DNA of 64,000 nucleotides from Halomarina ordinaria (GTDB lineage: Archaea; Halobacteriota; Halobacteria; Halobacteriales; Haloarculaceae). The notes under the pieces are model-generated. The model did not search any database. It was not told where the DNA came from and worked only from the letters and a program-made list of their open reading frames with translations. Where the stretch lies: positions 620,001-684,000 of the forward strand of contig NZ_JARRAH010000001.1 in NCBI RefSeq assembly GCF_030553305.1, in the 5' to 3' direction. The translations under genes were made by a program, and so were the position numbers. This document shows, piece by piece, positions 1-64,000 of this stretch (within the stretch, counting starts at the first letter, position 1; every line of letters starts with the position of its first letter).

Positions 1-1580
1 TCTTCGGTCGGAAGATGGCCGCGTTCGCGGGCACGGACAGGCGCAAGCAGCTGGCGGCGACGATCGGCGTCACCGGGCCGGTCTCGGGGTTCGTCAACAA
101 CACGCCGGTCGTCGCGATTCTGGTCCCGGTCATCAACGACCTCGCCCACGAGGGCAAGACCTCACCGTCGAAGCTCCTGATGCCGCTGTCGTTCGCTTCG
201 ATGCTCGGGGGGACGCTCACGCTCATCGGCACCTCCACCAACATCCTCGCCAGCGACATCGCGGCCCAGCTCGGCGCGGAGTCGCCCGGCCTCGGACTGG
301 AGGCGTTCGGGATGTTCGAGTTCACGAAACTCGGCGTCGTCGTCTTCGCGGTCGGCTCCCTCTATCTGATGACGGTCGGCGTTCGTCTCCTCCCCGAACG
401 GATTCCGGCCGAGGAGGACCTCGTCCAGGAGTACGCCCTCCAAGAGTACCTCGCGGACGTCGTTGTACCGGCGGACTCGTCGTTGATCGGGCAGACGGTC
501 GAGGAGGCACTGGGCGACGACGACCTCGATATCGACGTGTTACAGCTGCTTCGAGACGGCGAATACTTCGCCGACCCGCTCGCTCGCAAGGAGATACGCG
601 AGGGCGACACCCTCCGGCTCAGGACGAACCGTGAGACGCTCGAACGCATCATCGAAGCGGAGGGCCTCACGCTGGTAGGTAGTCCCCGGACCGAGGAGGA
701 CTTCCACCAGGACGGGGACGACCCCGTCCTCGTCGAGGTGGTCGTCCCCTCGGGGTCGTTCCTCGTCGGGGAGACCCTGGCGAGTTCGACGTTCCGACAG
801 CGCTACGACGCGAACGTCCTCGCCTTCCGGACCCGAGGTGACGTCGTGCGAGACCGGTTCGAGGCAATCGGCATCCGCGTCGGCGACACCCTCCTCGTCC
901 AGGCGCCGCCCGATAGCCTCACCCGCCTCGTCGAGAACGAGGACTTCATCGTCGCTCACGAGTTCGACGAGGTGTCCTACCGGAGCGAGAAGGTCCCGTT
1001 CGCCGTCGCCATCATCGCCGGCGTCGTCGCGCTCCCGGCGCTGAACGTCCTCCCCATCGTCGTCTCGGCATTGGCTGGGGTGGTGGCGATGGTCTTCACC
1101 GGCGTCCTCAAACCGACCGAACTCTACTCCTCCGTCGAGTGGAACGTCATCTTCCTGCTCGCGGGCGTCATCCCCCTCGGCATCGCCCTCCAGCAGACGG
1201 GGGCCGCCGCGTTGCTCGGGGACGCCGTCGCCTCGACGGCCACGTTCCTCCCCGCCATCGGTGTCCTCTGGGTGTTCTACCTCGCGACCGGCCTGTTGAC
1301 GAGCGTCATCAGCAACAACGCGAGCGTCGTGCTGATGATACCCGTCGCGGCCAGCGCCGCCCAGTCCATCGACGCGAACGCGTTCGCGTTCGTCCTCGCC
1401 GTCACCTTCGCCGCCTCGACGGCGTTCATGACCCCCGTCGGCTACCAGACGAACCTCTTCGTCTACGGCCCGGGTGGCTACACGTTCTCTGACTTCATCC
1501 GCGTCGGCGCCCCCCTCCAGTTCCTGCTGTCGGTCGTGACGGTCCTCGGCATCGCGTTCTTCTGGGGGGTCCGCGCCTGA
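1..1580 (+). CDS. SLC13-type anion/sodium symporter with two TrkA-C domains, 5' partial
   Basis: Integral membrane permease, probably sodium-coupled uptake of a divalent anion such as sulfate, phosphate or a dicarboxylate; the substrate cannot be read from sequence. The frame is open to the left edge, so the N-terminus lies outside; residue numbers count from the Met at base 15. The first helical block carries the re-entrant 'FVNNTPVV' motif (about 26-33), and the second half carries its pseudo-symmetric partner 'SVISNNASVV' (about 430-440). Between them are two soluble TrkA-C/RCK_C-like domains (about 135-215 and 230-315), the usual arrangement of this prokaryotic SLC13 subfamily. The two SNN-like hairpins are seen; the family call is knowledge-based; the ligand sensed by the TrkA-C domains is unknown. 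Confidence 0.9.
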   Translation, partial: FGRKMAAFAGTDRRKQLAATIGVTGPVSGFVNNTPVVAILVPVINDLAHEGKTSPSKLLMPLSFASMLGGTLTLIGTSTNILASDIAAQLGAESPGLGLEAFGMFEFTKLGVVVFAVGSLYLMTVGVRLLPERIPAEEDLVQEYALQEYLADVVVPADSSLIGQTVEEALGDDDLDIDVLQLLRDGEYFADPLARKEIREGDTLRLRTNRETLERIIEAEGLTLVGSPRTEEDFHQDGDDPVLVEVVVPSGSFLVGETLASSTFRQRYDANVLAFRTRGDVVRDRFEAIGIRVGDTLLVQAPPDSLTRLVENEDFIVAHEFDEVSYRSEKVPFAVAIIAGVVALPALNVLPIVVSALAGVVAMVFTGVLKPTELYSSVEWNVIFLLAGVIPLGIALQQTGAAALLGDAVASTATFLPAIGVLWVFYLATGLLTSVISNNASVVLMIPVAASAAQSIDANAFAFVLAVTFAASTAFMTPVGYQTNLFVYGPGGYTFSDFIRVGAPLQFLLSVVTVLGIAFFWGVRA

Positions 1581-1653
1581 GTGGACCGGCCTCCCCACCG
1601 CGAACCGGGGACGTCGTGCGAACATTGATTCGCGTCGCCGTCCTCCTAGAGCT

Positions 1654-2082
1654 ATGACCGAGTTTCCGGACGAGCGACAGCTCGTACTGCGGGCGCGCGC
1701 TCACCTAGAGGAGTGGACGAACAGTGCGCGGACGACAGTGTACGCCGAACTGTTCGAAGGCGACGAGTCGCTGCTCGGCGAGGACGACCTTCGGCTCCTC
1801 GACGCGCTCGACTCCGAACTGGAGCGAGGGGGTGGCGATGGGGTCTGGGGAACGGACCGGTACGGAATCCACGCGGCGGGCGGCTCGGGTTCGGACACCT
1901 CGCTCGGGGTGGTGTGCGTCTACCATCCACAGATAACCAAGGACTCCGTCCTTCGCGGGGGGGACGGGCTGGACGACGAGACCGAGGAGCGACTCAACGC
2001 CGCGCTCTGGACGTACAGCGAGCGCGTCGCCACGCTCGTCGAAGCCGAACTTGACGCGTTCGTCCGTCGGACCCAGTCCTGA
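1654..2082 (+). CDS. conserved haloarchaeal protein of unknown function
   Basis: An acidic soluble protein of 142 residues with no membrane segment or signal peptide. I do not recognise an enzyme motif. The N-terminal 55 residues are strongly helical (ERQLVLRARAHLEEW and a run of Leu/Asp/Glu). A Gly-rich segment follows (about 60-80), then a short strand-like stretch 'LGVVCVYHP', and the C-terminal 40 residues are again helical. Composition and codon use are typical of the neighbouring genes, so it is very likely real. It follows the transporter by about 70 bp in the same direction with its own ATG and could be co-transcribed. Probably one of the small DUF families restricted to Halobacteria. 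Confidence 0.75.
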   Translation: MTEFPDERQLVLRARAHLEEWTNSARTTVYAELFEGDESLLGEDDLRLLDALDSELERGGGDGVWGTDRYGIHAAGGSGSDTSLGVVCVYHPQITKDSVLRGGDGLDDETEERLNAALWTYSERVATLVEAELDAFVRRTQS

Positions 2083-2180
2083 GTCGGCGGCTGGGAGGTG
2101 TTCTATGGGTACAGTCGCGAGATGATGTCCAGAGCCAGCGGTTCCTGACCGTGCGACGAGTCCGTCCGGTCGCGTGCGTT

Positions 2181-2342
2181 TCAGCGATGTATCAGCCCCA
2201 GTATTCGGCTTCGAACGTCGTCCGCGGAGTCGTACGTCTGGTTCGCGGTCGGGGCGAGCACGTCACCGAGGGCTTCGGTCCCACTCCGCGTTTCGAGCGC
2301 GTCGTCGAGAGCGCCGAGACGACCACTCAGGTCGCCGTCCAT
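2181..2342 (-). CDS. candidate 53-residue acidic mini-protein, DUF5789-like ending
   Basis: An ATG-initiated frame too short for standard tracks, encoding 53 residues. It begins MDGDLSGRLGALDDALETR and continues through 'EALGDVLAP' and 'TYDSADDVRSRILGLI' to HR. The 'G(D/E)VL.P....TY(D/E)SADDVR..(I/V)L' pattern resembles, from memory, the C-terminal half of small DUF5789-type haloarchaeal proteins. GAGG lies about 10 nt upstream of the ATG. The frame stays open upstream to a stop directly behind the zinc-finger gene, and that upstream extension (TVEAVRNRASEDRP) also looks protein-like. This may therefore be an intact small gene or the 3' half of a decayed longer one. Seen: frame and composition. 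Inferred: family. Confidence 0.4.
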   Translation of the reverse strand: MDGDLSGRLGALDDALETRSGTEALGDVLAPTANQTYDSADDVRSRILGLIHR

Positions 2343-2411
2343 CGGCCGGTCCTCGCTGGCACGGTTACGGACGGCCTCTACCGTTCGCCCCGGGGAGGTC
2401 GACGGGCGCGC

Positions 2412-2621
2412 TCAGAACTCGTAGGTGTCCACACCGTCCGGACCGTCACCCGGGACGGGGTCCTCCTCGCCGGTCGGTCGGCCGCCGGCCTCCTTCAGAC
2501 AGTCGGTACACAACCCCGTCGGTCGGTCGTAGTGGTCCGCGCAGACGACCCGGCCGCAGCGGTCGCAGCCGTCGACCACCTCGTTCGTCTGGCAGAGTTC
2601 GCACAGTCCGGAGACGCTCAT
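2412..2621 (-). CDS. small two-zinc-finger protein
   Basis: A 69-residue protein with eight potential zinc ligands in B-box/AN1-like spacing: CELC, CDRC, CADH and CTDC within the first 45 residues. A flexible acidic tail ends in DTYEF. The start is taken at the internal ATG (MSVSGLCELC). The longer frame adds an Ala/Leu/Arg-rich stretch unlike haloarchaeal protein. Small proteins with paired Cys motifs are abundant in Halobacteria and often affect motility or biofilm, but no function is assignable here. The gene is monocistronic, divergent from the J-domain gene downstream on the other strand. Confidence 0.7.
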   Translation of the reverse strand: MSVSGLCELCQTNEVVDGCDRCGRVVCADHYDRPTGLCTDCLKEAGGRPTGEEDPVPGDGPDGVDTYEF

Positions 2622-2816
2622 GCGGGGTGCTACCACGCGAGGTCGTAAAAGCGCGAGGGCTGCGGGTGCCATCTGCTCGTAGAGGGTTCTCCGGAGGATG
2701 CCGTCACAGCCCTCTTAGCTCGATATGCCAGCTACGATAGCTGTGCGGACCGCCCGGTTCGTGGGCGATTCGACCGCGGGCGAGAGGCTTACGGTGTCCG
2801 CGCGGTAACTCCCGGT

Positions 2817-3338
2817 GTGAATCGTCCGCGGCTCGTGTCGATGCTCACGTTCGTCTTCGCGGGGCTGGCGGCCTTCCTCGTGCTCGCCGGCCTCGCGTTC
2901 GAGCCGCTGCTGTTGCTCATCGCCGCCCCCTTCGCCGTCGTCGCCTACCTGATGTGGTACCAGTCCTCGGGGCGACTCGTCGAACGGCTGTACACCCGCG
3001 TCGAGCGACGCGCGCGCGTCGACGGGGAGTGGACGCCGCGCGAGGAGTGGGAGCGACGGGGTCGCGTCGGTGGGCCGGGGGCCGGTGCCGGCGGACGCGC
3101 CCGCCGCGGCCCCCGGACGAACGGCACCGGCCGGAGACGACGGCAGAACCCCTCCGGGAGCACGGGGCCGACGCGCCGCGAGGCCTCGCGCATCCTCGGC
3201 GTCTCGCCCGACGCCGACGAGCAGACCGTCCGCGACGCCTACCGCGAGAAGGTGAAGGCGACCCACCCCGACACGGCCGAGGGGAGCGAGGAGGCGTTCA
3301 AGCGCGTCAGCGCGGCCTACGACCGGCTCTCGGAGTAG
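2817..3338 (+). CDS. membrane-anchored J-domain (DnaJ-like) protein
   Basis: A 173-residue protein with a GTG start. Residues 8-48 form two adjacent hydrophobic helices that anchor it in the cytoplasmic membrane. An Arg/Gly-rich linker (about 60-115) leads to a C-terminal J domain (about 118-173) with the diagnostic HPD tripeptide at about 150-152, preceded by 'REKVKATHPD' and followed by 'AYDRLSE'. J domains stimulate Hsp70 (DnaK) ATPase; a C-terminal J domain on a membrane anchor suggests local recruitment of DnaK to the membrane. This small architecture recurs in Halobacteria. The basic linker is unusual in an otherwise acidic proteome and may contact lipid head groups; that last point is inference. 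Confidence 0.88.
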   Translation: MNRPRLVSMLTFVFAGLAAFLVLAGLAFEPLLLLIAAPFAVVAYLMWYQSSGRLVERLYTRVERRARVDGEWTPREEWERRGRVGGPGAGAGGRARRGPRTNGTGRRRRQNPSGSTGPTRREASRILGVSPDADEQTVRDAYREKVKATHPDTAEGSEEAFKRVSAAYDRLSE

Positions 3339-3386
3339 TCGCGGACGCCCCGGTGACTTGATACGCCGGGCGGTCGGCCTCCCGGT

Positions 3387-4067
3387 ATGCACCCCCCGCT
3401 CGCGGTCGACATCGACGGCACGCTGACCGACGACGCCCGGGCGCTCGACCCGCGCGTGGTCGACCCGCTCCGGTCGTGGCCCGCGCCGGTCGTCGTCGCC
3501 ACGGGGAAGGCGCTGCCCTACCCGGTCGGCCTCTGCGAGTTCCTCGGCCTCCCCGTGCGCGTCATCGCGGAGAACGGCGGCGCGACCTACCTCGCGGACG
3601 ACGACGACCTCACCTTCCACGGCGACCGCGAGGCGGCCCGGGCGGTCGTCGAGGCGTACCGCGACGCCGGCTACGACCTCGGGTGGGGCGCGGTCGACCT
3701 CGTCAACCGCTGGCGGGAGACGGAGGTCGCCGTCAACGTCGACCAGCCGCTCGACCCGCTGCGCGACGTCGCCGAGCGCCGCGGAATGCGCGTCTTCGAC
3801 ACGGGCTACGCGTACCACGTCACCACCCCCGACGTGGACAAGGGGGTGGCGCTCCGGTCGGTCGCCGAGCGCCTCGACTACGACCCCGCCCAGTTCGCCG
3901 CCGTCGGCGACTCCGAGAACGACGCCGGCATGCTCGACGTCGCGGGGACGTCGTTCGCGGTGGCGAACGCCGACGAGGCGGCGAAGGCGGCGGCGGGGGA
4001 CGTGACCGAGGGGTCGTTCGCCGACGGGTTCCTCGAGGCGCTCGACCGGATTCGCGGCGCACGCTAG
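3387..4067 (+). CDS. phosphoglycolate phosphatase, archaeal HAD type
   Basis: A HAD-superfamily phosphatase of 226 residues, the usual size for archaeal phosphoglycolate phosphatase (TA0175-type). Motif I is 'DIDGTLTD' at residues 8-15, with the nucleophile Asp8 and acid/base Asp10. Motif II is the 'ATGKALP' segment near 40. Motif IV is 'GDSENDAGML' at about 174. The cap domain lies between motifs II and III. Expected reaction: 2-phosphoglycolate to glycolate plus phosphate, cytosolic, Mg-dependent. It starts about 50 bp after the J-domain gene and about 80 bp before the GTPase gene, all on the plus strand. Cof-type sugar phosphatases are close relatives, so the substrate is less certain than the fold. 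Confidence 0.88.
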   Translation: MHPPLAVDIDGTLTDDARALDPRVVDPLRSWPAPVVVATGKALPYPVGLCEFLGLPVRVIAENGGATYLADDDDLTFHGDREAARAVVEAYRDAGYDLGWGAVDLVNRWRETEVAVNVDQPLDPLRDVAERRGMRVFDTGYAYHVTTPDVDKGVALRSVAERLDYDPAQFAAVGDSENDAGMLDVAGTSFAVANADEAAKAAAGDVTEGSFADGFLEALDRIRGAR

Positions 4068-4147
4068 ACGCTTCGACGCCGTCTCCCCAGTGCTACGTTC
4101 ACACAAGGCGAGAACGCTTTTACCCGGTGAGTTGTTACCCCCTCTCA

Positions 4148-5758
4148 ATGAGCCCTGACCGGGCCACGCTGGAGCGCGCGCTCGAACGTGGTGAGGAAGA
4201 GGGTGGCAGCGTCGAGTTCAAGGAACGACTCACGCGGAACGTCCACCTGGCCGACGGTCGCCTGGAGAGTCTGGCCGCACAACTTCGCCACCGCGTCCTC
4301 TCGGGGGACGGGGAGGCGACGTACGTCGTCGGCGTCACCGACGACGGGGGGCTGGCCGGCATCGCTCCCGACACCTTCTCCGAATCAATGGACGTCCTCT
4401 CGCTGCTAGCCGAGGAGGCCGGCGCGCACATCGAGGCGGTCCAGACCTGGGGCGTCGGCGAGCACGGCGACCGGGGCATCGTCGGCGTCGCCACCGTCCG
4501 CGAGGGCGCCATCCTCGACACCGACGACGAGCACATCGTCGTCGGGACGGCGGGCCACGTCGACCACGGCAAGAGCACGCTCGTCGGCTCGCTCGTCACC
4601 GGCCAACCCGACGACGGCGAGGGCGGTACCCGCGGCTTCCTCGACGTCCAGCCCCACGAGGTCGAACGCGGCCTCTCGGCGGACCTCTCCTACGGCGTCT
4701 ACGGCTTCACCGGCGAAGGGCCGCTCCGGACGTCGAACCCCCACCGGAAGGCGGACCGCGCACGTATCGTCGAGGACGCGGAGCGCGTCGTCTCGTTCGT
4801 CGACACCGTCGGCCACGAACCGTGGCTCCGGACCACGATTCGGGGACTGGTCGGCCAGAAACTCGACTACGGCCTGCTCGTCGTCGCCGCGGACGACGGC
4901 CCGACGAAGACGACCCGCGAGCACCTCGGCATCCTCCTCGCGACGGAGTTGCCCACCATCGTCGCCATCACGAAGGCCGACATGGTGAGCGAGGAGCGCG
5001 TCGCCACGGTCGAGCGCGAGGTCGAACGCCTGCTGCGCGACGTCGGCAAGGCCCCGCTCCGCGTCGAGCGCCACGGCGTCGACGCGGCCGTCGAGGAGAC
5101 GAACGAGCAGGTCGTCCCCGTCGTCACCACGAGCGCGGTGACGATGCAGGGGCTCTCGACCCTCGACGAACTATTCGAGCGCCTGCCGAAGACGGCCGAC
5201 GGCGCCGGCGAGTTCTCCATGTACATCGACCGCACCTACTCGGTGACGGGCGTCGGCGCCGTCGCCTCGGGGACCGTCCGCACGGGCGAGGTGGAAGCCG
5301 GCGACGAACTCCTGCTCGGCCCGATGCCGGACGGGTCGTACCGGCCCGTCGAGGTGCGCTCCATCGAGATGCACTACCATCGGGTCGACGAGGCGAAGGC
5401 CGGCCGCATCGTCGGTATCGCCCTCAAGGGCGTCCGCGAGAGCGACATCGAGCGCGGGATGGTACTCGTCCCCCGCGGCTCCGACCCCCCCGCAGTCCGC
5501 GAGTTCGAGGCGGAGGTGATGGTGCTCAACCACCCGACGCGCATCGGCGACGGCTACGAACCCGTCGTCCACGTCGAGACGGTGAGCGAGGCGGCCGTGT
5601 TCGCCCCGGAGGGCGGCCAGCTCCTCCCCGGCGACACGGGCACCGCCCGCGTCCGATTCAAGTTCCGCCCCTACCTCGTCGAGGCGGGCCAGCGCTTCGT
5701 CTTCCGCGAGGGACAGAGCAAGGGCGTCGGGACGGTCACGCGCGTCGTTCAGGAGTGA
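4148..5758 (+). CDS. GTPBP1-family translational GTPase
   Basis: A 536-residue EF-Tu-like GTPase. A basic/acidic N-terminal extension of about 130 residues precedes the G domain. G1 is 'GHVDHGKST' (about 135-143), G3 is 'DTVGHEPW' (about 220) and G4 is 'TKAD' (about 273), where the usual Asn is replaced by Thr. The C-terminal half contains the two beta-barrel domains ('GTVRTGEVEAGDELLLG' and 'VEAGQRFVFREG'). The start ATG at 4148 follows a pyrimidine-rich leader; a much longer upstream frame is a shadow of the phosphatase gene. Eukaryotic GTPBP1/2 act in ribosome and mRNA surveillance; haloarchaeal members are uncharacterised as far as I know. Confidence 0.9.
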   Translation: MSPDRATLERALERGEEEGGSVEFKERLTRNVHLADGRLESLAAQLRHRVLSGDGEATYVVGVTDDGGLAGIAPDTFSESMDVLSLLAEEAGAHIEAVQTWGVGEHGDRGIVGVATVREGAILDTDDEHIVVGTAGHVDHGKSTLVGSLVTGQPDDGEGGTRGFLDVQPHEVERGLSADLSYGVYGFTGEGPLRTSNPHRKADRARIVEDAERVVSFVDTVGHEPWLRTTIRGLVGQKLDYGLLVVAADDGPTKTTREHLGILLATELPTIVAITKADMVSEERVATVEREVERLLRDVGKAPLRVERHGVDAAVEETNEQVVPVVTTSAVTMQGLSTLDELFERLPKTADGAGEFSMYIDRTYSVTGVGAVASGTVRTGEVEAGDELLLGPMPDGSYRPVEVRSIEMHYHRVDEAKAGRIVGIALKGVRESDIERGMVLVPRGSDPPAVREFEAEVMVLNHPTRIGDGYEPVVHVETVSEAAVFAPEGGQLLPGDTGTARVRFKFRPYLVEAGQRFVFREGQSKGVGTVTRVVQE

Positions 5759-5818
5759 CACAGCGCCGCCGAGGGGTGCGGTGACGCGATTTAAGGTCGT
5801 GCCGACCCTAGGCGGACC

Positions 5819-6058
5819 ATGCAACTCTCGGACGTCGGACGCCGTGTGCGGGAGGTCGACGACTCCCTCAGCGAACAGCAGAAGTTCCGCGGCGGGGGCC
5901 TGCTCATCCTGGGCGGCGCCGCGCTCGTCGCGCTGCTCGCGTTCGTCCCGCTCGACTCCGTCTCGCTGCAGGCCATCCTCGCCACGATGGGCGTGGCGAT
6001 GATGGTCGTCGGGACGCTCTCGGTCGGCACGTCCGGCCGGCGCGAACGGCCGGTGTAG
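5819..6058 (+). CDS. small membrane protein with two helices
   Basis: A 79-residue protein: a soluble N-terminal part (1-25, charged, 'VREVDDSLSEQQKFRGGG'), then two transmembrane helices (about 27-43 and 48-66) separated by a short 'PLDSVS' turn, and a basic tail (GRRERPV). A TATA-like 'gatttaag' lies about 30 bp upstream of the ATG, so the transcript is probably leaderless. Widespread small conserved membrane protein type in Halobacteria; no function known to me. It points toward the minus-strand mch operon and ends about 5 bp before it, so the two transcription units converge. Confidence 0.7.
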   Translation: MQLSDVGRRVREVDDSLSEQQKFRGGGLLILGGAALVALLAFVPLDSVSLQAILATMGVAMMVVGTLSVGTSGRRERPV

Positions 6059-6063
6059 GGGGA

Positions 6064-6576
6064 CTACTCGGCCGCCCGGTAGCGCGGCGCCTCGTCCTCC
6101 CCTTCGTCCGCCGCCTCGACCCGCGTCGCGAGGTCGAGGACGACGGCCCACTCGAGAATCCGTTCGACGCGCTCGCGCCAGACGCGCTCCCAGTCGGTGC
6201 GGCGGCTGCGTTCCCAGCGCGGTATCGTCTCTCGGACGCGCCCGTAGGCCGCCGCCGGGGTGAGCGGTTCCTTTGACGTCGCCAGCGCGTCGAGGACGGT
6301 CGACGCCCCGTGGATTCGCTCGCGGAACGCCCGCGCCAGGTCCTCGTCCGTGAGGTCGGCGCGGGTCTGGTAGAACTTCCCGTCGGACTCGGCGAGGAGG
6401 CCGAGCGCCCGCAGGAACGTGAGCCACTCGCGAGCGGCGTCGCGGGACGGGAGGCCGGCGTCGGCCATCAGCCGTGCACAGCAGTCGTCCTCGGTGCCGG
6501 GGACGAGCGGGAGCGTCCGGGCGGCCTCCCGGACGAACGACAGCGGGCGCGGCTCGGGGACGACCTTGAACTTCAC
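6064..6576 (-). CDS. conserved haloarchaeal winged-helix-like protein
   Basis: A 170-residue acidic protein. Its ATG overlaps the stop of mch by 4 nt, so the two are translationally coupled. 'REWLTFLRALGLLAESDGKFYQT' (about 47-70) reads like the recognition helix and wing of a winged helix-turn-helix domain, and a second helical block follows (80-150, with Arg/Trp-rich 'IPRWERSRRTDWERVWRERV'). No catalytic motif is visible. Conserved beside mch in my recollection of haloarchaeal genomes, but this was not checked. A DNA-binding or mch-related regulatory role is inference only. Confidence 0.72.
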   Translation of the reverse strand: MKFKVVPEPRPLSFVREAARTLPLVPGTEDDCCARLMADAGLPSRDAAREWLTFLRALGLLAESDGKFYQTRADLTDEDLARAFRERIHGASTVLDALATSKEPLTPAAAYGRVRETIPRWERSRRTDWERVWRERVERILEWAVVLDLATRVEAADEGEDEAPRYRAAE

Positions 6577-7505
6577 AGTCCGAAACTCGACGCGAGGAGG
6601 TCCTCGTCCGTCCGGCCGAGCGAGCGGGTGGGGCCGCCGACGACGTCGACGGTCACCTGTGCGGGCGCGAAGACGCTCTCGGGTACCTCGTAGAAGTCCC
6701 AGTCGACGTCGTCGAACACCTGGGCGAACGGCGTGCCGTACTCCTCGCGTGCGCTCGACGGCACCTCGTCGAACGCGTCGAAGTCGCTCTCGGCGGTGAG
6801 GTGGACCTGCGCGCCGTAGGCGAGCGCGTCGTTCGTGCGGGCGATGGCCGCCTCCTCATCGGCGGCGACGGGGGCGACGGGGGACCTGGCCGTCGCGGTG
6901 AGCAGGTCGAGCGGGTCGAATCCGAGTTCGAAACAGCGCCAGACGGCGAGTTCGGCCGCCCGCGCGGCGGTCGTCACGCTTCCCACGATGCTCGCCGTCG
7001 GGTACGTCGGCAGGACGACGCTCTCGGGGGAGACGTCGCAGCGCTCGGCGACGTGCTCCGCGACGGCCTCGTCCGGGAGGACGTCGGACTCGACCGAGAG
7101 GACGGCGAACTCGAAGGCGTCGGCGTAGCCCAGTTGTCGGTACTCCTCCTCCTCGGCGACGAGCGCGCGGGCGGGGCCGCTCCCGAGCGCCTCGTAGCCG
7201 TCGACCGTGAGTTCCCAGCCGGCCTTCTGCGCGCAGAGCAGCGCGAGCGCCGGGTGGTCGGTCGAGAAGTCGACGACCGGACGCGGCGCGCCCGCCACGT
7301 CGTCCATCGAACTGGCGACCGTCGCGAGGCCGGCGCTCTGTATCTCCGCGAGCAGCAGGCCGGCCTCGATGCCGCCGAGCGCCTCGACGCCGAAGTCGAT
7401 GACGCGCGCGCCGTTGTCGAGTTCGAACGCCTCGATGGCGAGTTCGTCGGCGAAGTCGAGCGCCTCGTCGACGAGGTCGAGCGCCATCCGGTTGAGACTC
7501 TCCAT
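6573..7505 (-). CDS. mch: methenyltetrahydromethanopterin cyclohydrolase homologue
   Basis: A 310-residue protein that matches Mch throughout: 'MALDLVDEALDFADEL' at the N-terminus, 'EIQSAGLATV' and 'FSTDHPALALLCAQKAGW' in the middle, and 'SRTNDALAYGA'-like 'ARTNDALAYGAQVHL' in the C-terminal third. In methanogens and methylotrophs Mch interconverts 5-formyl- and 5,10-methenyl-tetrahydromethanopterin. Halobacteria are thought to use folate and retain mch as an inherited enzyme probably adapted to tetrahydrofolate. A 'ccctttagcc' TATA-like element about 30 bp upstream suits a leaderless start. It is first in a two-gene operon with the winged-helix-like protein. Family firm; in vivo substrate uncertain. 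Confidence 0.93.
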   Translation of the reverse strand: MESLNRMALDLVDEALDFADELAIEAFELDNGARVIDFGVEALGGIEAGLLLAEIQSAGLATVASSMDDVAGAPRPVVDFSTDHPALALLCAQKAGWELTVDGYEALGSGPARALVAEEEEYRQLGYADAFEFAVLSVESDVLPDEAVAEHVAERCDVSPESVVLPTYPTASIVGSVTTAARAAELAVWRCFELGFDPLDLLTATARSPVAPVAADEEAAIARTNDALAYGAQVHLTAESDFDAFDEVPSSAREEYGTPFAQVFDDVDWDFYEVPESVFAPAQVTVDVVGGPTRSLGRTDEDLLASSFGL

Positions 7506-7558
7506 ACCCCGAATTGCGCGGTTTCGGCTAAAGGGTTTACCAGTCGCGCCGACCGCCC

Positions 7559-8725
7559 CTACCAGGCGTCGTCGAGCGTCTCGCGGACGGCCGCGCGCGA
7601 CGGTCCGTACCCCTCGGGCCCGTTCTCGAACAGCGCGTCCTCGCGGGTGAGTCGGGCGACGTCGTCCAGCGCGTCGCGCTCGACGCCGTCGAGGTCGCGC
7701 AGGCGCGACGGCAGGTCGAGGCCGTCGCGGACCCGTTCGACCTCGCTGACGACCCCCTCGGCGTCGTCGACGCCGAACGCCGTCGCCAGCAGGTCGCGCC
7801 GACCGTCGACCGTCGCGAAGACGTCGCGGAGGACGTGCGGGACCATCACGGCGTGCGCGAGGCCCTGCTGGACGCCCGCCCGCCGCCGGAGCCCGTGACC
7901 GTAGGCGTGGACGACGCCGAGTTTCATCCCGTCGATGACGGAGACGCCGTACTGACAGCAGACGACGCCCGCGACCGCCGCGTCCATCGCCGCCGCCGAC
8001 TCGTCCATGCGCGGGAGGGCGTCGGCGAGCAACGAGAGGCCGCGACTCGCCGTCCCGTCGGTCAGCGGGGTCGAGTGCCGCGAGAGGACCGCTTCGAGGC
8101 CCTTGTCGAAGCCGTTCATCGCGGAGCCGGCGAGGACGGACCGGGGCGTCGTCTCGAAGAGCGCGGGGTCGTAGAACAGCCCCTCCGGGAGCAGGTCGCT
8201 CCGTCCGAGCCCGCCGCTCGTTCGCCCCTCCTCGGTCGGGAGGCTCACGCCCGCGATGGGCGAGAGGTCGGCGCCCGCGAGCGTCGTCGGGACCGCGAAC
8301 AGCGGCGGCAGGGGAGCGCTCTCGGCCGGGAGGTCGACCCGGCCCGTCTCGCGGATGGCGTCGAGCGACTGCCCCGTCACCGCGAGGACGCGGATGGCCG
8401 TCGCCACGTCGAGGCTGCTCCCGCCCCCCAGCGCGACGAGCGCGTCGGCCTCGTGCTCGCGCATCGCGGCGACCCCCTCGACGGCCGTCTCGATGCGTTT
8501 CTCGGGCGTCGTCTCCGCGAAGACGCCGGCGAGTCGGTCGCCGAGGCCCTCCCGGACGGGGCCGACGACGGCCTCGGTCGTGCCGACGGTGCGTCCGGCG
8601 ACGACGAGCGCGCGTTCCGCACCGCGGTCGGCGAGCGCTTCACCGAGGCCGGCGACGCAGTCGCGCCCGAAGTGGATGGCCCCGGGGTCGTAGTCGAAGA
8701 CGAACGGCGCGGGTGGTGTCGTCAT
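7559..8725 (-). CDS. iron-containing alcohol dehydrogenase family protein
   Basis: A 388-residue enzyme of the group III (Fe/Zn) alcohol dehydrogenase fold. The N-terminal Rossmann-like part has 'VALGGGSSLDVATAI' (about 97-111), the nucleotide-binding GGGS motif. The C-terminal metal part has 'MKLGVVHAYGHGLRRR' and 'GLAHAVMVPHVLRD', supplying the conserved His ligands. The ATG at 8725 gives a normal family length; the frame runs on upstream only as a shadow of the next gene. Relatives include maleylacetate reductases, butanol dehydrogenases and glycerol dehydrogenases, so the substrate is unknown. It lies about 40 bp downstream of the phosphodiesterase-like gene on the same strand. Confidence 0.85.
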   Translation of the reverse strand: MTTPPAPFVFDYDPGAIHFGRDCVAGLGEALADRGAERALVVAGRTVGTTEAVVGPVREGLGDRLAGVFAETTPEKRIETAVEGVAAMREHEADALVALGGGSSLDVATAIRVLAVTGQSLDAIRETGRVDLPAESAPLPPLFAVPTTLAGADLSPIAGVSLPTEEGRTSGGLGRSDLLPEGLFYDPALFETTPRSVLAGSAMNGFDKGLEAVLSRHSTPLTDGTASRGLSLLADALPRMDESAAAMDAAVAGVVCCQYGVSVIDGMKLGVVHAYGHGLRRRAGVQQGLAHAVMVPHVLRDVFATVDGRRDLLATAFGVDDAEGVVSEVERVRDGLDLPSRLRDLDGVERDALDDVARLTREDALFENGPEGYGPSRAAVRETLDDAW

Positions 8726-8763
8726 ACCGCGCCGTTCTCGGGGACGACGCAAAACCGTTCCCG

Positions 8764-10020
8764 TCAGGGGTAGAGGTCGTCGAGGCGGCCCGCGGCGAAC
8801 GGGACGAGCATCTCGTCGGGGTGGAGGCCGCCGTGCATCCCGACGAACCGCAGTTGCGCGCCGGGGTACCAGACGCCCAGGTCGTGTGGCACCGCGAGCA
8901 GGTCGGGGGCGCGACGCTCGAAGCGCTCTGTCGGAACCCGGTCGCCGAAGAGGTCCCGCGCCCGCCACGCCTCGCGGTCCAACAGCGTCGCGTCGAGCGA
9001 GGAGAGCGCCTCGCGCGCCGCCTCGTGGTGGCCGTCCCCGAGGTGTAGCTGCACGTTCCGTGGCCCGCCGAGCGCCTGCAGGGGCGTCCCGTCGGGGCGG
9101 CGCCGGAGGTGCGCGTCGAGTGCGAACCCGTCGAGGTCGACGTTCCGGTCGGGGTCGGTGTCGACGTGGCCGTGGTCCGCCGTCACGACCAGCAGCGTCT
9201 CCCGCGTCGTCTCGCGGTCGAGACGGTCGAGTTCGCGCTCTAGCGCGGCCGAGAGGTCCGAAAGCGTCGCGCGATAGGCGTCCGAGCGGGTGCCCGCCTC
9301 GTGGGCGACCGTGTCGAGGTCGGGGACGTACGCGAGGAGGTAGGTGGGGTCGGTCGCCCCTTTGAGTACCCGTCGGAGCGCGCGGGCCATCCCCTCGACG
9401 TCGTCGTAGGGCGCGTTCTCCGCGCCCCGGTTGGCCCGCGCCGAGTACGCCGACGCGCCGATTCCCCGCGGTTGCAGGAGGCGACAGTCCACCCCGGGTG
9501 CGGCGCGCTCGTAGACCGTCTCGCCGTCGAGCAGGTGCGAGGCGTCGATACCGGGGTGCGCCTCGGGCGCGGGCGTCCCGTCGAGCGTCGTGAACGGGAG
9601 CGTCCGGAGGACGGCGTCGAACGCCTCCACGTAGCCGAACCACCCCAGTAGGCCGTGCTCGGCAGGTTGACGGCCGGTGTGCATCGTCGACATCGCGGCG
9701 GCCGTCTCGGAGGGGTAGACGCTCGTGAGCGGGGTGACCGTCCCGCGCTCGCTCATCCGCGCGAAGAACTGGTGGTCGGCGTGCTCGCGGCGCCACTGGC
9801 GGTAGCCGAACCCGTCGACCAGCAGGACGACGACGTGGCGTGCGGCCGTCTCGACGCCCGAGAAGACGTCGTCGGGGAGCGGACGGCGGACGTCCCCGCC
9901 GACGAGCGACAGCACGGTGTCGGGGACGTTCGCGAAGCAGTAGTCCCCGTAGGCGGGGAGGACCGTGCGCTCGTCCGCCCCGCGCGAGCGGAGGTCGGCG
10001 GCGACGTCGTGGCGGAACAT
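8764..10020 (-). CDS. alkaline phosphatase / nucleotide pyrophosphatase superfamily protein
   Basis: A 418-residue soluble protein of the alkaline phosphatase superfamily. Seen: the metal/nucleophile segment 'VVLLVDGFGYRQW' (Asp about 71) and 'PLTSVYPSETAAAM' (nucleophile Ser/Thr region, about 100-113). Further on are 'YVPDLDTVAHEAGTRSD' and 'VVTADHGHVDTD', supplying the remaining metal-binding Asp/His, and a C-terminal 'GMHGGLHPDEMLVPF' with the last His. This motif order matches type I phosphodiesterase/nucleotide pyrophosphatases and relatives of phosphoglycerate mutase. No signal peptide, so it acts in the cytosol. The ATG at 10020 gives 'MFRHDVAADLRS'. Substrate unknown. Confidence 0.83.
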   Translation of the reverse strand: MFRHDVAADLRSRGADERTVLPAYGDYCFANVPDTVLSLVGGDVRRPLPDDVFSGVETAARHVVVLLVDGFGYRQWRREHADHQFFARMSERGTVTPLTSVYPSETAAAMSTMHTGRQPAEHGLLGWFGYVEAFDAVLRTLPFTTLDGTPAPEAHPGIDASHLLDGETVYERAAPGVDCRLLQPRGIGASAYSARANRGAENAPYDDVEGMARALRRVLKGATDPTYLLAYVPDLDTVAHEAGTRSDAYRATLSDLSAALERELDRLDRETTRETLLVVTADHGHVDTDPDRNVDLDGFALDAHLRRRPDGTPLQALGGPRNVQLHLGDGHHEAAREALSSLDATLLDREAWRARDLFGDRVPTERFERRAPDLLAVPHDLGVWYPGAQLRFVGMHGGLHPDEMLVPFAAGRLDDLYP

Positions 10021-10061
10021 GGTCCGAGGTGGCGTCCCCGGGACGAAGAACTTGGGATGGG

Positions 10062-11357
10062 TCAGTCGACGCGGTGGACGTCCGCGCCGAGGCCGGCGAG
10101 CGCGTCGAAGAAGTCCGGGAAGGAGACGTCGACGTGTTCGGCCCCCTCGACCGTCGTCTCGCCGTCGGCGACGAGCCCCGCGACCGACAGCGCCATGACG
10201 ATGCGGTGGTCGTGGTAGCCCTCGACGCGCGCGCCCCGGAGGTCGGAGTCGTCCCCGTGGACGACGAGTTCGTCCTCGCGTTCGGTCACCGCGGCGCCCA
10301 GTTTCTCCAGTTCGGTCGCCATCGCGGCCACCCGGTCGGTCTCCTTGTAGCGGACGTGCTCGCAGTTGACGATGCGGGTGTCGCCCCCGGCGGCCGCGCC
10401 GAGCGTCGCGAGCGTGGGCAGCAGGTCGGGCGTGTCGCCGACGTCCACCTCGACGCCGGAGAGCGCGGCGCGCGTGACGGTGAGTTCGCCCGCGTCGCGG
10501 TCCCACTCGACGGTCGCGCCCATCCGCCGGAGCACGTCGACGATGGCGGCGTCACCCTGCGCGCTCGGCTGGGCCCCCTCGACGACGACGGAGCGCCCCT
10601 CGTCGGCCGCGAGCGCACCCGCCGCGAGCAGGTAGGAGATGGAGGAGAAGTCGCCGGGGACGGCGTAGCGCTCGGCGCGGTAGGACTGCCCGCCGGGGAC
10701 GGCGAATCCACGCCCCGTGCGCTCGGCCTCGACGCCGAACGCCTCCAGCACTTCGAGGGTGATGTCGACGTAGGGGGCCGACTTCAGTTCGGTCTCCAGG
10801 TCGACGTCGATACCCTCCTCGGTGACCGCCCCGGCCATCAGGAGGGCGGTGACGTACTGCGAGGAGACGTCGCCGGGGATGGAGACGCCTCCGCCACCGG
10901 TCGAGTCGCCGACGACGAGCGGCGCCTGGCCGTTGTCGCGGGTGCTCTCGGCCCGTCCGCCCAGTTGCCGAACGGCGTCGAGCAGCGGCCCCTGCGGGCG
11001 CGAGCGGAGCGAGTCGTCGCCCGTGAGGACGGTCAGTCCGGGGGCGAGCGCCCCCGTCGCCGTCACCAGACGCATGGTCGTCCCGCTGTTGGCGCAGTCG
11101 ATGACGTCGTCGGGGGTGTCCGGCCGGCCGTCGAACCCCTCGACGTCGAGGTACTCCTCGGCGCGGTCGCGGTCGACGCGCCCGCCGTAGGCCTCGACGG
11201 CGCGCATCGTCGCGCGCGTGTCGGCGCTCACGAGCGGGTGTTCGACGCGCGCGCCGTCGGCGTAGCCGGCGGCGAGGATGGCGCGGTGGGTGTAGCTCTT
11301 CGAGGGCGGGGCCCGGACCCGGCCGGCGACGGACGACCGGGCGATGCGTGCGTCCAT
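10062..11357 (-). CDS. aroA: 3-phosphoshikimate 1-carboxyvinyltransferase (EPSP synthase)
   Basis: A 431-residue EPSP synthase, the sixth step of the shikimate pathway to chorismate: shikimate-3-phosphate plus phosphoenolpyruvate. Motifs: '[11 protein letters not shown]' at 16-26 (substrate-binding Lys), '[11 protein letters not shown]' at about 88-98, '[14 protein letters not shown]' at about 155, '[14 protein letters not shown]' near 235 and '[13 protein letters not shown]' at about 340. Length is normal. No other shikimate gene is adjacent in this window. It sits in a run of minus-strand genes (S9 peptidase upstream, phosphodiesterase-like gene downstream) with gaps of 40-60 bp, so co-transcription is possible but functionally uninformative. 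Confidence 0.97.
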
Positions 11358-11414
11358 GCCTCGGCCTCGGAGTGCCCCGGTATCAGGGTTCCGGCGTGGG
11401 CAGGTTTCCCCGTC

Positions 11415-13541
11415 TCACGCCGCGGTCCGGTCACCCGTCTCGGTCGCCGGGTCGTGCGTCTCGAACCAGTCGGCCAGCGTCCGCAGACGGTGGACGGCGC
11501 GCTCGGGGTCCTCGATGGCGTGGTGTTCGCCCTGGTAGACGACGAGTTTCGCGGGGACGCCGCGCTTCCGGAGGCTGACGTAGAGCTGTTCGGACTGCGT
11601 CGGCGGGCAGCGCCAGTCCTCCTCCCCGGCGGTGAGGAGGAGCGGCGTCTCGATGGCGTCGACGTCGGGCAGCGAGGAGGCCTCGCGGTAGCCCCCGGGG
11701 TTCTCCCACGGGAGGCCGAAGTCCGACTCCAGCCAGTTGTGACAGTCGTCGGTGCCGAACGAGGAGGCGAGGTCGTAGATGCCGTGCTCGGCCGCGCCCG
11801 CCGCGAAGCGGTCCGTCCGCGTGAGGACGTACGCCGTGTTGATACCGCCCTGCGAGAAGCCCGTGACGAACAGCCGGTCGGGGTCGGCCCAGCCTTCTTC
11901 GACGAGGTGGTCGGTCCCGGCGAGCAGGTCGTCGACCTCGAGCGTGTTCCAGCGCCCCCGCAGCGCCTCGGAGAAGGCCCGCCCGTAGGAGGTGCTCCCA
12001 CGGTAGTTGACGCGGAAGACGACGTAGCCGCGACTCGTCCAGAAGGCGGCGTCGAAGTCCCACCCCGGCTGGTCGTAGGCCATCGGCCCGCCGTGGATAT
12101 CGAGGAGCAGCGGTCTGGGGTCGGGCGCGTCGGGGTCGAAGTCGGTGGGATAGAGAGCGATGCCCTCGACGCGCTGGTCGCCGCTGTCGAACGCGACGCG
12201 GCGGGCGCGGTGGCCCGCCCGCCCCTCGAAGAAGCACGTGTTGAGCGCCGTGAGTCGCGTCGGGTCGGGGTCGTCGTCAAGCGCGTCGGCCGCCAGCGCG
12301 TGGAGGTCGGTCCCCGCCGCGGCGTGCGAGCGCGCGACGACGACGGTCCCGTCGCCGGCGTCGAACTTCGTCACCGACTCGTCGCGCGACTGCGCCCGAT
12401 AGGTGCGTTCCAGCGTGCCCTCGCGGTCGGCGCGAGCGAGCCGCGTCCACCCCTCGTCGGCGAGCGTCGCGAGGAGCGACCGGTCGTCGAGCCACGCCGG
12501 GTCGTCCCAGCCGAGCGTCCGGTCGAGGCCGGCGGCGAGCGACCGGCGCTCGCCCGACGCGTCGAGGACCTGCAACTCGTCCGGCCGGTACGGGTTCTCG
12601 GGGTCGCCAGCGCGGACCGCGAGGTGCGTCCCGCTCGGGTTCCACGTAAGGCCGGCGAAGGCCCACCCGCCGTCGGTGAGCCGCGTCGGGTCGCCGCCGG
12701 CCGGGTCGACGAGGTAGACGTCGCGCTCGTAGGTGTCGTCGGGGCGCTCGCTCTCGTAGGCCAGGAACGCGATGCGGTCGTCGCCCCCCCAGCGCGGCTG
12801 ACGTCCCGACTGCATCTCGCCCGCGCCCGGTTCGAACCCGGTCGCGTCGAGGCGTCGTTCCTTCCCTGCGTCGGGGTCGACGACGAACAGGTAGGTCCGG
12901 ACGTCGTCGAGCCACCCCGCGCCGTCGGCCTTGTGCTGGAGGCGGTCGACCTCGATGGGGCCGCCCGCCTCGCGGCGCTCCAGGGCCTCGCGCTGGTCGT
13001 CCGTGGGGTCGCGCGCGGCGACGACGAGACGCTCCCCGTCGGGCGACCAGTCGTAGTCGGCGACGCCGTGCGGGCGGTCCGTCAACTGTCTCGCGTCGCC
13101 GCCACGCGAGAGGTCGAACGCCCAGACCTGCGTCTCGTCTTCGCCATCGTCACCATCCTCGTCGTCACCGCTGTCTTCGCCGTCTGTTCCCTCTATGTTG
13201 TCTTGGCCATCATTGCCGTCTATGCTCTCTGTGATTAGTCCGCCGTCGTCCGAGCCGATGCGACGCTCGGCGTCGCGCTCGCGGACCGCGAGGAAGGCGA
13301 GTTTCGTGCCGTCGGGCGACCACTTCGGGGCGCTCGCGTCGGAGGCACGCGTGAGGCGGTGCGGGTCCTCGCTCCCGTCGGTCGGGACGACCAGCAGGGA
13401 GGTACGTCGCTCGTCGGCGTCGGGGTCGCACTCCCGGGCGAGGAACGCGACGCGCTCGCCGCCGGGCGAGACGGCGAGGTCCGTGACCTGTGTAACGTCG
13501 TAGAGGGCCTCCGGCGCCAGCGGAGGTGAATCGGGGTCCAT
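11415..13541 (-). CDS. S9 family (prolyl oligopeptidase-like) peptidase with an acidic loop insertion
   Basis: A 708-residue protein of the acylaminoacyl peptidase/prolyl oligopeptidase type. The N-terminal half is a WD/TolB-like beta-propeller with repeated 'P.W(S/T)PDG..LA'-type blades. The C-terminal alpha/beta hydrolase domain has 'HGGPMAYDQPGWDF', the nucleophile motif 'GFSQGG' (Ser about 558), an acid in 'GEEDWRCPP' and the catalytic His in 'YQGEHHAIEDP'. The start is the ATG giving MDPDSPPLAPEALYDV. In the propeller, about residues 98-140 form a low-complexity Asp/Glu/Gly loop whose codons are markedly less GC-rich than the rest, probably a lineage-specific surface insertion. Cytosolic; degrades peptides. 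Confidence 0.92.
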   Translation of the reverse strand: MDPDSPPLAPEALYDVTQVTDLAVSPGGERVAFLARECDPDADERRTSLLVVPTDGSEDPHRLTRASDASAPKWSPDGTKLAFLAVRERDAERRIGSDDGGLITESIDGNDGQDNIEGTDGEDSGDDEDGDDGEDETQVWAFDLSRGGDARQLTDRPHGVADYDWSPDGERLVVAARDPTDDQREALERREAGGPIEVDRLQHKADGAGWLDDVRTYLFVVDPDAGKERRLDATGFEPGAGEMQSGRQPRWGGDDRIAFLAYESERPDDTYERDVYLVDPAGGDPTRLTDGGWAFAGLTWNPSGTHLAVRAGDPENPYRPDELQVLDASGERRSLAAGLDRTLGWDDPAWLDDRSLLATLADEGWTRLARADREGTLERTYRAQSRDESVTKFDAGDGTVVVARSHAAAGTDLHALAADALDDDPDPTRLTALNTCFFEGRAGHRARRVAFDSGDQRVEGIALYPTDFDPDAPDPRPLLLDIHGGPMAYDQPGWDFDAAFWTSRGYVVFRVNYRGSTSYGRAFSEALRGRWNTLEVDDLLAGTDHLVEEGWADPDRLFVTGFSQGGINTAYVLTRTDRFAAGAAEHGIYDLASSFGTDDCHNWLESDFGLPWENPGGYREASSLPDVDAIETPLLLTAGEEDWRCPPTQSEQLYVSLRKRGVPAKLVVYQGEHHAIEDPERAVHRLRTLADWFETHDPATETGDRTAA

Positions 13542-13594
13542 GGCGTGGCGTGCGCGGACGACCCGGATACCGGTTCCGGTCCGGTGAATCGTGG

Positions 13595-14338
13595 CTACTC
13601 GCCGGCGAGCAACCGGTCGAGTTCCTGCGCGCCGTGCGCGAGCGAGTCGAGGGGGTCCTCCGGGTCGTCGTACTCGTAGACGAACCACTCACAGCCCGCG
13701 TCTCGGGCCGCCTCGACGCAGGCGGGGAGGTCGACGCGCCCGGTGCGGAGTTCCGCGCAGTTCCCGTCGCCATCGACGTCGGTGACGTGCAGCAGGGGGA
13801 CCCGCGAACCGAACCGACGGACGACGGTCGCGGGGTCGTAGCCGGCCGCCGCGGCCCACCCGAGGTCGAGTTCGAAGTCCACGCCGGCCGTCGCGGGGAC
13901 GAGAAGCGAGAACGCGCTCGCGGCCCCGACGTCGGCGAACTCGCCCGTGTGGTTGTGATAGAGCAGGTCCGCGTCGGTTCCCCGGAGGTCGGCGGCGAGG
14001 TCCGAGAGCCGAACCGCGGTCCGGTAGGTCTCGGTTCGCGTCGCGAACGACGCCGGGTCGAGCCACGGGACGACGAGCCGCGAACAGTCGAGTTCGCTCC
14101 ACCGTTCGGCCAGCGCGACGGGGTCGGCTTCGAGCGCCTCGCAGTCGACGTGCGCGCCGACCACCTCCAGCCCCGTGCGGTCGAGCGTCGCGGCGGTCTC
14201 CTCGCCGATATCCGCGACCGGGGTGGCGAACTCGACGCCGTCGTATCCGGCGTCGGCGACGCGGTCGAGGAGGGTCGGGAGCGGCTCGTCGAGCTCGCGG
14301 AGCGTGTAGAGCTGAATCGCGGTCTTCGGGGCGGCCAT
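13595..14338 (-). CDS. sugar phosphate isomerase/epimerase (xylose isomerase-like TIM barrel)
   Basis: A 247-residue AP-endonuclease-2-type TIM barrel. Markers: 'IQLYTLRE' (strand 1), 'ADAGYDGVEFA' (strand 2), 'GLEVVGAHVDCEAL' (strand 3), 'LLYHNHTGEF' with metal-binding His, 'VDFELDLGWAAAAGYDPA' and 'VPLLHVTDVDG' with further acidic and His ligands, then 'WFVYEYDDPEDP'. The N-terminal ATG gives MAAPKTAIQLYTL. The family includes tagatose/psicose epimerases, IolE-type dehydratases and many uncharacterised haloarchaeal paralogues; the substrate cannot be chosen. It lies 54 bp upstream of the S9 peptidase gene on the same strand and diverges from uridine kinase. Confidence 0.85.
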   Translation of the reverse strand: MAAPKTAIQLYTLRELDEPLPTLLDRVADAGYDGVEFATPVADIGEETAATLDRTGLEVVGAHVDCEALEADPVALAERWSELDCSRLVVPWLDPASFATRTETYRTAVRLSDLAADLRGTDADLLYHNHTGEFADVGAASAFSLLVPATAGVDFELDLGWAAAAGYDPATVVRRFGSRVPLLHVTDVDGDGNCAELRTGRVDLPACVEAARDAGCEWFVYEYDDPEDPLDSLAHGAQELDRLLAGE

Positions 14339-14427
14339 GGAAGGGGGTCGGCCGACGGGAGTATAACGAGTGGGGCAGCCGGGACGATTCCGTAGATTCA
14401 AGCGTGCCCGTCCGGAGTGTGGGGTAG

Positions 14428-15069
14428 ATGACGCGACCCTCGTTCGTTATCGGCATCGCGGGAGGGACGGGCGCGGGCAAGACGGCCGTCGCGCGCGAGG
14501 TGAAGGAGTCGGTGGGCGAACCGGTCACTCGCATCCCGCTCGACAACTACTACCGCGACCTCTCGCACCTCCCGTTCGAGGAGCGCCAGGAGGTCAACTA
14601 CGACCACCCTTCGGCGTTCGAGTGGGACCTGCTGGCCGACCACCTCGCCGCCCTCCTGCGCGGCGAGACCGTCGAGATGCCGCAGTACGACTTCAGCGCC
14701 CACAACCGGCGCGAGGAGACGGTGACGGTCGAGCCGACGCCGGTCGTCGTCGTCGAGGGCATCCTCTCGCTGTACGAGGAACGCGTCCGCGACCTGATGG
14801 ACCTCTGCGTCTACGTCCAGACGGACGCCGACGTGCGCATCCTCCGACGCATCCAGCGCGACGTCATCGAGCGCGGGCGCGGACTGGAGGGCGTGATGGA
14901 CCAGTACCTCTCGACGGTGAAACCCATGCACGAGCAGTTCATCGAACCGACGAAGAAACACGCCGACGTCATCATCCCCGAGGGGCTGAACCGCTCGGCG
15001 GTCGACCTGCTCATCAAGAAGATTCACGCCGAACTCCGCGAACACGACGACCCCGTCCTCGAAGCCTGA
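14428..15069 (+). CDS. udk: uridine kinase
   Basis: A 213-residue P-loop kinase that phosphorylates uridine/cytidine to the monophosphate in pyrimidine salvage. Walker A is 'GGTGAGKT' (10-17). 'PLDNYYRDL' and 'NYDHPSAFEWDLL' are the signature nucleoside-binding segments; 'QYDFSAHNR' and 'VVVEGILSLYEE' (Walker B region) follow. The lid 'RRIQRDVIERGRGLEGVMDQY' carries the conserved Arg residues. Length and motif order match Udk. Functionally it fits the nucleoside import and cleavage operon at 53.8-60.3 kb, although that is 40 kb away. The transcript starts close to the ATG, 89 bp from the divergent isomerase gene. Confidence 0.95.
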   Translation: MTRPSFVIGIAGGTGAGKTAVAREVKESVGEPVTRIPLDNYYRDLSHLPFEERQEVNYDHPSAFEWDLLADHLAALLRGETVEMPQYDFSAHNRREETVTVEPTPVVVVEGILSLYEERVRDLMDLCVYVQTDADVRILRRIQRDVIERGRGLEGVMDQYLSTVKPMHEQFIEPTKKHADVIIPEGLNRSAVDLLIKKIHAELREHDDPVLEA

Positions 15070-15124
15070 GTCCCTCCCCTCGCTCGGCGATGGTCTCGAC
15101 AGCGATTACGAGCCGTCTGACCAG

Positions 15125-15303
15125 CTAGAGGCCACGAGCCACGTGGGCGAGAGCGAACCACAGCAGGACTGCCCTCTCGACGAGGAGGGCGTGGAGGAAC
15201 GTCGCGAGGACGACGACGAGACCGGCGACGAACGCGACTCCTCCCCGACGTTCTCGCCGGAACGCGTTACGGACACGTCTCTCCCGTCACTGTACTCGGG
15301 CAT
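15125..15303 (-). pseudogene. frameshifted small membrane-protein gene (candidate)
   Basis: A good start exists at 15303: ATG preceded by 'gacgaggattttc' with GAGG at SD distance, opening MPEYSDG. Downstream, in a different frame, the sequence reads RRVRNAFRRERRGG and then a clear hydrophobic helix 'VAFVAGLVVVLATFLHALLV', an 'ERAVLLWFALAHVARGL' tail and a stop at 15125. The second frame has no usable start codon of its own and is bounded upstream by a stop. ATG-to-stop distance is 179 nt, one base short of 60 codons, so a single indel would restore a protein of about 58-59 residues with one or two helices. Either a recent pseudogene or a sequencing indel. Confidence 0.45.
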
Positions 15304-15583
15304 GAAAATCCTCGTCGACCGACTACCCTCCAGTGGAGAAGCGTCGGCGGGAAGCGGTCGGAAGGAGACCGCACGCCCACTATCGGCGAGCGGGTAAAGA
15401 GCGCGGTGGCTAGGATACCGGGGTGTCGCGCCGTCGACCACCCGGGATTGCCTGAAGCGCCACCGTAAGGCGTTCTCGGAGCGAGACACCCGGTTCGGTT
15501 CCGCGCTCGTTACAGGAGAATCCTAGAAGAACCTTATACAGGGCAGAGCTCCCCTTTGGAAACTAGTCCCAACGCGACAAACG

Positions 15584-15590
15584 TTTAATT
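15584..15590 (+). promoter_or_regulatory. TATA box of the 32-residue mini-gene
   Basis: 'TTTAATT' starts 33 bp upstream of the ATG at 15617, the distance expected for an archaeal TATA box on a leaderless or near-leaderless transcript. The preceding 'acaaacg' could serve as the BRE. Confidence 0.45.
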
Positions 15591-15616
15591 ACGTCCGGTC
15601 GTCATATCTGTCTGTC

Positions 15617-15715
15617 ATGCCCGAAACCGACCACGAAGCGGAGTCCGACGCCGCACAGGCGGAAGACGACGACACACTCGACTTCCCGACGCCGGGCGGC
15701 CTCCGCGGCCTGTAG
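15617..15715 (+). CDS. candidate 32-residue acidic mini-protein
   Basis: An ATG frame of 33 codons encoding a very acidic peptide: MPETDHEAESDAAQAEDDDT followed by LDFPTPGGLRGL. A TATA-like element sits 33 bp upstream, and a perfect 7-bp G/C hairpin (15740-15757) begins about 25 bp after the stop. The frame is therefore bracketed like a small independent transcription unit. No membrane segment or signal. The C-terminal 'TPGGLRGL' is unlike the acidic body and could be a recognition tail. I do not recognise a family. Conservation in other genomes is the decisive test. Confidence 0.45.
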   Translation: MPETDHEAESDAAQAEDDDTLDFPTPGGLRGL

Positions 15716-15739
15716 CGCGACCAGCGGTTCTCTCTCGAC

Positions 15740-15757
15740 GCGGGGGGACTCCCCCGC
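15740..15757 (+). terminator. G/C hairpin after the mini-gene
   Basis: GCGGGGG / CCCCCGC with a four-base loop, about 25 bp downstream of the stop codon at 15715. No T-run follows, so it may be an RNA 3'-end stabilising hairpin rather than a true archaeal terminator. Confidence 0.35.
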
Positions 15758-15881
15758 ATCCGTACGCAGTCGTGAGCGGTCGGTCACGCGGACGGGTCGG
15801 GGTCACCGGCCGAACAGGAGGACGGTCCGGCCGGCGACCGTGAGAGAGGGACCTTAAGCCTCCGACGAGCGAGGTGTCGGT

Positions 15882-16673
15882 ATGGACTATCGCGGCGCCC
15901 TCGTCGACCTCGACGGGACGGTCTATCGCGGGGGCGAACTCGTCCCCGGCGCGCTCGACGGCCTCGACACCCTGCGCGAGCGCGGTCTCGACGTACTCTT
16001 CGTCACGAACAACCCGACGCGCTCGCCGGCGGCGTACGCCGACCGGCTCGCGGCCCTCGGCCTCGACGTCGCACCCGACCGAATCCTCTCGGCGGGGGCA
16101 GTGACGGCGACGTACCTCGCCGAGAACCACGCCGAGGACCGGGTGTTCGTCATCGGGAGCGACGGCCTGCGCGCACAGTTCCGCGAGCGCGACCTTCACA
16201 TGACCGAGGACCCCGAGCGCGCGGACGTGGTCGTCACCTCCCACGACTTCGGGTTCGACTACGACGACCTCACGGCGGGGCTGTGGGCGCTGCGCGAGGC
16301 CGAGACGTTCGTCGGCACCGACCCCGACCTCACCTACCCGGACGCCGACGGCCGGGACTTCCCCGGGTCGGGCGCCATCACCCGGGCGGTCGGCGGCGTC
16401 GCCCGCCGCGAACCGGACCACGTCTTCGGCAAGCCCTCGCTGGAGACGCTCGACCTCGCGCTCGCGCGCATCGACCACGCCCCGTCCGAGTGTTTCGTCG
16501 TCGGTGACCGCCCCGACACCGACGTCGCGTTCGGCGAGCGCGCCGGGATGACCACCGCGCTCGTCCTCTCGGGGAGTACCCGCGAGTCGGACCTCGGAGC
16601 CCTCTCGCCGCGCCCCGACTACGTCCTCGACGACCTCTCCGACGTCGAGCAGGTGCTGGATGGTACCGTCTGA
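15882..16673 (+). CDS. HAD-IIA family hydrolase (NagD/p-nitrophenyl phosphatase-like)
   Basis: A 263-residue HAD phosphatase with the C2 cap typical of NagD and 4-nitrophenylphosphatase. Motif I is 'DLDGTVYRG' (9-17), motif II 'FVTNNPTRSP' (about 43-52), motif III Lys in 'VFGKPSLETLDLAL' (about 184) and motif IV 'VVGDRPDTDVAFGERAGM' (about 207-224). 'DFPGSGAITRAV' is the conserved substrate-proximal loop. The cytosolic substrate is unknown; candidates are ribonucleotide monophosphates, phosphoglycolate or glycerol phosphates. A 'ccttaag' TATA-like element lies about 30 bp upstream of the ATG. Confidence 0.9.
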   Translation: MDYRGALVDLDGTVYRGGELVPGALDGLDTLRERGLDVLFVTNNPTRSPAAYADRLAALGLDVAPDRILSAGAVTATYLAENHAEDRVFVIGSDGLRAQFRERDLHMTEDPERADVVVTSHDFGFDYDDLTAGLWALREAETFVGTDPDLTYPDADGRDFPGSGAITRAVGGVARREPDHVFGKPSLETLDLALARIDHAPSECFVVGDRPDTDVAFGERAGMTTALVLSGSTRESDLGALSPRPDYVLDDLSDVEQVLDGTV

Positions 16674-16679
16674 CATAGG

Positions 16680-16685
16680 TTTAAG
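16680..16685 (+). promoter_or_regulatory. TATA box of the 50-residue mini-gene
   Basis: 'TTTAAG' 30 bp upstream of the ATG at 16710, immediately after the stop of the HAD gene, giving an expected transcription start at or next to the ATG. Confidence 0.5.
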
Positions 16686-16709
16686 TACTCGGGCGCCCCA
16701 CCAGCGACT

Positions 16710-16862
16710 ATGAGGAACAGGAACTCGCCGTACCGCTTCGACGCGTTCGAGGACGCGGACCTCGACGAGGCGCCAGAACCGGACCCGACCGCCGTCGACC
16801 TCGAGACGGTCATCGTCGAGGGCGCGTCGATGTCCTACCGGAGCTACCGGCGCCAGCGCTGA
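16710..16862 (+). CDS. 50-residue conserved-type mini-protein
   Basis: An ATG frame of 51 codons. The basic N-terminus (MRNRNSPYRFDAF) is followed by an acidic, Pro-containing middle 'EDADLDEAPEPDPTAVDLE', a beta-strand-like 'TVIVEGASMSYRSY' and a basic RRQR end. Its own TATA box sits 30 bp upstream, between the HAD gene and this frame. The strong third-position GC and acidic middle match real haloarchaeal genes. No known domain is recognised; single-domain peptides of this size are common in Halobacteria. Confidence 0.6.
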   Translation: MRNRNSPYRFDAFEDADLDEAPEPDPTAVDLETVIVEGASMSYRSYRRQR

Positions 16863-16962
16863 CGGCGGGACCGGACGCCCCCGTTCACGGGATGAACTCC
16901 GAACGGTCGACTCAGAGTTCCATACGGTTTTTTGTGTGCGTCATGCCAATGCCCGGTGTCAC

Positions 16963-17223
16963 ATGGCAGACAAAGAAGAACTCCGCACGCAGATGAAAGA
17001 CGCCTTCGGCGGTGCCGACTACCCCATCAACAGCCCGATGGACCTCGTCCCGGCGCTCCCGAACGGCCCCTCGACGAAGTTCGAGTCCGGGGACTTCTCC
17101 ATGACCGCCATGGAGCTCAACACGAAGCTCGGCGGCGGGAACTTCCCGTACGAGAGCGCCGACGCGTTCGTCGACGACGTGCTCCAGCAACTCGAGGAGC
17201 AGGGCCACCTCGACGACAACTGA
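16963..17223 (+). CDS. MTH865-like small protein
   Basis: An 86-residue soluble protein matching the MTH865 family (EF-hand-like fold of unknown function): 'MADKEELRTQMKDAFGGADY' start, 'SPMDLVPALPNGPSTKFESG' centre with the conserved LVPALP.G segment, and a helical 'ADAFVDDVLQQLEEQGHLDDN' end. Length equals the family's usual 75-90. The start at 16963 is chosen over an upstream in-frame codon because 'MADKEELR' is the family-like N-terminus. A 'ggttttttgtg' tract upstream may belong to the promoter. Function unknown. Confidence 0.82.
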   Translation: MADKEELRTQMKDAFGGADYPINSPMDLVPALPNGPSTKFESGDFSMTAMELNTKLGGGNFPYESADAFVDDVLQQLEEQGHLDDN

Positions 17224-17245
17224 GCGGTCGGTCCGAGCCATCTTT

Positions 17246-17725
17246 TCAGACGACGGCGAGCGCCGCGGCCGCCGCCGTCGCCAGCGCACCGAGGGCGAAC
17301 AGCCCGTAGTTGGCCAGCGTGTCGTCGGCCCGGACGAGCGAGAGCGAGTAGCGACGCCCCGACAGCGGCCAGAGCCACGGGACGCCCATCGGCGTGACGG
17401 TGTCGGCGAGGAGGTGGGCACAGACCCCGAAGACGCCGACGAACGCGCCGAAGGTGCCGAGCGTCTCCGGGGGGAGACCGAGCGGTCCCGCCAGCGTACG
17501 GCCGGCGGCCCAGAGCGCGAGGCCGACGCCGAACGCGAACGGGAGGGTGTGGGTGACGCCGCGGTGGCGCACCAGCGGCAGGCGGAGGTCGACGTCGGGG
17601 AGCGAGGCGAGCGAGAGGACGCCGACGTAGCCCAGAATCGCTAGCGCGGGTGACTCGCCCGCGAGCGCGAGGCCGACGGGGGCGTACACCAGCGCGGAGA
17701 ACCCGAGGTGGCCGGTCCGGTGCAT
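17246..17725 (-). CDS. membrane-bound metal-dependent hydrolase, YdjM type
   Basis: A 159-residue integral membrane protein with four hydrophobic segments. Conserved polar residues of the YdjM/LexA-binding inner-membrane hydrolase family are visible: 'MHRTGHLGFSALVYAP' at the N-terminus, 'LASLPDVDLRLPLVRHRGVTHTLPF' (Asp and His-Arg-Gly-x-Thr-His) and 'AHLLADTVTPMGVPWLWPLS' (His and Asp). In the family these form a metal site facing the membrane interface. The substrate is unknown, although phospholipase-like roles have been proposed. It converges with the MTH865-like gene, whose stop is 22 bp away. Confidence 0.87.
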   Translation of the reverse strand: MHRTGHLGFSALVYAPVGLALAGESPALAILGYVGVLSLASLPDVDLRLPLVRHRGVTHTLPFAFGVGLALWAAGRTLAGPLGLPPETLGTFGAFVGVFGVCAHLLADTVTPMGVPWLWPLSGRRYSLSLVRADDTLANYGLFALGALATAAAAALAVV

Positions 17726-17795
17726 ACCGACCGATGCCCGTCGTCGGCGATGAACGTACTGGTTCTTTATGCGGCGTCGCCCCGTAGTCGGCGGT

Positions 17796-17915
17796 ATGCT
17801 CGGGCCACTCGGGGGGCTGGTCGACGCCTTCGGACCGTTCCTCATCCCCGTCGCCATCTTCGTCGCGGGACTGCTGGGATACGCCGTCCTCTTCCTGCTC
17901 AACCGGTACACGTAA
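17796..17915 (+). CDS. 39-residue single-helix membrane mini-protein
   Basis: An ATG frame of 40 codons: MLGPLGGLVDAFGPFLIPVA, then IFVAGLLGYAVLFLLNRYT, with one hydrophobic helix spanning about 11-34 and a basic/aromatic C-terminal end. It ends about 33 bp before the AhpD-like gene, so it could be the leader cistron of that transcript. 'ttctttat' lies about 30 bp upstream of the ATG as a possible TATA element. Composition is typical of tiny haloarchaeal membrane proteins; no function known. Confidence 0.6.
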   Translation: MLGPLGGLVDAFGPFLIPVAIFVAGLLGYAVLFLLNRYT

Positions 17916-17948
17916 CGACTTTGTGCTCACACCGTGAGGTGTCACGCC

Positions 17949-18524
17949 ATGCCAGCCATGGGGAACTTCCCCGTCCCCGACCTCGGGGACCTGCCGACGG
18001 ACGTCAGAGAGCGCATCGAGGAGGAGACCGACCGTGCCGGGTTCACGCCGAACGTCTTCAGCGCGTTCGCCTACAAACCCAGTCACTTCCGCGCCTTCTT
18101 CGCGTACCACGACGCGCTCGTCGAGGACACCGACCTCGCTCGCGAGGAGATCGAGATGATCGTCGTGACCGTCAGCGGCGTCAACGACTGCCTCTACTGT
18201 ATCGTCGCCCACGGAGCGCTGTTGCGCATCTACGCCGAGGCGCCGAAACTGGCGGACCAGCTCGCGGCGAACCACCGCTCGGCCGACCTCTCTGCGGCCC
18301 ACCGCGCGATGCTCGACTTCGCGGTGAAGATGACCGAGGAGCCCGGAACGGTCGAGGAGGCGGACCTCGACCGCCTGCGCGACCACGGCTTCTCCGACGA
18401 GGCCATCTGGGACATCGGGAGCGTCACCGCCTACTACAACCTCTCGAACCGGCTGGCGACGATGGCGGACATGCGTCCAAACGACGAGTTCTACGCGATG
18501 GCCCGGACGCCCCGCGAGGAGTGA
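17949..18524 (+). CDS. AhpD-like / carboxymuconolactone decarboxylase family peroxidase-related protein
   Basis: A 191-residue all-helical protein. It carries the redox-active 'CLYCIVAHGALL' motif (CxxC plus His, about 81-92), as in AhpD and 'peroxidase-related enzyme' family members. 'RAFFAYHDALVEDTDLAREEIEMIVVTVS' before it and 'DEAIWDIGSVTAYYNLSNRLA' after it are family landmarks. Expected role: disulfide reductase/peroxidase activity with an unidentified donor. The start is taken at MPAMGNFPVP; three residues later an alternative ATG (MGNF) exists. An Lrp-TRASH regulator gene follows about 100 bp downstream, but no direct link is shown. Confidence 0.88.
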   Translation: MPAMGNFPVPDLGDLPTDVRERIEEETDRAGFTPNVFSAFAYKPSHFRAFFAYHDALVEDTDLAREEIEMIVVTVSGVNDCLYCIVAHGALLRIYAEAPKLADQLAANHRSADLSAAHRAMLDFAVKMTEEPGTVEEADLDRLRDHGFSDEAIWDIGSVTAYYNLSNRLATMADMRPNDEFYAMARTPREE

Positions 18525-18625
18525 GCGCGTCGACTCGGGTGTCGCGTAATTTTACACGAGCGAGACATTCGTTTCTAAACTCACTTCGCGGTAGGTCTTT
18601 CAATCGAAGGCGCCATCCCACCGCT

Positions 18626-19216
18626 ATGGCCGACATCGACGACACCGACCGTACTATCCTTCGGCTCCTGGTCGAGGACGGCCGACGCCCGTACAGCGAC
18701 ATCGCCGAGGAGGTGGGACTGTCGCCGCCGGCGGTCTCCGACCGTATCCAGCGACTGCGCGACTTCGGCATCATCAGGCGCATCACCGCGGACCTCGACC
18801 GGTCGCGGTTGCGCGACGGCGTCGCCGTCCTCGTCGAACTCGACGTCACCCAGAACGCGGTCGAGGCGACGCGTGCCTCGCTGACCGGCGCCGAACCGGT
18901 CGAACACGTCTTCACCACGGCCGAGGGACGACTGGTGTTCACCGTCCGGGCCCCCGACGGCGACGTCAGGGGGTTCCTCGAGGACACCGTCCCCTTCGAC
19001 GCCGTCGGCGACATCGACGTCCGCCTGCTGACCTCTCAGTCGTGGTCGCCGGGGGTCGGCGCGGCGGAGTTCGCGCCGTCGTGCGCCGAGTGCGACAACA
19101 CCGTCACCAGCGAGGGCGTCACGGAGACTCTCGGCGGGGAGACGTACCACTTCTGCTGTTCGTCGTGTGCCGACCGCTTCGAGTCGCGCTACGAGTCGCT
19201 CGAACAGGGCGCCTGA
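18626..19216 (+). CDS. Lrp/AsnC-type regulator with C-terminal TRASH metal-binding domain
   Basis: A 196-residue DNA-binding protein. Residues 1-50 form an AsnC-type helix-turn-helix ('DRTILRLLVEDGRRPYSDIA', 'SPPAVSDRIQRLRDFGIIRR'). A short RAM-like ligand domain follows (about 60-140). The C-terminus (about 153-190) has the TRASH cysteine pattern CAEC ... CCSSC. In Halobacteria such proteins are associated with copper P-type ATPases and metal-responsive control; no such ATPase is in this window, so it probably acts in trans. It is the last conventional gene before the repeat-protein cluster and reads toward it; whether it controls that cluster is open. Confidence 0.9.
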   Translation: MADIDDTDRTILRLLVEDGRRPYSDIAEEVGLSPPAVSDRIQRLRDFGIIRRITADLDRSRLRDGVAVLVELDVTQNAVEATRASLTGAEPVEHVFTTAEGRLVFTVRAPDGDVRGFLEDTVPFDAVGDIDVRLLTSQSWSPGVGAAEFAPSCAECDNTVTSEGVTETLGGETYHFCCSSCADRFESRYESLEQGA

Positions 19217-19684
19217 CGGGCCGTGTAGGGAGACACATCTGGACCTGCCCGTCGAGTCACCTCACTCCTTCACGCCGACCGAACCCCCCGGGCAGTCGTC
19301 GAATCGGCAGTGTCCTGACAAGCGCTCGAATAGTCCGGCGTAAATAGTGGTGTAATTATATTTTACGCCGACTAGTTTGCCTCTCGACGAAACAGTGGTC
19401 ACGACCCCGTGAAATCACGTCGGAGAGCGTCCGCCGAACCTGTCGGTCTCGCGTCTCGACTGAGCGCGTTACGGCGACCGATTCCGCTCCCTTACTTCCC
19501 GTTTCCCGAGGGGCGAACGAGTCCAAGCGGGAGGGCTTCCTCACGGGACCGTCACCCCGTCGAACACGACGTGTGGTAATATATTCGTCAGTTCGGTATT
19601 GTTCCCCCGTCTGAGGCGACAGCACCGCTCGGTCGGATCATCGGCCGAATTACGGGGGTATACGGATTCTATATCCCACGTCTG
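19217..19684 (+). other. intergenic region upstream of the repeat-protein cluster
   Basis: About 470 bp with lower GC than the surroundings and several AT-rich blocks ('gtaattatattttacg' near 19350, 'gtggtaatatattcgtc' near 19572, 'tctatatccc' at 19668). I see no convincing gene: a minus-strand frame of about 89 codons is rich in Arg/Thr/Ser and lacks haloarchaeal composition. The stretch probably holds promoter and upstream regulatory DNA for the long repeat gene. Confidence 0.5.
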
Positions 19685-19703
19685 GTCGGTGAATAACAAA
19701 TAG
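19685..19703 (+). promoter_or_regulatory. conserved 19-nt upstream box, copy 1
   Basis: GTCGGTGAATAACAAATAG, 52 nt before the ATG of the long repeat gene. Two close copies (GTCAGTGAATAACGAATAC and GTCAGTGAGTAACAAATAC) lie 56 nt before the two short paralogues. Consensus GTCRGTGARTAACRAATAS. It could be the TATA/BRE, the transcription start region, or a shared operator. Confidence 0.55.
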
Positions 19704-19755
19704 ATGATAAGTGGTTGCTGACGGTGTCGACGTCGTTAGCGTCGATGGAACCACA

Positions 19756-20724
19756 ATGTTTGGAAGTACATCCCGAAAACTACTGGCGGTACTCGTCGTC
19801 GTCTCCCTCGCGTTGACGGGCGCGGCGGGTATGGTCACGGCTGACGACAACGAGCAAGAACAGACGCAAGAACGGTATCAGGACTCCAGCACGTCTCTCT
19901 TCGGCTGGTTCAACTCGCAGAGCGCGGACCAACAGGGTGACCAGGCGCAGGCCGCCGGTCAGCTCGGCGAGGACAACGAGCAGGAACAGGACCAGGAGGC
20001 GGAACAGAAACAGTACGCCACCCTGTACGGCATCTTCAACGACCAGGAGCAGGACCAGGAGAGCGACCAGTCGCAGTGGGCCGCTCAGGTCGGTGAGGAC
20101 AACGAACAGGAGCAAGAGCAGGACAGCGAACAGGACCAGTACGCGTACCAGGAAGGCATCTTCAACGAGCAGGAGCAGGACCAGGAGAACGAGCAGGACC
20201 AGTACGCGGAGCAGTACGGCGAGGACAACGAGCAGGAGCAGGAACAGGAGAACGAACAGGACCAGGACGCCGAGCAGGACGGCGAGGATAACGAACAGGA
20301 GCAAGAGCAGGAGAACGAACAGGACCAGGAGGCCTACCAGTACAACGACGATAACGAGCAGGAGCAGGAACAGGAGAACGAGCAAGAGCAAGACGCTGAG
20401 CAGGACGGCGAGGACAACGAACAGGAGCAGGAACAGGAAAACGAACAGGACCAGGAAGCGTACCAGTCCGCCGACGATAGCGAACAGGAGCAGGAACAGG
20501 AAAACGAACAGGAGCAGGACGCTGAGCAGGACGGCGAGGACAACGAGCAGGACCAGGAGCAGGACGCTGAGCAGGACCAGGAAGCCACGCAGTACGGTGA
20601 CGACAACGAGCAGGAGCAGGACCAGGAGAGCGAGCAGGAGCAGGACGCCACCCAGTCCGGTTCCAACAACCAGCAGTCGCAGTCCCAGAGCGGCAGTCAG
20701 AGCCAGACCTCGGTCCAGCTCTGA
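19756..20724 (+). CDS. secreted acidic 21-residue glutamine-ladder repeat protein (curlin-like), long form
   Basis: A 322-residue protein that decomposes exactly: signal peptide 1-29 (MFGSTSRKLLAVLVVVSLAL..., cleavage after VTA, Sec type), N-cap 18 residues, twelve contiguous 21-residue repeats without one indel, C-cap 23 residues. Repeat consensus: Q1 x G3 x x N6 x Q8 x Q10 x Q12 x N14 x Q16 x Q18 x A20 x. Ladder residues sit on every second position, as in a beta-strand face; parity breaks once per repeat at G3-x-x-N6, the likely turn. Intervening residues are almost all Glu/Asp, up to ten negative charges per repeat. Early repeats alternate aromatic 'G(I/W)FN' with acidic 'GEDN' turns. No Cys. 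The bacterial curlin motif Q-x-G-x2-N-x-A-x3-Q shares Q1, G3, N6 and Q12. Start: MFG aligns with MIG of the paralogues. Role as an extracellular fibre is inferred. Confidence 0.85.
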   Translation: MFGSTSRKLLAVLVVVSLALTGAAGMVTADDNEQEQTQERYQDSSTSLFGWFNSQSADQQGDQAQAAGQLGEDNEQEQDQEAEQKQYATLYGIFNDQEQDQESDQSQWAAQVGEDNEQEQEQDSEQDQYAYQEGIFNEQEQDQENEQDQYAEQYGEDNEQEQEQENEQDQDAEQDGEDNEQEQEQENEQDQEAYQYNDDNEQEQEQENEQEQDAEQDGEDNEQEQEQENEQDQEAYQSADDSEQEQEQENEQEQDAEQDGEDNEQDQEQDAEQDQEATQYGDDNEQEQDQESEQEQDATQSGSNNQQSQSQSGSQSQTSVQL

Positions 20725-20745
20725 ACGCCCGCGCGACCGACTTCC

Positions 20746-20750
20746 TTTTT
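20746..20750 (+). terminator. T-run after the long repeat gene
   Basis: TTTTT within 'cttcctttttcgg', about 22 nt after the stop codon: an oligo-T tract typical of archaeal intrinsic termination. Confidence 0.4.
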
Positions 20751-20824
20751 CGGCCGATGTGTCCCGAGCCGTCGCTACCGCTCGGCGGTCGAGCTATCGT
20801 AGAACGTGCGTAGTGTCGCGTGCG

Positions 20825-20962
20825 TCACTCCTCGTTCATCGGCGAGACGGCGTCGAGCGCGCGGCGGATCTCCTCGCCGTCGGAGAGGGCGCGAATCGCT
20901 CGGCGCATCTCGGCGAAGTCGGGCATCCGATGTCGCGTCGGGGGCGAGGGTGTCGGGACCAT
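20825..20962 (-). CDS. candidate 45-residue mini-protein between repeat genes
   Basis: A minus-strand ATG frame of 46 codons between the long and first short repeat gene. The body MPDFAEMRRAIRALSDGEEI then RRALDAVSPMNEE is a charged amphipathic helix of good haloarchaeal composition. An internal ATG at 20926 would give a 33-residue version, which I slightly favour because the upstream 12 residues (MVPTPSPPTRHR) are Pro/Arg-rich. It lies antisense to the repeat-gene direction. No family recognised. Confidence 0.42.
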   Translation of the reverse strand: MVPTPSPPTRHRMPDFAEMRRAIRALSDGEEIRRALDAVSPMNEE

Positions 20963-21442
20963 ACGCGGCGCTACTCGCGGTTCCGTTATGGTTGTTTCGG
21001 CGAACTATAATGAAAGATAATGCAGGGGTACCACACGATATCGAAAAATCCGAAACCAGGTGAACGCAACCGTGACAGCCGATTGCTATCTGTCCGAGTA
21101 AGGACCCTCGCTCGTTCGTTCGGTTCGAATTACCTCCGGGCGGTTTCTGGAGTTGTCGTGACGCGGTGAGTGACCGGAGGGCCGGAGTTCTCCGAGGGGG
21201 AAGTGGTCATGGATACGACGCACTGGTCGCCGTCAGCGGGTTTAGTCGTGAACACAGGGCGGGTATCGTTTCCAACGGTCCGCAATCCCGGGAGGACTCC
21301 CGGCCCGACCGGTCGCGGTCGAACAGTACGCGTCGCGGGACCACCCTCACGCGGTACATCTCACTCCGACCTCAGGAACGTCCATGGGCGCGGAACCGAG
21401 AAATCCACCGAAGATGGAGTCTCTATATCTCCATTAACATGT

Positions 21443-21461
21443 GTCAGTGAATAACGAATAC
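21443..21461 (+). promoter_or_regulatory. conserved 19-nt upstream box, copy 2
   Basis: GTCAGTGAATAACGAATAC, 56 nt before the ATG at 21518; see the copies at 19685 and 22400. A 'ctctatatctcc' AT-rich block lies about 15-20 nt upstream. Confidence 0.55.
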
Positions 21462-21517
21462 GGGCGGCGTGTTTGACCCTGACGTCGACGTCAGCGGGGC
21501 GTCGACAGAGAGCTACC

Positions 21518-21919
21518 ATGATTGGAAAGAAAACCAGACTGCTGCTCGTCTTCGTGTCCGTCGTTGCACTCGCCCTCGCGGGTGCGGCGGGCTCGGCTGC
21601 GGCCAGCTCCAGCGACCAGTACCAGTATCAGGACAACGACCAGAAGGACAAGGCCAAACAGAGCGGTGCCTTCAACGCGCAGTACCAGTGGCAGGATAAC
21701 GACCAGAAGCAGAAGGCCAAGCAGAGCGGCGCCTTCAACTACCAGGACCAGTACCAAGACAACGACCAGAAGCAGAAGGCCAAGCAGAGCGGCGCCTTCA
21801 ACTACCAGGACCAGTACCAGGACAACGACCAGAAGCAGAGCGCCCAGCAGAGCGGCGCGTTCAACACCCAGTCCCAGAGTCAGAGCAGCAGCCAGTCGCA
21901 GTCCGCGACCCAGAGCTGA
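21518..21919 (+). CDS. secreted 21-residue glutamine-ladder repeat protein, short form 1
   Basis: A 133-residue paralogue of the long form with the same parts list: 29-residue signal peptide (MIGKKTRLLLVFVSVVALAL..., cleavage after AAA), 18-residue N-cap, three 21-residue repeats, 23-residue C-cap. Repeat: QSGAFNYQDQYQDNDQKQ then KAK, keeping Q1, G3, N6, Q8, Q10, Q12, N14, Q16, Q18, A20. Outward positions carry Tyr/Asp in the first half and Lys in the second, so each repeat is nearly neutral, with three Asp and three Lys. That is very unusual for a secreted haloarchaeal protein and opposite to the acidic long form. The C-cap is Ser/Gln-rich ('TQSQSQSSSQSQSATQS'). No Cys. A heterotypic partner or nucleator of the long protein is inference. 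Confidence 0.85.
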   Translation: MIGKKTRLLLVFVSVVALALAGAAGSAAASSSDQYQYQDNDQKDKAKQSGAFNAQYQWQDNDQKQKAKQSGAFNYQDQYQDNDQKQKAKQSGAFNYQDQYQDNDQKQSAQQSGAFNTQSQSQSSSQSQSATQS

Positions 21920-22399
21920 ACTCACTGACCTGAACACCCACGCAGCCCTTTATTTCGGCCTCCTCACGTCACCATCGAGCCCGTCACGCTCGCATGGACC
22001 GACTCATGACGTTCGACAGGCGCACTAATGGCAGCCAGTTGTCAATACTTCGTGTAGTGAGTCTCCTTCGTTCGTTCGGTCCGAATTATCTCCGATAGAG
22101 TTCTGGAGACGTCGTGAAACGGTAACTAGCCGCTTCTCTGGACTCCTCCGGTGGGGGGTGGTCAGGGTGGTCGGCGGTTCGGTCTCTGTGAACCAAATTA
22201 GTCGGATTCGAGCCGTCACGTTCATTATCAACCGTCTGCAACCCGGAGAGGACTGCTGACGGAACGAGTCGAAAAACCGTCATACAATTCTGCAAGGATA
22301 ACTCGCGCGCGGACGTTTCAATCTACCAGCAGAACGTCCATTACTCATCGAAGCGGTAATTCGACCAACCAGTGAGTCTCTGTCCAGTGGTTAAAAAAT

Positions 22400-22418
22400 G
22401 TCAGTGAGTAACAAATAC
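22400..22418 (+). promoter_or_regulatory. conserved 19-nt upstream box, copy 3
   Basis: GTCAGTGAGTAACAAATAC, 56 nt before the ATG at 22475. An AT-rich 'ggttaaaaaat' immediately upstream is a possible TATA element. Confidence 0.55.
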
Positions 22419-22474
22419 GAAGGGCGTGGACGGCCCTAATGTCGACGTCAATGAGGTGTCGGCAGAGAGCTACC

Positions 22475-22876
22475 ATGATTGGAAAGAAAACCAGACTGCT
22501 GCTCGTCTTCGTGTCCGTCGTCACGCTCGCCCTCGCGGGCGCGGCGGGCTCGGTCGCGGCCAGCGACAACTATCAGAACCAGGACCAGTGGAACGACCAG
22601 AAGGAGAAGGCCTACCAGAGCGGCTTCGCGAACTACCAGGACCAGTGGCAGGATAACGACCAGAAGCAGAAGGCCAAACAGAGTGGCTTCTTCAACTACC
22701 AGAACCAGTACCAAGACAACGACCAGAAGCAGAAGGCCTACCAGAGCGGCGCGTTCAACACCCAGTACCAGTACCAGGACAACGACCAGAAGCAGAAGGC
22801 CAAGCAGAGCGGCGCCTTCAACACCCAGTCCCAGGGTCAGAGCAGCAGCCAGTCGCAGTCCGCAGTCCAGTTCTGA
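22475..22876 (+). CDS. secreted 21-residue glutamine-ladder repeat protein, short form 2
   Basis: A 133-residue sister of short form 1, produced by the tandem duplication. Signal peptide 1-29 (MIGKKTRLLLVFVSVVTLAL...), N-cap 18 residues (SDNYQNQDQWNDQKEKAY), three full repeats, C-cap 23 residues ending AVQF. Relative to form 1, the turn after G3 varies (SGFAN, SGFFN, SGAFN) and some Lys21 are Tyr; every ladder position of the three full repeats is kept. The C-cap pattern (QSG..N.QSQ.QS.SQSQ...Q) is shared with both other paralogues. It shares the 19-nt upstream box. Divergence only at outward-facing and turn positions points to selection on a stacked fold. Sec-secreted; no Cys; partner proteins unknown. 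Confidence 0.85.
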   Translation: MIGKKTRLLLVFVSVVTLALAGAAGSVAASDNYQNQDQWNDQKEKAYQSGFANYQDQWQDNDQKQKAKQSGFFNYQNQYQDNDQKQKAYQSGAFNTQYQYQDNDQKQKAKQSGAFNTQSQGQSSSQSQSAVQF

Positions 22877-22902
22877 ACTGACTGAACCACCATCGACACT
22901 CG

Positions 22903-22908
22903 TTTTTT
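22903..22908 (+). terminator. T-run after short form 2
   Basis: TTTTTT in 'actcgttttttgtcg' about 26 nt downstream of the stop codon, at the end of the repeat-gene cluster. Confidence 0.45.
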
Positions 22909-22985
22909 GTCGTCTCTGGTCGCTACGCGACGCTCTGCGCGTCCGTCCCGAAAAAGGGTCGGAGTCCTCGGTCGGCGGCAACGGA

Positions 22986-23124
22986 CCGGCGGTAATCGAT
23001 TTCAGTGCCGGGCGACCGGAGAGACTCCGCGAGCCACTCGGCGTGGTCGGGCTACGGCTGCGCGGTCACGAGGTTGCCGTCGTGGACGACGCCATCGTGA
23101 ATACCTCCGGCCGCGGTCGCTATG
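22986..23124 (-). pseudogene. remnant of a PfpI/DJ-1-type glutamine amidotransferase C-terminus
   Basis: On the minus strand one frame reads IATAAGGIHDGVVHDGNLVT, then AQP, a TAG stop (23052-23054), and continues PDHAEWLAESLRSPGTE. 'D.VV.DGNLVT...PD.L..F' is the signature C-terminal stretch of PfpI/DJ-1 family proteins. The internal stop, the missing N-terminal two thirds (no GxP or nucleophile-elbow Cys) and the absence of a start mark it as a decayed fragment. It lies in the leader region of the MBL gene. Confidence 0.4.
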
Positions 23125-23147
23125 TGACTCCGTGTCGAAGGTCACCT

Positions 23148-24293
23148 ATGGCACCGGAACTCCCGCCGGAGGAACTCGCCGCCCTGCTCGACGCCGACGC
23201 CGAGTTCGTCCTCGTCGACACGCGAACGGAGGAGAGCTACGAGGCGTGGCACGTCCGGGGCGCGTACAACTACCCCTACAAGCCCGACGAGCCGCTCTCG
23301 GAGGACCCCCTCGATGCCCTCGGCGTCGGCGACGTCAAGCGCGTCGTCACCGTCTGTGCGAAGGGTGTCTCCTCGGGTGCGCTCGCAGACGCGCTGCTCG
23401 ACAGGGGATACGTCGCGGCGAACGTCGCCGACGGGATGCGCGGGTGGAGTCGCGTCTACGAGGCGGTCCCCGTCGCGCGCACCGCGCGGGCCGAGGTGGT
23501 GCAGGTCCAGCGGCGAGCGAAGGGCTGTCTGAGCTACGTGGTCGGCTGTCCCGAGACGAGCGAGGCTGTGGTCGTCGACGCCTCGCGCCACGGAGACGTC
23601 TACCGCGAAACGCTCTCCCGACTAGGCTACGAGGCAGTGGGCGTCCTCGACACGCACGTCCACGCCGACCACGTCAGCGGCGGCCGTGCGCTGGCGACAG
23701 CCCTCGACGTCCCCTACTACCTCCCCGAGTGCGCCCGCGAGCGCGGCGTGGCGGTGGAGTACGAGGCGCTCTCGCGCAACGAGGTGCTCCCGGTCGGCGA
23801 CCTCGACGTGAAGGCGCTCTCGACGCCCGGACACACGACGGAGATGACGAGCTACCTCGTCGACGGGACGGCCGTCCTCACCGGCGACAGCCTGTTCGTC
23901 GAGTCGGTCGGTCGGACGGAACTGGAGTTCGACGAGGGCGAGGCGGCGGCCGACGGTGCCCGGATGCAGTATCGCTCGCTCCACGAGACGCTCGTCGCCC
24001 AACCGGACGACGTCCTCGTCTGTCCGGCACACGTCGGCGTCGCGGCCGACGGGACGTGGGCCGCCTCGCACCCCGGGTGGCCCGTCCGCGCGCGCGTCGG
24101 CGACCTCCGGACCGGACTGGACCTGCTCGGCCTCGACGAGGAGCGGTTCGTCGCAGAGTTGGAGGAGCGCCTGCCGGAGAAACCACCGAACTACGAGCGC
24201 GTCATCGCCGTTAACCGGGGGCGCGAGTCGATCCCGGCAGAACCGGAGGCGACGGACCTCGAACTCGGTCCCAACCAGTGTTCGGCGGGGTGA
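23148..24293 (+). CDS. rhodanese-MBL fusion, persulfide dioxygenase/sulfurtransferase-like
   Basis: A 381-residue cytosolic protein. Residues about 1-105 form a rhodanese domain with the active-site loop 'VCAKGVSSGA' (Cys about 68). Residues about 120-320 form a metallo-beta-lactamase fold of the ETHE1/glyoxalase II type, with 'THVHADHVSGG' (metal site), 'TPGHTTEMTSY', 'LTGDSLFVESVGRTEL' and 'CPAHV'. ETHE1-type enzymes oxidise persulfide to sulfite; rhodanese partners transfer the sulfane sulfur. In the bacterial fusions I know (CstB-like) rhodanese is C-terminal; here it is N-terminal. A C-terminal extension (about 325-381) 'ERLPEKPPNYERVIAVNRG' is typical of the haloarchaeal group. Confidence 0.9.
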   Translation: MAPELPPEELAALLDADAEFVLVDTRTEESYEAWHVRGAYNYPYKPDEPLSEDPLDALGVGDVKRVVTVCAKGVSSGALADALLDRGYVAANVADGMRGWSRVYEAVPVARTARAEVVQVQRRAKGCLSYVVGCPETSEAVVVDASRHGDVYRETLSRLGYEAVGVLDTHVHADHVSGGRALATALDVPYYLPECARERGVAVEYEALSRNEVLPVGDLDVKALSTPGHTTEMTSYLVDGTAVLTGDSLFVESVGRTELEFDEGEAAADGARMQYRSLHETLVAQPDDVLVCPAHVGVAADGTWAASHPGWPVRARVGDLRTGLDLLGLDEERFVAELEERLPEKPPNYERVIAVNRGRESIPAEPEATDLELGPNQCSAG

Positions 24294-24338
24294 CCCGGCG
24301 CGGCCGCTAGCGGGGAAGAATCGGCAGGAAGGAGGCGG

Positions 24339-24515
24339 TCACTCCGCCTCGAAGAGGTCGAGGTCCTCCTCGGTGTCGAGGTCGAGGTCGAGGTCGGGTT
24401 CGGGTTCGACCTCGGTCGAGTCGGCGAGGGCGACTTCGCGGTCGTACAAGCGTTCGATGAGCTGCTGGTGCTTGTCACGGCCCTTCCGCTCGCGGCCACG
24501 CTTGGTGTCTGCCAT
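24339..24515 (-). CDS. 58-residue conserved haloarchaeal small protein
   Basis: An ATG frame of 59 codons. The basic head MADTKRGRERKGRDKHQQLI is followed by 'ERLYDREVALADSTEVEPEP' and a repetitive acidic tail (DLDLDLDTEEDLDLFEAE) encoded by short GAGGTC-type repeats. The strong basic/acidic split suggests a nucleic-acid- or ribosome-associated helper, but there is no recognised domain. Position, start and composition make a real gene likely. It lies immediately downstream of, and on the same strand as, the SDR gene. Confidence 0.65.
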   Translation of the reverse strand: MADTKRGRERKGRDKHQQLIERLYDREVALADSTEVEPEPDLDLDLDTEEDLDLFEAE

Positions 24516-24556
24516 ACGTTACCATACCACTTCATCACCTATGAACCTTTCCACCA

Positions 24557-25339
24557 TCAGAACACTTGCCACCCCCCGTCGACGTGGAGGAGTTCGCCGG
24601 TGACGTAGCCGGCGTCCTCGCTCGCGAGGTAGAGGACGGCCGGCGCGACGTCCGCCGGGAACCCCGCCCGCCCGAGGGGGACGGGTTTGATGAACCCACC
24701 CTCGTCGGCGGCCGACTGCGCCTCCTCGGTCCACCCCTCGGTGAACTCCGTCGCTATCTGACCCGGTGCGACGGCGTTCACCCGGATGCCCTCCTCGGCG
24801 AGTTCGAGCGCCGACCCGCGGGTTATCATCCGGACCGCGCCCTTCGTCGCGTCGTACTGCACCTGTCCCTTCTGGGCGAGGTTCGAACTGATGGAGGCGG
24901 TGTTGACGATAGTTCCCGGTTCGCCGCGGTCGAGCATGTCGTTCGCGGCGGCCTGCGTGCCGAAGTAGACGCCCCGGGCGTTGACCGCGAAGATGTGGTC
25001 GAACTGCTCGGGCGTGAGGTCCGTCAGGGGGGCCTCGATGTGTAACCCCGCGTTGTTGACCATCACGTCGACGCCGCCGTACTCGCGGGCCGCCTCGACG
25101 ACCGATTTCACTTGTTGGGGGTCGGAGACGTCCGTCTCCGCGAACGCGGCCGTCCCGCCCCGCTCCCGGAGGAGTTCGTGCGTCGGCACGTCGGCACCCT
25201 TCGGTTCCTCGCGCACGTCGGCGACGACGACCGCCGCGCCAGCCTCGCCGAACGAGAGCGCGACCTGTCGCCCGATACCGGAACTCCCGCCCGTGACGAC
25301 CACCGTCTCGTCTGTGAAGTCGAAGTGGGTGCGTCCCAT
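24557..25339 (-). CDS. short-chain dehydrogenase/reductase (classical SDR)
   Basis: A 260-residue NAD(P)-dependent oxidoreductase. Cofactor motif 'VTGGSSGIGRQVA' (15-27), 'VVVADVREE' (Asp suggests NAD preference), 'NNAGLHIEAPL' (about 93), catalytic Ser in 'NTASISSNLAQ', catalytic 'YDATK' (Tyr about 163, Lys about 167) and 'VNAVAPGQIATEFT'. Resembles 3-oxoacyl-ACP reductase (FabG)-type and glucose 1-dehydrogenase-type enzymes; substrate not determinable. ATG at 25339. Likely transcribed with queC (57 bp upstream) or alone. Confidence 0.92.
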   Translation of the reverse strand: MGRTHFDFTDETVVVTGGSSGIGRQVALSFGEAGAAVVVADVREEPKGADVPTHELLRERGGTAAFAETDVSDPQQVKSVVEAAREYGGVDVMVNNAGLHIEAPLTDLTPEQFDHIFAVNARGVYFGTQAAANDMLDRGEPGTIVNTASISSNLAQKGQVQYDATKGAVRMITRGSALELAEEGIRVNAVAPGQIATEFTEGWTEEAQSAADEGGFIKPVPLGRAGFPADVAPAVLYLASEDAGYVTGELLHVDGGWQVF

Positions 25340-25396
25340 GCGTGGAGTACGCGAGCGCGACGCACGTAGTTGTGTGCCCCGGCAGGCGCGTCAGGG

Positions 25397-26098
25397 TTAC
25401 GAGTGGTCGGGACGCTCGGCGTACGCGATGGGGTCGCGCGCGCCGGCCGCGCGGAACGCCTCCAGGCGGAACGCACAGGAGTCGCAGGTGCCGCAGGCGG
25501 GTGCCTCGTCGCGGTAACACGACCAGGTGTGCTCGAAGGGGACGTCGAGGTCGAGGCCGCGTTCGGCGATGTGGGTCTTCGACCACTCGGCGAACGGCGC
25601 CTCGATGGTTATCTCCGTCTCGGGGCGCGTCCCGACGTCGACGACGCGCTCGAACGCCTCGAAGAAGGCGGGGCGGCAGTCGGGGTACCCCGAGAAGTCC
25701 TCGGAGTGTGCGCCGATGAACACCGCCTCGGCCGCCTGTGCCTCGGCGTAGGAGACGGCCATCGAGAGCAGGTTCGCGTTGCGGAAGGGGACGTAGGTGT
25801 CGGGTATCTCCTCGCTCTCGGTGTCGGCGTCGCCGACGGCCATCCCCTCGTCGGTCAGCGAGGAGCCGCCGATGCGCGAGAGGTGGTCGGTCTCGATGTG
25901 CAGGAAGTCGGCCGCGTCGCACTCCTCGGCCAGTCGACTCGCACACTCGTACTCCTTCGTCTCGGTGCGCTGACCGTAGGATGTGTGCAGGAAGAGGGGG
26001 TCATAGCCGCGTTCGCGCGCCTCCCAGACCGCGGTGGCGCTGTCCATGCCGCCGGAGACGAGGACGACGGCCCGCGGCGCGTCGGATGAGTCGCTCAC
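25397..26098 (-). CDS. queC: 7-cyano-7-deazaguanine (preQ0) synthase
   Basis: A 233-residue N-type ATP pyrophosphatase that converts 7-carboxy-7-deazaguanine to preQ0, the precursor of archaeosine in tRNA. P-loop 'LVSGGMDSATA' (about 13-23), 'LHTSYGQRTETKE', 'YVPFRNANLLSMAVSYAEA', 'GAHSEDFSGYPDCRP' and the zinc site Cys residues in 'CYRDEAPACGTCDSC'. GTG start at 26098 (VSDSSDAPRAVV), with no ATG nearby. It is separated from queE and queD by ppc, all on the minus strand, so the pathway is clustered but interrupted. Confidence 0.96.
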   Translation of the reverse strand: MSDSSDAPRAVVLVSGGMDSATAVWEARERGYDPLFLHTSYGQRTETKEYECASRLAEECDAADFLHIETDHLSRIGGSSLTDEGMAVGDADTESEEIPDTYVPFRNANLLSMAVSYAEAQAAEAVFIGAHSEDFSGYPDCRPAFFEAFERVVDVGTRPETEITIEAPFAEWSKTHIAERGLDLDVPFEHTWSCYRDEAPACGTCDSCAFRLEAFRAAGARDPIAYAERPDHS

Positions 26099-26148
26099 GT
26101 CACCCCATCCGTCGCTTCCGGGCTTATCGCTTCGGATGCGAGGGTCCG

Positions 26149-28833
26149 CTATCCGGTGTTCTTCATCCCCGCGGCGATGCCCTGGACGGTGAGCCGGAGG
26201 GTGCGCTCGCCGACCGGCGTCCGGTCGGACCGCGAGAGCAGCGCCACCTGCAGGAAGTTCAGCGGGTCGACGTGTGGGTTGCGCGCCCGGAGGCTCTCGC
26301 GGAGCCACTGCCTGCTGAGGACGTCCTCGCGCTCGGTGACGGCGAGGACGAGGTCGACGGCCCGCTCGTACTCGCGTTCGAGGGTCGGGAAGAACCGCTC
26401 GCGGCTCTCCTCGTCGGCGAGGCGGGCGTACTCGGCGGCTATCTCCATGTCGGTGCGGGCGAGCGCGAGCGCCGCGTTGTCGAGCATCGTCCGGAAGAAC
26501 GGCCACTCGGCGTACAGTTCGCGGAGGCTCTCGAGGTCCCCCTCTCCATCGAGGTAGGCGTCGAGCCCCGTCGCCAGCCCGTACCATCCGGGAAGGATAC
26601 ACCGGGACTGGGTCCACGAGAACACCCACGGGATGGCCCGGAGGTCCTCGACGGTCCGCTCGCCGCTCCGGGAGGCCGGGCGCGACCCGAGGTTCAGCCG
26701 TTCGATGACGGCGATGGGCGTCACGTGCTCGTAGTAGCGGACGAACCCCTCGGTCTCGAGCAGGTCGCGGTAGGCCGTCCGGGCCGCCCCGGCCATCGTC
26801 TCCATCGCCTCGCCCCAGCGCTCGGGGACGGACTCGACGCCGCGTTCGAGAGCCCGCTTTCGCGCGCGCAACTGCGCGTTCAGCATCTGTTCGAGTTCCC
26901 GTTCCGCGATGTGTGGGTTGCCGTACTTCTCGGCGATGGCCTCGCCCTGCTCGGTGAAGCGCACCCGTCCCGTCACCGTCTCGGCGGGCAGCGCGAGCAA
27001 CGCCTCGTTCATCGGGCCGCCCCCACGGGAGATGGAACCGCCGCGGCCGTGAAACAGCCGGAGCGACACGTCGAACTCGTTCGCGATGTCCGCGAGCCGG
27101 CGCTGGTTGCGGTAGAGGTCCCAGTTGGCCGCGAGAAAGCCGTTCTCCTTGTTGGAGTCCGAGTAGCCGAGCATCACCTCCTGGTCGTTGCCGCGGGCGG
27201 CCAGCGCCGCCGCGTACGCCTCGTTCTCGAACAGCGTCCCCATGAGGTCCCGGGCGCCGGAGAGCGCCGACTCGGTCTCGAGCAAGGGAACGACGTCGAT
27301 CGGGCAGTAGTCGGGGAGTTCGACCGCGCCGGCCTGGTCGGCGAGGAACAGCACCTCGAGGACGTGGCTCGCCTCCTCCGTCATGCTGATGCAGTAGGCG
27401 TCGACGGCCTCGGGGCCGTACTCCGCGTGCCAGTCGGCGAGTCGGGCGAACCGCTCGAAGACGCGCGTCGTCGCCTCGTCGCAGTCCTCGGTGTCCGTCA
27501 GGTCGACGACCGGCGTCTCCTGGAGGACGGCGTCGGTCAGCACCTCGACCCGTTCCGCCTCGTCGAGTTCGTCGTACGCCACGCCGACGCGCGAGAACGC
27601 CTCCGTGACCGCGGTCGTGTGGTTCGCCCGGTGGTCGCGGAGGTCGAGGCTCGCGAGGCGCAGGCCGAACGTCTCGACCCGCCGTCGGACGGGGTCGAGG
27701 TGCGTGCGCGCGACCAGTTCGCCGCCGTTGTCCGCGAGGCTCTCGCGGAGCGTGGCGAGGTCCGCTTCGAGCGCCTCGCCCGACTCGTAACCCCCGGGAC
27801 GGACGTCGTTCACGCGCGCGAGGCGCTCGCGCATCAGCCGGAGCTTCTGGCGGTAGGGCTCGTCGGGGTAGCGCTCCGTCGCCGTCGCGGCGATGCCGGG
27901 GAAACGCTCGCGGTCGAGCGCGAGCGAGCGCTCGAAGTCGCGGTCGACGCCGAAGCGCCGCCCGTCCTGGCTCAGTTCGCCCGAGAGCGCCTTCAGTTCC
28001 TCGCGGTAGCGCTCGACGGCCACCTCGCGCTGGCGTTCGAGCACCTCGTCGGTCGTCTCCGGCGTGACGTAGGGGTTGCCGTCGCTGTCGCCGCCGGCCC
28101 ACGACCGGAAGGCGACCAGTTGCGGCACCTCGACGGCACCGAGTTCGGCCGACAGCGCGCGCTCGGCCTCGTCGTACACCTCGGCGACGGCGTCGAGGAG
28201 GACGTGTTCGAGGTAGAACAGCACGTTCCGCGCCTCGTCGGCCGGCGTCGGCCGCCGGTCGCGCACCTGGGCGGTCTGCCAGAGGCTCGTGACCGCGGCG
28301 TGGAGCGAGCGGTGGACGCGCTGGCGCTCGCCCGTCGTCAGGTTGCACTCGTCGAGGCGTTCGAGGTGGCGCGCGACGTCCCAGAGCTTCGCCTTCACCG
28401 TCTTCCGGCGCGCCTCCGTCGGGTGGGCGGTGAACGTCGGTTCGATGAACACGTCCTCCAGTATCCCGGGGACGAGGTCGGGCGTCTCCGCGAGGTCTTC
28501 GGCGGCGGCCTCGAGACCGTCCGACAGCGTCCCCTCGTCCTCGCCGGTGCGAATCGCCCGGACGCGCTGGCGCTCCTCGGCGAGGTTCACCAGTTCGAAG
28601 TAGGTGGTGAACGCCCGGGCGACCGCGTTCGCCGTCCCCGCGTCCGCCGTCGAGAGCCGGTCGCGTAGCGCGTCGCGCGAGTCGGTCCGCCCCCGTCGGT
28701 AGTCGAGGGCGCTCTCGCGGACCGCCTCGACCGCCGCGAACGCCTCCTCTGGCTCCTGCGTCCGGATGACGTCGTCGAGGAGCGTGGTGAGGTCCTCGAC
28801 GTCCTCGTCAGCGCCCCTATTGTGCGTGACCAT
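26149..28833 (-). CDS. ppc: phosphoenolpyruvate carboxylase
   Basis: An 894-residue bacterial-type PEP carboxylase, forming oxaloacetate from PEP and bicarbonate to refill the TCA cycle. Landmarks in order: 'TAHPTEARRKTV' (catalytic His about 140), 'SWAGGDSDGNPYVTPE', 'MLGYSDSNKENGFLAANW', 'LFHGRGGSISRGGGP' (catalytic Arg loop), 'SRPASRSGERTVEDLRAIPWVFSWTQ' region and the extreme C-terminal 'GIAAGMKNTG', whose Asn-Thr-Gly is diagnostic. I chose the ATG at 28833 (MVTHNRGADEDV), which aligns with other haloarchaeal N-termini; a GTG three codons upstream is the alternative. Length normal. Confidence 0.97.
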   Translation of the reverse strand: MVTHNRGADEDVEDLTTLLDDVIRTQEPEEAFAAVEAVRESALDYRRGRTDSRDALRDRLSTADAGTANAVARAFTTYFELVNLAEERQRVRAIRTGEDEGTLSDGLEAAAEDLAETPDLVPGILEDVFIEPTFTAHPTEARRKTVKAKLWDVARHLERLDECNLTTGERQRVHRSLHAAVTSLWQTAQVRDRRPTPADEARNVLFYLEHVLLDAVAEVYDEAERALSAELGAVEVPQLVAFRSWAGGDSDGNPYVTPETTDEVLERQREVAVERYREELKALSGELSQDGRRFGVDRDFERSLALDRERFPGIAATATERYPDEPYRQKLRLMRERLARVNDVRPGGYESGEALEADLATLRESLADNGGELVARTHLDPVRRRVETFGLRLASLDLRDHRANHTTAVTEAFSRVGVAYDELDEAERVEVLTDAVLQETPVVDLTDTEDCDEATTRVFERFARLADWHAEYGPEAVDAYCISMTEEASHVLEVLFLADQAGAVELPDYCPIDVVPLLETESALSGARDLMGTLFENEAYAAALAARGNDQEVMLGYSDSNKENGFLAANWDLYRNQRRLADIANEFDVSLRLFHGRGGSISRGGGPMNEALLALPAETVTGRVRFTEQGEAIAEKYGNPHIAERELEQMLNAQLRARKRALERGVESVPERWGEAMETMAGAARTAYRDLLETEGFVRYYEHVTPIAVIERLNLGSRPASRSGERTVEDLRAIPWVFSWTQSRCILPGWYGLATGLDAYLDGEGDLESLRELYAEWPFFRTMLDNAALALARTDMEIAAEYARLADEESRERFFPTLEREYERAVDLVLAVTEREDVLSRQWLRESLRARNPHVDPLNFLQVALLSRSDRTPVGERTLRLTVQGIAAGMKNTG

Positions 28834-28919
28834 CTCTATCACGACAGGCGGCGCGACGGCGTAAAAGCGTGCGGGGTGAGTGACGCGTCGGCGGGTGACG
28901 GCCGGACGACGACTCGCCG

Positions 28920-29696
28920 TCAGGTCCCCGGTGCGTCGTCCCAGAGGTCGACGTGCAGTCGCGGCGTGTAGCGATAGCCGTACTCGGTCGCGAGGTCGGC
29001 CACCAGGTGGCGGCGCTCCGCGAGCGCCTCCCGCGTCGTCCCCTCGGGCATGAGCAGGACGTCCGCGTCCGGGACGGCGACGCTCGCGTGCTCGCGGACC
29101 GCCTCGACGAGGTCGGTCGCCTCCTCGACGTCCTCGCGCCCGGTGACGACGAACTTCACCTGCGTCTCGTAGGTCTCGACCAGGCGGACGAGCGCGTCGA
29201 GGTCGATTCGTTTCTCGTCGTGTCGGTCGGTCCAGACACCGGGGTCGGTCCCCTCCGGAGCGTTCGCCGCGGTGGGCGTACTGGAGGCGAGTTTCGGGCT
29301 GACGCTCGCCAGGTCGACGGGTGCCTCGCGGTAGATGGTCCCGTTGGTCTCGACCGTCGTGTGGTAGCCCGCCGCCGACAGCCGTTCCAGCAACTCGACG
29401 CTCGACTCGTGGAGGAGGGGTTCGCCGCCGGTGAGCACGACGTGCTGCGCCCGGTCGTGGCGTTCGACCTCCCCGACCACGTCGTCGACGGTCATCCAGG
29501 CGTGGGTCGGCTCCCAGGAGGTGTGATAGGAGTCACAGAACCAGCACCGGAGGTTGCACCCGCTCGTCCGGACGAAGACGCTCGGGACGCCCGCGAGTTT
29601 CCCCTCCCCCTGCAGCGAGTAGAACAGTTCGTTGACCGGGAGGTCGCCCTCGTCGGCCGACTCGCGGAGGGTCGTCCGGTCGGCGTTGACCGGCAT
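28920..29696 (-). CDS. queE: 7-carboxy-7-deazaguanine synthase (radical SAM)
   Basis: A 258-residue radical SAM enzyme that rearranges 6-carboxytetrahydropterin to 7-carboxy-7-deazaguanine. The cluster motif CxxxCxxC appears as 'TSGCNLRCWFCDSYHTSWE' (about 46-64). 'FYSLQGEGKLAGVPSVFVR' is the QueE N-terminal signature, 'VLTGGEPLL' and 'VETNGTIY' bind SAM, and 'SPKLASSTP' follows. Its ATG overlaps the queD stop (TGATG), so the two are translationally coupled. Product feeds queC. Confidence 0.96.
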   Translation of the reverse strand: MPVNADRTTLRESADEGDLPVNELFYSLQGEGKLAGVPSVFVRTSGCNLRCWFCDSYHTSWEPTHAWMTVDDVVGEVERHDRAQHVVLTGGEPLLHESSVELLERLSAAGYHTTVETNGTIYREAPVDLASVSPKLASSTPTAANAPEGTDPGVWTDRHDEKRIDLDALVRLVETYETQVKFVVTGREDVEEATDLVEAVREHASVAVPDADVLLMPEGTTREALAERRHLVADLATEYGYRYTPRLHVDLWDDAPGT

Positions 29697-30154
29697 CAGT
29701 CTCCGGTGCTGAGTTCGCCCGTCTCGGCGACGGAGACGGACACCGCGCTGACGGTCTCGGGCAGCGCGTCGCGCAGTCGCGACTCCAGGACGACGGCCAT
29801 CACCTCGGCGGTCGGCGGATGGTCGAGGACGACGAGCGCGTCGCCGTCGCCGGCGGCCTCGAACGCCTCGACCAGCGGGTCGCCCCGCTCGACGAGGAAG
29901 CGGTGGTCCCACTCGTCGACGACGCTCGTGACGTCGCCCTTGTCCACCACCCACCCCTCCTCGGTGAGTTCGCCGCGGACCGTCACGCTCACCTCGTAGT
30001 TGTGGCCGTGCGGACGCGAGCACTTCCCGTCGTGGTGCAGGAGGCGGTGGCCCGCGCTGATGCGGATGGGCCGGTCGCGTCCGACGTGGAGGGTCCGCTC
30101 GCCGGCGGCGGCGAGCGCGTCGCGGGTCTGCTCTTCGAGGACTCCTCTACTCAT
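29696..30154 (-). CDS. queD: 6-carboxytetrahydropterin synthase / PTPS family
   Basis: A 152-residue tunnelling-fold enzyme that makes 6-carboxytetrahydropterin from dihydroneopterin triphosphate, the first committed step to preQ0 and archaeosine. Zinc ligands and catalytic Cys: 'ISAGHRLLHHDGKCSRPHGHNYEVSV' region (His about 34, Cys about 44, His48 and His50 approximately). 'WVVDKGDVTSVV' and 'LDHRFL'-like 'WDHRFLVERGDP' match, and 'PTAEVMAVVL' contains the conserved PT.E. First gene of the queD-queE pair. Upstream AT-rich 'ggttatgtacgcg' about 30 bp before the ATG on the minus strand could be the promoter. Confidence 0.94.
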   Translation of the reverse strand: MSRGVLEEQTRDALAAAGERTLHVGRDRPIRISAGHRLLHHDGKCSRPHGHNYEVSVTVRGELTEEGWVVDKGDVTSVVDEWDHRFLVERGDPLVEAFEAAGDGDALVVLDHPPTAEVMAVVLESRLRDALPETVSAVSVSVAETGELSTGD

Positions 30155-30248
30155 ACTCGAGTATTATCGAACGCGTACATAACCTCCACGGCTCGGCCCG
30201 GTGGACGAGGACGCAACCGGTTTCACGCCCCCGTCCCTACCTCGGGTA

Positions 30249-32150
30249 GTGTCAGAACAGTCCGAGTCCGACGACGCGGGACTGAGCGCGGCGCGATTCC
30301 ACGAGGTCGTCCAGGAACTCGGCCGGCCGGTGCTCTCGGCGAGCGACGCGGCGCGTATCCTCGGCGTCTCGCAGGCGACGGCGAGCGACCTGCTCGACAC
30401 GCTCGCGGACGCCGGCCGCATCGAGCGCGTCGACGTCTCCGGCGACCCCGTCGTCTGGTACCCGAGCGACCTCCAGTCGTTCGCCGACCGCGAACACGTC
30501 ATCGCCTTCCCCGACCGCCGGGAACTCGTCGTCGAACACCCCGAGCAGTTCACGCGCGCGCAACTCGCGCAGTTCGCCCACCTCGTCGACTCCACGCGCG
30601 ACGGTGCCTACATCTACCGCATCCGTGAGGAGGACATCTGGCAGGCCCCCTACGACCACCTCGACGGCCTTCTCCGGACCATGCGCTCGGTCCTCCCGGA
30701 ACGCTCGCCACACCTGGAGGAGTGGGTCGAGCGCCAGTGGACCCGCGCGCGGCGCTTCGCGCTCGTGACCCACCCCGACGGCTACACCCTCCTCTCGGCG
30801 TCGAGTCCGGACCTGATGGGCAACGTCGCTCGCCAGAAACTGGAGGCCGGCGAGCACCTCCGGGCGGACGTCTCGGACACCGAGAGCTGGGTCAACGACG
30901 ACGCCGTCGGCGAGGTGAAGCGGGTCCTCTACGAGGCGGGCTACCCCGTCCAGGACCAGCGCGACCTGGAGACGGGCGACCCGCTGGACGTCGACCTCAC
31001 CCTCGACCTCCGCGAGTACCAGGCCCACTGGGTCGAGCGCTTCGAGGAGTCGGGGTCGGGCGTGTTCGTCGGCCCGCCCGGCAGCGGCAAGACCGTCGCC
31101 GCGATGGGGGCGATGGCGAGCGTCGGCGGCGAGACGCTCGTGCTCGTTCCGAGCCGCGACCTCGCCGAGCAGTGGCACGCGAGTCTCCTCGAACACACGA
31201 CGCTCACCGACGAGCAGATCGGCGAGTACCACGGCGGTACGAAGGAGATACGACCCGTCACCATCGCCACCTACCAGACCGCCGGGATGGACCGCCACCG
31301 CATGCTGTTCGACGAGCGACGCTGGGGACTCATCGTCTACGACGAGGTCCACCACGTCCCGGCCGCCGTCTACCGCCGGTCGGCCGACTTGCAGGCGAAA
31401 CACCGACTGGGGCTGTCCGCGACACCCACCCGCGAGGACGACCGCGAGAAGGAGATATTCACCCTCATCGGCCCGCCCATCGGCACCGACTGGAGCGCGC
31501 TGTTCGAGGCGGGGTTCGTCGCCGAACCCGAAGTCGAGATCCGGTACGTGCCGTGGGGCGACGACCTCTCGCGCAACGAGTACGCGAGCGCCGAGGGCCA
31601 CGAGCGCCGGCAGGTCGCGGCGATGAACCCCGCGAAGGTCGACGCCGTCCGCGCCCTGCTCGACGCTCACCCCGACCAGAAGACGCTCGTGTTCGTCGAG
31701 TACCTGGAGCAGGGTCGCATCCTCGCTGAAGCCCTCGACGCGCCCTTCATCTCCGGGGAGATGCGCCACGGCGAGCGGGGCGTCCACTTCCGGGCGTTCC
31801 GCGACGGCGAGCGCGAGACGCTCGTCATCTCGCGGGTCGGCGACGAGGGTATCGACCTGCCGAACGCGGAGGTGGCCATCGTCGCCTCCGGACTGGGCGG
31901 GTCGCGCAGGCAGGGCGCCCAGCGCGCCGGCCGCACGATGCGCCCGACCGGGAGCGCGCGCATGTACGTCCTCGCCACACGCGGGACGACCGAGGAGGAC
32001 TACGCCCGCCGCCAGTTGCGCCACCTCGCGAGCAAGGGCGTGCGCGTGACGGAAGGGGACGCACCGGGGTTCGAGGAGGGGAGCGAGGGAGAGGAGAGTG
32101 GGAACGACGACGCCGATTTCGACGACAGGGACGACCTCGACGCCGCCTGA
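30249..32150 (+). CDS. XPB/Rad25-like DEAD/DEAH-box DNA helicase
   Basis: A 633-residue SF2 helicase. An N-terminal winged helix (about 25-75, 'LSASDAARILGVSQATASDL') precedes a haloarchaeal damage-recognition-like region. RecA1 has Walker A 'GPPGSGKTV' (about 274), 'LVPSRDLAEQW', Walker B 'YDEVHHVP' and motif III 'SATPTRED'. RecA2 has 'RVGDEGIDLPNAEVAI' and motif VI 'QRAGRTMRP'. A disordered Asp/Glu tail ends the protein. The GTG at 30249 (VSEQSESDDAG) is preferred because the 16 codons upstream encode a non-acidic, Pro-rich stretch; the frame could also open at 30201. XPB-type helicases open DNA in repair and transcription initiation. Confidence 0.9.
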   Translation: MSEQSESDDAGLSAARFHEVVQELGRPVLSASDAARILGVSQATASDLLDTLADAGRIERVDVSGDPVVWYPSDLQSFADREHVIAFPDRRELVVEHPEQFTRAQLAQFAHLVDSTRDGAYIYRIREEDIWQAPYDHLDGLLRTMRSVLPERSPHLEEWVERQWTRARRFALVTHPDGYTLLSASSPDLMGNVARQKLEAGEHLRADVSDTESWVNDDAVGEVKRVLYEAGYPVQDQRDLETGDPLDVDLTLDLREYQAHWVERFEESGSGVFVGPPGSGKTVAAMGAMASVGGETLVLVPSRDLAEQWHASLLEHTTLTDEQIGEYHGGTKEIRPVTIATYQTAGMDRHRMLFDERRWGLIVYDEVHHVPAAVYRRSADLQAKHRLGLSATPTREDDREKEIFTLIGPPIGTDWSALFEAGFVAEPEVEIRYVPWGDDLSRNEYASAEGHERRQVAAMNPAKVDAVRALLDAHPDQKTLVFVEYLEQGRILAEALDAPFISGEMRHGERGVHFRAFRDGERETLVISRVGDEGIDLPNAEVAIVASGLGGSRRQGAQRAGRTMRPTGSARMYVLATRGTTEEDYARRQLRHLASKGVRVTEGDAPGFEEGSEGEESGNDDADFDDRDDLDAA

Positions 32151-32279
32151 CTGCTGGACACCAGTTTCGCGCGAGGGGCGGTGTGTCCGACACTCACGTC
32201 GGGAGTCGCTATCTCATTCCCCGCTACCAGTCGCACTCGCCCGGTGAAGTCCAGACACGTCCCCGGTACCGTACCGCGA

Positions 32280-32300
32280 GTGAGCCGCGAAGCGGCTCAC
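32280..32300 (+). terminator. hairpin followed by T-run downstream of the helicase gene
   Basis: GTGAGCCGC / GCGGCTCAC, a perfect 9-bp stem with a GAA loop, followed 8 nt later by TTTTTT (32308-32313). Located between two convergent genes; likely 3' end of the helicase transcript. Confidence 0.5.
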
Positions 32301-32324
32301 GAGCGGCTTTTTTGGTCCAGGCTT

Positions 32325-32377
32325 TTGACGGGGGTTGAGCGAGCGCGACTCCGTCGCGCTCGCGATGCCCCCGTCAA
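32325..32377 (-). terminator. long bipartite inverted repeat downstream of the aldehyde dehydrogenase gene
   Basis: Outer stem TTGACGGGGG / CCCCCGTCAA (10 bp, perfect) and inner stem GCGAGCGCGAC / GTCGCGCTCGC (11 bp, perfect) around a TCC loop, separated by a 4-nt mismatch on each side. It starts about 10 nt past the aldehyde dehydrogenase stop on the minus strand. Probably a strong 3'-end hairpin. Confidence 0.5.
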
Positions 32378-32386
32378 GAAGGTAGT

Positions 32387-33871
32387 TTAGAACGGATAGT
32401 CGCGCTCGTCGCGCTGGACGGACACCCACTTCGTCCGGGTGAGTTCCTCCATGATGTACTCGCCGTTGAACCGCCCGATACCGGAGGCCTTCACGCCGCC
32501 GAAGGGGACGTGCGGCTCGTCGTTCACCGGCTGGTCGTTGATGTGGACCATCCCGGCGTCGATGCGGTCGGCGACGCGTTCGGCGCGCTCGCGGTCCGTC
32601 GAGTGGACCGAGGCGGCCAGCCCGTACTCGGTGTCGTTGGCGAGTTCGACCGCCTCCTCGTCGTCGGCGACGGGGACGACGGGGGCGACGGGGCCGAAGT
32701 GCTCGTTGCAGGCGGCGCTCATGTCGTTGGTGGCGCCGGAGAGGACGGTTGGCTCGACGAACCGTCCCTCCGCCTCGCCGCCGGTTTCGAGCGTCGCGCC
32801 CTGCTCGACGGTCTCCTCGACGTACGCCAGTATCTGGTCGCGCTGGTCGTCGTCGATGATGGGGCCGACGACCGTGTCGGGGTCGTGGGGGTCGCCGACG
32901 GGGAGGGAGGCGGCGCGTTCGGTGAGCTTCTCGACGTACTCGTCGTAGACGGACTCGTGGACGAGGTGTCGGTTGATGGAGATGCATATCTGGCCCTGGT
33001 GGAGGAAGCTACCGAACACCGCAGAGTCGACGGCGGCGTCCACGTCGGCGTCGGAGAGGACGACGTGCGGGTTGTTCCCGCCGAGTTCCATCGCGGGGTA
33101 CGCGAGGTGGTCGACGGCCTGCTTCGCGACGCCCTTCCCGACGCCGGTCGACCCGGTGAAGGCGACGACGGACGCCTCGGGGTGTCCCGCCATCCGGTCA
33201 CCGATGTCGGAGCCGTGACCGGGGACGACGTTCAGCAGGCCCTCGGGGAGGCCGGCGGCCTCGAAGAGCCGTGCGAGGAGCAGGCCACCGGTGATGGGCG
33301 TCGTGGAGGCGGGCTTGAGGACGACGCCGTTCCCGAGCGCGAGCGCGGGGGCGACGGCGCGCATCGAGAGGTGGAAGGGGAAGTTCCACGGCGAGATGAC
33401 GCCGACCACGCCGACGGGTTCGCGCTTGGCGAGGTTCTCCTTGCCCGGCGTGAGTGACTCCTTCACCTCGCCGCCGACGCGGGTGGGGAAGGAGACGGCC
33501 TCGCGCATCATCCCGAGGGCGGTGTCGAGTTCCGCGTTCGCCTTCACGACCGTGCTTCCGGATTCGGTTCCGAGCAGGTCGACGAGCGTCTCGCGGTGCT
33601 CCTCGACCACCTCGACGGCGCGCTCGACGACGGCGGCGCGCTCCTGGGGCGGACGCGCGGCCCACTCGCGGCCCGCCTCGGCGGCCGTCTCGTAGGCCGC
33701 GTCCACGTCCTCAACGGTGCCGGCGGGGACCGTCGTGAACACCTCCTCGGTGGCCGGGTCGTCGACCTCGAGCGCGTCGCGGTCGCCGCGTTCGCGCTCC
33801 CCGTCGAGGTAGAGGACGTCCCAGTCGGCTTCTGCGCTGAATCGGTCGGCGTCGACTGTGGTTTGCGCCAT
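32387..33871 (-). CDS. NAD(P)-dependent aldehyde dehydrogenase
   Basis: A 494-residue ALDH superfamily enzyme of the vanillin/benzaldehyde dehydrogenase-like branch. Motifs: 'SPWNFPFHLSMRAVAPALA' (Asn stabilising the oxyanion, about 160), 'VAFTGSTGVGKGVAK' (cofactor loop), 'MELGGNNPHVVL' (general base Glu about 258), 'QGQICISINRH' (nucleophile Cys about 293) and 'HFGPVAPVVPV'. The C-terminal 'GGVKASGIGRFNGEYIMEELTRTKWVSVQ' is also ALDH-like. ATG at 33871. Substrate unknown; likely oxidises aliphatic or aromatic aldehydes to acids. Convergent with the helicase gene. Confidence 0.94.
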   Translation of the reverse strand: MAQTTVDADRFSAEADWDVLYLDGERERGDRDALEVDDPATEEVFTTVPAGTVEDVDAAYETAAEAGREWAARPPQERAAVVERAVEVVEEHRETLVDLLGTESGSTVVKANAELDTALGMMREAVSFPTRVGGEVKESLTPGKENLAKREPVGVVGVISPWNFPFHLSMRAVAPALALGNGVVLKPASTTPITGGLLLARLFEAAGLPEGLLNVVPGHGSDIGDRMAGHPEASVVAFTGSTGVGKGVAKQAVDHLAYPAMELGGNNPHVVLSDADVDAAVDSAVFGSFLHQGQICISINRHLVHESVYDEYVEKLTERAASLPVGDPHDPDTVVGPIIDDDQRDQILAYVEETVEQGATLETGGEAEGRFVEPTVLSGATNDMSAACNEHFGPVAPVVPVADDEEAVELANDTEYGLAASVHSTDRERAERVADRIDAGMVHINDQPVNDEPHVPFGGVKASGIGRFNGEYIMEELTRTKWVSVQRDERDYPF

Positions 33872-34443
33872 ACACCTGCTAGGTGCGTGTCCCGCTTCAG
33901 TACCAGAGAAGCCGAGGCGGTTGCCGCAAGTCGTTCGTACGGAGTGTTCCGTGGCGAAACCGGCTACAGGTCGCCCGCGGCGGCCAGCGTCGGACCTCCC
34001 CGGTGCGCTCGCGGGGAGCCGTGCGCTCGTCGTCCCCGTCCCCGTGATACGGTCACTCGTCTCGGTTCCCGAACGTCGGGGCGCCCTCCAGTCATAGCTC
34101 GCTTACGAGAGTGTCTGGCAAAACGGTTGACGGCGAGCACCGAGCGGTCGAATCGGTTAGGTGATACCCACCCGTGGCCATGAGTTGGGGAATGTGTCTG
34201 GCGAGCACTTATCGATAAACGTTAGCATTACACAACCGTTATACAGCGCGGCCGTCAAGGAAGTACTGCACCTGTCGACGCGTTTCGCATCCCCACTCCG
34301 ATAGGTGCCGCGTGTTCGCGGGCCGTTCGTCCGAACGGTGGGGAGTCACCGGCCCGACTCGACTCCCCGAGGCGCTCTTCTGGAGTAGACGACTCCAGCG
34401 GTTCGCGAGGCCGTGTCCACCTGTGGCGAGTTCGTCGCCGGCG
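33872..34443 (+). other. long intergenic region, no gene seen
   Basis: About 570 bp. Both strands were inspected: the longest frames are Arg/Pro-rich and not haloarchaeal in composition. AT-rich islands near 34195-34240 ('cttatcgataaacgttagcattacacaaccgttatacag' region) could contain promoters, but no gene starts at a suitable distance. Possibly decayed sequence. Confidence 0.4.
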
Positions 34444-35331
34444 TCACGTCCGGTCGACGAACGCCACGATTTCCTCGGCTAGCTCCTCGCCTGCGTCCTC
34501 CTGCAGGAAGTGCATCGCCCCCTCGACCCACGTGTCCGGCTGGTCGCTCGCCGTCGGGATGAGGTCGCGCAACGGGTCGCGGTTCCCCCGCGTGATGGGG
34601 TCCGAGTCGGCGAAGAGCACGAACGCCGGTTTCTCCCACTCGGCGAGTCGCGACGCCGCCGCGCGGGTCGTCTCCGCCCCGTCGCCACCACCCTTCCTGG
34701 GGACCATGTCGGGCCACGCGCGGGCGCCCGCCTTCGCCGCCTCCGTGTGGAACGGCGCCTCGTACGCCGCGAGCACCTCCTCGGAGAGGTCGGTCGCCGT
34801 CGCGTTCTGGACGAGCATACCGACGGGGAGTTCCTCGACCCGTTCGACGAACGACCGGAACGCCTCCCACTCCTCGGGCATCTCCTGGCGGCCGCTCGGG
34901 ACGCCGGTGTTCATGGCGACGAGGCGAGCGAACCGCTCGGGGTGGTTCACGGCGACGGGGAGACCGAGGATGCCGCCCCAGTCCTGACAGACGAGGGTGA
35001 CGTCGTGCAGGTCGAGCGCCTCGACGAACTCGACGAGCGTCCGGTAGTGGAGGTCGTACGTGTAGGCGTCGCGGTCGGTGAACTTCTCCGACCGTCCGAA
35101 CCCGACGAAGTCGGGCGCGACGACGCGCCCTCGTTCCGCGAGCGTCGGTATCATCTTCCGGTAGAGGAACGACCAGGTCGGTTCGCCGTGCAGGCAGAGG
35201 AACGTCTCCTCGCCCGACCCCTCGTCGACGTAGGCCATCCGCAGGTCGTCGCCGACGGTGACGAACGAGGGGTCGTAGGGGAACTCGGGGAGGTCGTCGA
35301 AGCGCTCTTCGGGCGTGGTGACGCGCGCCAT
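34444..35331 (-). CDS. haloalkane dehalogenase-like alpha/beta hydrolase
   Basis: A 295-residue alpha/beta hydrolase. 'HGEPTWSFLYRKMIPTL' (about 49-65) has the Glu-Trp of the halide/oxyanion site seen in subfamily I dehalogenases, and 'LVCQDWGGILGLPVA' has the Asp nucleophile (about 117) followed by the second halide-binding Trp. The acid is probably Asp in 'FADSDPITRGN' and the base His in 'GAMHFLQEDAGEE'. Every catalytic position of DhlA-type enzymes is thus present, but epoxide hydrolases and other Asp-nucleophile hydrolases share them. Start MARVTTPEERFDD at 35331. Role: hydrolysis of a halogenated or ester substrate, not proven. Confidence 0.85.
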   Translation of the reverse strand: MARVTTPEERFDDLPEFPYDPSFVTVGDDLRMAYVDEGSGEETFLCLHGEPTWSFLYRKMIPTLAERGRVVAPDFVGFGRSEKFTDRDAYTYDLHYRTLVEFVEALDLHDVTLVCQDWGGILGLPVAVNHPERFARLVAMNTGVPSGRQEMPEEWEAFRSFVERVEELPVGMLVQNATATDLSEEVLAAYEAPFHTEAAKAGARAWPDMVPRKGGGDGAETTRAAASRLAEWEKPAFVLFADSDPITRGNRDPLRDLIPTASDQPDTWVEGAMHFLQEDAGEELAEEIVAFVDRT

Positions 35332-35393
35332 GGGTCGAGGGCACACCACGCCCGCGGATAGCGCTTGGGGTCGGCGGGGCGACGGAGATATAC

Positions 35394-35399
35394 TTATAC
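35394..35399 (+). promoter_or_regulatory. TATA box of the MoaD-like/MBL operon
   Basis: TTATAC within 'agatatacttatacgctc', 29 bp upstream of the ATG at 35423; strong haloarchaeal TATA box consistent with a leaderless transcript. Confidence 0.6.
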
Positions 35400-35422
35400 G
35401 CTCGCCCCGGTCAGAAACGTCC

Positions 35423-35710
35423 ATGCGCGTACAGTTCGAGTTCTACGGGACGCTCCGCGACGCCGTCGGGGAGCGCCAGTTCGCCCGCGAGGTCCCCGAC
35501 GACGCCACCGTGACCGCGGCGCTGCGCGCGGTCGCCACCGACCACGAGTCGCTCGCCCCGCTCGTCTTCGACGGCGAGGGGCGCCTCCGACCGCACGTGA
35601 ACGTCCTCGTCAACGGCGAGAGCGTTCGCGCGCGCGCCGGAGGGGCGACGCCGCTCGCTGCCGACGACACGGTCGGTGCGGCCCCGGCGGTCGCGGGGGG
35701 ATGCGCGTGA
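35423..35710 (+). CDS. ubiquitin-like MoaD/SAMP family protein ending GGCA
   Basis: A 95-residue beta-grasp protein of the MoaD/ThiS/SAMP group. 'MRVQFEFYGTLRDAVGERQF' opens the fold, 'VTAALRAVATDHESLAPLVF' forms the central helix, and 'HVNVLVNGESVRARAGGATPL' is characteristic. Such proteins carry a C-terminal Gly-Gly that is adenylated by UbaA and used for sulfur transfer or protein conjugation (sampylation). Here the Gly-Gly is not terminal: the protein ends AVAGGCA, two residues beyond it. The stop overlaps the start of the MBL gene by 10 nt, which may have forced the extension. A processing protease (JAMM-type) or loss of conjugation is possible. Confidence 0.82.
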   Translation: MRVQFEFYGTLRDAVGERQFAREVPDDATVTAALRAVATDHESLAPLVFDGEGRLRPHVNVLVNGESVRARAGGATPLAADDTVGAAPAVAGGCA

Positions 35711-36732
35711 GGGCCATCAGCCTCGGCAACACGGCCTTCGAGGGGCTGAACAACGCCTACCTGCTGGAGGGGGAGGTGACCACGCTCCTCGACACCGGCG
35801 TCTCGACCGACGAGACCCGCGAGCAACTGCGCGCGGGGCTCGCCGACCACGGCCTCGGGTTCGAGGATATCGAACAGGTGCTCCTCACGCACTTCCACGC
35901 CGACCACGCCGGTCTCGCCGGCGAGATACAGGAGGCGGGCGGCGCCGTCGTCCGCGTGCACGAGGCGGACCGGCCGCTGGTCGAGCAGGACCCCGACGCC
36001 GAGGAAGCGCTCGCGGCGCGCCAGCAGTCGCTACTGGACGAGTGGGGGATGCCGGCCGACGCTCAGGCGGAACTACTCGACTTCCTCGGGAACCAGCACG
36101 ACATCTCCGGTCGCCCCGCAACCGTCGAGACGGTCGAACCGGGCGACATCGTCCTCGCCGGCGACCGAGAACTGGAGGTGGTCTACCTGCCGGGACACAC
36201 CGACGGCCTCTGCGGCTACGCCTTCGAGAGCGACTACCGCTCGTTCGCCGGCGCGAGCGGCGACGAACTGTTCAGCGGGGACGCCCTGCTCCCGTACTAC
36301 ACCCCGAACGTCGGCGGCGCGGACGTCCGCGTCGAGCGGCCGCTGGAACGCTACCTCGGCACGCTCTCGACGCTCGTCGAGCGCGACTACGCCCGCGCGT
36401 GGCCCGGCCACCGCGGTCCCATCGTGGACGTCGCCGGGCGCGCGGCCGACATCGTCGTCCACCACCGCGAGCGGACCGACCGCGTCCTCGACGTCCTCGA
36501 CGCCCACGGCCCCGCGGACGCCTGGACCGTGAGCGCCCACCTCTTCGGCGACCTCCGGTACATCCACATCCTCCACGGGCCGGGCGAGGCGTACGCCCAC
36601 CTCGGGCACCTCGAGGCGGCGGGCGTCGTCGACCGGAACGGGCGAGAGTACGAGGTCGTCGACCGCGACGCCGACCTCGACGCCCTCTTCCCCGCGATTC
36701 CGGACGGTCTCGCCCGTCCCGGACCCATCTGA
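35701..36732 (+). CDS. MBL-fold metallo-hydrolase with C-terminal winged helix-like domain
   Basis: A 343-residue glyoxalase II/LACTB2-type protein. 'LDTGVSTDETREQLR', 'LLTHFHADHAGLAGE' (metal-binding HxHxDH about 61-66), 'VVYLPGHTDGLCGYAF', 'LFSGDALLPYYTPNVG' and 'AWPGHRGPI' give all metal ligands. Residues about 250-320 form a helical winged-helix-like domain as in LACTB2 ('VSAHLFGDLRYIHILHGPGEAYAHLGHLEAAGVV'). ATG at 35701 overlaps the MoaD-like gene, so translation is coupled. Hydrolase on a thioester, lactone or RNA; the substrate is not fixed. The link to the SAMP-like gene is suggestive but unexplained. Confidence 0.9.
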   Translation: MRVRAISLGNTAFEGLNNAYLLEGEVTTLLDTGVSTDETREQLRAGLADHGLGFEDIEQVLLTHFHADHAGLAGEIQEAGGAVVRVHEADRPLVEQDPDAEEALAARQQSLLDEWGMPADAQAELLDFLGNQHDISGRPATVETVEPGDIVLAGDRELEVVYLPGHTDGLCGYAFESDYRSFAGASGDELFSGDALLPYYTPNVGGADVRVERPLERYLGTLSTLVERDYARAWPGHRGPIVDVAGRAADIVVHHRERTDRVLDVLDAHGPADAWTVSAHLFGDLRYIHILHGPGEAYAHLGHLEAAGVVDRNGREYEVVDRDADLDALFPAIPDGLARPGPI

Positions 36733-36942
36733 GCGACCCACGGCGGTCGGGGGAATCGCCGGCACTCGCGCCAGCGGAGGTACTCTTCCCCCGGGTACCG
36801 GTCGACGAACACCCCACACGCGACACCGACGAAAACTGTCATCCCGGTGTTCGGAGTTGAAATCGAACGCCGAAAAGGGCTTCTCGGTCCCCCTACGCGG
36901 TATACGCGGGATTTATTCACGAGATGAAGAACGAACCATAAC

Positions 36943-36950
36943 TTGATATA
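36943..36950 (+). promoter_or_regulatory. TATA box of HalOD1 gene 1
   Basis: 'TTGATATA' about 25-29 bp upstream of the ATG at 36972; the transcript would begin at or near the start codon. Confidence 0.45.
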
Positions 36951-36971
36951 GTTCGGGACTATATTGAAACC

Positions 36972-37283
36972 ATGGCTGTCAGAACGATGGAACAAATCGG
37001 TGGGACAGATGGGACGAACGCGGTCGCCGGGCAGGCTACGGTGGACTGGGAGTCGGCCGACCCGATCGTCGACGCGCTCGTCGACGCGCTCGTGGAGGCG
37101 ACGGACTCGGACCCCGCCGAACTCGACCCGCTGTTCGAGTACGTCGACCCGGACGCGCTCACCGCGCTGTTCGCCCCGCAGTCGGGGGTCCAACTGCCGG
37201 CGGTCACGGCGGTTCGCTTCGCGTACGGCGACTACGCCGTCGTCGTGCAGCAGGACGGCGACGTCGTCGTCCGGGAGCAGTAA
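36972..37283 (+). CDS. HalOD1 output-domain protein
   Basis: A 103-residue protein consisting of a Thr/Gly-rich lead and one HalOD1 domain. Markers are 'ALVEATDSDPAELDPLFEYVDPDALTALF' (helix with the D.l.PL.e.vDpDAL core) and a strand pair 'VTAVRFAYGDYAVVVQQDGDVVV'. HalOD1 domains are haloarchaeal output modules often at the C-terminus of sensor/regulator proteins; stand-alone copies are common and uncharacterised. A second copy lies about 470 bp away on the opposite strand beyond a GNAT gene. Confidence 0.82.
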   Translation: MAVRTMEQIGGTDGTNAVAGQATVDWESADPIVDALVDALVEATDSDPAELDPLFEYVDPDALTALFAPQSGVQLPAVTAVRFAYGDYAVVVQQDGDVVVREQ

Positions 37284-37296
37284 GCGACGCTCGCGC

Positions 37297-37698
37297 TCAC
37301 TCGACGGTGAGCGCCATCCCGTACTGGTTCTCGCGGAGTCGTTCGAACCCGAACCGCTCGTAGTACCCCTCGACGTCGGCGACGAGGCTCACGTACGCGG
37401 TCGAGGGTGCGTTCGAGCGCAGGTAAGCGAGCAGGTCCGCGACGACTCGCGACCCGAGTCCCTTCCCCTGGTGGGCCGGGTCGACGGCGATATCCACTAC
37501 CTGATAGAAGCACCCGTCGTCGCCGACCAGCCGACCCATCGCGACGAGGTCGCCGTCCGCGCGGACCGTCACCGCGTGGACGCTGTTCGGGAGGCCGCGC
37601 TCGGCGGCCGCGACGGTGCGCGCGCCGAGACCGGCGCGCTCGCGGAGGGCGACGTACGCCATCGCAGTCGGTGGCTCCTGACGAAAATCGTAGTTCAC
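37297..37698 (-). CDS. GNAT family N-acetyltransferase
   Basis: A 133-residue acetyl-CoA-dependent transferase. The acetyl-CoA pyrophosphate loop is 'VDIAVDPAHQGKGLGSRVVADLL' (motif A, Q/R-x-x-G-x-G/A as QGKGLG, about 75-80). 'VSLVADVEGYYERFGFERL' is motif B with the conserved Tyr-Tyr-x-x-x-Gly-Phe. N-terminal 'YVALRERAGLGARTVAAAERGLPNSV' is the acceptor-side helix pair. Typical of small-molecule or aminoglycoside-like GNATs; acceptor unknown. It ends 14 bp from the convergent HalOD1 gene. Confidence 0.92.
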   Translation of the reverse strand: MNYDFRQEPPTAMAYVALRERAGLGARTVAAAERGLPNSVHAVTVRADGDLVAMGRLVGDDGCFYQVVDIAVDPAHQGKGLGSRVVADLLAYLRSNAPSTAYVSLVADVEGYYERFGFERLRENQYGMALTVE

Positions 37699-37746
37699 GG
37701 TCGTCCCGTGAGAGGCGGACGGACGGCTTGTGCGTTCCCGTCGGCC

Positions 37747-37995
37747 TCAGTGGGTCTGTCCCTGGGGCGGCGCCACCATCTCCGCCGTCGGGGGGACGGT
37801 GGCGATGGCCTCCCCGTCCTCGACGTGAACCTCACAGCCGGCGTACCTGAACGACACCGATAGCCCCGCCTCGACCACGCTGTCGAGGGCGTCCGGGTCG
37901 ACGACCTCGTACAGGGGGGGCAGTTCCATGGGCGTGCAGTCCTTCGCGTCAACGACCGCTGAGACCACGCTTTCCGTCGGCGTCGTGCGATTCAT
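37747..37995 (-). CDS. HalOD1 output-domain protein, second copy
   Basis: An 82-residue single HalOD1 domain: 'SAVVDAKDCTPMELPPLYEVVDPDALDSVVEAG' followed by 'LSVSFRYAGCEVHVEDGEAIATV' and a short Pro/Gln tail. Pattern D.tp.eLPPLyevvDPDAL is the family core. Promoter-like 'aagtttaacgctcgaaag' on the minus strand lies about 30 bp upstream of the ATG. Same strand as the GNAT gene and about 50 bp upstream, so probably co-transcribed. Function unknown. Confidence 0.85.
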   Translation of the reverse strand: MNRTTPTESVVSAVVDAKDCTPMELPPLYEVVDPDALDSVVEAGLSVSFRYAGCEVHVEDGEAIATVPPTAEMVAPPQGQTH

Positions 37996-38227
37996 GATTC
38001 CCGGTGAGGATTATTACACCAAAAGTCTTTCGAGCGTTAAACTCTTTAATGAAGAATGAAAACTGGTGTATCCACCCGCGAGCGACCGTCGACCGGGTGA
38101 GGGGCGTGTGCGGGGACGGACGGTCCGCCGCGGTGACAGACTCGACGCCGCCGACGCGTTCCGGTCGCCGCTCGTCGAGCCCTGCCGTCCAACAACGTTA
38201 TCCCACTTATGGACGACTCGTCGACAC

Positions 38228-39067
38228 ATGTCCCTCGCTGCAGTCATCAGGAAAGACGTACGGGACGCCGCGCGCTCGGGGTCGCTGCTCGCCGTCACCC
38301 TCCTGTTCGTCCTCGTCGCCGGCTTCTGGGCGGCCATCCAGCACGTCCCGCCGATGTACGGGGAGAGCGACGTCCCGACGAGCACGCTGGCGCTGTTGAA
38401 CAGCATGGGCCAGCCGATGGCCTTCTTCGTCCCGCTGCTCGGACTGGGCATCGCCTACGACTCCATCGTCGGTGAGCGCGACAGCGGGAGCATCAGGCTC
38501 GCCCTCAGCCTGCCGAACACGCGCCGCGAGGTCGTCCTCGGGAAGTTCATCGGTCGAAGCGCCGTCCTGACCGCCGCCATCCTCACGGGCTACGCGGTCG
38601 TCGCCGTCATCGCGCTGTTGACCTACGAGTCGTTCGCGGTCGGCGAGTTCGTCCTCTACACGCTCCTGACGGTCCTCTACGGTGCGGTCTACGTCGCCAT
38701 CGGCATCGGGTTCTCGTCGGTGATGCGCTCCCAGCCGGCCGCGCTCGCCGGCGCGACGGGCCTCTACGTCCTCTTTCAACTCGGATGGGACGTCGTGACG
38801 GCCGTCCTGCAGACGGTCACCGTCGGGTACGTCCCCCCCGAATCCGGGGTCCCTGGGTGGGTCCTCCTCGTTCACCTGCTCAACCCTACGGCCGCCATCG
38901 GCTACGCGACGCGGACGATCATCCCCGAGTTCGCCGAGATAACGGCCTACCCCGTGTCGGACGCGGCCTACGTCCAGGGGTGGGTCGGGTTCCTCGTCCT
39001 CGCGGCCTGGCTGGTCCTGTCGCTCGGGTTCGGCTACCGTCGGTTCCGGCGAACCGAGATACGGTAG
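38228..39067 (+). CDS. ABC-2 type transporter permease
   Basis: A 279-residue membrane protein with six predicted helices (about 22-38, 60-80, 105-130, 140-165, 175-200, 250-270), of the NosY/ABC-2 class. The soluble N-terminus 'MSLAAVIRKDVRDAARSG' and the loop 'DSIVGERDSGSIRLALSLPNTRREVVLGKFIGR' (the ER.sGtl..lLs.P.sR coupling-helix motif) are diagnostic. No ATP-binding subunit is adjacent, which is unusual for this class: the gene downstream is a tRNA and the one upstream a HalOD1 gene. The ATPase may be encoded elsewhere. Substrate unknown. Confidence 0.9.
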   Translation: MSLAAVIRKDVRDAARSGSLLAVTLLFVLVAGFWAAIQHVPPMYGESDVPTSTLALLNSMGQPMAFFVPLLGLGIAYDSIVGERDSGSIRLALSLPNTRREVVLGKFIGRSAVLTAAILTGYAVVAVIALLTYESFAVGEFVLYTLLTVLYGAVYVAIGIGFSSVMRSQPAALAGATGLYVLFQLGWDVVTAVLQTVTVGYVPPESGVPGWVLLVHLLNPTAAIGYATRTIIPEFAEITAYPVSDAAYVQGWVGFLVLAAWLVLSLGFGYRRFRRTEIR

Positions 39068-39137
39068 GCCGGCGACGCCGAATCCGACCGAGGACCGTTC
39101 GCTGTTCGTCCCAGTCGCCACTCGGACAGAACGTCGG

Positions 39138-39153
39138 TCGCTCCCTGATTCGA
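39138..39153 (+). repeat. 16-bp direct repeat, copy 1 (T-arm-like)
   Basis: 'tcgctccctgattcga' occurs here and at 39311-39326. Each copy contains a GATTCGA core like a tRNA T-arm, suggesting decayed tRNA-end fragments. Confidence 0.45.
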
Positions 39154-39275
39154 GTCATTCCCCTCTTCACGGCTCGCTATCGTTCGCCGGAGGGCGGGCG
39201 TGACGGGAGTGAGCGAACGCGAAGCGTTCGCGAACGTCGCCACGCGCGCGAGCCGAGCGAAGCGAGGCGAGCGGC

Positions 39276-39294
39276 CGTGGCGGGATTCGAACCC
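39276..39294 (-). repeat. partial copy of the tRNA-Arg 3' end
   Basis: 'cgtggcgggattcgaaccc', 19 bp identical to 39377-39395 inside the tRNA gene, 101 bp away. It covers the T-arm and part of the acceptor stem, the piece typically duplicated by site-specific integration into tRNA genes. Companion 16-bp repeats flank it. Region 39068-39372 otherwise holds no gene. Confidence 0.5.
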
Positions 39295-39372
39295 CGGTCG
39301 CTCACTGCGTTCGCTCCCTGATTCGAATCCCTAGTGCCGTGGCTCTCGCTCACGTCCGTTCGCGAGAAGCCA

Positions 39373-39445
39373 CGGGCGTGGCGGGATTCGAACCCGCGAT
39401 CGAGAGGTTAGGAACCTCTCGCCCTGTCCACTAGGCCACACGCCC
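39373..39445 (-). tRNA. tRNA-Arg (CCT anticodon)
   Basis: A 73-nt cloverleaf on the minus strand. Acceptor GGGCGTG pairs with CACGCCC; T8-G9 follows. The anticodon stem AGAGG/CCTCT encloses the 7-nt loop TTCCTAA, giving anticodon CCT (decodes AGG). The T-arm contains GGTTCGAATCC. CCA is not encoded. No intron. tatA begins downstream on the same strand after about 30 bp of A/C-rich sequence. Confidence 0.93.
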
Positions 39446-39475
39446 CAAGAGAAACTCCCCGCGGGAGAGGAAAAA

Positions 39476-39805
39476 TCAGTTCTGCTTCTCGGTTTCGGTC
39501 TCGGTCGCCGGCTCCGAGTCCGCCTGCGTCGCGGTCGCGGTGTCGTCGGTCGTGGTCGCGGTCGTCGCCGCGTCGTCGTCGGTGGCGTCGGCCGTCGCGT
39601 CGGCGTTGCCGCCCTCGCGCATCTGCTGCAGCTCCTGCTCGACCTCCTCGCGGCCCTTCTGGAACTCGCCCATCGCCTGCCCGCTCGACTTCGCGAGCTG
39701 CGGGAGCTTGTTCGCCCCGAACAGCAGCACGACGATGAGCAGGATGACGACGAGTTCTATCCCGCCGGGGATTCCCGGAAACAGCGGTACTACGGTGGTT
39801 GCCAT
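39476..39805 (-). CDS. tatA: twin-arginine translocase subunit TatA/TatE
   Basis: A 109-residue single-pass protein. A short N-terminal lead (MATTVVPLFPGIPGG) precedes the helix 'ELVVILLIVVLLFGANKLPQ', which contains the diagnostic F-G-x-x-K-L-P hinge. The amphipathic helix 'LAKSSGQAMGEFQKGREEVEQELQ' and a disordered Thr/Asp/Glu-rich tail follow. Part of the Tat pore, the dominant secretion route in Halobacteria. Start at 39805; an in-frame ATG six codons upstream adds MQRTVD and is less likely. The BMP lipoprotein at 59-60 kb carries an RR signal that would use this machinery. Confidence 0.94.
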   Translation of the reverse strand: MATTVVPLFPGIPGGIELVVILLIVVLLFGANKLPQLAKSSGQAMGEFQKGREEVEQELQQMREGGNADATADATDDDAATTATTTDDTATATQADSEPATETETEKQN

Positions 39806-39897
39806 GTCTACCGTCCTTTGCAAACTGCAGATTATAGGCCTTTTGCTCGTGTCGAAGGTCGGTTCTTATGTACGAGACGTCCCTACCGAGGGACGAA

Positions 39898-40374
39898 ATG
39901 GTCGAGGTAGGCGACACGGCACCCGACTTCACCGCACCGCTCGCGACCGGCGAGGACGTCGAATCGTTCACCCTCTCGGAGGCGCTCGAGGACGGCCCGG
40001 TCGTCCTCGCGTTCTTTCCGGGGGCGTTCACCAGCGTCTGCTCGCACGAACTGGCGTCGTTCCGCGACCGGCTCTCGGCGTTCGAGGACGCCGGCGTGGC
40101 GCTCTACGGCGTCAGCGTCGACTCGCCGTTCGCGCTCAACGCCTTCCACGACGAACTGGACCTCAACTTCCCGCTCATCAGCGACGCCAACGACGAACTC
40201 GTCGACCTGTACGACGTCTCGATGGACTTCGCCGACCTGGGCGTCTACGGCGTCGCCAAGCGCGCCGTCTTCGTCGTGAACGAGGACGGCGAAGTCACGT
40301 ACGCGTGGGTGAGCGACGACCCCGGCGTCGAACCGGAATACGACGAGGTCGAGGACGCCGCGGCCACCGCCTGA
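39898..40374 (+). CDS. peroxiredoxin (AhpC/TSA-Prx, single-Cys type)
   Basis: A 158-residue thioredoxin-fold peroxidase. 'VGDTAPDFTAPLATGE' N-terminus; peroxidatic Cys in 'FFPGAFTSVCSHEL' (PxxxTxxC, Cys about 48); the remaining sequence has no second Cys, so it is a one-Cys enzyme of the bacterioferritin-comigratory/AhpE class. 'GVSVDSPFALNAFHDELDLNFPLISD' is the second family landmark. I prefer the ATG at 39898, preceded by a GAGG; the frame could start 30 bp earlier, but those codons (MYETSLPRDE) use rare triplets. Detoxifies H2O2 and organic hydroperoxides in the cytosol. Confidence 0.93.
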   Translation: MVEVGDTAPDFTAPLATGEDVESFTLSEALEDGPVVLAFFPGAFTSVCSHELASFRDRLSAFEDAGVALYGVSVDSPFALNAFHDELDLNFPLISDANDELVDLYDVSMDFADLGVYGVAKRAVFVVNEDGEVTYAWVSDDPGVEPEYDEVEDAAATA

Positions 40375-40428
40375 GTCCGGACTGCTGGGAGGCAAAGTCC
40401 TTTTCTCGCGGCCGACTAGTCACCGTGT

Positions 40429-41241
40429 ATGAGCACCGGCACCGCAGGTAACGGCGGGCGCACGTACGACCCGACCGCGGACCACGCGTTCCCCGACGAC
40501 CGACTGAACGCCGTTCTCGACTTCGTCGACGACGACGAGGAGATACAGGCGTACCTCGAGGCGCAGAACGTCAACGCCGTCGACCGGAAGGGGTACAACG
40601 ACCACGGGCGCAAGCACATCGGTATCGTCCGCAACCGGGCGCTGTGCCTCTACGACCTGCTGAAGGCCGGTGACGTCGAGTTCAACGGCGCGAGCCAGCA
40701 GGGCCTCGACGAGGCGGACGAGGCGGTCATCGTCGCCCTCGCCGCCCAGCTCCACGACATCGGTCACGTCGTCCACCGCGACGACCACGCCTACTACTCC
40801 ATCCCCCTCGCGGCCGACGTCCTCGACCGCGTCCTCCCCGAGTTCTACGGCGTCGCGGACGCCGTGCGGGTGAAAGGCGAGGTGCTCCACGCCATCCTCT
40901 GTCACCACACCGCCGAACAGCCCCTCACCCGCGAGGCGGGCGTCGTCCGGGTCGCCGACGCGCTGGACATGGAGCGCGGGCGCTCGCGCATCCCCTACGA
41001 GAAGGGCGGACGCGGCATCAACACCCTCTCCAGTCAGGCCATCCAGGCGGTGAACCTCCGCGAGGGCGACGAGTCGCCCGTCCTCGTCGAAATCGAGATG
41101 ACCGACGCCGCCGGCGTCTACCAGGTCGACGAACTCCTCAAGTCGAAACTCCACGACTCGCTCATCGACGACGACGTCCGCATCGTCGCCATCAACGTCC
41201 ACGAGGGGGAACACCAACTGGTCGAACGCCTCGAACTCTGA
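40429..41241 (+). CDS. HD-domain phosphohydrolase
   Basis: A 270-residue metal-dependent HD protein. 'NDHGRKHIGIVRNRAL' supplies the first His, 'AAQLHDIGHVVHRDDHAYYS' the HD pair and additional His, and 'HAILCHHTAEQPLTREAGVVRVADALDME' the downstream His and Asp. The C-terminal 80 residues are a small beta domain ('PVLVEIEMTDAAGVYQVDELL'). Related haloarchaeal proteins are annotated as HD superfamily hydrolases; likely a nucleotide or cyclic dinucleotide phosphohydrolase, unproven. ATG at 40429 follows 'aaagtcctttt' by about 25 bp. Confidence 0.88.
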   Translation: MSTGTAGNGGRTYDPTADHAFPDDRLNAVLDFVDDDEEIQAYLEAQNVNAVDRKGYNDHGRKHIGIVRNRALCLYDLLKAGDVEFNGASQQGLDEADEAVIVALAAQLHDIGHVVHRDDHAYYSIPLAADVLDRVLPEFYGVADAVRVKGEVLHAILCHHTAEQPLTREAGVVRVADALDMERGRSRIPYEKGGRGINTLSSQAIQAVNLREGDESPVLVEIEMTDAAGVYQVDELLKSKLHDSLIDDDVRIVAINVHEGEHQLVERLEL

Positions 41242-41384
41242 GGTCGGCCCACGCTCGACGACGTCCCCTGCGCATTCGCGGTTCGGCCCTGTCGGGCGCT
41301 CACACGGGCCGTCAGACGCGGTAGCGCGGTCCGAAGCGCGACTCGACTGAGCAGTTTAACCGGCTCGACCGGGAACTCGATAGC

Positions 41385-42656
41385 GTGTCCGGAGGCTCAC
41401 TGAGCGTGCTTCGTGACCGGGAGTTCCTCGCCCTGAGTGGGACGGCCTTCGCCCGCGCGCAGGCGTACTCGACCATCGCCATCGCGCTGGCGCTCTACGC
41501 CGACCTGTTCGGGACGACCAGCACCGTCGAGGGACTGTTCGGGACCGCGTTCGCCCTCGCCCAGTTGCTCATCGTCCTCCCGCTCGGCCGGAAGGTCGAC
41601 ACCGGGAACGCGAAGCGCTACCTGCTGGTCGGACTCGCGCTCAACGTCTGCGTGTTCGTCGGCTTCTGGCTCGTCGACGGCGTCTTGGACGTCATCGTCG
41701 TCCGCGTCCTGCAGGGCGTGAGCGCGAGCCTCCTCTGGATTACCGGGACCACCGTCGTCGGCGAGATAAGCCCCGCCGGCGACCGCGGCCAGTGGCTCGG
41801 GACGTACAACCAGGTCGGCGCGTTCTCCTCGCTCGCCGGCGACCTCGTCGGCGGCTACCTGCTCGCCGTCTACGGCTTCGGTGCGGCTTACGGCGTCCTC
41901 ACCGCCGTCTCTCTCGGCGCGTTCGTCCTCCTCTACTCGCTGCTCAGAGACGACCCCGGCGGCCGGACGAGCGCCGAGGAGGCCACCGGTCTCGAGACCA
42001 TCGGTCGGCTGCTCGACCGGTCGACCGTCCGCGCGCTCGTCGTCTTCCGGTTCGGCCTCTCCTTCGGGAAGATGGCGGTCCTGTTGTTCCTCCCCATCTA
42101 TGCCCACAGCGCCTTCGGCATGAGCCCCTTCGCCGTCGGCGGCATCCTCGCCGGCGGGAAGGTGACGAAGGGGCTCACCCAGGGGTACGTCGGCGGGTTG
42201 ACCGACCGCGTCGAGCACAAACACCACTTCGTCCTCGTCGGCGCGCTCCTCTACGCCGTCGGTGCCTTGCTCGTCCCCGCCGCCGGGTACGCCGAGGGCG
42301 TCGTCCCGGGCGTCTCCGCGTTCGGCTACGCGCTCCCGGGGGCGTTCTTCGTCCTGTTCGCCGCCTACGCCGTCTGCGGCGTCGCCGACAGCATTCGTCT
42401 GCCGGCGAGCATGGCGCTGTTCGTCGAGGAGGGAGAGCGGTTCGACGCCGTCGCCGCGAGCATGTCGCTTCGCTCCATCGCGTGGAAGGTCGGCCAGGTC
42501 GCCGGCCCCGTCACCGTCGGCCTCATCTGGGACGCGACGGGCGTGCTCAGCGCCTTCGCCACCGCCGCCGGCCTCGTCGTCGTCGCCTGTGTCGCGCTCG
42601 CGCTCCTCTACGGCGACGACGCCGACCCGGTCGCGTCCCCGGCGCACGCCCACTGA
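41385..42656 (+). CDS. MFS transporter
   Basis: A 423-residue major facilitator with twelve hydrophobic helices in two halves separated by 'RDDPGGRTSAEEATGLETIGRLLDRS' (about 185-210). The inter-helix 2-3 motif is 'PLGRKVDTGNAKR' (the G-x-x-x-D-R-x-G-R/K equivalent) and the corresponding helix 8-9 loop is 'GGLTDRVEHKHH'. Probably a drug or metabolite efflux system; substrate unknown. GTG start at 41385 immediately before the first helix. It converges with the DUF membrane gene downstream. Confidence 0.9.
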   Translation: MSGGSLSVLRDREFLALSGTAFARAQAYSTIAIALALYADLFGTTSTVEGLFGTAFALAQLLIVLPLGRKVDTGNAKRYLLVGLALNVCVFVGFWLVDGVLDVIVVRVLQGVSASLLWITGTTVVGEISPAGDRGQWLGTYNQVGAFSSLAGDLVGGYLLAVYGFGAAYGVLTAVSLGAFVLLYSLLRDDPGGRTSAEEATGLETIGRLLDRSTVRALVVFRFGLSFGKMAVLLFLPIYAHSAFGMSPFAVGGILAGGKVTKGLTQGYVGGLTDRVEHKHHFVLVGALLYAVGALLVPAAGYAEGVVPGVSAFGYALPGAFFVLFAAYAVCGVADSIRLPASMALFVEEGERFDAVAASMSLRSIAWKVGQVAGPVTVGLIWDATGVLSAFATAAGLVVVACVALALLYGDDADPVASPAHAH

Positions 42657-42665
42657 GTCGGCCGA

Positions 42666-43343
42666 CTACTCCGGGGACGCGTGCGCGTGGGGCTCTCCAC
42701 CATCACCTCGGCGGGCGTCGAGCGAGTCGACGACGTTCGACAGGGCGCGAGGACCGAAGGCGACGACCAGCGCCGCTCCGACCGCGTCGAAGACGAGGTC
42801 GAACGCGGTGTCGTACGGGCCGTAGGGGACGAGCAACGGTTCGAGACCGAGGCGCCGCGCGAGGGCGTGGACGATGTACTCGAAGACCTCCCACAGCACG
42901 CCGAGGCCGAGCGTCACGCCGACGACGAACCCCGAGGTGTTCCGGACGCGACGCTCGCCGTCGCCGTCGACGCTCGTCCGGGCGAAGACGTACGCGAGGC
43001 TGCCGACGATGCTCGCCGAGAGCGTGTGGGTGACGTGGTCCCACCACCACACCCGGTCGTAGGAACCGAGCATCCCGAGCGCGTGGAGAAACATCGCCCC
43101 GGAGACCCACAGCCGTTGCCAGGGGTGAAAGGAGGTGCCGTAGCGTCGCTCCAGCAGCGTCGGCGCGAACGTGAGCGCGAGCGAGACGAGACCGTTGACG
43201 ACGACGCTCGGGTTCCGCCGGCGGACCCCCTCTACCAGCACGGTCGATATGCCGGCCCGCAACAGGTGCCGGCCGCGACGCGCGAGCGCGGCGACTGTGC
43301 GACGCGCGGACGAGTCGAGTATCGAGAGCACGGAACTCACCAC
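42666..43343 (-). CDS. conserved polytopic membrane protein, YjdF-like features
   Basis: A 225-residue protein with about five hydrophobic helices. A conserved polar patch in 'LGSYDRVWWWDHVTHTLSAS' (Asp-His-x-x-His) and 'LWEVFEYIVHALARRLGLE' (Glu-x-x-x-Glu-Tyr) recalls the YjdF/DUF2238 group, but I am not certain. The start is set at GTG 43343: a TTTATAC TATA box (43368-43374, minus strand) lies about 25-30 bp upstream, and no ATG is available. A longer frame upstream is Arg/Gly-rich and implausible. Function unknown; metal binding in the membrane is inference. Confidence 0.75.
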   Translation of the reverse strand: MVSSVLSILDSSARRTVAALARRGRHLLRAGISTVLVEGVRRRNPSVVVNGLVSLALTFAPTLLERRYGTSFHPWQRLWVSGAMFLHALGMLGSYDRVWWWDHVTHTLSASIVGSLAYVFARTSVDGDGERRVRNTSGFVVGVTLGLGVLWEVFEYIVHALARRLGLEPLLVPYGPYDTAFDLVFDAVGAALVVAFGPRALSNVVDSLDARRGDGGEPHAHASPE

Positions 43344-43367
43344 GAGCGTGGGATACACGCGAGACGA

Positions 43368-43374
43368 GTATAAA
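43368..43374 (-). promoter_or_regulatory. TATA box of the YjdF-like gene
   Basis: Minus-strand TTTATAC, 25 bp before the GTG chosen as start at 43343; this spacing decides the start codon. Confidence 0.55.
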
Positions 43375-43538
43375 CCCGCGCGTCGGCCGGAGGACGGCGT
43401 CGTCGGTCCCCACCCGTCCGTCGGGGGGATTCGGAACACCGCCCGGACCGTTCCCGTCCGGAACGACACGGAGGCCGGACGCTCTCTGCGCTCCGAACGT
43501 CGGCGTGACCTTTTGACGGTCGACGTTGGTACCGGGGT

Positions 43539-44027
43539 ATGGACCCGATTCGAAGCACCATCGGCGGGGGGATAGCGGCCACGGCGGTCCTGTTGACGCT
43601 GCTGCTGACGCTGGACGCGGTACTTCCGGGGGCGGAACCCCTCGTGTTCGCGACGTTCACCGGCCTGTGTTCCATCGGCGGTCCGCCGTACTGCGCGCTC
43701 GCCAGCGGGACGGCGTTCGCGCTCACGCTCCTCGTCTTCGTCGCGCTGTTCGCGTTCGCGTGGCCCCTGCTCTTCGCCGGGTTCACCTGGGGACTCCCCG
43801 GGGAATCGGGAGCCACGCACGGACTGGTGTTCAGTTTCGTCCTGTGGCTCGGGTACGCCGCCGGCGTCTGGATCGCCGTGTGGCGAGGGTGGGAGACGCT
43901 CGCCCAGGACGTCCCGCTGCTGGCGGTCACGCTGTTCGCCTACCTCGTCTACGGGTTCGTCCTCGGCAGCGGGTACGACTACCTCGCGGGCCACCGGACG
44001 TTCCTCGACCAGGGCTCGGCGGCGTGA
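43539..44027 (+). CDS. conserved integral membrane protein
   Basis: A 162-residue protein with four hydrophobic helices (about 10-27, 58-80, 98-116, 123-142) and short loops. The loop 'TFTGLCSIGGPPYCALASG' has two Cys that could form a disulfide outside the membrane. 'WPLLFAGFTWGLPGESGATHGLVFSFVLWLGY' resembles the DUF6789/DUF1440-type four-helix membrane proteins. 'GYDYLAGHRTFLDQGSAA' ends the protein. The ATG at 43539 follows a 'ccttttgac' element by about 30 bp. No catalytic motif; function unknown. Confidence 0.78.
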   Translation: MDPIRSTIGGGIAATAVLLTLLLTLDAVLPGAEPLVFATFTGLCSIGGPPYCALASGTAFALTLLVFVALFAFAWPLLFAGFTWGLPGESGATHGLVFSFVLWLGYAAGVWIAVWRGWETLAQDVPLLAVTLFAYLVYGFVLGSGYDYLAGHRTFLDQGSAA

Positions 44028-44045
44028 GTCCGCCCTCGTGGAACT

Positions 44046-44096
44046 CTCGCTCGTCGCGTCCGCTCCTCGCAGGATGCACCGACCGGGATTCGAACC
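44046..44096 (-). repeat. 51-bp direct repeat, distal copy of the tRNA-Gly 3' end
   Basis: Perfect 51-bp copy of 44168-44218. It contains the T-arm and acceptor 3' strand of tRNA-Gly plus about 30 bp of its downstream flank, 122 bp away. Such tRNA-end duplications are the hallmark of attL/attR pairs left by integrative elements. Confidence 0.7.
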
Positions 44097-44167
44097 GGTG
44101 CGAGGCGGTCCCGGCCACTTCGCTCCCGCGCTGCGACTCGCAGGGTTACGAATCACCTCGTAGAGCG

Positions 44168-44218
44168 CTCGCTCGTCGCGTCCGCTCCTCGCAGGATGCA
44201 CCGACCGGGATTCGAACC
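44168..44218 (-). repeat. 51-bp direct repeat, proximal copy overlapping tRNA-Gly
   Basis: Second copy of the 51-bp repeat (see 44046-44096), overlapping the 3' part of tRNA-Gly. The 71 bp between the copies have no gene. Confidence 0.7.
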
Positions 44219-44267
44219 CGGGCTATGGGCTTGGAAGGCCCATGTCCTACCACTAGACTATCGGTGC
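44197..44267 (-). tRNA. tRNA-Gly (TCC anticodon)
   Basis: A 71-nt cloverleaf on the minus strand. Acceptor GCACCGA pairs with TCGGTGC, discriminator A. The anticodon arm TGGGC/GCCCA surrounds CTTCCAA, anticodon TCC (decodes GGA). The T-arm contains GGTTCGAATCC. CCA is not encoded. Its 3' part is duplicated 122 bp downstream. Confidence 0.93.
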
Positions 44268-44316
44268 GCGTCCGGCACTTTCGCGGCTCCCGTAAAGGGC
44301 GTTTCCCTTCCCTCCC

Positions 44317-45147
44317 TCAGCGACGGGTGACGTCCCATTGCTCTCCGAGCCACGCCAGGAACTGTCCCACGGCCTCGGGACCGTCGAGGGAGGCGTCGGC
44401 GGCCGTCGCGTCGCCGCCGACGGCGACGCCCACGCCGTCGGTGAGGGTGCGAAACGCCCGCTCGTCCGAGGTGTCGTCGCCGACGTGCATGGGGAGCCAG
44501 CCGACGCCGGCGCCCGTGGCGAGCAGCGAGACGGCCCGGCCCTTCCCCCACGGGAAGTCGGGTAGGACTTCGAGGACCGCCTTCCCGGGGTCGACCCGGA
44601 GGGAGGGTTCGCCGTCGACGACCCGCCTGACTCCACGCTGGACGGCCTCCCGGTCGTCCGGGTCGACCTCGCGGTAGTGGACCGTGAGGGTGAGTTCCTT
44701 GTCCTCGACCCAGGTCCCGGGGACGTCCGCGACGCGCTCGGCGATGGCGTCGCGTGCGCGTCGGAGGGCGGGTCGGCGGACCCGTGCGATGGGGTGGACC
44801 ACCCGACGGCCGTTCCGGAGGAGTTCGAGACCGTGGTTGCCGGCGTAGGCGAGGCCGTCGAGCCCGACGCGTTCGCGGACGTCGCTCAGGACGCGGCCGC
44901 TCACGACGGCCACCGTGACGTCCCGACGGGCGGCCAGCGCGGCGACGCGCTCGCGGCGCTCGGGCGGGAGCGTCGCGTCCTCGGGGCGCGTCGTGATAGG
45001 TGCGAGCGTCCCGTCGAAGTCGAGGCTCACGAGGAGTCCCTCGGCCGACGCGAGGCGCGCCTTTAGGTCCACGGTACCGTCCCACAGCGACGGGGGCGAG
45101 TCGCGACACGACACGCTGACCGACCGTCCCGCCGCCCGGTCACCCAT
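44317..45147 (-). CDS. otsB: trehalose-6-phosphate phosphatase
   Basis: A 276-residue HAD-type phosphatase that removes the phosphate from trehalose-6-phosphate. Motif I 'SLDFDGTLAPIT' (nucleophile Asp about 43), motif II 'AVVSGRVLSDV', 'YAGNHGLEL' (OtsB signature), motif III Lys in 'FPWGKGRAV' and motif IV 'HVGDDTSDERAFRTL'. Length normal for OtsB. Its start overlaps the otsA stop by 8 nt, so they are translationally coupled. Trehalose is a compatible solute in some Halobacteria, alongside salt-in KCl. Confidence 0.95.
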   Translation of the reverse strand: MGDRAAGRSVSVSCRDSPPSLWDGTVDLKARLASAEGLLVSLDFDGTLAPITTRPEDATLPPERRERVAALAARRDVTVAVVSGRVLSDVRERVGLDGLAYAGNHGLELLRNGRRVVHPIARVRRPALRRARDAIAERVADVPGTWVEDKELTLTVHYREVDPDDREAVQRGVRRVVDGEPSLRVDPGKAVLEVLPDFPWGKGRAVSLLATGAGVGWLPMHVGDDTSDERAFRTLTDGVGVAVGGDATAADASLDGPEAVGQFLAWLGEQWDVTRR

Positions 45148-46693
45148 CGGTGTCCGAGTGAGGGCTGGGTGTCGCGCCCGCCCGGTGCTCGCCGATGTCT
45201 TCCATCGCCTCGAAGACGCTGTCCATCCACGCCGAGAGGTCGTTCTCGTGGACGCTGCGGCGCAGACGGCGCATCCGACGGGAGCGGTCGGCCGACGAGA
45301 GCGTCAGCGCCGTCCGGATGGTGTCGGAGAAGGCGCAGGTGTCGAGGGGGTCGGTCGTGAGGGCGTTCTCCGCGAAGACGGGGTCGTCGTGGACCCCCGC
45401 GTGCCGGCTGAGGACGAGCACGCCGTCGTGGTCGACCTGGGCGGCGACGTACTCCTTCGCGACGAGGTTCATCCCGTCGCGGATGGAGCTGACGAGCGCC
45501 ACGTCCGCGTTGCGGTAGAGCCCGGCGAGCGCCGGTTCCGAGAGCATCTCCGTGAGCGCGACGACGGGTTGCCAGTCGTCCGTGCCGAAGCGGTCGTTCA
45601 ACCGGTCGACGGCCTCGCCGATGCGCGACTGGTACTCCCGGTAGTCGCGGATGCCCGTCCGGGTCTCGGAGCCCTTCTGGACGTAGGTGAACCGGCCGCG
45701 CCACTCGGGGTTGTTCGCCCAGAGGTGTTCCAGCGCGTCGAAGCGTTCGAGGATGCCCTTCGCGTAGTCGAGACGGTCGACGCCGAGGACGACCTGTCGG
45801 TCGGACCCGTCGAGGCGGTTGTCGGCGGCGAACGACTCCCAGAACGCGCTCGCCTCGTCGCTGGTGGCCCCCGACGCGATGCGGTCGGCGTCGACGCCCA
45901 TCGGGAACGACCGGACCCGCGTCTCCCCGCCCTCGTAGTGGACGACGCTCCGCTGGCGGTCGACGATGGCCGTCGGCAGTATCTCCTCGACGCAGTCGAG
46001 GAAGTTCTCGCGATAGCGGTCGATGTGGACGCCGAAGAGGTCGTTCGCCAGCAACCCGTCGAGGAGTTCCTCGCGCTGCGGGCACGACCGGTAGACGTCC
46101 GGGCCGGGCCACGGGATGTGCCAGAAGTGCGCGAGGACGGCGTCCTCGTTCCCCGACTCGCGGACGTGACGCGGCGCGAGCGCGAGGTGGTAGTCCTGGA
46201 ACCACACCCACGGGCGGTCGCCGGAACACTGCTCGGCGACGGCGTCGGCGAAGCGCTCGTTGACCGTCCGGTAGCGCTCCCAGTACTCCTGGGAGAAGCG
46301 CGTCTTCGTCAGCGCGCTGTGGCACAGCGGCCAGAGGCCGCGGTTGCTGTAGCCGTAGTAGTAGCCGTCGACGGTCTCCTCGTCGAGCCAGAGGCGCCGC
46401 AGCGTGTAGGCGGGGTCCTCCGGCGGGACGGCGACGCAGTCGTCGGCGTCGGCGACCTGCGGGTCGGCCCCGCCGTCGCCCCACGCGACCCACGTCCCGC
46501 CGGCCGACTGCATGACCGGGTCGAGACCGGCGGTCAGCCCGCCGGTCGGGCGGTCCACGACGACCTCGTCGTCGTCCCCCTCGAACTCGTGGCGGTACGG
46601 CTGTCGGTTCGACACGACGACGAGGTGCTTGCCCGCGGTGGGGTCGTGTTCGTCTCCTAGCGTCTCTGCGAACGTCGTACGAAGTGGCTGCAT
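45140..46693 (-). CDS. otsA: alpha,alpha-trehalose-phosphate synthase (UDP/GDP-forming)
   Basis: A 517-residue GT20 glycosyltransferase making trehalose-6-phosphate from NDP-glucose and glucose-6-phosphate. Markers: 'VVVSNRQPYRHEFEG' N-terminus, 'PTGGLTAGLDPVM' (the GGL loop), 'WVWFQDYHLALAPRHV', 'FWHIPWPGPDVYRSCPQ', 'VVLGVDRLDYAKGILERFDA' (D-x-x-K) and 'SSIRDGMNLVAKEYVA' (acceptor/NDP contact). C-terminal acidic tail. It forms an operon with otsB (overlapping) and possibly with the 129-residue gene ending 10 bp upstream. Confidence 0.96.
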   Translation of the reverse strand: MQPLRTTFAETLGDEHDPTAGKHLVVVSNRQPYRHEFEGDDDEVVVDRPTGGLTAGLDPVMQSAGGTWVAWGDGGADPQVADADDCVAVPPEDPAYTLRRLWLDEETVDGYYYGYSNRGLWPLCHSALTKTRFSQEYWERYRTVNERFADAVAEQCSGDRPWVWFQDYHLALAPRHVRESGNEDAVLAHFWHIPWPGPDVYRSCPQREELLDGLLANDLFGVHIDRYRENFLDCVEEILPTAIVDRQRSVVHYEGGETRVRSFPMGVDADRIASGATSDEASAFWESFAADNRLDGSDRQVVLGVDRLDYAKGILERFDALEHLWANNPEWRGRFTYVQKGSETRTGIRDYREYQSRIGEAVDRLNDRFGTDDWQPVVALTEMLSEPALAGLYRNADVALVSSIRDGMNLVAKEYVAAQVDHDGVLVLSRHAGVHDDPVFAENALTTDPLDTCAFSDTIRTALTLSSADRSRRMRRLRRSVHENDLSAWMDSVFEAMEDIGEHRAGATPSPHSDTDG

Positions 46694-46703
46694 GGTGCGA
46701 AAA

Positions 46704-47093
46704 TCAGTGCTCGGCCCGTCCCCACTCTTCGATCTGCGGAGCGGGACGGTCGATTCGTTTCGAGGGGTATCGTACCCCCTCCGGGTTCCCCGGCGTGACT
46801 CGCGGCGTCTCGACGGTGTCGAGACGGTCGAGCGCGACCGGCAGGAGCGCCAGGACCCGGTCCGTGGTCGGGACGGTGGCGAGCGTCTCGGTGTTCGAGA
46901 CGTCCGGGTACCCGTGGGTGACCATCACCTCCCACATGTCCGTTCGACCGATGACGTGGTGGTCGACGGTACACCGCCGCGCCACGACCACGACCGGCGC
47001 CGTCTCGTGGCGAAACCGGAGGGACTCGCCCTCTGGGTCGGCTTCGCACGTCCATCCGGACGGTGCGCCGATGTGTGCGAACGTCTCTGGCAT
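46704..47093 (-). CDS. conserved haloarchaeal protein upstream of otsA
   Basis: A 129-residue soluble protein. 'RFRHETAPVVVVARRCTVDHHVIGRTDMWEVMVTHGYPD' shows alternating strands, with an exposed Cys and His-His; the C-terminal 40 residues are Pro/Arg-rich. No known domain is recognised. It ends 10 bp before the otsA start on the same strand, so it is likely the first cistron of the trehalose operon, but nothing in the sequence shows a functional link. ATG at 47093. Function unknown. Confidence 0.72.
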   Translation of the reverse strand: MPETFAHIGAPSGWTCEADPEGESLRFRHETAPVVVVARRCTVDHHVIGRTDMWEVMVTHGYPDVSNTETLATVPTTDRVLALLPVALDRLDTVETPRVTPGNPEGVRYPSKRIDRPAPQIEEWGRAEH

Positions 47094-47226
47094 ATACTGT
47101 TGTCGAGACTACCGTTAGGGGTCCCGTTTGTGCCTGCCAGTGCCTGACACCTAAGTAGGGTACAGTAGTGACCCGCGACGGGTGAGAGTCGGCTATCCCG
47201 ACCCGTCGTCGGGCGGTATTCATCGC

Positions 47227-47892
47227 CTACTCGGTGCCCGTACCGACCGCGTAGCAGTTCCCCTCGCTCTCGTAGACCCGTTCGACATCGAGCGCGCTCG
47301 CCTCGACGGCCGCCTCGAACTCCTCTGGGTCGTAGACGTGGTAGTACCGTCCGACGGTGGTTCCGTCCGGGAGCGTCCAGTCGACGGTCGTGTCGAAGCC
47401 CTCGCGCTCGTCGAACGCCGAGTGCGTGACGCTCCAGACGCTGACGAGCGCGCGACCCGCCGGCGCCAGCACACGGGCGAGGTCGTCGAGGCTGGCGCGG
47501 CGCAGGGTGGGCGTCGGGAGGTGGTGGAGCGCGGCGACGTACACCGCGAGGTCGACGCTGTCCTCCCGGAGGGGGAGCGCCGCCGCGTCGCCCTGCAGGA
47601 GGTCGAGGGAGAACCCCTCGTTCGCCGCGCGCTCGCGGGCCGTCCCGAGTATCGCCCGACTCGCGTCGAGGCCGACGACCCGGTCGGCGCGCCGCGCGAG
47701 GAGTCCCGCGTGCCGGCCGTTCCCGCAGGCGAGGTCGAGGGCCGTCCCCGCCTCGGGCGACGCCTCGACGAACGCCTCGACCTCGGGCCAGGCGTACGCC
47801 CGCGTCCGCGCGAAGTGCTCGGCGATGCGGTCGTACGTCTCCCTGACGGCGCGCCGGTCGGTCACGCTCGGCGGGTGGGCGTCGTCGGGCAA
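47227..47892 (-). CDS. class I SAM-dependent methyltransferase, Trm9/ALKBH8-like
   Basis: A 221-residue Rossmann-fold methyltransferase. 'ETYDRIAEHFARTRAYAWPEVEAFVE' (about 18-43) is characteristic of the Trm9/ALKBH8 tRNA wobble-uridine methyltransferase group. Motif I is 'DLACGNGRHAGLLARRA' (about 54-70), motif II 'VVGLDASRAIL', and the post-I segment 'AVYVAALHHLPTPTLRRASL' fits the Trm9 'SIAVIHHL' motif. C-terminal 'GRYYHVYDPEEFEAAV' is also Trm9-like. Proposed target: xm5U in tRNA anticodons; archaeal biochemistry is not established to my knowledge. Confidence 0.85.
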   Translation of the reverse strand: MPDDAHPPSVTDRRAVRETYDRIAEHFARTRAYAWPEVEAFVEASPEAGTALDLACGNGRHAGLLARRADRVVGLDASRAILGTARERAANEGFSLDLLQGDAAALPLREDSVDLAVYVAALHHLPTPTLRRASLDDLARVLAPAGRALVSVWSVTHSAFDEREGFDTTVDWTLPDGTTVGRYYHVYDPEEFEAAVEASALDVERVYESEGNCYAVGTGTE

Positions 47893-47917
47893 GTAGGCAC
47901 CGGTCGGCGGCGGCCGC

Positions 47918-48823
47918 TCAGATGATGGACTTCCCGAGCGCGCTCGCGGCCAGTTCGACCGCGAGTTCCGCCGTCCGGTTGTGCTGGTCGAGGATGGGGT
48001 TCACCTCGACGACCTCCATCGTCCGCAGGTCGCGTCGCGAGACGACCTCCATCGCGGCGTGGGCCTCGCGGTAGGTGACGCCCCCGCGGACGGGCGTCCC
48101 CACCCCGGGGGCCTCGTCGGGGTCGAGCCAGTCGAGGTCGAGGCTGACGTGGACGCCGTCGGCGGCGCGCCCGGCGACGTCGAAGGCCTCCTCCGTCACC
48201 TCGATGATGCCCCGCTCGTCGATGTCGGGCATGGTGTAGACGGTCACCTCGGTGGCGGCCAGCGCCTCGCGCTCGGCGTCGTCGAGGCTCCGGACCCCGA
48301 CGAGGGCGACGTTCGCCGGGTCGACGCCGGGCGCGTGCGCCCACGGCTCGTCGGCGAACTCGCCCTCGCCGAGGAGGGCCGCCAGCGGCATCCCGTGGAC
48401 GTTCCCGCTCGGGGAGGTACCGGGCGTGTTGAAGTCGCCGTGGGCGTCGAACCAGACGACGCCGACGTCGGCGTCGCGGGCACTCCCGCCGACGGTCCCG
48501 ACGGCGATGGAGTGGTCGCCGCCGAGGACCAGCGGGAACGCCCCCTCCACCAGCGCGTCGGCCACCCGGTCCGCGAGGCGGACACAGAGGTCCTCGACCT
48601 CCGCCAGGTACTTCGCGTTCCCCCCGTCTGGGTGGGAGGCGTCCGGGTCGCCCTGCTCGGGGTGGACCACCGGGAGGTCGCCCGCGTCGCGACAGGCGTA
48701 GGACAGGCCCTCGAGTTCCCGTGCCAATCCGGCGTAGCGAATCGCCGAGGGGCCCATGTCGACCCCCCGTCGGTCCGCGCCGAGGTCCATCGGGACGCCG
48801 ACGAGGTCGACCGGTCGTGTCAT
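47918..48823 (-). CDS. arginase family protein, probably arginase
   Basis: A 301-residue ureohydrolase with the binuclear manganese motifs 'GGDHSIAVGTV' (His), 'WFDAHGDFNT' (D-x-H-x-D) and 'SLDLDWLDPDEAPGVGTPV' (D-x-D). 'VGVPMDLGADRRGVDMGPSAIRYAGL' at the N-terminus is the arginase (rocF) rather than agmatinase signature. Reaction: arginine to ornithine plus urea. No arginine fermentation or urease genes are in the window. ATG at 48823; it diverges from the DUF389 membrane gene. Confidence 0.9.
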   Translation of the reverse strand: MTRPVDLVGVPMDLGADRRGVDMGPSAIRYAGLARELEGLSYACRDAGDLPVVHPEQGDPDASHPDGGNAKYLAEVEDLCVRLADRVADALVEGAFPLVLGGDHSIAVGTVGGSARDADVGVVWFDAHGDFNTPGTSPSGNVHGMPLAALLGEGEFADEPWAHAPGVDPANVALVGVRSLDDAEREALAATEVTVYTMPDIDERGIIEVTEEAFDVAGRAADGVHVSLDLDWLDPDEAPGVGTPVRGGVTYREAHAAMEVVSRRDLRTMEVVEVNPILDQHNRTAELAVELAASALGKSII

Positions 48824-48910
48824 GGCCGCGCGTACTCCGCCCGGCGGTTTAGCCCGTCCGGTTCGGCGAACGGTTCGCGACCGGCTCGTGACGACGGAAT
48901 GCGTGACGAT

Positions 48911-48917
48911 TATATAC
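48911..48917 (+). promoter_or_regulatory. TATA box of the DUF389 gene
   Basis: TATATAC 34 bp upstream of the ATG at 48945 in an otherwise GC-rich spacer. Confidence 0.5.
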
Positions 48918-48944
48918 TCGGCGTGCGCCGTCCGTGCAGACAGA

Positions 48945-50228
48945 ATGCGGTTGATAAAGTTGCTCGTTCCCGACAGTGTGTGCGACGACGCAGTGGCGAT
49001 ACTCGACGAGGAGAACATCGACTTCGTCCTCACCCGCGACGCGAGCGCCCACGACGACGCGACGCTCCTCGAGTTCCCCCTGCCGACGCAGGCGGTCGAG
49101 TTCGTCCTGCAGGAGCTGCGCGACGCCGGTATCGACGACGGCCAGTACACCGTCGTCGCGAGCGCGGAGACGGCGAAGACGGCGAACTTCAAGGACCTGG
49201 AGGACCGCTTCGTCGCCGGCGTCGAGGAGGACGACTCCGTCGCCCCCGAGGAGATACGGGCGAAGGCGCTCGACATGCACCGCAACCCGCTGACGTACTA
49301 CTCGCTGACGGTGTTCAGCGCCGTCGTGGCCGCCGCGGGCCTCCTGCTCGACTCGCCCGCCGTCGTCGTCGGCGCGATGGTCATCGCCCCGCAGGTCGGC
49401 TCGGCGATGACCACGAGCGTCGGGATGGTGCTCGACGACCGCCGGATGACGTGGATGGGGCTGAAGGCACAGTTCCTCGGCCTCGGTCTCGCCGTCGTCA
49501 CGGCGCTCGCCCTCGGCTACGCGCTCCGGTCGGGACAGTTCGTCACCAGCGTCCTCGACGTCTCGACGGTGAGCCAGATATCAAAGCGCATCTCGCCGGG
49601 ACTGCTCTCGGTGTCGGTGGCGGTCTGTGCGGGCGCGGCCGGGGCGTTCGGCCTCGCGACCGCGCTCCCCGTCTCGCTCGTGGGCGTGATGATCGCCGCC
49701 GCACTCATCCCCGCGGCGGCCGCCGTCGGCATCGGCGTGGCGTGGGGCATCCCCTCGGTGGCGCTCGGCGCGCTCATCCTGCTCGTCGTCAACGCCGTCA
49801 CCGTCAACCTCGCGGGGTTCGCCGTCCTCTGGTACCTCGGCTACCGGCCGCCCGAGTGGGTCGAGGGCGTCCGCTCCCCCCGTGAGTTCCTCCCGATGCT
49901 GGTCGCACTCGCCGTCCTGCTCACGACGTTCGGCGTGGCGGGCGGGTTCGTCGCGGACCAGGTCATCTACAACAACAACGTGAACCAGGCGGTCACGGAC
50001 GTCCTGGAGGACGAGGAGTACGAACGCCTCGAACTGATGCAGATACAGACCGAGGTCGGCCCCGTCGACCGCTTCGGCGAACAGCCGACCGTGACGGTCA
50101 GCGTCTCGCGCCCGGCCGACGAACCCTACCCGGGGCTGGCGGACGACCTCTCGGCGGCCATCGAGGAGTCGACGGACCGCTCGCTCGACGTGGAGGTACA
50201 GTTCAACGACCGGATTCGGTCGTCGTGA
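48945..50228 (+). CDS. DUF389 / TIGR00341-family membrane protein
   Basis: A 427-residue protein. Residues 1-100 form a soluble alpha/beta domain ('MRLIKLLVPDSVCDDAVAIL', 'YTVVASAETAKTANFKDLEDRF'). Six helices follow (about 115-340) with 'VVVGAMVIAPQVGSAMTTSVG', the conserved GAMliaP.. motif of the family, and 'SLVGVMIAAALIPAAAAVGIG'. A C-terminal extracytoplasmic domain (about 345-427) ends the protein. TIGR00341 proteins are widespread in archaea and bacteria with no proven function; transport or stress roles have been proposed. Confidence 0.9.
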   Translation: MRLIKLLVPDSVCDDAVAILDEENIDFVLTRDASAHDDATLLEFPLPTQAVEFVLQELRDAGIDDGQYTVVASAETAKTANFKDLEDRFVAGVEEDDSVAPEEIRAKALDMHRNPLTYYSLTVFSAVVAAAGLLLDSPAVVVGAMVIAPQVGSAMTTSVGMVLDDRRMTWMGLKAQFLGLGLAVVTALALGYALRSGQFVTSVLDVSTVSQISKRISPGLLSVSVAVCAGAAGAFGLATALPVSLVGVMIAAALIPAAAAVGIGVAWGIPSVALGALILLVVNAVTVNLAGFAVLWYLGYRPPEWVEGVRSPREFLPMLVALAVLLTTFGVAGGFVADQVIYNNNVNQAVTDVLEDEEYERLELMQIQTEVGPVDRFGEQPTVTVSVSRPADEPYPGLADDLSAAIEESTDRSLDVEVQFNDRIRSS

Positions 50229-50232
50229 GGCG

Positions 50233-51150
50233 TCAGTCCCTGTACGGCGCGCAGACCCGGGCGACGCCGTCCTCGAAGTCGACGGTCGGCTCCCAGCCGG
50301 TCGCCTCCTTCATCTTCGTGGGGTCGGCCATCGTGTCGTGGACGTAGACGTCGAGGGGGTTCTCGACGTACTTCGGCTCGACGTCGGTGCCGAGTTCGTC
50401 GTTTATCATCTCGACCATCTCGTTGAACGAGTAGCTGACGCCCGTCCCGAGGTTGTAGACGCCCTGAAGGCGTTCCTCGGCCGCGAGTTCGATGCCGCGG
50501 ACGACGTCCGAGACGTGCGTGAAGTCGCGGGTCTGGGAGCCGTCGCCGAACAGTTCGGGGCGCTCGCCGCGGGCGATCTGGTCGGTGAACTGCGCGACCG
50601 TGTTCGCGTACTTCCCCTTGTGTTCCTCGTTGCCGTCCTCGAAGCCCTGGTAGACCGAGAAGAACCGCAGGCCGGCACAGCGCATCCCGTAGTGGTTGTG
50701 GAAGTACTCGCCGTAGCGTTCGCGGGCGAGTTTCGACGCCTCGTAGCCCGTGCGCGCCTCGACGGGCATCGACTCGGGAGAGGGGTCCGTCCGCGAGCCG
50801 TAGATGGAGGAGGTGGAGGCGTAGACGACCGTCTCACAGCCGTCGCGGCGGGCCTGGTCGACCGTGTTGACGAACCCCTCGACGTTCACCCGGGCACCCA
50901 GGCGCGGGTCGTCCTCGTGCATCGTGTACGAGGAGAGGGCAGCGAGGTGGAAGACGACGTCCACGTCCGTCGGGAGGTCGTCGTCGAGCACCGACGCCTC
51001 GACGAACTCGACGTCGTCGTCGAGGTTCTCCGGCGTCCCGAGGTAGAGGTCGTCGACGGCGACGACGTCGTTGCCCGGTGCGAGGTGGTTCGCGAGGTTC
51101 GAGCCGATGAAGCCGGCGCCCCCGGTCACGAGGACACGTTTCCCGTCCAT
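50233..51150 (-). CDS. NAD-dependent nucleotide-sugar epimerase/dehydratase
   Basis: A 305-residue extended SDR of the UDP-glucose 4-epimerase type. 'VLVTGGAGFIGSNLANHLA' (NAD motif GxxGxxG, 6-24), 'VVAVDDLYLGTPENL', 'VFHLAALSSYT', catalytic 'TSSIYGS' (Ser/Thr) and 'GYEASKLARERYGEYF' (Tyr-x-x-x-Lys, about 137). 'GDGSQTRDFTHVSDVVRGI' is the substrate-side signature. Likely supplies sugar nucleotides for S-layer N-glycosylation or exopolysaccharide. It converges with the DUF389 gene: stop codons are 4 bp apart. Confidence 0.9.
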   Translation of the reverse strand: MDGKRVLVTGGAGFIGSNLANHLAPGNDVVAVDDLYLGTPENLDDDVEFVEASVLDDDLPTDVDVVFHLAALSSYTMHEDDPRLGARVNVEGFVNTVDQARRDGCETVVYASTSSIYGSRTDPSPESMPVEARTGYEASKLARERYGEYFHNHYGMRCAGLRFFSVYQGFEDGNEEHKGKYANTVAQFTDQIARGERPELFGDGSQTRDFTHVSDVVRGIELAAEERLQGVYNLGTGVSYSFNEMVEMINDELGTDVEPKYVENPLDVYVHDTMADPTKMKEATGWEPTVDFEDGVARVCAPYRD

Positions 51151-51241
51151 ACCCGAGGGAGCGACGGGGGAACACTAATACATTCGGACCTGTCCTCGTT
51201 CCACCGTCGGACTTATACCGGGGAGTTTCAAAGGATAAGCC

Positions 51242-51781
51242 ATGTCATCCATCGAACTCACGTCGAGCCAGCGGGAGATCCTGCAGGAACTCATCAACCT
51301 GTACGGCGTCTCCGAGCGGGCCGTCAAGGGGGAGGACATCGCGAACAAGGTCGACCGGAACCCGGGGACCATCCGTAACCAGATGCAGAGCCTGAAGGCG
51401 CTGCAGTTGGTCGAGGGCGTACCGGGGCCGAAGGGCGGGTACAAACCGACGGCGACGGCCTACGAGGCGCTCGAACTGGAGCAACTCGACGAACCCGCGA
51501 ACGTCCCCTTCTTCCACAACGGCGAGCGCGTCACCGACGCGAACGTCCAGGAGATAGACCTCACCAGCGTCCACCACCCCGAGCTCTGCCGCGCCGAGAT
51601 ACGCCTGCACGGCTCCATCAAGGAGTACCACGAGGGTGACACGGTCGTCGTCGGCCCGACGCCGCGCTCGAAGCTCCGCATCGAGGGCGTCCTCGACGGG
51701 AAAGACGACACGAACAACGTGCTCATCGTCTCGACGACGAGCATGGAAGCCCCCTGGGGCGACGACGCGCCGCAGCACTAG
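51242..51781 (+). CDS. HTH transcriptional regulator, MJ1232/COG2524-like N-terminus
   Basis: A 179-residue protein. Residues 1-75 form a winged helix-turn-helix ('SSQREILQELINLYGVSERAVKGEDIANKVDRNPGTIRNQMQSLKALQLVEGVPGPKGGYKPT'), the arrangement found at the N-terminus of archaeal CBS-containing regulators. The C-terminal half (about 90-170) is an all-beta domain without clear CBS repeats ('YHEGDTVVVGPTPRSKLRIEGVL'). Probably a DNA-binding sensor of unknown ligand. It starts about 90 bp from the divergent epimerase gene and about 120 bp before the NDH-2-like gene. Confidence 0.82.
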   Translation: MSSIELTSSQREILQELINLYGVSERAVKGEDIANKVDRNPGTIRNQMQSLKALQLVEGVPGPKGGYKPTATAYEALELEQLDEPANVPFFHNGERVTDANVQEIDLTSVHHPELCRAEIRLHGSIKEYHEGDTVVVGPTPRSKLRIEGVLDGKDDTNNVLIVSTTSMEAPWGDDAPQH

Positions 51782-51898
51782 CGCGGCGCCGAAGCACATA
51801 TATTCCCCGTCTGCGGCCGTCTCCTCGCCGTCTCCAGTCTCGTTGACACGCATGACCGTTCCAAAGCCTTTGTATCGGAGGCGGTCGGAGAACTGGTC

Positions 51899-53077
51899 AT
51901 GACTGAGAACGTCGTCGTCCTCGGGTCCGGCTACGCCGGGGCTGGCGCCATCAAGAGCATCGAAGACAAGCTCGGTGACCAGGTGGACCTGACGTGGATC
52001 TCCGACGTCGACCACCACCTCGTCCTCCACGAGGCCCACCGAGTCGTGCGCAACCCCGCCGTCAAGGAGAAGATAGCCATCCCCGTCGAGGAGATCAAGG
52101 CCCCCTCCACGCGCTTCATCCAGGCGGAGGTGACGGGTATCGACACCGAGGACCGCGAGGTGGAACTCGACGACGGCACGACGGTCACCTACGACTACTG
52201 CGTCGTCGCGATCGGCTCGCAGACCGCCTACTTCGGCATCGAGGGGCTCGAAGAGCACGCCTACACGCTGAAGTCGCTCGACCACGCCCTCGACATCCAC
52301 GACGCGGTCAAGGAGGCGGCCCGCGACGCCTCGCGCAGCGACCGCGCACAAATCGTCGTCGGCGGGGCCGGCCTCTCGGGCATCCAGACCGCCGGCGAGA
52401 TAGCCGAGTTCCGCGACAAACACCGCGCGCCCATCGACATCCACCTCGTCGAGGGGCTGGAGAGCGTCTTCCCGCCGGGCGAACCCGAACTGCAGGAGAA
52501 GCTCGACGAGATGCTCCGCGAGCGCGACATCAACATCATGACCGGCGAGTTCATCGGGAAGGTCGACGACGAGACGGTCTACATCGGCGACGACACCGAA
52601 CTCGACTACGACGTCCTCATCTGGACCGGCGGCATCACCGGTCAGAAGGTCGCCGAGTCGCTCGACCTCGACCAGGACGAGCGGAACCACCGCCTCACCG
52701 CCACCTCGACGTTCCAGACGAGCGACGACCGCGTCTTCGCGGTCGGCGACTCGGCGCTCGTCGACCAGCTCTCGGGCGAACCCGCCCCGCCGACGGCGCA
52801 GGCCGCCTGGCAGGCCGCCGAGGTCATCGGCGAGAACATCAAACGCGCGATGAACGGCCAGCCCCTCAAGCAGTGGGAGCACGTCGACAAGGGGACGCTC
52901 ATCTCCGTCGGCGACGAGGCCGTCGCCTATGACGTCCGGCCCGTCAACGGCTTCTCGCTCCCCGTGAAGCTCTTCGACGGCCTCCCCGCCGAGACGCTGA
53001 AGAAGGGGGTCGCCTCCCGCTGGGTCAAGCGCGTCGCCGGCCCCAGCCGCGCCGCGAAGGCGTGGCCCGACATGTAA
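51899..53077 (+). CDS. type II NADH dehydrogenase-like FAD/NAD(P) oxidoreductase
   Basis: A 392-residue two-dinucleotide-binding flavoprotein. FAD site 'VVVLGSGYAGAGA' (5-17), NAD(P) site 'IVVGGAGLSGIQTAGEIAEF' (about 155-174), 'VAIGSQTAYFGIEG', and 'FAVGDSALV' (FAD ribityl contact, about 280). The C-terminal amphipathic segment 'GLPAETLKKGVASRWVKR' could associate with the membrane, as in NDH-2, which passes NADH electrons to menaquinone. The upstream 'ccaaagcctttgtatc' inverted element precedes the ATG by about 30 bp. Sulfide:quinone reductases are close alternatives, but no redox Cys pair is seen. Confidence 0.9.
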   Translation: MTENVVVLGSGYAGAGAIKSIEDKLGDQVDLTWISDVDHHLVLHEAHRVVRNPAVKEKIAIPVEEIKAPSTRFIQAEVTGIDTEDREVELDDGTTVTYDYCVVAIGSQTAYFGIEGLEEHAYTLKSLDHALDIHDAVKEAARDASRSDRAQIVVGGAGLSGIQTAGEIAEFRDKHRAPIDIHLVEGLESVFPPGEPELQEKLDEMLRERDINIMTGEFIGKVDDETVYIGDDTELDYDVLIWTGGITGQKVAESLDLDQDERNHRLTATSTFQTSDDRVFAVGDSALVDQLSGEPAPPTAQAAWQAAEVIGENIKRAMNGQPLKQWEHVDKGTLISVGDEAVAYDVRPVNGFSLPVKLFDGLPAETLKKGVASRWVKRVAGPSRAAKAWPDM

Positions 53078-53334
53078 CGTCGGCGAGCACAACTGCGGAC
53101 CTACCCGTCGTCTCCTCTCTTCTCCTCTCCCCTCTCCTTCGACGCGCTCGACCGGCGAGCCGTGTGTCTCGACGCGCTGTCGCCCGACGAACCGTCGCGT
53201 CCGCTCGCGCTCCCGCCGGAGGTTTATGAACCAGGCCGGGACGAGTGACCCCGTGCGCTGAACGTCGTCGCGGGGTGCACGCGGGTGTGCGACGCCACGC
53301 CCCGCGAGCGAAGCGGCCGGCGTCGCCTGTCCGC

Positions 53335-53751
53335 CTATCGGCTCTCGTAGTCACGCTGTTCGACGGTCTCGACCGGGTAGCCCGCTTCCTGCCACGCGGT
53401 GAACCCGCCGCTCAGGTGCGCGACGTCCTCGAACCCCATCTCCGCGAGTCGCTTCGCCGCCAGCGCCGACCGGCCGGCCTCGTTGCAGAACAGCACGTAA
53501 CGTCGCTCCGGGCCGAAGTAGTCGCGGTGGTACTTCGTGTCGGGGTCGGCCCAGAACTCGAGCATCCCGCGGGGCGCGTGTTTCGCCCCCGCGATGGTCC
53601 CTTCGAGCCACAGCTCTCGCACGTCGCGGATGTCGAGCAGCGTCGCTCGGCCCTCCTCGAGTTCCGCGTGGGTCTCCTCGACGGAGAGTGACTCTATTTC
53701 CCGCTCTGCCTCTTCGGCCATCCCCCACGCCGTCCGCCGGAGTTCGGTCAT
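53335..53751 (-). CDS. rhodanese-like sulfurtransferase
   Basis: A 138-residue single-domain rhodanese. 'ATLLDIRDVRELWLEGTIAGAKHAPRGMLEFW' is the N-terminal half. The active-site loop 'LFCNEAGRSALAAKRLAEMGF' has Cys about 91, with a six-residue loop. 'VAHLSGGFTAWQEAGYPVE' is the typical end. An N-terminal extension (1-35) with 'AWGMAEEAEREIESLSVEETHAEL' is longer than usual. ATG at 53751; a GTG two codons upstream is the alternative. Transfers sulfane sulfur; partner unknown. A second rhodanese is fused to the MBL protein at 23 kb. Confidence 0.9.
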   Translation of the reverse strand: MTELRRTAWGMAEEAEREIESLSVEETHAELEEGRATLLDIRDVRELWLEGTIAGAKHAPRGMLEFWADPDTKYHRDYFGPERRYVLFCNEAGRSALAAKRLAEMGFEDVAHLSGGFTAWQEAGYPVETVEQRDYESR

Positions 53752-53814
53752 GGCCACGTACTGTGGTGACGACTCACAAAACCCTACCGACTGCGTTACC
53801 CCACGAACGCCGGC

Positions 53815-54621
53815 TCAGTCGAGCGAGAGGCCGGCGTGCCAGCGGTCGGCGCCGGCCTCGGCAGCGGCGGCGTCCATCCGTGCGAGCAGGTGGACGGCCA
53901 GGTTGGCCGTCTCGACGGCCCGTCCCTGCCCCTCGACGCGGAACTCGCCGGTCGTCCGGTTGGCGTACACCGCGCAGACCGCGCCGGCACGCAGGCCGTA
54001 GACGTTCGCCAGGGTGAGGATGGCGCTCGCCTCCATCTCGAAGTTCTTCACGTTCGCGGCCACCATCTCCTCGAAGAGGGCCGTTCCGCGCTCGGGGACG
54101 TACCCCTCGAAACCCGGGCGACCCTGGCCGGCGTAGAAGGAGTCCGTCGAGGCGGTGAGGCCGACGTGGTAGTCGTAGCCGAGGCGCTCGGCGGCGGCGA
54201 CCAGCGCGGTCACCACCTCCCCGTCGGCCACCGCGGGGTACGTATCGCGGACGTACGCCGCGCTGGTCCCCTCCTGTCGGACGCCGCCCGACGTGATGAC
54301 GAGGTCACCGATGTCGATGTCGGGCTGGATGGCCCCACAGGAGCCGACGCGGAGGAACGTGTCGACGCCTACCTCGGCGAGTTCCTCGACCGCGATGGCG
54401 GCGGAGGGCGACCCGATACCCGTCGACGTGACGGAGACCGGCGTCCCCTCGTACTCGCCGGTGACGGTTCGGTACTCGCGGTGACTCGCCACCTCCTCGC
54501 TCGCGTCCCAGTCGGCGACGATGCGGTCGACCCGCTCGGTGTCCCCCGGCAGGAGTACCGTCCCCGCGACGTCGCCCGGCCCGACCTCGATGTGGTACTG
54601 CACGTCGTCTGCGTCGCTCAT
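53815..54621 (-). CDS. nucleoside phosphorylase (uridine phosphorylase-like)
   Basis: A 268-residue NP-I family enzyme cleaving nucleosides with phosphate to base plus ribose-1-phosphate. 'VLLPGDTERVDRIVADWD' (phosphate site GDxxR), 'TSTGIGSPSAAIAVEELAEVG', 'LRVGSCGAIQPDIDIGDLVI' (family signature), 'GLTASTDSFYAGQGRPGF' and 'FEMEASAILTLANVYGLRAGAVC' (M-E ribose contact). Closest to uridine phosphorylases. Downstream of cytidine deaminase, with which it forms a route cytidine to uridine to uracil. Last gene of the nucleoside transport operon. Confidence 0.9.
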   Translation of the reverse strand: MSDADDVQYHIEVGPGDVAGTVLLPGDTERVDRIVADWDASEEVASHREYRTVTGEYEGTPVSVTSTGIGSPSAAIAVEELAEVGVDTFLRVGSCGAIQPDIDIGDLVITSGGVRQEGTSAAYVRDTYPAVADGEVVTALVAAAERLGYDYHVGLTASTDSFYAGQGRPGFEGYVPERGTALFEEMVAANVKNFEMEASAILTLANVYGLRAGAVCAVYANRTTGEFRVEGQGRAVETANLAVHLLARMDAAAAEAGADRWHAGLSLD

Positions 54622-54698
54622 GGCTCGACTGAACTCCCCTCGAACAAATAGCCACCCGTTCGTGAGGAGAGCCTCCGACGACGGGACTCGCCGTCGGG

Positions 54699-55109
54699 TC
54701 ACTCCTCGCGCTTCGCTGCCTCCAGCGTGTCGAACGAGATGGTGTTCGGAAGCAACTCACCGAGGGCGTACTCACGAACCGCGTCCCTCTCGTCGCAGAA
54801 GACGGGGAGGTCGGCGTCGGCGAACTCCGCGAGCGTCTGGCGACACATCCCGCAGGGCGTGACGCCGTCGCGCGCGCCGGAGGCGACGGCGAGGCGGGCG
54901 AACTCGGTGTGGCCGTCCCGGACCGCTCCCGCCACGGCCACCTCCTCGGCGTGCAGCGAGTTCGAGTAGTTGGCGTTCTCGATGTTACAGCCGGTGTAGA
55001 CGGTGCCGTCGGCGGTCTCCAGGGCGGCACCGACGCGGTACTCGGAGTAGGGGACGTAGGCGTCGTCGAGCGCCTCGCGGGCGCGGGCGACGAGTTCGGT
55101 CGCGTCCAT
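54699..55109 (-). CDS. cdd: cytidine deaminase
   Basis: A 136-residue zinc enzyme converting cytidine and deoxycytidine to the uridine forms. 'YVPYSEYRVGAAL', 'TGCNIENANYSNSLHAEEVAVAGA' (zinc His and catalytic Glu in H-A-E, about 53-55), 'TPCGMCRQTLAEF' (P-C-x-x-C zinc Cys pair, about 85-91) and the C-terminal 'LLPNTISFDTL'. Homotetrameric-type length. It lies between the permease and phosphorylase genes, so salvage follows uptake in one operon. Confidence 0.96.
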   Translation of the reverse strand: MDATELVARAREALDDAYVPYSEYRVGAALETADGTVYTGCNIENANYSNSLHAEEVAVAGAVRDGHTEFARLAVASGARDGVTPCGMCRQTLAEFADADLPVFCDERDAVREYALGELLPNTISFDTLEAAKREE

Positions 55110-55156
55110 GCGACGGCTTCGGCGAGTCGCGAGAAATAGCCTGCGTCTCGGAGGGG

Positions 55157-56194
55157 TCAGTCCTCGCCGGACTCGTAGTGTTCGCCCGCGGCCTTGGGGA
55201 TGCGCGTCCGGCCGACCAGCGCCAGCACGACGATGACGCCGATGTACGGCACCGTCTGCAGGAGCGTCGAGGACACCTCGATGCCGCTGAACTGCAGGGG
55301 ACGCTCGACGGCCTCCAGCCCGGAGAACAGGAGCGTCGAGAAGAACGCCCCGACGGGGTTGTAGTTGCCGAAGAGGTACGCCACGATGGCGATGAACCCA
55401 CGCCCGCCGATCATCGTCTCGCCGCCGCCGATGAACTGCTGGACGTTGAACGCGAAGGCGGCGCCGCCGATGCCGGAGAACAGCCCCGACAGCAGGACGG
55501 CGGCGTAGCGGACCCGGGTGACGCTCACGCCGACCGTGTCGAGCGCCTTGGGGTTCTCGCCGCTGGCTTCGACCCAGCGCCCGAAGGCCGTCCGATTGAG
55601 CACGTACCACGCGACGGCCACCGCGACGACCATCCCGTAGACGGCGATGCTCAGGTCGAAGGGGCCCACCGCGACCGAGGGCAGCGCGCTGACCGTCGGC
55701 GTGTTCTTCGACCCGTAGAGGATCTGTGCGGCGAACGGCGCGAACCCGAGCGCGACGAGCCAGATGGCGAGCCCTGCGATGATCTGGTCGGCGCGGAACT
55801 CGATGCAGACGACGGCGAAGACCCCCGCGAGCAGGACGCTCGCGAGGACGCCGACGCCCATCCCGAGCCAGACCGACCCGGTCGCGAGCGCGCCGTAGAT
55901 GGCGGCGAACGCGGAGATGATGAGTAGCCCTTCCAACCCGATGTTGATGACGCCGCTCTTCTCCGCGAAGATGCCGCCGAGGGCGGCGAAACAGATGGGG
56001 ACGGCCGCCCGTAACGCCGACTCGATGGTCCCCGGGCGCGTCGAGACGGCGAACAGCGTCCCGACGAGCGTGTCGGGGAAGAGCGTCCCCGCGAGCGCGA
56101 ACGCGGCGACGAAGGCGACCGCCGCGAGGCCGATGTACCCCCGCGAGGAGAGGTCACGGACGCGCCCCAGCGGGGTCGTCGTCTCGCTACTCAT
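55157..56194 (-). CDS. ABC transporter permease, nucleoside type (NupQ/YufQ-like)
   Basis: A 345-residue permease with about nine helices, BMP-system type. 'AALGGIFAEKSGVINIGLEGLLIISAFAA' (about 55-83) is the highly conserved permease signature. 'IAGLAIWLVALGFAPF' and 'RVRYAAVLLSGLFSGIGGAAFAF' follow, then 'GGRGFIAIVAYLFGNYNPVGAFFSTLLFSGLE'. Start at ATG 56194, overlapping the stop of the upstream permease by 8 nt; a GTG three codons upstream is the alternative. Partners: second permease, two-domain ATPase and BMP lipoprotein. Imports nucleosides. Confidence 0.93.
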   Translation of the reverse strand: MSSETTTPLGRVRDLSSRGYIGLAAVAFVAAFALAGTLFPDTLVGTLFAVSTRPGTIESALRAAVPICFAALGGIFAEKSGVINIGLEGLLIISAFAAIYGALATGSVWLGMGVGVLASVLLAGVFAVVCIEFRADQIIAGLAIWLVALGFAPFAAQILYGSKNTPTVSALPSVAVGPFDLSIAVYGMVVAVAVAWYVLNRTAFGRWVEASGENPKALDTVGVSVTRVRYAAVLLSGLFSGIGGAAFAFNVQQFIGGGETMIGGRGFIAIVAYLFGNYNPVGAFFSTLLFSGLEAVERPLQFSGIEVSSTLLQTVPYIGVIVVLALVGRTRIPKAAGEHYESGED

Positions 56195-57467
56195 CGCGCT
56201 CACCCCCGGCGCTGCCGCCGTCGGTCGCGACGGCGCGGTCGCCGCTCCGCGGACCGGTCAGCCGTCGACCGGCCAGTCGGAAGAACTCCGGCATGGCCAC
56301 GAACAGGATGATGAGTCCCCGGAGCACGTCGACCAGTTCCGGCGGGACGTTGGTCGCCTGTACCGACAGCGCCCCGTTCTTCAGGACGCCGAAGAGGAAC
56401 GCCGCGGGCAACACCCCGAGGGGGTTGTTCCCCGCGAGGATGGAGACGGTGATGCCGTCGAACCCGTAGGACGGGACCGACCCGCCGAAGTAACCGAAGT
56501 AGAGCAGGACGTACACCGTCCCCGCGAGACCGCCGAGCGCACCGGAGAGCGCCATGCTGCTGACGATGGTCCGTTTCGAGTCGACGCCGCCGTACTCCGC
56601 GGCCTCCGGCTGGAGGCCGCTCGTCCGGAGGTCGAAGCCGAAGGTGGTTCGTTCGAGCAGCAGGTAGACCCCCACGAGGAGGGCGACCCCCAGCGCGAGC
56701 GCGACCAGCGAGAACGGCGCCCGCGGGTCGAACGCGACCGTCGGGAACGAGACGAACTCGGGGAGCGTCTCGGTCTTCGTCGAGACGGACTCGGGGTCGG
56801 CGAAGCGGTTCTGGACGAGGTAGAGCGCGACCAGCGACGCGACGAAGTTGAGCATGATGGTCGTGATGACCTCGTTGGAGTCGGCGTAGGCCTTCAGCGC
56901 GCCGGGGATAGCCCCGTAGAGGCCGCCGAAGACGGCGCCGACCAGCAGCCCGAGCGGGAGGACGACGAGCGTCCCGACGACGCCGTCGAAGTACGGTGCG
57001 ACGGCCAGCATCGCGACCGTACTCGCCAGTCCGCCCGCGATGAGCTGGCCCTGCGTCCCGATGTTGAAGATGCCCGCGCGGAACGCGACGGCGACCGACA
57101 GCCCCGTGAACAGCAGGATGGTCGTCTCCGCGAGCGTCCGGGCCATCGCGCCGTTGAACGGGCTCCAGCCGGTCTGGATGGGTGCCGCGAACTGCCCGTG
57201 GAGCGGGTCGAAGTACGGGTTGATGGGGTTGCCGAGCGCCCCGAGGAACAGCGCGTCGTACACCGCCGCCGGGTCGTAACAGAACCCGACGCCGAAGTAC
57301 GACACCGCCGGCTGGGCGCACGTCGCCGTCCGCCCCGCCGCGAGGATGATGAGCGCGCCGACGAACAGCGACAGCGCGAGCGACGCGAGGCTGATGAGGA
57401 ACCGCTCGGTCCCCGACGCCTCCAGTAACCGTTCGAGGGCGGCCTCGGCGCGTTCGCGCGCGCTCAT
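56187..57467 (-). CDS. ABC transporter permease, nucleoside type (NupP/YufP-like)
   Basis: A 426-residue permease. 'PFNGAMARTLAETTILLFTGLSVAVAFRAGIFNIGTQGQLIAGG' (about 95-138) is the signature containing FNIGtQGQ. 'YGAIPGALKAYADSNEVITTIMLNFVASL' is the coupling region, and 'GFDGITVSILAGNNPLGVLPAAFLFG' the C-terminal signature. N-terminal helix preceded by the cytosolic 'MSARERAEAALERLLEASGTER'. It is longer than most because of the N-terminal loop with four Cys/Tyr-rich turns (about 45-70). ATGA overlap with the ATPase gene. Confidence 0.93.
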   Translation of the reverse strand: MSARERAEAALERLLEASGTERFLISLASLALSLFVGALIILAAGRTATCAQPAVSYFGVGFCYDPAAVYDALFLGALGNPINPYFDPLHGQFAAPIQTGWSPFNGAMARTLAETTILLFTGLSVAVAFRAGIFNIGTQGQLIAGGLASTVAMLAVAPYFDGVVGTLVVLPLGLLVGAVFGGLYGAIPGALKAYADSNEVITTIMLNFVASLVALYLVQNRFADPESVSTKTETLPEFVSFPTVAFDPRAPFSLVALALGVALLVGVYLLLERTTFGFDLRTSGLQPEAAEYGGVDSKRTIVSSMALSGALGGLAGTVYVLLYFGYFGGSVPSYGFDGITVSILAGNNPLGVLPAAFLFGVLKNGALSVQATNVPPELVDVLRGLIILFVAMPEFFRLAGRRLTGPRSGDRAVATDGGSAGGERDE

Positions 57468-59110
57468 CGCTCACCCCCCCGGTTCGCGTTCGCCCCCGGC
57501 GAGGGTTCGGCGCCGTCGGCGTCGGGGGGCGTGTCGGTCGCGTCCGCCTCGACCGTCTCGGGCGTCTCGCCCGCCATCAGCAGGCCGAGTTCCTCCTCGG
57601 TGGTCGCCTCCGGGTCGACGACGTCCATGATACGACCGTCGTGGATGACCGCGAGGCGGTCGGAGAGCGCCCTGACCTCGTCGAGCTGGGCGGAGACGAC
57701 CAGAACGGCCACGCCCGCGTCGCGCAGCGCGACGAGGCGCTCGTGGATGAACTCCGTCGACCCGATGTCAACCCCACGGGTGGGGTGGGTGGCGACGACC
57801 ACCCGGGGGTCGCGGGAGAACTCGCGGCCGACGATGAACTTCTGCTGGTTGCCGCCGGAGAGCGACTGCGCCGACGTGTCCGCGTTCGGCGGCCGCACGT
57901 CGTACGTCTCGATTATCTCCTCCGCGTGCTCGCGCGTCCGTCCCCAGTCGATGCGCCCGCCGCGGGCGTAGGGTGCGCTGTGCTGGTTGCCGAGGAGGCC
58001 GTTCTCCACGAGGTCGAAGTCCATCACCAGGCCGCGCTCGTGGCGGTCCTCGGGGACGTACGCCATGTGTGCGTCGATGCGCTCGCGGCGCGACCAGTCG
58101 GTGACGTCCTCGCCGTCGAGGTGGACGCGCCCCCCGTCGGGGGTGCGAAGGCCGGTGATGGCCTCGACGAGTTCGGACTGGCCGTTGCCGTCGACGCCCG
58201 CGATGCCGAACACCTCGCCGGCACGGACGTCGAAGGAGACGTCGGAGACGGCCTCGACGCCGCGGTCGTCGCTCGCAGTGAGTCCGTCGACCGAGAGGAC
58301 GGGTGCGCCGGGGTCGGCGGGACCCTTCTCCACTTCGAGGAGGACCTCGCGGCCGACCATCAGCTCCGCGAGCGACTCGCGGTCGGTCGTGGCCGCGTCG
58401 ACGGTCCCGACGTTCTCGCCGTCGCGCAGGACGGTGATGTCGTCGGCGGCGTGCATCGCCTCGCCGAGTTTGTGCGTGATGAAGATGATGGTCTTGCCCT
58501 GCGCCGTCAGTTCGTCGAACACCGCGAAGAGGTCGTCGACCTCCTGTGGGGTGAGGACGGCGGTCGGTTCGTCGAGGATGAGGACGTCGGCGCCGCGGTA
58601 CAGCGCCTTCAGTATCTCCGCGCGCTGCTGGACGCCGACGCTCACGTCCTCGATGCGCGCCTCGGGGTCGATGTCGAACCCGTAGCGCTCGCTCAACTCG
58701 GCGACCTCGCGGCGCGCGCGGTCGCGGTCGACGGCGAGGCCGAGCCACTTGTTCGGCTCGTTACCGAGCGTGACGTTCTCGGCGACGGTCATCGGGTCGA
58801 CCAGCATGAAGTGCTGGTGTATCATCCCGATGCCGGCGTCGATGGCGTCGCTCGGCGTGTCGAACGTCCGTGGAGCGTCGACGTAGCCGCCGTCGCCGTC
58901 CGGTTCGAGACCGTCGCCGTTCACGTACACGTCGCCGGCGGTCGGCTCGTAGAGGCCGTAGAGGACGTTCATCAGCGTCGTCTTGCCGGCGCCGTTCTCG
59001 CCGAGGAGGGCGTGGACCGTGCCCGCCTCGACGGCGAGGTCGACGTCGTCGTTGGCGACGACCCCCGGGAACCGCTTGGTGATCCCGTCGAGATGGACGG
59101 CTGTCGTCAT
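57464..59110 (-). CDS. ABC transporter ATP-binding protein, nucleoside type, two NBDs
   Basis: A 548-residue cytosolic ATPase with two tandem nucleotide-binding domains, as in MglA/YufO-type importers. NBD1 has Walker A 'GENGAGKTTLMNVLYGL' (about 36-52), the signature-like 'DVSVGVQQRAEILKALYRG' and Walker B 'VLILDEPTAVLTPQE'. NBD2 has a degenerate Walker A 'GIAGVDGNGQSELVEAI', the signature 'LSGGNQQKFIVGRE' and 'VVVATHPTRGVDIGS', where the Walker B Glu is replaced by His. Such asymmetry is normal for the family. A disordered C-terminal tail (about 500-548) is rich in Asp/Pro. Energises nucleoside import. Confidence 0.95.
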   Translation of the reverse strand: MTTAVHLDGITKRFPGVVANDDVDLAVEAGTVHALLGENGAGKTTLMNVLYGLYEPTAGDVYVNGDGLEPDGDGGYVDAPRTFDTPSDAIDAGIGMIHQHFMLVDPMTVAENVTLGNEPNKWLGLAVDRDRARREVAELSERYGFDIDPEARIEDVSVGVQQRAEILKALYRGADVLILDEPTAVLTPQEVDDLFAVFDELTAQGKTIIFITHKLGEAMHAADDITVLRDGENVGTVDAATTDRESLAELMVGREVLLEVEKGPADPGAPVLSVDGLTASDDRGVEAVSDVSFDVRAGEVFGIAGVDGNGQSELVEAITGLRTPDGGRVHLDGEDVTDWSRRERIDAHMAYVPEDRHERGLVMDFDLVENGLLGNQHSAPYARGGRIDWGRTREHAEEIIETYDVRPPNADTSAQSLSGGNQQKFIVGREFSRDPRVVVATHPTRGVDIGSTEFIHERLVALRDAGVAVLVVSAQLDEVRALSDRLAVIHDGRIMDVVDPEATTEEELGLLMAGETPETVEADATDTPPDADGAEPSPGANANRGGER

Positions 59111-59146
59111 TGGCGATAGCTCTGTGTCTGCATCGTGCCCGTTCTG

Positions 59147-60265
59147 TTAGAGTTCGTCCGGGTCCGTGGGAACCTCTATCTCCCCGTCGATTATCCCCTG
59201 GCGCGTCTCGTCGACGCTGTCCTTGATGGACCCCGGGATGGCGTCGCCGAGTTCCTGACCGTAGACTGCCGCGACGCCCTCCTCTTCCAGGCTGAGCGCG
59301 GTGGTCTCGCCGCCGGTGAACTCGTCGTTCACCACCGCCTCGACGGAGTCGAACACCGCGGTGTCGACGCGCTTGACCATGCTCGCGAGGATGACGTCAG
59401 CGTAGTCCTCCTGCGTGACCGACTGGTCGCGGTCGACGCCGATGGCGTAGCGCCCGGCCTCCTGGGCCGCGCCGAAGACGCCCGTCCCGGTGTTCCCGGC
59501 CGCGTGGTAGACGATGTCGGCACCCCGGTCGTACATCGAGAGCGCCGCCTCCTGCCCGCCCGAGGGGTCGTTGAAGTCACCGACGTAGCTCGTCAGGACC
59601 TCGACGTCCTCGTTGGCGGCCTGTGCGCCCGCCGTGAACCCGGCCTCGAACCGGCCGATGAGTTCGCCCTCGACGCCGCCGACGAACCCGACCGTCGTCT
59701 CGTCGGGCACCGTCTCGCCGCCGCCCTCGCTGAACTCCTCGGTCGTCAGCAGGCCGGCCATCTGGCCGACGAGGTACGACCCCTGCTCCTCGCGGAAGAC
59801 GTAGCTCGACACGTTGTCCGCGTCGACCGTCTCGTCGACGATCATGAAGTTCTGTTCCGCGTACTGCGGCGCGGTATCCGTGAGCGAGGACTGCTGGAGG
59901 AAGCCGATGCAGCAGACGAGGTCGTAGTTCCCCGACTGCGCGAGTTCCTGCTGGAACGTCGGGAACTGCGACTCCTCGTCCGGCTGGCGCTCCGCGTACT
60001 CGATGCCGAGTTCCTCCTCGGCCTGCTGGATGCCCTGCTGGGCCTGGTCGTTGAACGACCCGTCGCCGAGGCCACCGGTCGCGTACACCATGCCGATGTT
60101 CGCGGCCGCCTCGCCGCCGTCGCCGCCGCTCCCGTTACTGTCGTTGCTGTCGTTACTGTCGTTGCCGCCACCGCCGTTCCCGTCACCGGTCGGGCCGCCG
60201 GTACAGCCAGCCAGCCCGGTCACGCCGACGATACCCGCACCCTTGAGGAAATCGCGCCTCTCCAT
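59147..60265 (-). CDS. BMP-family nucleoside-binding lipoprotein, Tat substrate
   Basis: A 372-residue periplasmic-type binding protein. N-terminal 'MERRDFLKGAGIVGVTGLAGC' has the twin-arginine RRDFLK and lipobox LAGC (Cys about 21), so it is Tat-exported and lipid-anchored outside the membrane, the usual haloarchaeal mode. A Gly/Asn/Ser/Asp linker follows (25-55). The BMP domain shows 'IGMVYATGGLGDGSFNDQAQQG' (Asp-Gly-Ser-Phe-Asn ligand site), 'TVGFVGGVEGELIGRFEAGFTAGA' and 'YHAAGNTGTGVFGAAQEAG'. ATG at 60265. First gene of the import/salvage operon. Confidence 0.95.
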   Translation of the reverse strand: MERRDFLKGAGIVGVTGLAGCTGGPTGDGNGGGGNDSNDSNDSNGSGGDGGEAAANIGMVYATGGLGDGSFNDQAQQGIQQAEEELGIEYAERQPDEESQFPTFQQELAQSGNYDLVCCIGFLQQSSLTDTAPQYAEQNFMIVDETVDADNVSSYVFREEQGSYLVGQMAGLLTTEEFSEGGGETVPDETTVGFVGGVEGELIGRFEAGFTAGAQAANEDVEVLTSYVGDFNDPSGGQEAALSMYDRGADIVYHAAGNTGTGVFGAAQEAGRYAIGVDRDQSVTQEDYADVILASMVKRVDTAVFDSVEAVVNDEFTGGETTALSLEEEGVAAVYGQELGDAIPGSIKDSVDETRQGIIDGEIEVPTDPDEL

Positions 60266-60414
60266 GTCTATAGACACCTACCCAAGAACCGTTACGGCGC
60301 GTGAATAAGTACATCGTTTCTCAGTAGCGTCACGACCAGGTCGAACGTCGATTAATCCCGGGTAACGACGGACGAACGGAACGGTACACGCGACGGAAAC
60401 GTGCCGTCGTCGGC

Positions 60415-61782
60415 TTACTCGGCGTCCGAGACGGCCGCCTCCACCTCGTCGACGACCGTCGCCACCAGCTCGTCGACCGTCTCGCTCTCCGCGTACACCC
60501 TGACGTAGGGTTCGGTCCCGCTCGGGCGCACCAGCGTCCACGCCCCGCCGAAGTCCAGGCGAACGCCGTACTCCGTCTCGACGGTCGCCTCGGGGAAGGC
60601 GGCCGGCAGGCGGTCGGTCAACAGCGCCATCGCCCCCGCCTTCGCCTCGTCGGGACAGCGGACGCTCACCTTCCGGTAGGGCCGCTCGGTGACGGGGTCG
60701 CGTAGCGCCGCGAGGCCGCCGGTGCCGTCGGGACCGGCCGCCGCCCCGACCAGCACCGCGAGCACGGCGGCGCTCGCCACGCCGTCTATCCACGGCCCGA
60801 ACGCCGTGTGGATGTGCTTCCACGGTTCGCCCGCGAAGACGACGTCGCCGCCCGCCGTCCGGACGGCCGCGATGCCCTCGTGGAGCGAGCCGAGTTTCAC
60901 CCGTTCGGTGCGACCGCCGGCGGCCGCCACGCGCTCGTCGATGCGCCCGGAGGCGTTCGGCGTCGTCACCACCACCGGGTCGGCCGCGTCGCTCTCGCGG
61001 ACGTAGTGCTCGGCGAGGACGGCGAGGACGGTGTCCTCGTGGACGACCTCGCCCGACCGGTCGACGACGACGATGCGGTCCGCGTCGCCGTCGTGGGCGA
61101 GGCCGAGTACCGGTCCCTCGCAGTCGGCGACGAACCGACGGAGGTCCGTCACCGTCTCCGGGGTGGGCTTGCTCGGCCGGCCGGGGAAGTGTCCGTCGAC
61201 CGTCGCGTTGAGCGCGACGACGCGCGCGCCGAGGTCCCGGAGCACCTGCGGCGCGGCGAGCGCCGCCATCCCGTTCCCACAGTCGAGGACGACGGTCACG
61301 CCATCGAGGGCGGCCCCCCGCTCGCGGGCGTAGGCGACGACCGCGCGACGGTAGTCGGACAGCGGGTCGACCGCCCGCGAGTCGCCCCACTCGTCCCACG
61401 CGACGGGGGGCGCCTCGTCGGCGACCCGGCGCTCGATGCGCGCCTCGCCCGCCCCGTCGTACTCCTCGCCGTCGACGAACAGTTTCAGTCCGTTGTCGGT
61501 CGGCGGGTTGTGGCTCGCCGTCACCTGGAGGCCGTGGCGCCCGCGCGAGGCGAACGCGAGCGTCGGCGTCGGTACCTGTCCGACCCGGAGGACGGTCGCG
61601 CCGGCGCTCGTCACGCCGGCTTCCACCGCCGCCGCGAGCGACGGCCCCGTCTCGCGGCCGTCGCGCCCGACGACGAGTTCCTCGGCGTCCCGTCCGATGG
61701 CCCGCCCCACGGCGAGCGCCAGTTCCGGCGTCACTCGCTCGCGGGCGTCGCCGCGAATTCCCGCGGTCCCAAAGAGGTCCAT
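60415..61782 (-). CDS. phosphoglucomutase/phosphomannomutase family protein
   Basis: A 455-residue alpha-D-phosphohexomutase. Domain 1 has 'GTAGIRGDARERVTPELALAVGRA' and the active-site Ser in 'LQVTASHNPPTDNGLKLF' (about 95). Domain 2 has the metal loop 'GLAHDGDADRIVVVD' (D-G-D-A-D-R, about 245). Domain 3 has the sugar loop 'VFAGEPWKHIHTAFGPW', in which 'EPWKH' differs from the usual GGE.SGH. Domain 4 has the phosphate loop 'LVRPSGTEPYVRVYAES'. Interconverts hexose-1- and 6-phosphates or glucosamine phosphates; the altered sugar loop makes the substrate uncertain. Feeds nucleotide-sugar and perhaps trehalose synthesis. Confidence 0.92.
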   Translation of the reverse strand: MDLFGTAGIRGDARERVTPELALAVGRAIGRDAEELVVGRDGRETGPSLAAAVEAGVTSAGATVLRVGQVPTPTLAFASRGRHGLQVTASHNPPTDNGLKLFVDGEEYDGAGEARIERRVADEAPPVAWDEWGDSRAVDPLSDYRRAVVAYARERGAALDGVTVVLDCGNGMAALAAPQVLRDLGARVVALNATVDGHFPGRPSKPTPETVTDLRRFVADCEGPVLGLAHDGDADRIVVVDRSGEVVHEDTVLAVLAEHYVRESDAADPVVVTTPNASGRIDERVAAAGGRTERVKLGSLHEGIAAVRTAGGDVVFAGEPWKHIHTAFGPWIDGVASAAVLAVLVGAAAGPDGTGGLAALRDPVTERPYRKVSVRCPDEAKAGAMALLTDRLPAAFPEATVETEYGVRLDFGGAWTLVRPSGTEPYVRVYAESETVDELVATVVDEVEAAVSDAE

Positions 61783-61888
61783 GTCCGTACGCGGGGTGGG
61801 AGGTACTTATCTCGATTCGTGTCGGTCCGTCGCGGGCGGCGGGGGCAAGTGGGAGAAGGGAAGTGAGGAGGGAACGTGCGTCCCGGCC

Positions 61889-62347
61889 TCAGAGTTCGAC
61901 GCCGCTCGGGATGAGACTGTGCTGGCGGAGCAGTTCCCCCGCGATGTCGTAGACGAGGAACGTCGACTTGTCGTAGGTGGCGACCTGCTCGTCGTCGATA
62001 CTGATGGCTATCTGGTAGCGACCGTCGTCGATGTCGGCCGCCTTGCCGTAGGCGCGCGCGGCCGTCACGAGGTCGATGACCGTCGTCGCCTCCACGTTGA
62101 CCTCGAGGACGTAGTCGCCGGTGATGCGGTTGGTTATCGAGAAGACGCCCGTGGCGCCGGGGCCCATCTCGGGGTCCTGCAGACGGTAGGCGACGTCGAC
62201 ACGCGCAGCGTCGAGCGTCTCCCCGGACTCGTCGGTCAGGCGGGTCTCGAACGGCCCCTCAGGGCCGTCGAAGTCGACGGTCACCACCGGCTTGGCGCCC
62301 TCCTCCGGACCGGGGTCGACATCGAGGGTGAAGTAATCTCGCCTCAT
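61889..62347 (-). CDS. conserved haloarchaeal protein beside gyrA (DUF5793-like)
   Basis: A 152-residue acidic protein of two beta-rich halves. 'MRRDYFTLDVDPGPEEGAKPVVTVDFDGPEGPFETRLTD' opens, 'VFSITNRITGDYVLEVNVEATTVIDLVTAARAYG' is the centre, and 'YQIAISIDDEQVATYDKSTFLVYDIAGELLRQHSLIPSGVEL' the end. Recalled as a DUF5793-type family found next to gyrA in Halobacteria; not checked. It follows gyrA by about 70 bp on the same strand and may be co-transcribed. No catalytic residues; function unknown. Confidence 0.8.
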   Translation of the reverse strand: MRRDYFTLDVDPGPEEGAKPVVTVDFDGPEGPFETRLTDESGETLDAARVDVAYRLQDPEMGPGATGVFSITNRITGDYVLEVNVEATTVIDLVTAARAYGKAADIDDGRYQIAISIDDEQVATYDKSTFLVYDIAGELLRQHSLIPSGVEL

Positions 62348-62419
62348 TTAGAATGGAGTTGGCCAGCCGAGGTGAAGAACGTAACGCCGCAGGGTGGTTT
62401 CGCCGGGGGTTCGACGGAC

Positions 62420-64000
62420 CTACTCCTCGTCGACGGTCGACACGTCGACGGTCGACACGTCGACGCTCGCCACCCAGTCGTCGTCGTCGAGTCGCATGAC
62501 GCGCACGCCCTGTGTGTTGCGTCCCTGCTCGGACACCTCACTCGCGTGGGTGCGCATTATCTGACCCCCCTCGCTCATGATGACGAGGTCGTCGTCCTCG
62601 CGGACGGTCTTCAGCGCGACGACGTGGCCGTTGCGCGCGTTCGTCTTGATGTCGATGAGCCCCTTCCCGTAGCGCGACTGCTTGCGGTACTCGGAGAGGG
62701 GGGTACGCTTGCCGTAGCCGTGCCAGGTGACGGTCAGCAGGTCGCGGTCGTCGTCCTCCTTCGCGCAGACGAGGCCGACGACGGCGTCGCCGTCCCAGTC
62801 GCGCCGGTCGGCGAGGTTGTCGGTGCCGACGTTGCTGCCGGTCAGTTTAATGGCGTTGACCCCGCGGGCGCTCCGGCCCATCGCCCGGGCCTCCGTCTCG
62901 TCGAAGCGGATGGCCATGCCGGCCTCCGTACCGATGATGACGTCCGACTCGCCGTCGGTGACCGCCACGTCGACCAACTCGTCGCCCTTCTCCAGCGAGA
63001 CGGCGCGGATGCCCGTCGAGAGGATGTTGTCGAACTCGGTGGCGCAGGTGCGCTTGATGTACCCGCCGCGCGTCACCATCGTGAGGAACTCGTCCTCGTC
63101 GACGTCGTCGGTGTTGACGATGGCCGTCACGCGTTCGTCGCTGTCGAGCGAGAGGAGGTTCACCGCCGAGCGCCCCCGGGCGGTCCGACCCATCTCCGGC
63201 AGTTCGTAGGTCTTCAGCTGGTAGACCTGCCCCGCGCTGGTGAAACAGAGCAGGTAGTCGTGGGTGCTCGCCTGGAAGACGGTGCTCACCCGGTCGCCGT
63301 CCTTGAGGCCGGTGCCGATGATGCCCTTCCCGCCCCGGTGCTGGGGGTCGAACGCCGAGAGGGCCATCCGCTTGACGTAGTCGCCCTCCGTGAGCACGAC
63401 TACCATCTCCTCCTCGGGGATGAGGTCCTCGCGGGTGACGGTCCCGGTGTCCTCGACGATGGAGGTCCGGCGCTCGTCGGCGTACTTATCTCTGACCGAC
63501 TCCAGTTCCTCCTTGATGACGCCGAGCAGTTCGTCCTCGTCGCCGAGGATGGTCTCCAGCCGTTCGATTTCGGCCGTGACGTCGTCGTACTCGTCCTCGA
63601 GTTCGGCGGCCTCGAGCGACGTGAGGCTCCCGAGTTGCATCCGGACGATGTGCTCGGCCTGGGGCTGGGAGAACTCGAAGTGCTCGCGCAGTCCCGCCTT
63701 CGCGGCGTCGCGGTCCTCGGACCCCCGGATGAGGTCGACGACGCTGTCGACGTTCTCCAGGGCCTTCAGACGGGCCTCGAGGATGTGTGCGCGGTCCTCG
63801 GCCTCCGCGAGGTCGTGTTCGCTGCGTCGGCGCACCACCTCGCGGCGGTGGTTCACGTACTGTTCGAGCAGTTGCTTCAGGTTCAGCACGCGGGGCTGGC
63901 CGTCGACGAGCGCCAGTGAGATGATGCTGAACGTCCGTTCGAGGTGGTGTTCGAGCAGCTGGTTCCGCACCACGTCGGCGTTCGCGCCGCGCTTCAGCTC
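62420..64000 (-). CDS. gyrA: DNA gyrase subunit A, C-terminal part (5' end outside window)
   Basis: Visible: about 526 C-terminal residues of GyrA, reading off the right edge. The N-terminal visible part is the coiled-coil/tower end ('[41 protein letters not shown]', '[15 protein letters not shown]'). The C-terminal beta-pinwheel with its DNA-wrapping GyrA box 'QHRGGKGI' follows, then repeated blades ('[11 protein letters not shown]', '[14 protein letters not shown]', '[11 protein letters not shown]'). The box identifies gyrase rather than topoisomerase IV. The extreme C-terminus repeats 'DVSTV' from a 15-bp DNA repeat. Introduces negative supercoils; the catalytic Tyr and most of the breakage-reunion domain lie outside. 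Confidence 0.97.

What the first reader, a model, noticed from the sequence alone, without database searches (positions are those of the whole stretch)
19756..22876. Three secreted haloarchaeal proteins built from an exact 21-residue glutamine-ladder repeat, resembling curlin
Seen: proteins of 322, 133 and 133 residues decompose with zero remainder into signal 29 + N-cap 18 + n x 21 + C-cap 23, with n = 12, 3, 3. All share Q1-x-G3-x-x-N6-x-Q8-x-Q10-x-Q12-x-N14-x-Q16-x-Q18-x-A20-x, with few substitutions. Ladder residues occupy every second position; the parity flips once per repeat at G3-x-x-N6. Known: bacterial curlin repeats (CsgA/CsgB; Pfam PF07012) follow S-x5-Q-x-G-x2-N-x-A-x3-Q with about 22-residue spacing and form amyloid beta-solenoids by stacking such Gln/Asn ladders. 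The spacing match of Q1, G3, N6 and Q12 is exact. Inference: these form extracellular beta-solenoid fibres, a curli-like functional amyloid in an archaeon. I do not recall such a system being described.
Basis: partly seen in the sequence, partly recalled or inferred. Interest (0 to 1): 0.95.

Follow-up and report, generated by a model that had tools for sequence, protein, structure and literature searches.

The report
Archaeal curli-like glutamine-ladder surface proteins
A salt-loving archaeon carries a co-regulated set of probably exported proteins built from strictly 21-residue glutamine "ladder" repeats, distantly linked to the repeats of bacterial curli fibres; they probably form surface fibres, but nobody has tested this and the fold is not settled.

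Summary
A, B and C (322, 133, 133 aa) keep a 21-residue ladder without exception, far beyond chance. The host is a Halomarina. The three genes belong to a larger family: a second three-gene cluster in the same genome has the same phase, including a 748-aa protein with 32 consecutive units and a membrane-spanning, sequon-rich protein (big1). Orthologues occur in two other Halomarina, in Halogranum and in two genera of another family. A 13-bp upstream element occurs in three whole Halomarina genomes only before ladder genes.

The curli link is partly supported. PF07012 misses these proteins, the hydrophobic curlin core is replaced by glutamine, and CsgG is absent. The minimal curli motif X6QXGX2NX10 is met. 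A profile chain runs Halomarina 21-mers, Halogranum 21-mers, haloarchaeal 19-mers that are true PF07012 proteins. One Halogranum protein matches a solved curlin (8c50, E=9e-5; shuffled and reversed controls empty).

The fold is unresolved: two AlphaFold2 models disagree at pLDDT 55, and a 42-residue super-period suggests two repeats per structural turn in the long proteins. Polymerisation and secretion are inferred. I file it as a new variant of curlin-like repeat proteins.

The parts
19756..20724 (+). Protein A, 322 aa: signal-like N-terminus (29) + 14 ladder units; strongly acidic outward side (net charge -103)
21518..21919 (+). Protein B, 133 aa: signal-like N-terminus (29) + 5 ladder units; outward Y/D in first half, K in second half
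22475..22876 (+). Protein C, 133 aa: paralogue of B (83% identical by tblastn)
19756..19842 (+). A: export-signal-like N-terminus (hydrophobic stretch ending A-A-G-M-V-T-A), no lipobox
   Evidence: read from sequence; no signal-peptide predictor was run
21518..21604 (+). B: export-signal-like N-terminus ending S-A-A-A
   Evidence: read from sequence; helix 4-20 in the model of its paralogue C
22475..22561 (+). C: export-signal-like N-terminus ending S-V-A-A
   Evidence: read from sequence; helix 4-20 in AF2 model
20653..20721 (+). A: C-terminal unit QSGSNNQQSQSQSGSQSQTSVQL, a cap sequence of a type shared by all small members (xQSQSxSQxQxxxQx), also in Halogranum
21848..21916 (+). B: C-terminal cap unit QSGAFNTQSQSQSSSQSQSATQS
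22805..22873 (+). C: C-terminal cap unit QSGAFNTQSQGQSSSQSQSAVQF
21451..21463 (+). Upstream element ATAACGAATACGG, 67 bp before the ATG of B; in three whole Halomarina genomes the exact motif occurs five times, always before a small ladder gene
22408..22420 (+). Same element before C (GTAACAAATACGA, one mismatch), 67 bp before ATG
19693..19705 (+). Related element before A (ATAACAAATAGAT), 63 bp before ATG
   Evidence: read
18626..19216 (+). Neighbour: AsnC/Lrp-type regulator with TRASH domain; flanks the ladder locus in three species
25397..26065 (-). Neighbour: QueC; right-hand flank of the ladder locus in three species

Best explanation
A, B and C are exported subunits of a curli-like surface fibre, distantly related to curlin repeats but with the hydrophobic core replaced by glutamine. 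Each 21-residue unit alternates an inward ladder side (N6 Q8 Q10 Q12 N14 Q16 Q18 A/Q20 Q1) with an outward, often acidic side, and ends in the turn x-G-x-x that curlin also uses. The units stack along one axis, making ladders of identical Gln/Asn side chains; free beta-edges at both ends allow end-to-end growth of fibres outside the cell. The second cluster would supply a membrane-anchored, N-glycosylated base (big1, type II membrane topology) and very long ladder proteins. Shown: repeat, phase conservation, signal-like N-termini, a ladder-specific upstream element, sequon enrichment only in big1, profile link to curlin. Inferred: beta-stacking, polymerisation, the anchor role and a matrix/adhesion function. 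The register (21-residue coil as in curlin, 42-residue coil, or antiparallel meander) is open; the confidence given is for curli-like stacking of the 21-mers in general.
For: Strict two-residue alternation with one parity flip per unit, no proline in mature A, B, C. 21-aa phase kept across the Halomarina members, 32 units in a row in big2, and in Halogranum and two more genera. Minimal curli motif X6QXGX2NX10: 9/4/4 hits versus at most 3/1/2 in shuffles. hhalign chain: Halomarina-Halogranum 98.6%, E 1.5e-15; Halogranum to haloarchaeal 19-mers 96.4%, E 1.1e-9, both far above shuffles; 19-mers hit PF07012 at 9.6e-37. Halogranum protein hits curlin 8c50 at 9.5e-5; shuffled and reversed copies hit nothing. 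AF2 with 32 in-phase rows: two strands per unit, nearest solved folds mostly beta-solenoids, first FapC, third CsgA, though none significant. Dedicated upstream element. big1 sequons 17/24/21 versus about 5 by shuffle, none in small members.
Against: Both AF2 models have pLDDT about 55, and the first gives one 18-residue strand per unit with matches to long antiparallel hairpins. No PF07012 hit; strict core motif N-x-Psi-x-Psi-x-Q absent. Direct Halomarina-versus-19-mer profile match is weak (3%). A second Halogranum paralogue does not hit 8c50. Protein A carries net charge -103, which must be screened by salt for any stacking. No secretion, expression or fibre data exist.
Confidence: 0.55

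Rival explanations
1. Same exported ladder proteins, but each 21-mer is one long (about 17-residue) strand plus a hairpin turn, and the protein is an antiparallel cross-beta meander (silk-like) rather than a curli-type solenoid.
For: AF2 model of C has one 16-18-residue strand per unit and matches long antiparallel hairpins. Alternation runs unbroken through Q12-x-N14-x-Q16; only x-G-x-x flips parity. Units resemble the next-but-one more than the next in most proteins (own_big2 p=0.0005, 54_big2 p=0.003, G314 p=0.0035), as expected if alternate turns lie on opposite edges. In a related 940-aa protein every second turn carries an insert.
Against: Low model confidence; the deeper alignment (of a homologue) gave a solenoid-like model instead. 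Outward charges are not significantly complementary in antiparallel register. B and C show no 42-residue alternation.
Confidence: 0.2
2. A wide two-sheet solenoid (a sub-case of curli-like stacking): two 21-mers make one 42-residue coil, each 21-mer being half a coil with a stretched strand; otherwise as in the best explanation.
For: Same 42-residue super-period; the turn Q-x-G-x-x-N equals the curlin arc; centrosymmetric-class curlins have half-repeats of strand + XGXX (PMC10192328).
Against: No model shows it; B and C lack the alternation; an odd number of units (5) would leave half a coil, which curlins also tolerate.
Confidence: 0.2
3. Intrinsically disordered, highly hydrated acidic matrix or desiccation-protection proteins whose repeats reflect replication slippage, without beta structure.
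For: Low-complexity composition (28-29% Gln in all three; A also 36% Glu+Asp), low AF2 confidence, patchy distribution.
Against: Indels almost only in whole units across dozens of units and several genera; ladder positions conserved while outward positions change (B vs C 2 vs 20 non-synonymous); synonymous differences between units argue against fresh slippage; no proline; two-residue alternation.
Confidence: 0.1
4. Folded beta-ladder proteins that act as monomers (surface-layer spacers, ion or ice binding, adhesin stalks) and do not polymerise.
For: Second AF2 model's nearest folds include several ice-binding proteins and other monomeric solenoids, none significant; a distinct Ser-rich C-terminal unit could be a stop to stacking.
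Against: Link to curlin repeats; short 5-unit members are more like subunits than stalks; anchor-like big1 shares the ladder.
Confidence: 0.2

Closest known systems
Curli subunits CsgA/CsgB (Pfam PF07012; structures 8enq, 8c50)
   Same: Minimal motif X6QXGX2NX10; Q1, G3, N6, Q12 at the same spacing; x-G-x-x turn; exported repeat proteins with variable repeat number; 8c50 is hit by a Halogranum relative.
   Different: Unit 21 not about 23; core is Gln not A/I/V/L; second arc 3 residues or absent; no CsgG; archaeal host with one membrane; PF07012 silent.
Haloarchaeal PF07012 proteins found here (G266, G344, G350, G405, G435; 19-aa units)
   Same: Q1, G3, N6, Q12, N14 align in register with a two-residue deletion per unit (via Halogranum); signal-like N-terminus.
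   Different: Hydrophobic core (A8, V10, A16, V18); no 42-residue alternation; 5 of 392 genomes over the cut-off.
FapC (Pseudomonas functional amyloid)
   Same: Functional amyloid; first fold match of the second model (not significant).
   Different: No sequence link found; different repeat and secretion (own knowledge).
HET-s prion domain
   Same: 21-residue pseudo-repeat in a beta-solenoid amyloid (PMC4518210, abstract seen).
   Different: Two repeats only, hydrophobic triangular core, fungal; no sequence match in PDB search.
Methanospirillum/Methanosaeta sheath proteins (SH, MspA)
   Same: Documented archaeal amyloid-like surface material (PMC10593813, PMC6242892).
   Different: Sequence and fold not compared here; different host group; no such ladder known to me.
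HVO_1403 / amyloid-staining biofilm of Haloferax volcanii
   Same: Haloarchaeal matrix binding Congo red and thioflavin T (PMC4180959).
   Different: Protein unconfirmed (PMC12520557); not compared with this family here.

Membership tests
Curlin repeat family (CsgA/CsgB, PF07012) | Hit to PF07012 profile over the curated cut-off | tested here: not met
   No hit for A, B, C even at E 10, nor for ten relatives at E 1, nor in the whole own genome at E 0.1
Curlin repeat family (CsgA/CsgB, PF07012) | Regularly spaced minimal curli repeat X6QXGX2NX10 (Dueholm 2012, PMC3521004) | tested here: met
   9, 4, 4 hits in A, B, C versus at most 3, 1, 2 in 500 shuffles
Curlin repeat family (CsgA/CsgB, PF07012) | Hydrophobic steric-zipper motif N-$-Psi-$-Psi-$-Q in both strands (Sleutel 2023, PMC10192328) | tested here: not met
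   0 hits in A, B, C and all 21-mer relatives tested; 18-22 in the haloarchaeal 19-mer proteins
Curlin repeat family (CsgA/CsgB, PF07012) | Homology to curlin repeats by profile | tested here: inconclusive
   Strong only through Halogranum as a bridge (98.6% and 96.4%); direct comparison 3%; single-sequence hit to 8c50 for one Halogranum member but not another
Curlin repeat family (CsgA/CsgB, PF07012) | Strand-arc-strand beta-solenoid fold | tested here: inconclusive
   Second AF2 model (a homologue) agrees, first (C) does not; both pLDDT about 55
Curli secretion system | CsgG outer-membrane exporter | tested here: not met
   PF03783 absent from six haloarchaeal genomes including the own one; not expected without an outer membrane. 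CsgE, CsgF, CsgD not searched
Functional amyloid | Cross-beta fibres, dye binding, SDS resistance, seeding | not testable with these tools
   Needs experiment
Exported protein | Cleavable N-terminal signal | tested here: inconclusive
   Charged start, hydrophobic stretch and small-residue end read from sequence; helix 4-20 in the model; no predictor available. Homologues in G051/G054 have S-R-R-L-V-I, a possible Tat motif

The most novel reading that the evidence does not exclude
Haloarchaea assemble curli-like functional amyloid fibres whose core is a pure Gln/Asn polar zipper instead of a hydrophobic one, without any CsgG-type exporter, with several co-regulated subunits of different surface charge and a glycosylated membrane anchor (big1) in the role of CsgB. 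It would be a second, separately equipped curli-type system in another domain of life.
Probability: 0.4. Interest if true: 0.88.

Novelty: new variant of a known kind. Interest (0 to 1): 0.7.

Why it matters
If these proteins form fibres, curli-type amyloid extends to archaea with a different export route and a polar core that works at molar salt, which would separate what is essential in the curli design (turns, ladder, stacking) from what is not (hydrophobic zipper, CsgG). Haloarchaeal biofilms already stain as amyloid (PMC4180959) without a confirmed protein; of the survey papers I read, one searched bacterial genomes only (PMC10192328) and one mentions a single unnamed archaeal case (PMC3521004). 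The short members (104 mature residues) are easy to express, so the question is directly testable.

Tried and rejected
Alpha-synuclein hits for C (E 0.014-0.14): weak, overlapping the signal region, taken as chance and not followed. Weak Pfam/NCBIfam hits (PilX_N 9e-4, OmpX 1.5e-3): below cut-off and over the signal peptide, rejected. Conotoxin, Spore_YhaL and similar for Halogranum: same reason. Charge-pair test to separate parallel from antiparallel stacking: no significant signal. First AF2/Foldseek result (pore-forming hairpins) read only as topology, not kinship. Profile search of 393 genomes across the phylum found the 21-mer family only within the order at E 1e-4 and PF07012 nowhere in that sample at E 1e-3. 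Literature searches for curli/curlin with haloarchaea, Halobacteria, archaeal genomes, Halogranum and for glutamine-rich haloarchaeal repeats gave no description; most subscription journals and preprints were not searchable.
Full report
What is in the sequence. The statistics exclude chance: A matches itself best at lag 42 (0.71), B and C at lag 21 (0.77, 0.71), while 2000 shuffles never exceed 0.27-0.33. Over 106 units from 12 proteins, Q12 and Q16 are invariant, N6 is N/S, G3 is mostly G/A, Q1 is 88%, and the outward positions vary freely. Adjacent units differ synonymously as well as non-synonymously, and B versus C shows 2 non-synonymous changes at ladder positions against 20 at outward positions. 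The ladder is therefore most likely maintained by selection and not by recent slippage.

The wider family. The window is G000:C1:620001-684000. A second locus at about 561-566 kb of the same contig holds three more ladder genes: big1 (555 aa), big2 (748 aa) and big3 (336 aa). The same pair of loci exists in two congeners, G051 and G054; the G051 contig has the length and content of the Halomarina halobia PSR21 chromosome, so the genus is Halomarina. Both loci are syntenic. The A-B-C locus lies between an AsnC/TRASH regulator and queC, the big locus next to orc1/cdc6. Five other Halomarina genomes, one of them only 73% complete, match neither. The 21-residue phase recurs throughout the Halomarina members, with 32 consecutive units in own big2 and one single-residue slip in the G051 and G054 copies; it is weaker, though still the leading lag, in big1 and big3. 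In a sample of 392 Halobacteriales, 11 genomes match the repeat profile, several of them marginally. In 393 genomes of the phylum only members of the order match. Halogranum amylolyticum has many ladder genes, including three small ones with the same C-terminal cap and a 629-aa relative of big1 that shares its C-terminal domain (E 1.6e-32).

Division of labour. big1 has a short charged start, one membrane span, a Ser/Asp/Asn-rich linker, ladder repeats and a conserved C-terminal domain. N-x-S/T sequons are enriched in it (17, 24, 21 against about 5 in shuffles), absent from A, B, C and every small member, and few or absent in big2. An anchored, glycosylated base with unglycosylated polymer subunits is the natural reading, but it is inference. 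The element RTAACRAATACGG occurs exactly five times in three whole genomes, each time about 65 bp before a small ladder gene; the backward control pattern never occurs. A and C, and G054's third gene, have imperfect copies. Within the window alone, with two mismatches allowed, the motif would not be significant; the whole-genome specificity is what counts.

Relation to curlin. PF07012 does not hit A, B, C or their relatives, and the own genome has no hit at E 0.1. Published definitions can be tested directly. The minimal curli repeat X6QXGX2NX10 (PMC3521004) is met 9, 4 and 4 times; the hydrophobic motif N-$-Psi-$-Psi-$-Q (PMC10192328) is never met. Five other haloarchaea of the 392 carry true PF07012 proteins with 19-residue units such as QDGKYNDADVDQRNKAGVF (125 bits). 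The Halogranum units (QDGKYNDADQDQDSDQRQRAR) lie between the two forms. hhalign gives Halomarina-Halogranum 98.6% (score 72.6, shuffles at most 15.3), Halogranum-19-mers 96.4% (46.7 against at most 20.6) and Halomarina-19-mers directly only 3% (15.3 against at most 12.9). The alignments are in register, with two residues missing per unit after N14. One Halogranum protein also hits the solved curlin 8c50 at 9.5e-5, while its shuffled and reversed forms hit nothing; a paralogue does not. I conclude that a common origin is likely but rests on one bridging group. CsgG is absent, as expected without an outer membrane.

Fold. Parity says that only x-G-x-x flips the alternation, so the 21-mer has one clear turn; curlin has two. 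Two AF2 jobs disagree, both at pLDDT about 55: C with 6 rows gives one 18-residue strand per unit and matches long antiparallel hairpins; a G054 homologue with 32 in-phase rows gives two strands per unit, and its nearest solved folds are mostly solenoids, first FapC and third CsgA, none significant. Unit similarity is higher at distance 2 than at distance 1 in A, big2, Halogranum and two other genera; the even-odd alternation is significant by unit shuffling in four runs (own_big2, 54_big2, G314, G327), not in A itself, and it is absent in B and C. In a related 940-aa protein with 23/24-residue units every second turn has a 10-residue insert. This suggests a 42-residue structural period in the long proteins, from a wide solenoid or a meander. 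An alternation in a narrow solenoid to avoid clashes is not excluded. A charge-pair test did not decide.

Mechanism, with marks. Export by an N-terminal signal (read from sequence); folding outside in molar salt into a beta-ladder (likely, from alternation and kinship); end-to-end stacking into fibres (inferred from curlin); anchoring by big1 (inferred); role in matrix or adhesion (inferred; Haloferax biofilm stains as amyloid, PMC4180959). The acid-coated A and the mixed-charge B and C would give the fibre different surfaces.

Novelty. Curlin-like repeats in an archaeon were noticed once in a sentence (PMC3521004); the large curlin survey searched bacterial genomes only (PMC10192328). I found no description of this family in the open literature searched. 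It is a new variant of a known kind: curli-like by motif and by a profile bridge, with a glutamine core, another unit length, no Csg exporter and its own anchor candidate. It is not filed as a curlin family member, since two defining features of the repeat family (PF07012 profile, hydrophobic core) and one of the secretion system (CsgG) were tested and not met.

Noticed in passing
L078:7423-8562 (-), L079:7055-7858 (-), L032, L033, L034: Five haloarchaeal genomes carry true PF07012 curlin proteins with a strict 19-residue period, each unit two N-x-Psi-x-Psi-x-Q motifs joined by one residue; the G266 copy ends in a coiled-coil-like tail.
   Followed up: partly
L075:138-4103 (+) with 5467-7947; L076:165-4937 with 5564-8383: Pairs of neighbouring genes: an FG-GAP protein (FG-GAP shown by Pfam for L075, read by eye for L076) with a ladder full of NQT/NQS sequons, next to an 827- or 940-aa ladder protein with 23/24-residue units. 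Looks like the same anchor-plus-polymer plan.
   Followed up: partly
L076:5564-8383: Unit lengths alternate 34/24 for part of the 940-aa protein: every second turn carries a ~10-residue insert.
   Followed up: partly
L072:5218-9748, L073:5278-9955: Two-gene ladder clusters (709+809 aa, 737+820 aa) in two genera of another family, 21-residue phase.
   Followed up: partly
L096, L101, L102, L103: Halogranum ladder genes lie near or at contig ends, two contigs carrying nearly the same 369-371-aa gene: repeats probably broke the assembly, so copy numbers there are uncertain.
   Followed up: no
window 18626-19216: AsnC/Lrp regulator with a C-terminal TRASH domain beside the ladder locus in three species; in G051 a heavy-metal-ATPase-like gene (by sequence, not by Pfam) lies between. 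Possible but untested regulator.
   Followed up: no
L027:9316-9804 (-): A G054 ladder protein has a long Lys/His/Pro-rich insert (KDHKKDHKK...) between signal and ladder, Halogranum members a His/Lys/Asp-rich one; perhaps metal or polyanion binding.
   Followed up: no

Follow-up and report, generated by a model that had tools for sequence, protein, structure and literature searches.

The 51-bp duplication beside tRNA-Gly(TCC) in the window, the 64,000-nucleotide stretch of Halomarina ordinaria DNA analysed here, is read, with slightly better than even confidence, as one unit of gene-less, integron-like cassette arrays that sit on the tRNA genes of the Halobacteriales and would be recombined at the T-loop. 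The repeat structure in the window, the covarying hairpins of a family found in most relatives, and the turnover of units at orthologous tRNA genes are presented below, together with the other explanations considered.

The duplicated tRNA ends in the window

Positions 44046-44096 and 44168-44218 are identical at 51 of 51 bases, which at a spacing of 122 bp far exceeds chance; the repeat extends, at the same spacing, to 68 nt with 93% identity (44034-44101 and 44156-44223). The platform gene, tRNA-Gly(TCC), was located by ARAGORN on the minus strand at 44197-44267 (Rfam RF00005, 74.8 bits), so the repeat includes the final 22 nt of the tRNA (44197-44218) in addition to 29 nt of its 3' flank. 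The initial annotation had described a real duplication of a tRNA 3' end, beginning in the T-arm and reminiscent of an attachment site, with no integrase between the copies. These observations hold: the copy runs from G53 to the last base of the tRNA, and the 71-bp gap is free of genes.

Read along the minus strand, the tRNA ends with the duplicated core R (44197-44218; tRNA positions about 53-73, the last 22 nt), the boundaries of which derive from a comparison of 68 units. Directly 3' of it lie a first hairpin, hA, of the TGCGAGGAGCGGACGCGACGAGCG type (44157-44196), and an L-type hairpin unit, hB (44085-44156), which scores 74.6 bits against the covariance model R1. These are followed by R', a copy of the tRNA-Gly 3' end identical at 22 of 22 positions (44075-44096), and by a distal copy of hA (44046-44074) that matches 44168-44196 at 29 of 29 positions. 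The left arm of hB (44144-44156) is an inverted T-arm with one extra T here, and its right arm is the start of R'. This hB is partly decayed, with folding z-scores of -1.4 to -2.5 against shuffled sequences.

A second platform gene in the window, tRNA-Arg(CCT) (39373-39445, minus strand, ARAGORN), has a similar organization on the same strand. An hA hairpin of the sequence CTCGCGAACGGACGTGAGCGAG (39332-39372) precedes an hB of the short (S) type, GGGATTCGAATCAGGGAGCGA..GCGACCGGGGTTCGAATCCC (39282-39331; R1 27 bits, RNA z -5.3), and a copy R' of the tRNA-Arg 3' end with one mismatch (39272-39293). The start of an additional truncated S-type hairpin lies at 39129-39156. In many units, as at 39254-39266, the terminal part of a hairpin is often CGAGCGNAGCGAG or CGAACGNAGTGAG, both containing the very stable mini-hairpin motif GCGAAGC. 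At 39196-39239 there is a likely remnant of a third kind of segment, hC, whose tail resembles tRNA-Arg (..CGTTCGCTCACTCCCGTCACGCCC on the minus strand).

Presence of the tRNA-Gly duplication in all relatives, a possibility raised by the initial annotation, is not what we found: among seven tRNA-Gly(TCC) loci of the genus, including the present one, four carry a unit (one of them degenerate), one carries half a unit, one a trace and one nothing. The proposed loss of a normal integrated element is also unsupported, as the DNA between the copies is the element itself, a conserved two-hairpin unit detected behind many tRNAs in 52 of 59 genomes; no integrase, virus or phage bearing the hairpin was detected in the loci and collections searched. 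Overall, an attachment-site-like copy of the tRNA 3' end is retained from that annotation, and the lone scar of a lost island is not.

Architecture and distribution of the units

Each unit consists, in order 3' of the tRNA, of the hairpin hA of ~40 nt, the hairpin hB and R', the copy of tRNA positions about 53-73; an array therefore reads tRNA(...R)-hA-hB-R'-hA-hB-R' and onward, with hB flanked on each side by a T-loop copy, the two being opposite in orientation. The units carry no gene; the length of the first unit ranges over 66-199 nt. Across the 68 units the copied segment has sharp borders: its identity to the tRNA rises from 0.46 one base upstream of G53 to 0.97 at G53, stays at or above 0.9 as far as the last base of the tRNA, and falls from 0.91 there to 0.49 beyond it. 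In every L-type unit displayed, the right end of the hairpin copies the 3' end of the host tRNA, and the last 13 nt of the unit show at most three mismatches to the host in 122 of 147 units.

The L-type hB folds into an inverted T-arm copy, a small unpaired spacer, a 5-bp stem, an internal loop (TCGCAG / ACCGT), a variable terminal part and the returning strand; the S-type exemplified at 39282-39331 is shorter. Its conserved centre, TCGCAG...GACCGTC, lies inside a strongly covarying stem, where three variable positions form Watson-Crick pairs in 274 of 321 cases, compared to 159 with shuffled partners (maximum 182). A canonical hB (L104) folds with z-scores of -3.7 and -5.1 as DNA and of -4.7 and -4.6 as RNA relative to shuffles. 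An imperfect hairpin under structural constraint, the property sought in an attC-like site, is thus present by covariation and by the folding of L104. Rfam covariance models detected nothing but tRNA above the gathering score and contain no family for hB.

The left arm of hB is an inverted T-arm copy of whichever host tRNA precedes it. Because the search for this arm took whichever stretch best fitted its own copy, matches to that copy are favoured, and a shuffle at T-loop position 57 provides the fairer test: this position pairs in 167 of 184 units, compared to 91 with shuffled copies (maximum 112). Left-arm mismatches, counted on the tRNA strand with tRNA cluster loci and copies of more than four mismatches excluded, comprise 100 G.U against 15 A.C (57 against 14 distinct pairs), and the folding of the tRNA strand, as RNA or as single-stranded DNA, therefore seems conserved. 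The central stem has no such bias, with 19 G.T and 18 A.C when misaligned rows are counted too.

Within the own genome, an R copy (at most five mismatches, at most 900 nt from the tRNA) lies downstream of 15 of the 43 tRNAs outside the tRNA cluster and upstream of none of the 43, and the two opposite-strand controls for these 43 tRNAs gave 2 and 1 copies. The separately found tRNA-Pro(CGG) also has a unit. A further stretch of this genome (G000:C1:2546-2550 kb, loci L310 and L328) has ~16 tRNA genes packed densely into ~4 kb and may be a viral-type tRNA array. A 101-bp query around the copy matched 33 of 59 haloarchaeal genomes, with Arg, Ser, Thr, Leu, Glu, Met, Gly and Pro tRNAs as hosts. 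The model R1, built from an alignment of 31 hairpins, has matches at E 0.01 in 52 of these 59 relatives, with up to 32 per genome. In a phylum sample of 196 genomes it matched 31, all 31 from the own order Halobacteriales, to which at least two of the non-matching genomes also belong.

The linkage to tRNA genes is tight. Among 82 R1 matches in named genomes (from 94, at E of at most 0.00025; many of the 12 weaker matches dropped were the opposite strand of the palindrome), 74 lie at most 672 nt downstream of the end of a tRNA on their own strand. The other eight comprise seven hits, at four loci, located at truncated or N-masked tRNAs and one hit with 92 nt between it and the locus edge. Likewise, 60 regions chosen purely by score gave an upstream tRNA for 74 of 79 hits. 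First units begin about 29-81 nt behind the tRNA, and later units follow at regular steps.

In addition, a third, double-hairpin segment, hC, interrupts several R' copies exactly in the T-loop, with the layout GTTCRANT-hC-TCCC followed by the acceptor of the host. It comprises 50-60 nt, TCCGANNGACG..CGTCNNTCG plus a hairpin ..GCTCAC, and is inserted without target duplication; the stem NN is complementary in all seven distinct full cases. The hC-bearing loci are L220, L213, L355, L400, L402, L378 and L173.

Turnover of the arrays and competing explanations

A survey of tRNA-Val(TAC) in 39 Halorubrum genomes yielded 32 parsed loci, of which 2 have no unit, 20 have one, 7 have two and 3 have three. 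At these loci 14 of 20 possible combinations of hA and hB types occur, counting within-locus repeats once and omitting one unit of ambiguous type. The association is non-random (mutual information 0.346 vs 0.188, p 0.016); hA and hB are thus not freely assorted, and descent accounts for part of the pattern. Orthologous sites differ in their units by precise R-to-R blocks. For instance, at the tRNA-Val(TAC) of genome G255, segments 2-209 and 559-700 of a Halorubrum sodomense query, which lie before the tRNA end and beyond the last R', abut with a 24-bp overlap that corresponds to a single R, revealing an empty site beside the same downstream sequence; such a site could equally result if a unit were lost through ordinary recombination of one R copy with another. 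Tandem units with identical R copies are frequent. Two observations concern individual tRNA-Val loci: in L426 (genome G276) the first unit has grown to 357 nt via an AT-richer insertion within hA, and in L332 (H. distributum) the first unit contains AGATGTGTATAAGAGACAG beside N, which resembles a sequencing-library transposon end and is presumably an assembly artefact of the public contig.

Cores are shared among different tRNAs as well. In genome G005, of the same genus, an identical 43-nt S core lies behind tRNA-Arg(TCT) and tRNA-Leu(TAA), and one of 95% identity behind tRNA-Asp(GTC), with flanking arms that differ and are tRNA-like. The Arg and Asp copies have a common acceptor part that is unlike either host and like tRNA-Arg(CCG). 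The arrays are also polar: copies carry on average 0.49 mismatches in the tRNA-proximal unit compared to 0.90 in later units (p 0.011), and the proximal copies are better preserved within 16 arrays too (p 0.045).

These features are best read as gene-less palindromic cassettes that recombination at the T-loop would add, remove and shuffle, in the manner of integron attC arrays. All junctions point to the T-loop (TTCRANT), where they would lie and which would serve as the recombination core site; its 7 nt between the T-stem strands resemble the core site of a tyrosine recombinase. Two kinds of segments between T-loops, the acceptor strand plus hA and the hB core, would be exchanged separately, and new units would enter beside the tRNA, which would remain intact since a 3' end that does not match would not be viable in that position. 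In the parallel with integrons, the T-loop of the tRNA would correspond to attI and the folded hB to an attC-like site, driven probably by a candidate haloarchaeal tyrosine recombinase acting in trans. Because the 3' end of the tRNA is exchanged in classical att integration, this process alone could not carry one element to different tRNAs; an exchange of hB cores between T-loop sites of existing arrays, or an insertion that duplicates R, could reach them. The mobility of the units is inferred, as are the enzyme involved, the form in which units would move and the direction of each change. More tentatively, and less probably than not, every tRNA gene might be a possible platform, with the T-loop as the site of strand exchange, on which a resident tyrosine recombinase would insert, delete and shuffle hA, hB and hC, with hB folded as single-stranded DNA into an attC-like site and its arms rewritten to the host.

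Genes of the PF00589 family are present, none of them tied to arrays; no recombinase linked to arrays and no excised form of a unit was found. Near the integrase genes of the own genome there are no L-type units, and the weak R1 matches there include S-type units at tRNAs. A search of 20 stretches of this genome that contain an integrase or a tRNA revealed no kilobase-sized island bounded by hA and hB. Three sequence patterns retrieved 1, 13 and 7 contigs from IMG/VR, and R1 gave four matches on these 21 contigs, none convincing (best 18.4 bits, E 0.048). The phage collection contained no match to the hairpin, and the plasmid collection one, on an 828-kb Natronorubrum replicon, likewise behind tRNA-Gly.

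Attachment-site scars (attL and attR) left by the deletion of an integrated island, the reading of the initial annotation, are the least probable of the explanations considered. Integration is usual at tRNA 3' ends, islands of Haloferax gibbonsii terminate in partial tRNA copies according to the accessible text of PMC7921747, and a direct repeat of the tRNA 3' end is indeed present at both borders. However, no integrase or mobile gene lies between the repeats (71 bp here, 66-199 nt in first units), and what separates them is not random remains: behind many tRNAs it is a conserved, structured unit whose size is similar from one to the next. The genuine island of the own genome (L304, G000:C1:412001-432000) has 5,557 bp with an integrase gene between two complete tRNA-Glu(TTC) copies, and this one island lacks both these borders and the hB hairpin; an old, degenerate hairpin unit lies behind its distal tRNA-Glu copy, indicating that the island arrived on top of this unit. 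The common tandem units with identical R copies also speak against scars. A lone scar is rejected on the census of the own genome together with the family, and random decay of an island on the conserved hairpins and the unit size. A very unlikely alternative is that tRNA flanks underwent ordinary tandem duplication and unequal crossing-over, with quasipalindrome correction keeping the hairpins perfect and no dedicated mobility. Some arrays do have identical or near-identical units (L183; L414 and L416), and the right arm could template the left. Yet similarity is 0.639 within arrays vs 0.671 between genomes, so that array mates are no more alike than units across genomes, which argues against simple tandem duplication, and a single conserved core across families and tRNAs requires transfer between loci.

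Ranked second to T-loop-centred cassette exchange, and unlikely in our estimate, is insertion by a transposase or a Cas1-like integrase, with hA-hB as a miniature insertion element at tRNA 3' ends and R as its 22-bp target duplication. It would explain the exact 22-nt duplication, the array logic of tRNA-R-unit-R-unit with better preserved copies near the tRNA, and the occurrence of one core behind different, unbroken tRNAs. It leaves unexplained why the left arm is inverted and follows the tRNA, why hA and hB reassort separately, and why hC enters the T-loop without duplication; moreover, casposon targets, as given in the accessible part of PMC4046053, overlap just 4-7 nt of the tRNA, compared to the 22-nt copy here. 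Unlikely, too, is an RNA-level explanation, which may hold alongside another: hA-hB would be a structured tRNA trailer, whose left arm sequesters the second 3'-end copy from mispairing with the pre-tRNA. The constant strand and short distance (30-80 nt) of the units behind the tRNA, the 100:15 ratio of G.U to A.C in the left arm, and the better folding of the S unit in the window as sense RNA (z -5.3 vs -2.4) are in its favour. By itself, however, it neither creates copies nor spreads cores among tRNAs, the units are patchy among species, the departures in the central stem are about equal, and folded DNA of the tRNA strand tolerates G.T wobble as well. Two other candidates were considered: back-copied 3' fragments of mature tRNA are rejected, since the displayed copies have no CCA following them, and terminal repeats of the casposon type were not apparent in a comparison by eye.

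Relation to known systems

The family of hairpin units behind haloarchaeal tRNAs is widespread and apparently undescribed, as searches of an open-access library yielded no description of the hairpins, the target-following arms or the arrays. If cassette exchange at the T-loop is correct, these units would add to the known recombination arrays a class that spans a whole archaeal order, with tRNA genes as platforms and hairpin arms matched to the host tRNA, and would offer a test bed for the movement of structured DNA in archaea. They would also account for the many "partial tRNAs" beside haloarchaeal tRNA genes and caution against calling each of these a lost prophage. If the hairpins act as RNA instead, they would constitute an undescribed class of tRNA trailer structures.

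Archaeal islands that end in partial tRNAs are well known, as the accessible texts of PMC8371274 and PMC3119063 describe. Like the islands of tyrosine recombinases in these texts and in that of PMC7921747, the units have a direct copy of the tRNA 3' end and a fixed orientation to the tRNA; they differ in being ~100 bp long with a conserved hairpin and no integrase or genes, and in forming tandem arrays at many tRNAs per genome. Haloferax gibbonsii LR2-5 has 11 partial tRNAs, several of them adjoining a full copy (PMC7921747), which are most likely the same kind of copies as R'; the main text of that report, in its accessible part, describes no hairpin, unit or array.

The units may resemble casposons and the repeat duplication of CRISPR, as far as the accessible text of PMC4046053 covers these, in entering at tRNA 3' ends, in duplicating the target there and in the growth of arrays at one end. 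The present units, in contrast, copy 22 nt of tRNA instead of 4-7 nt, have an inverted arm and no Cas1 or other gene content, and are too short for genes. Short, gene-less, palindrome-bearing repeats of haloarchaea also include the PATEs of Haloquadratum and other small mobile repeats; the available portion of PMC3119063 does not describe PATEs as tRNA-bound, and they make no copies of tRNA ends.

The closest parallels concern the integron attC site. According to the accessible part of PMC2727003, attC sites are imperfect hairpins of ~50-140 nt whose ends are conserved and whose terminal part varies, and close to the ends they have extra bases and an unpaired spacer; the same features are seen here. 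Similar to integrons, the units form tandem arrays on one platform site, with apparent addition beside the platform. Unlike integrons, they have no gene cassettes between the sites, as judged by unit lengths, and T-arm sequences take the place of the R-box consensus at their ends; their platform is a tRNA gene, and their arms copy the tRNA that hosts them.
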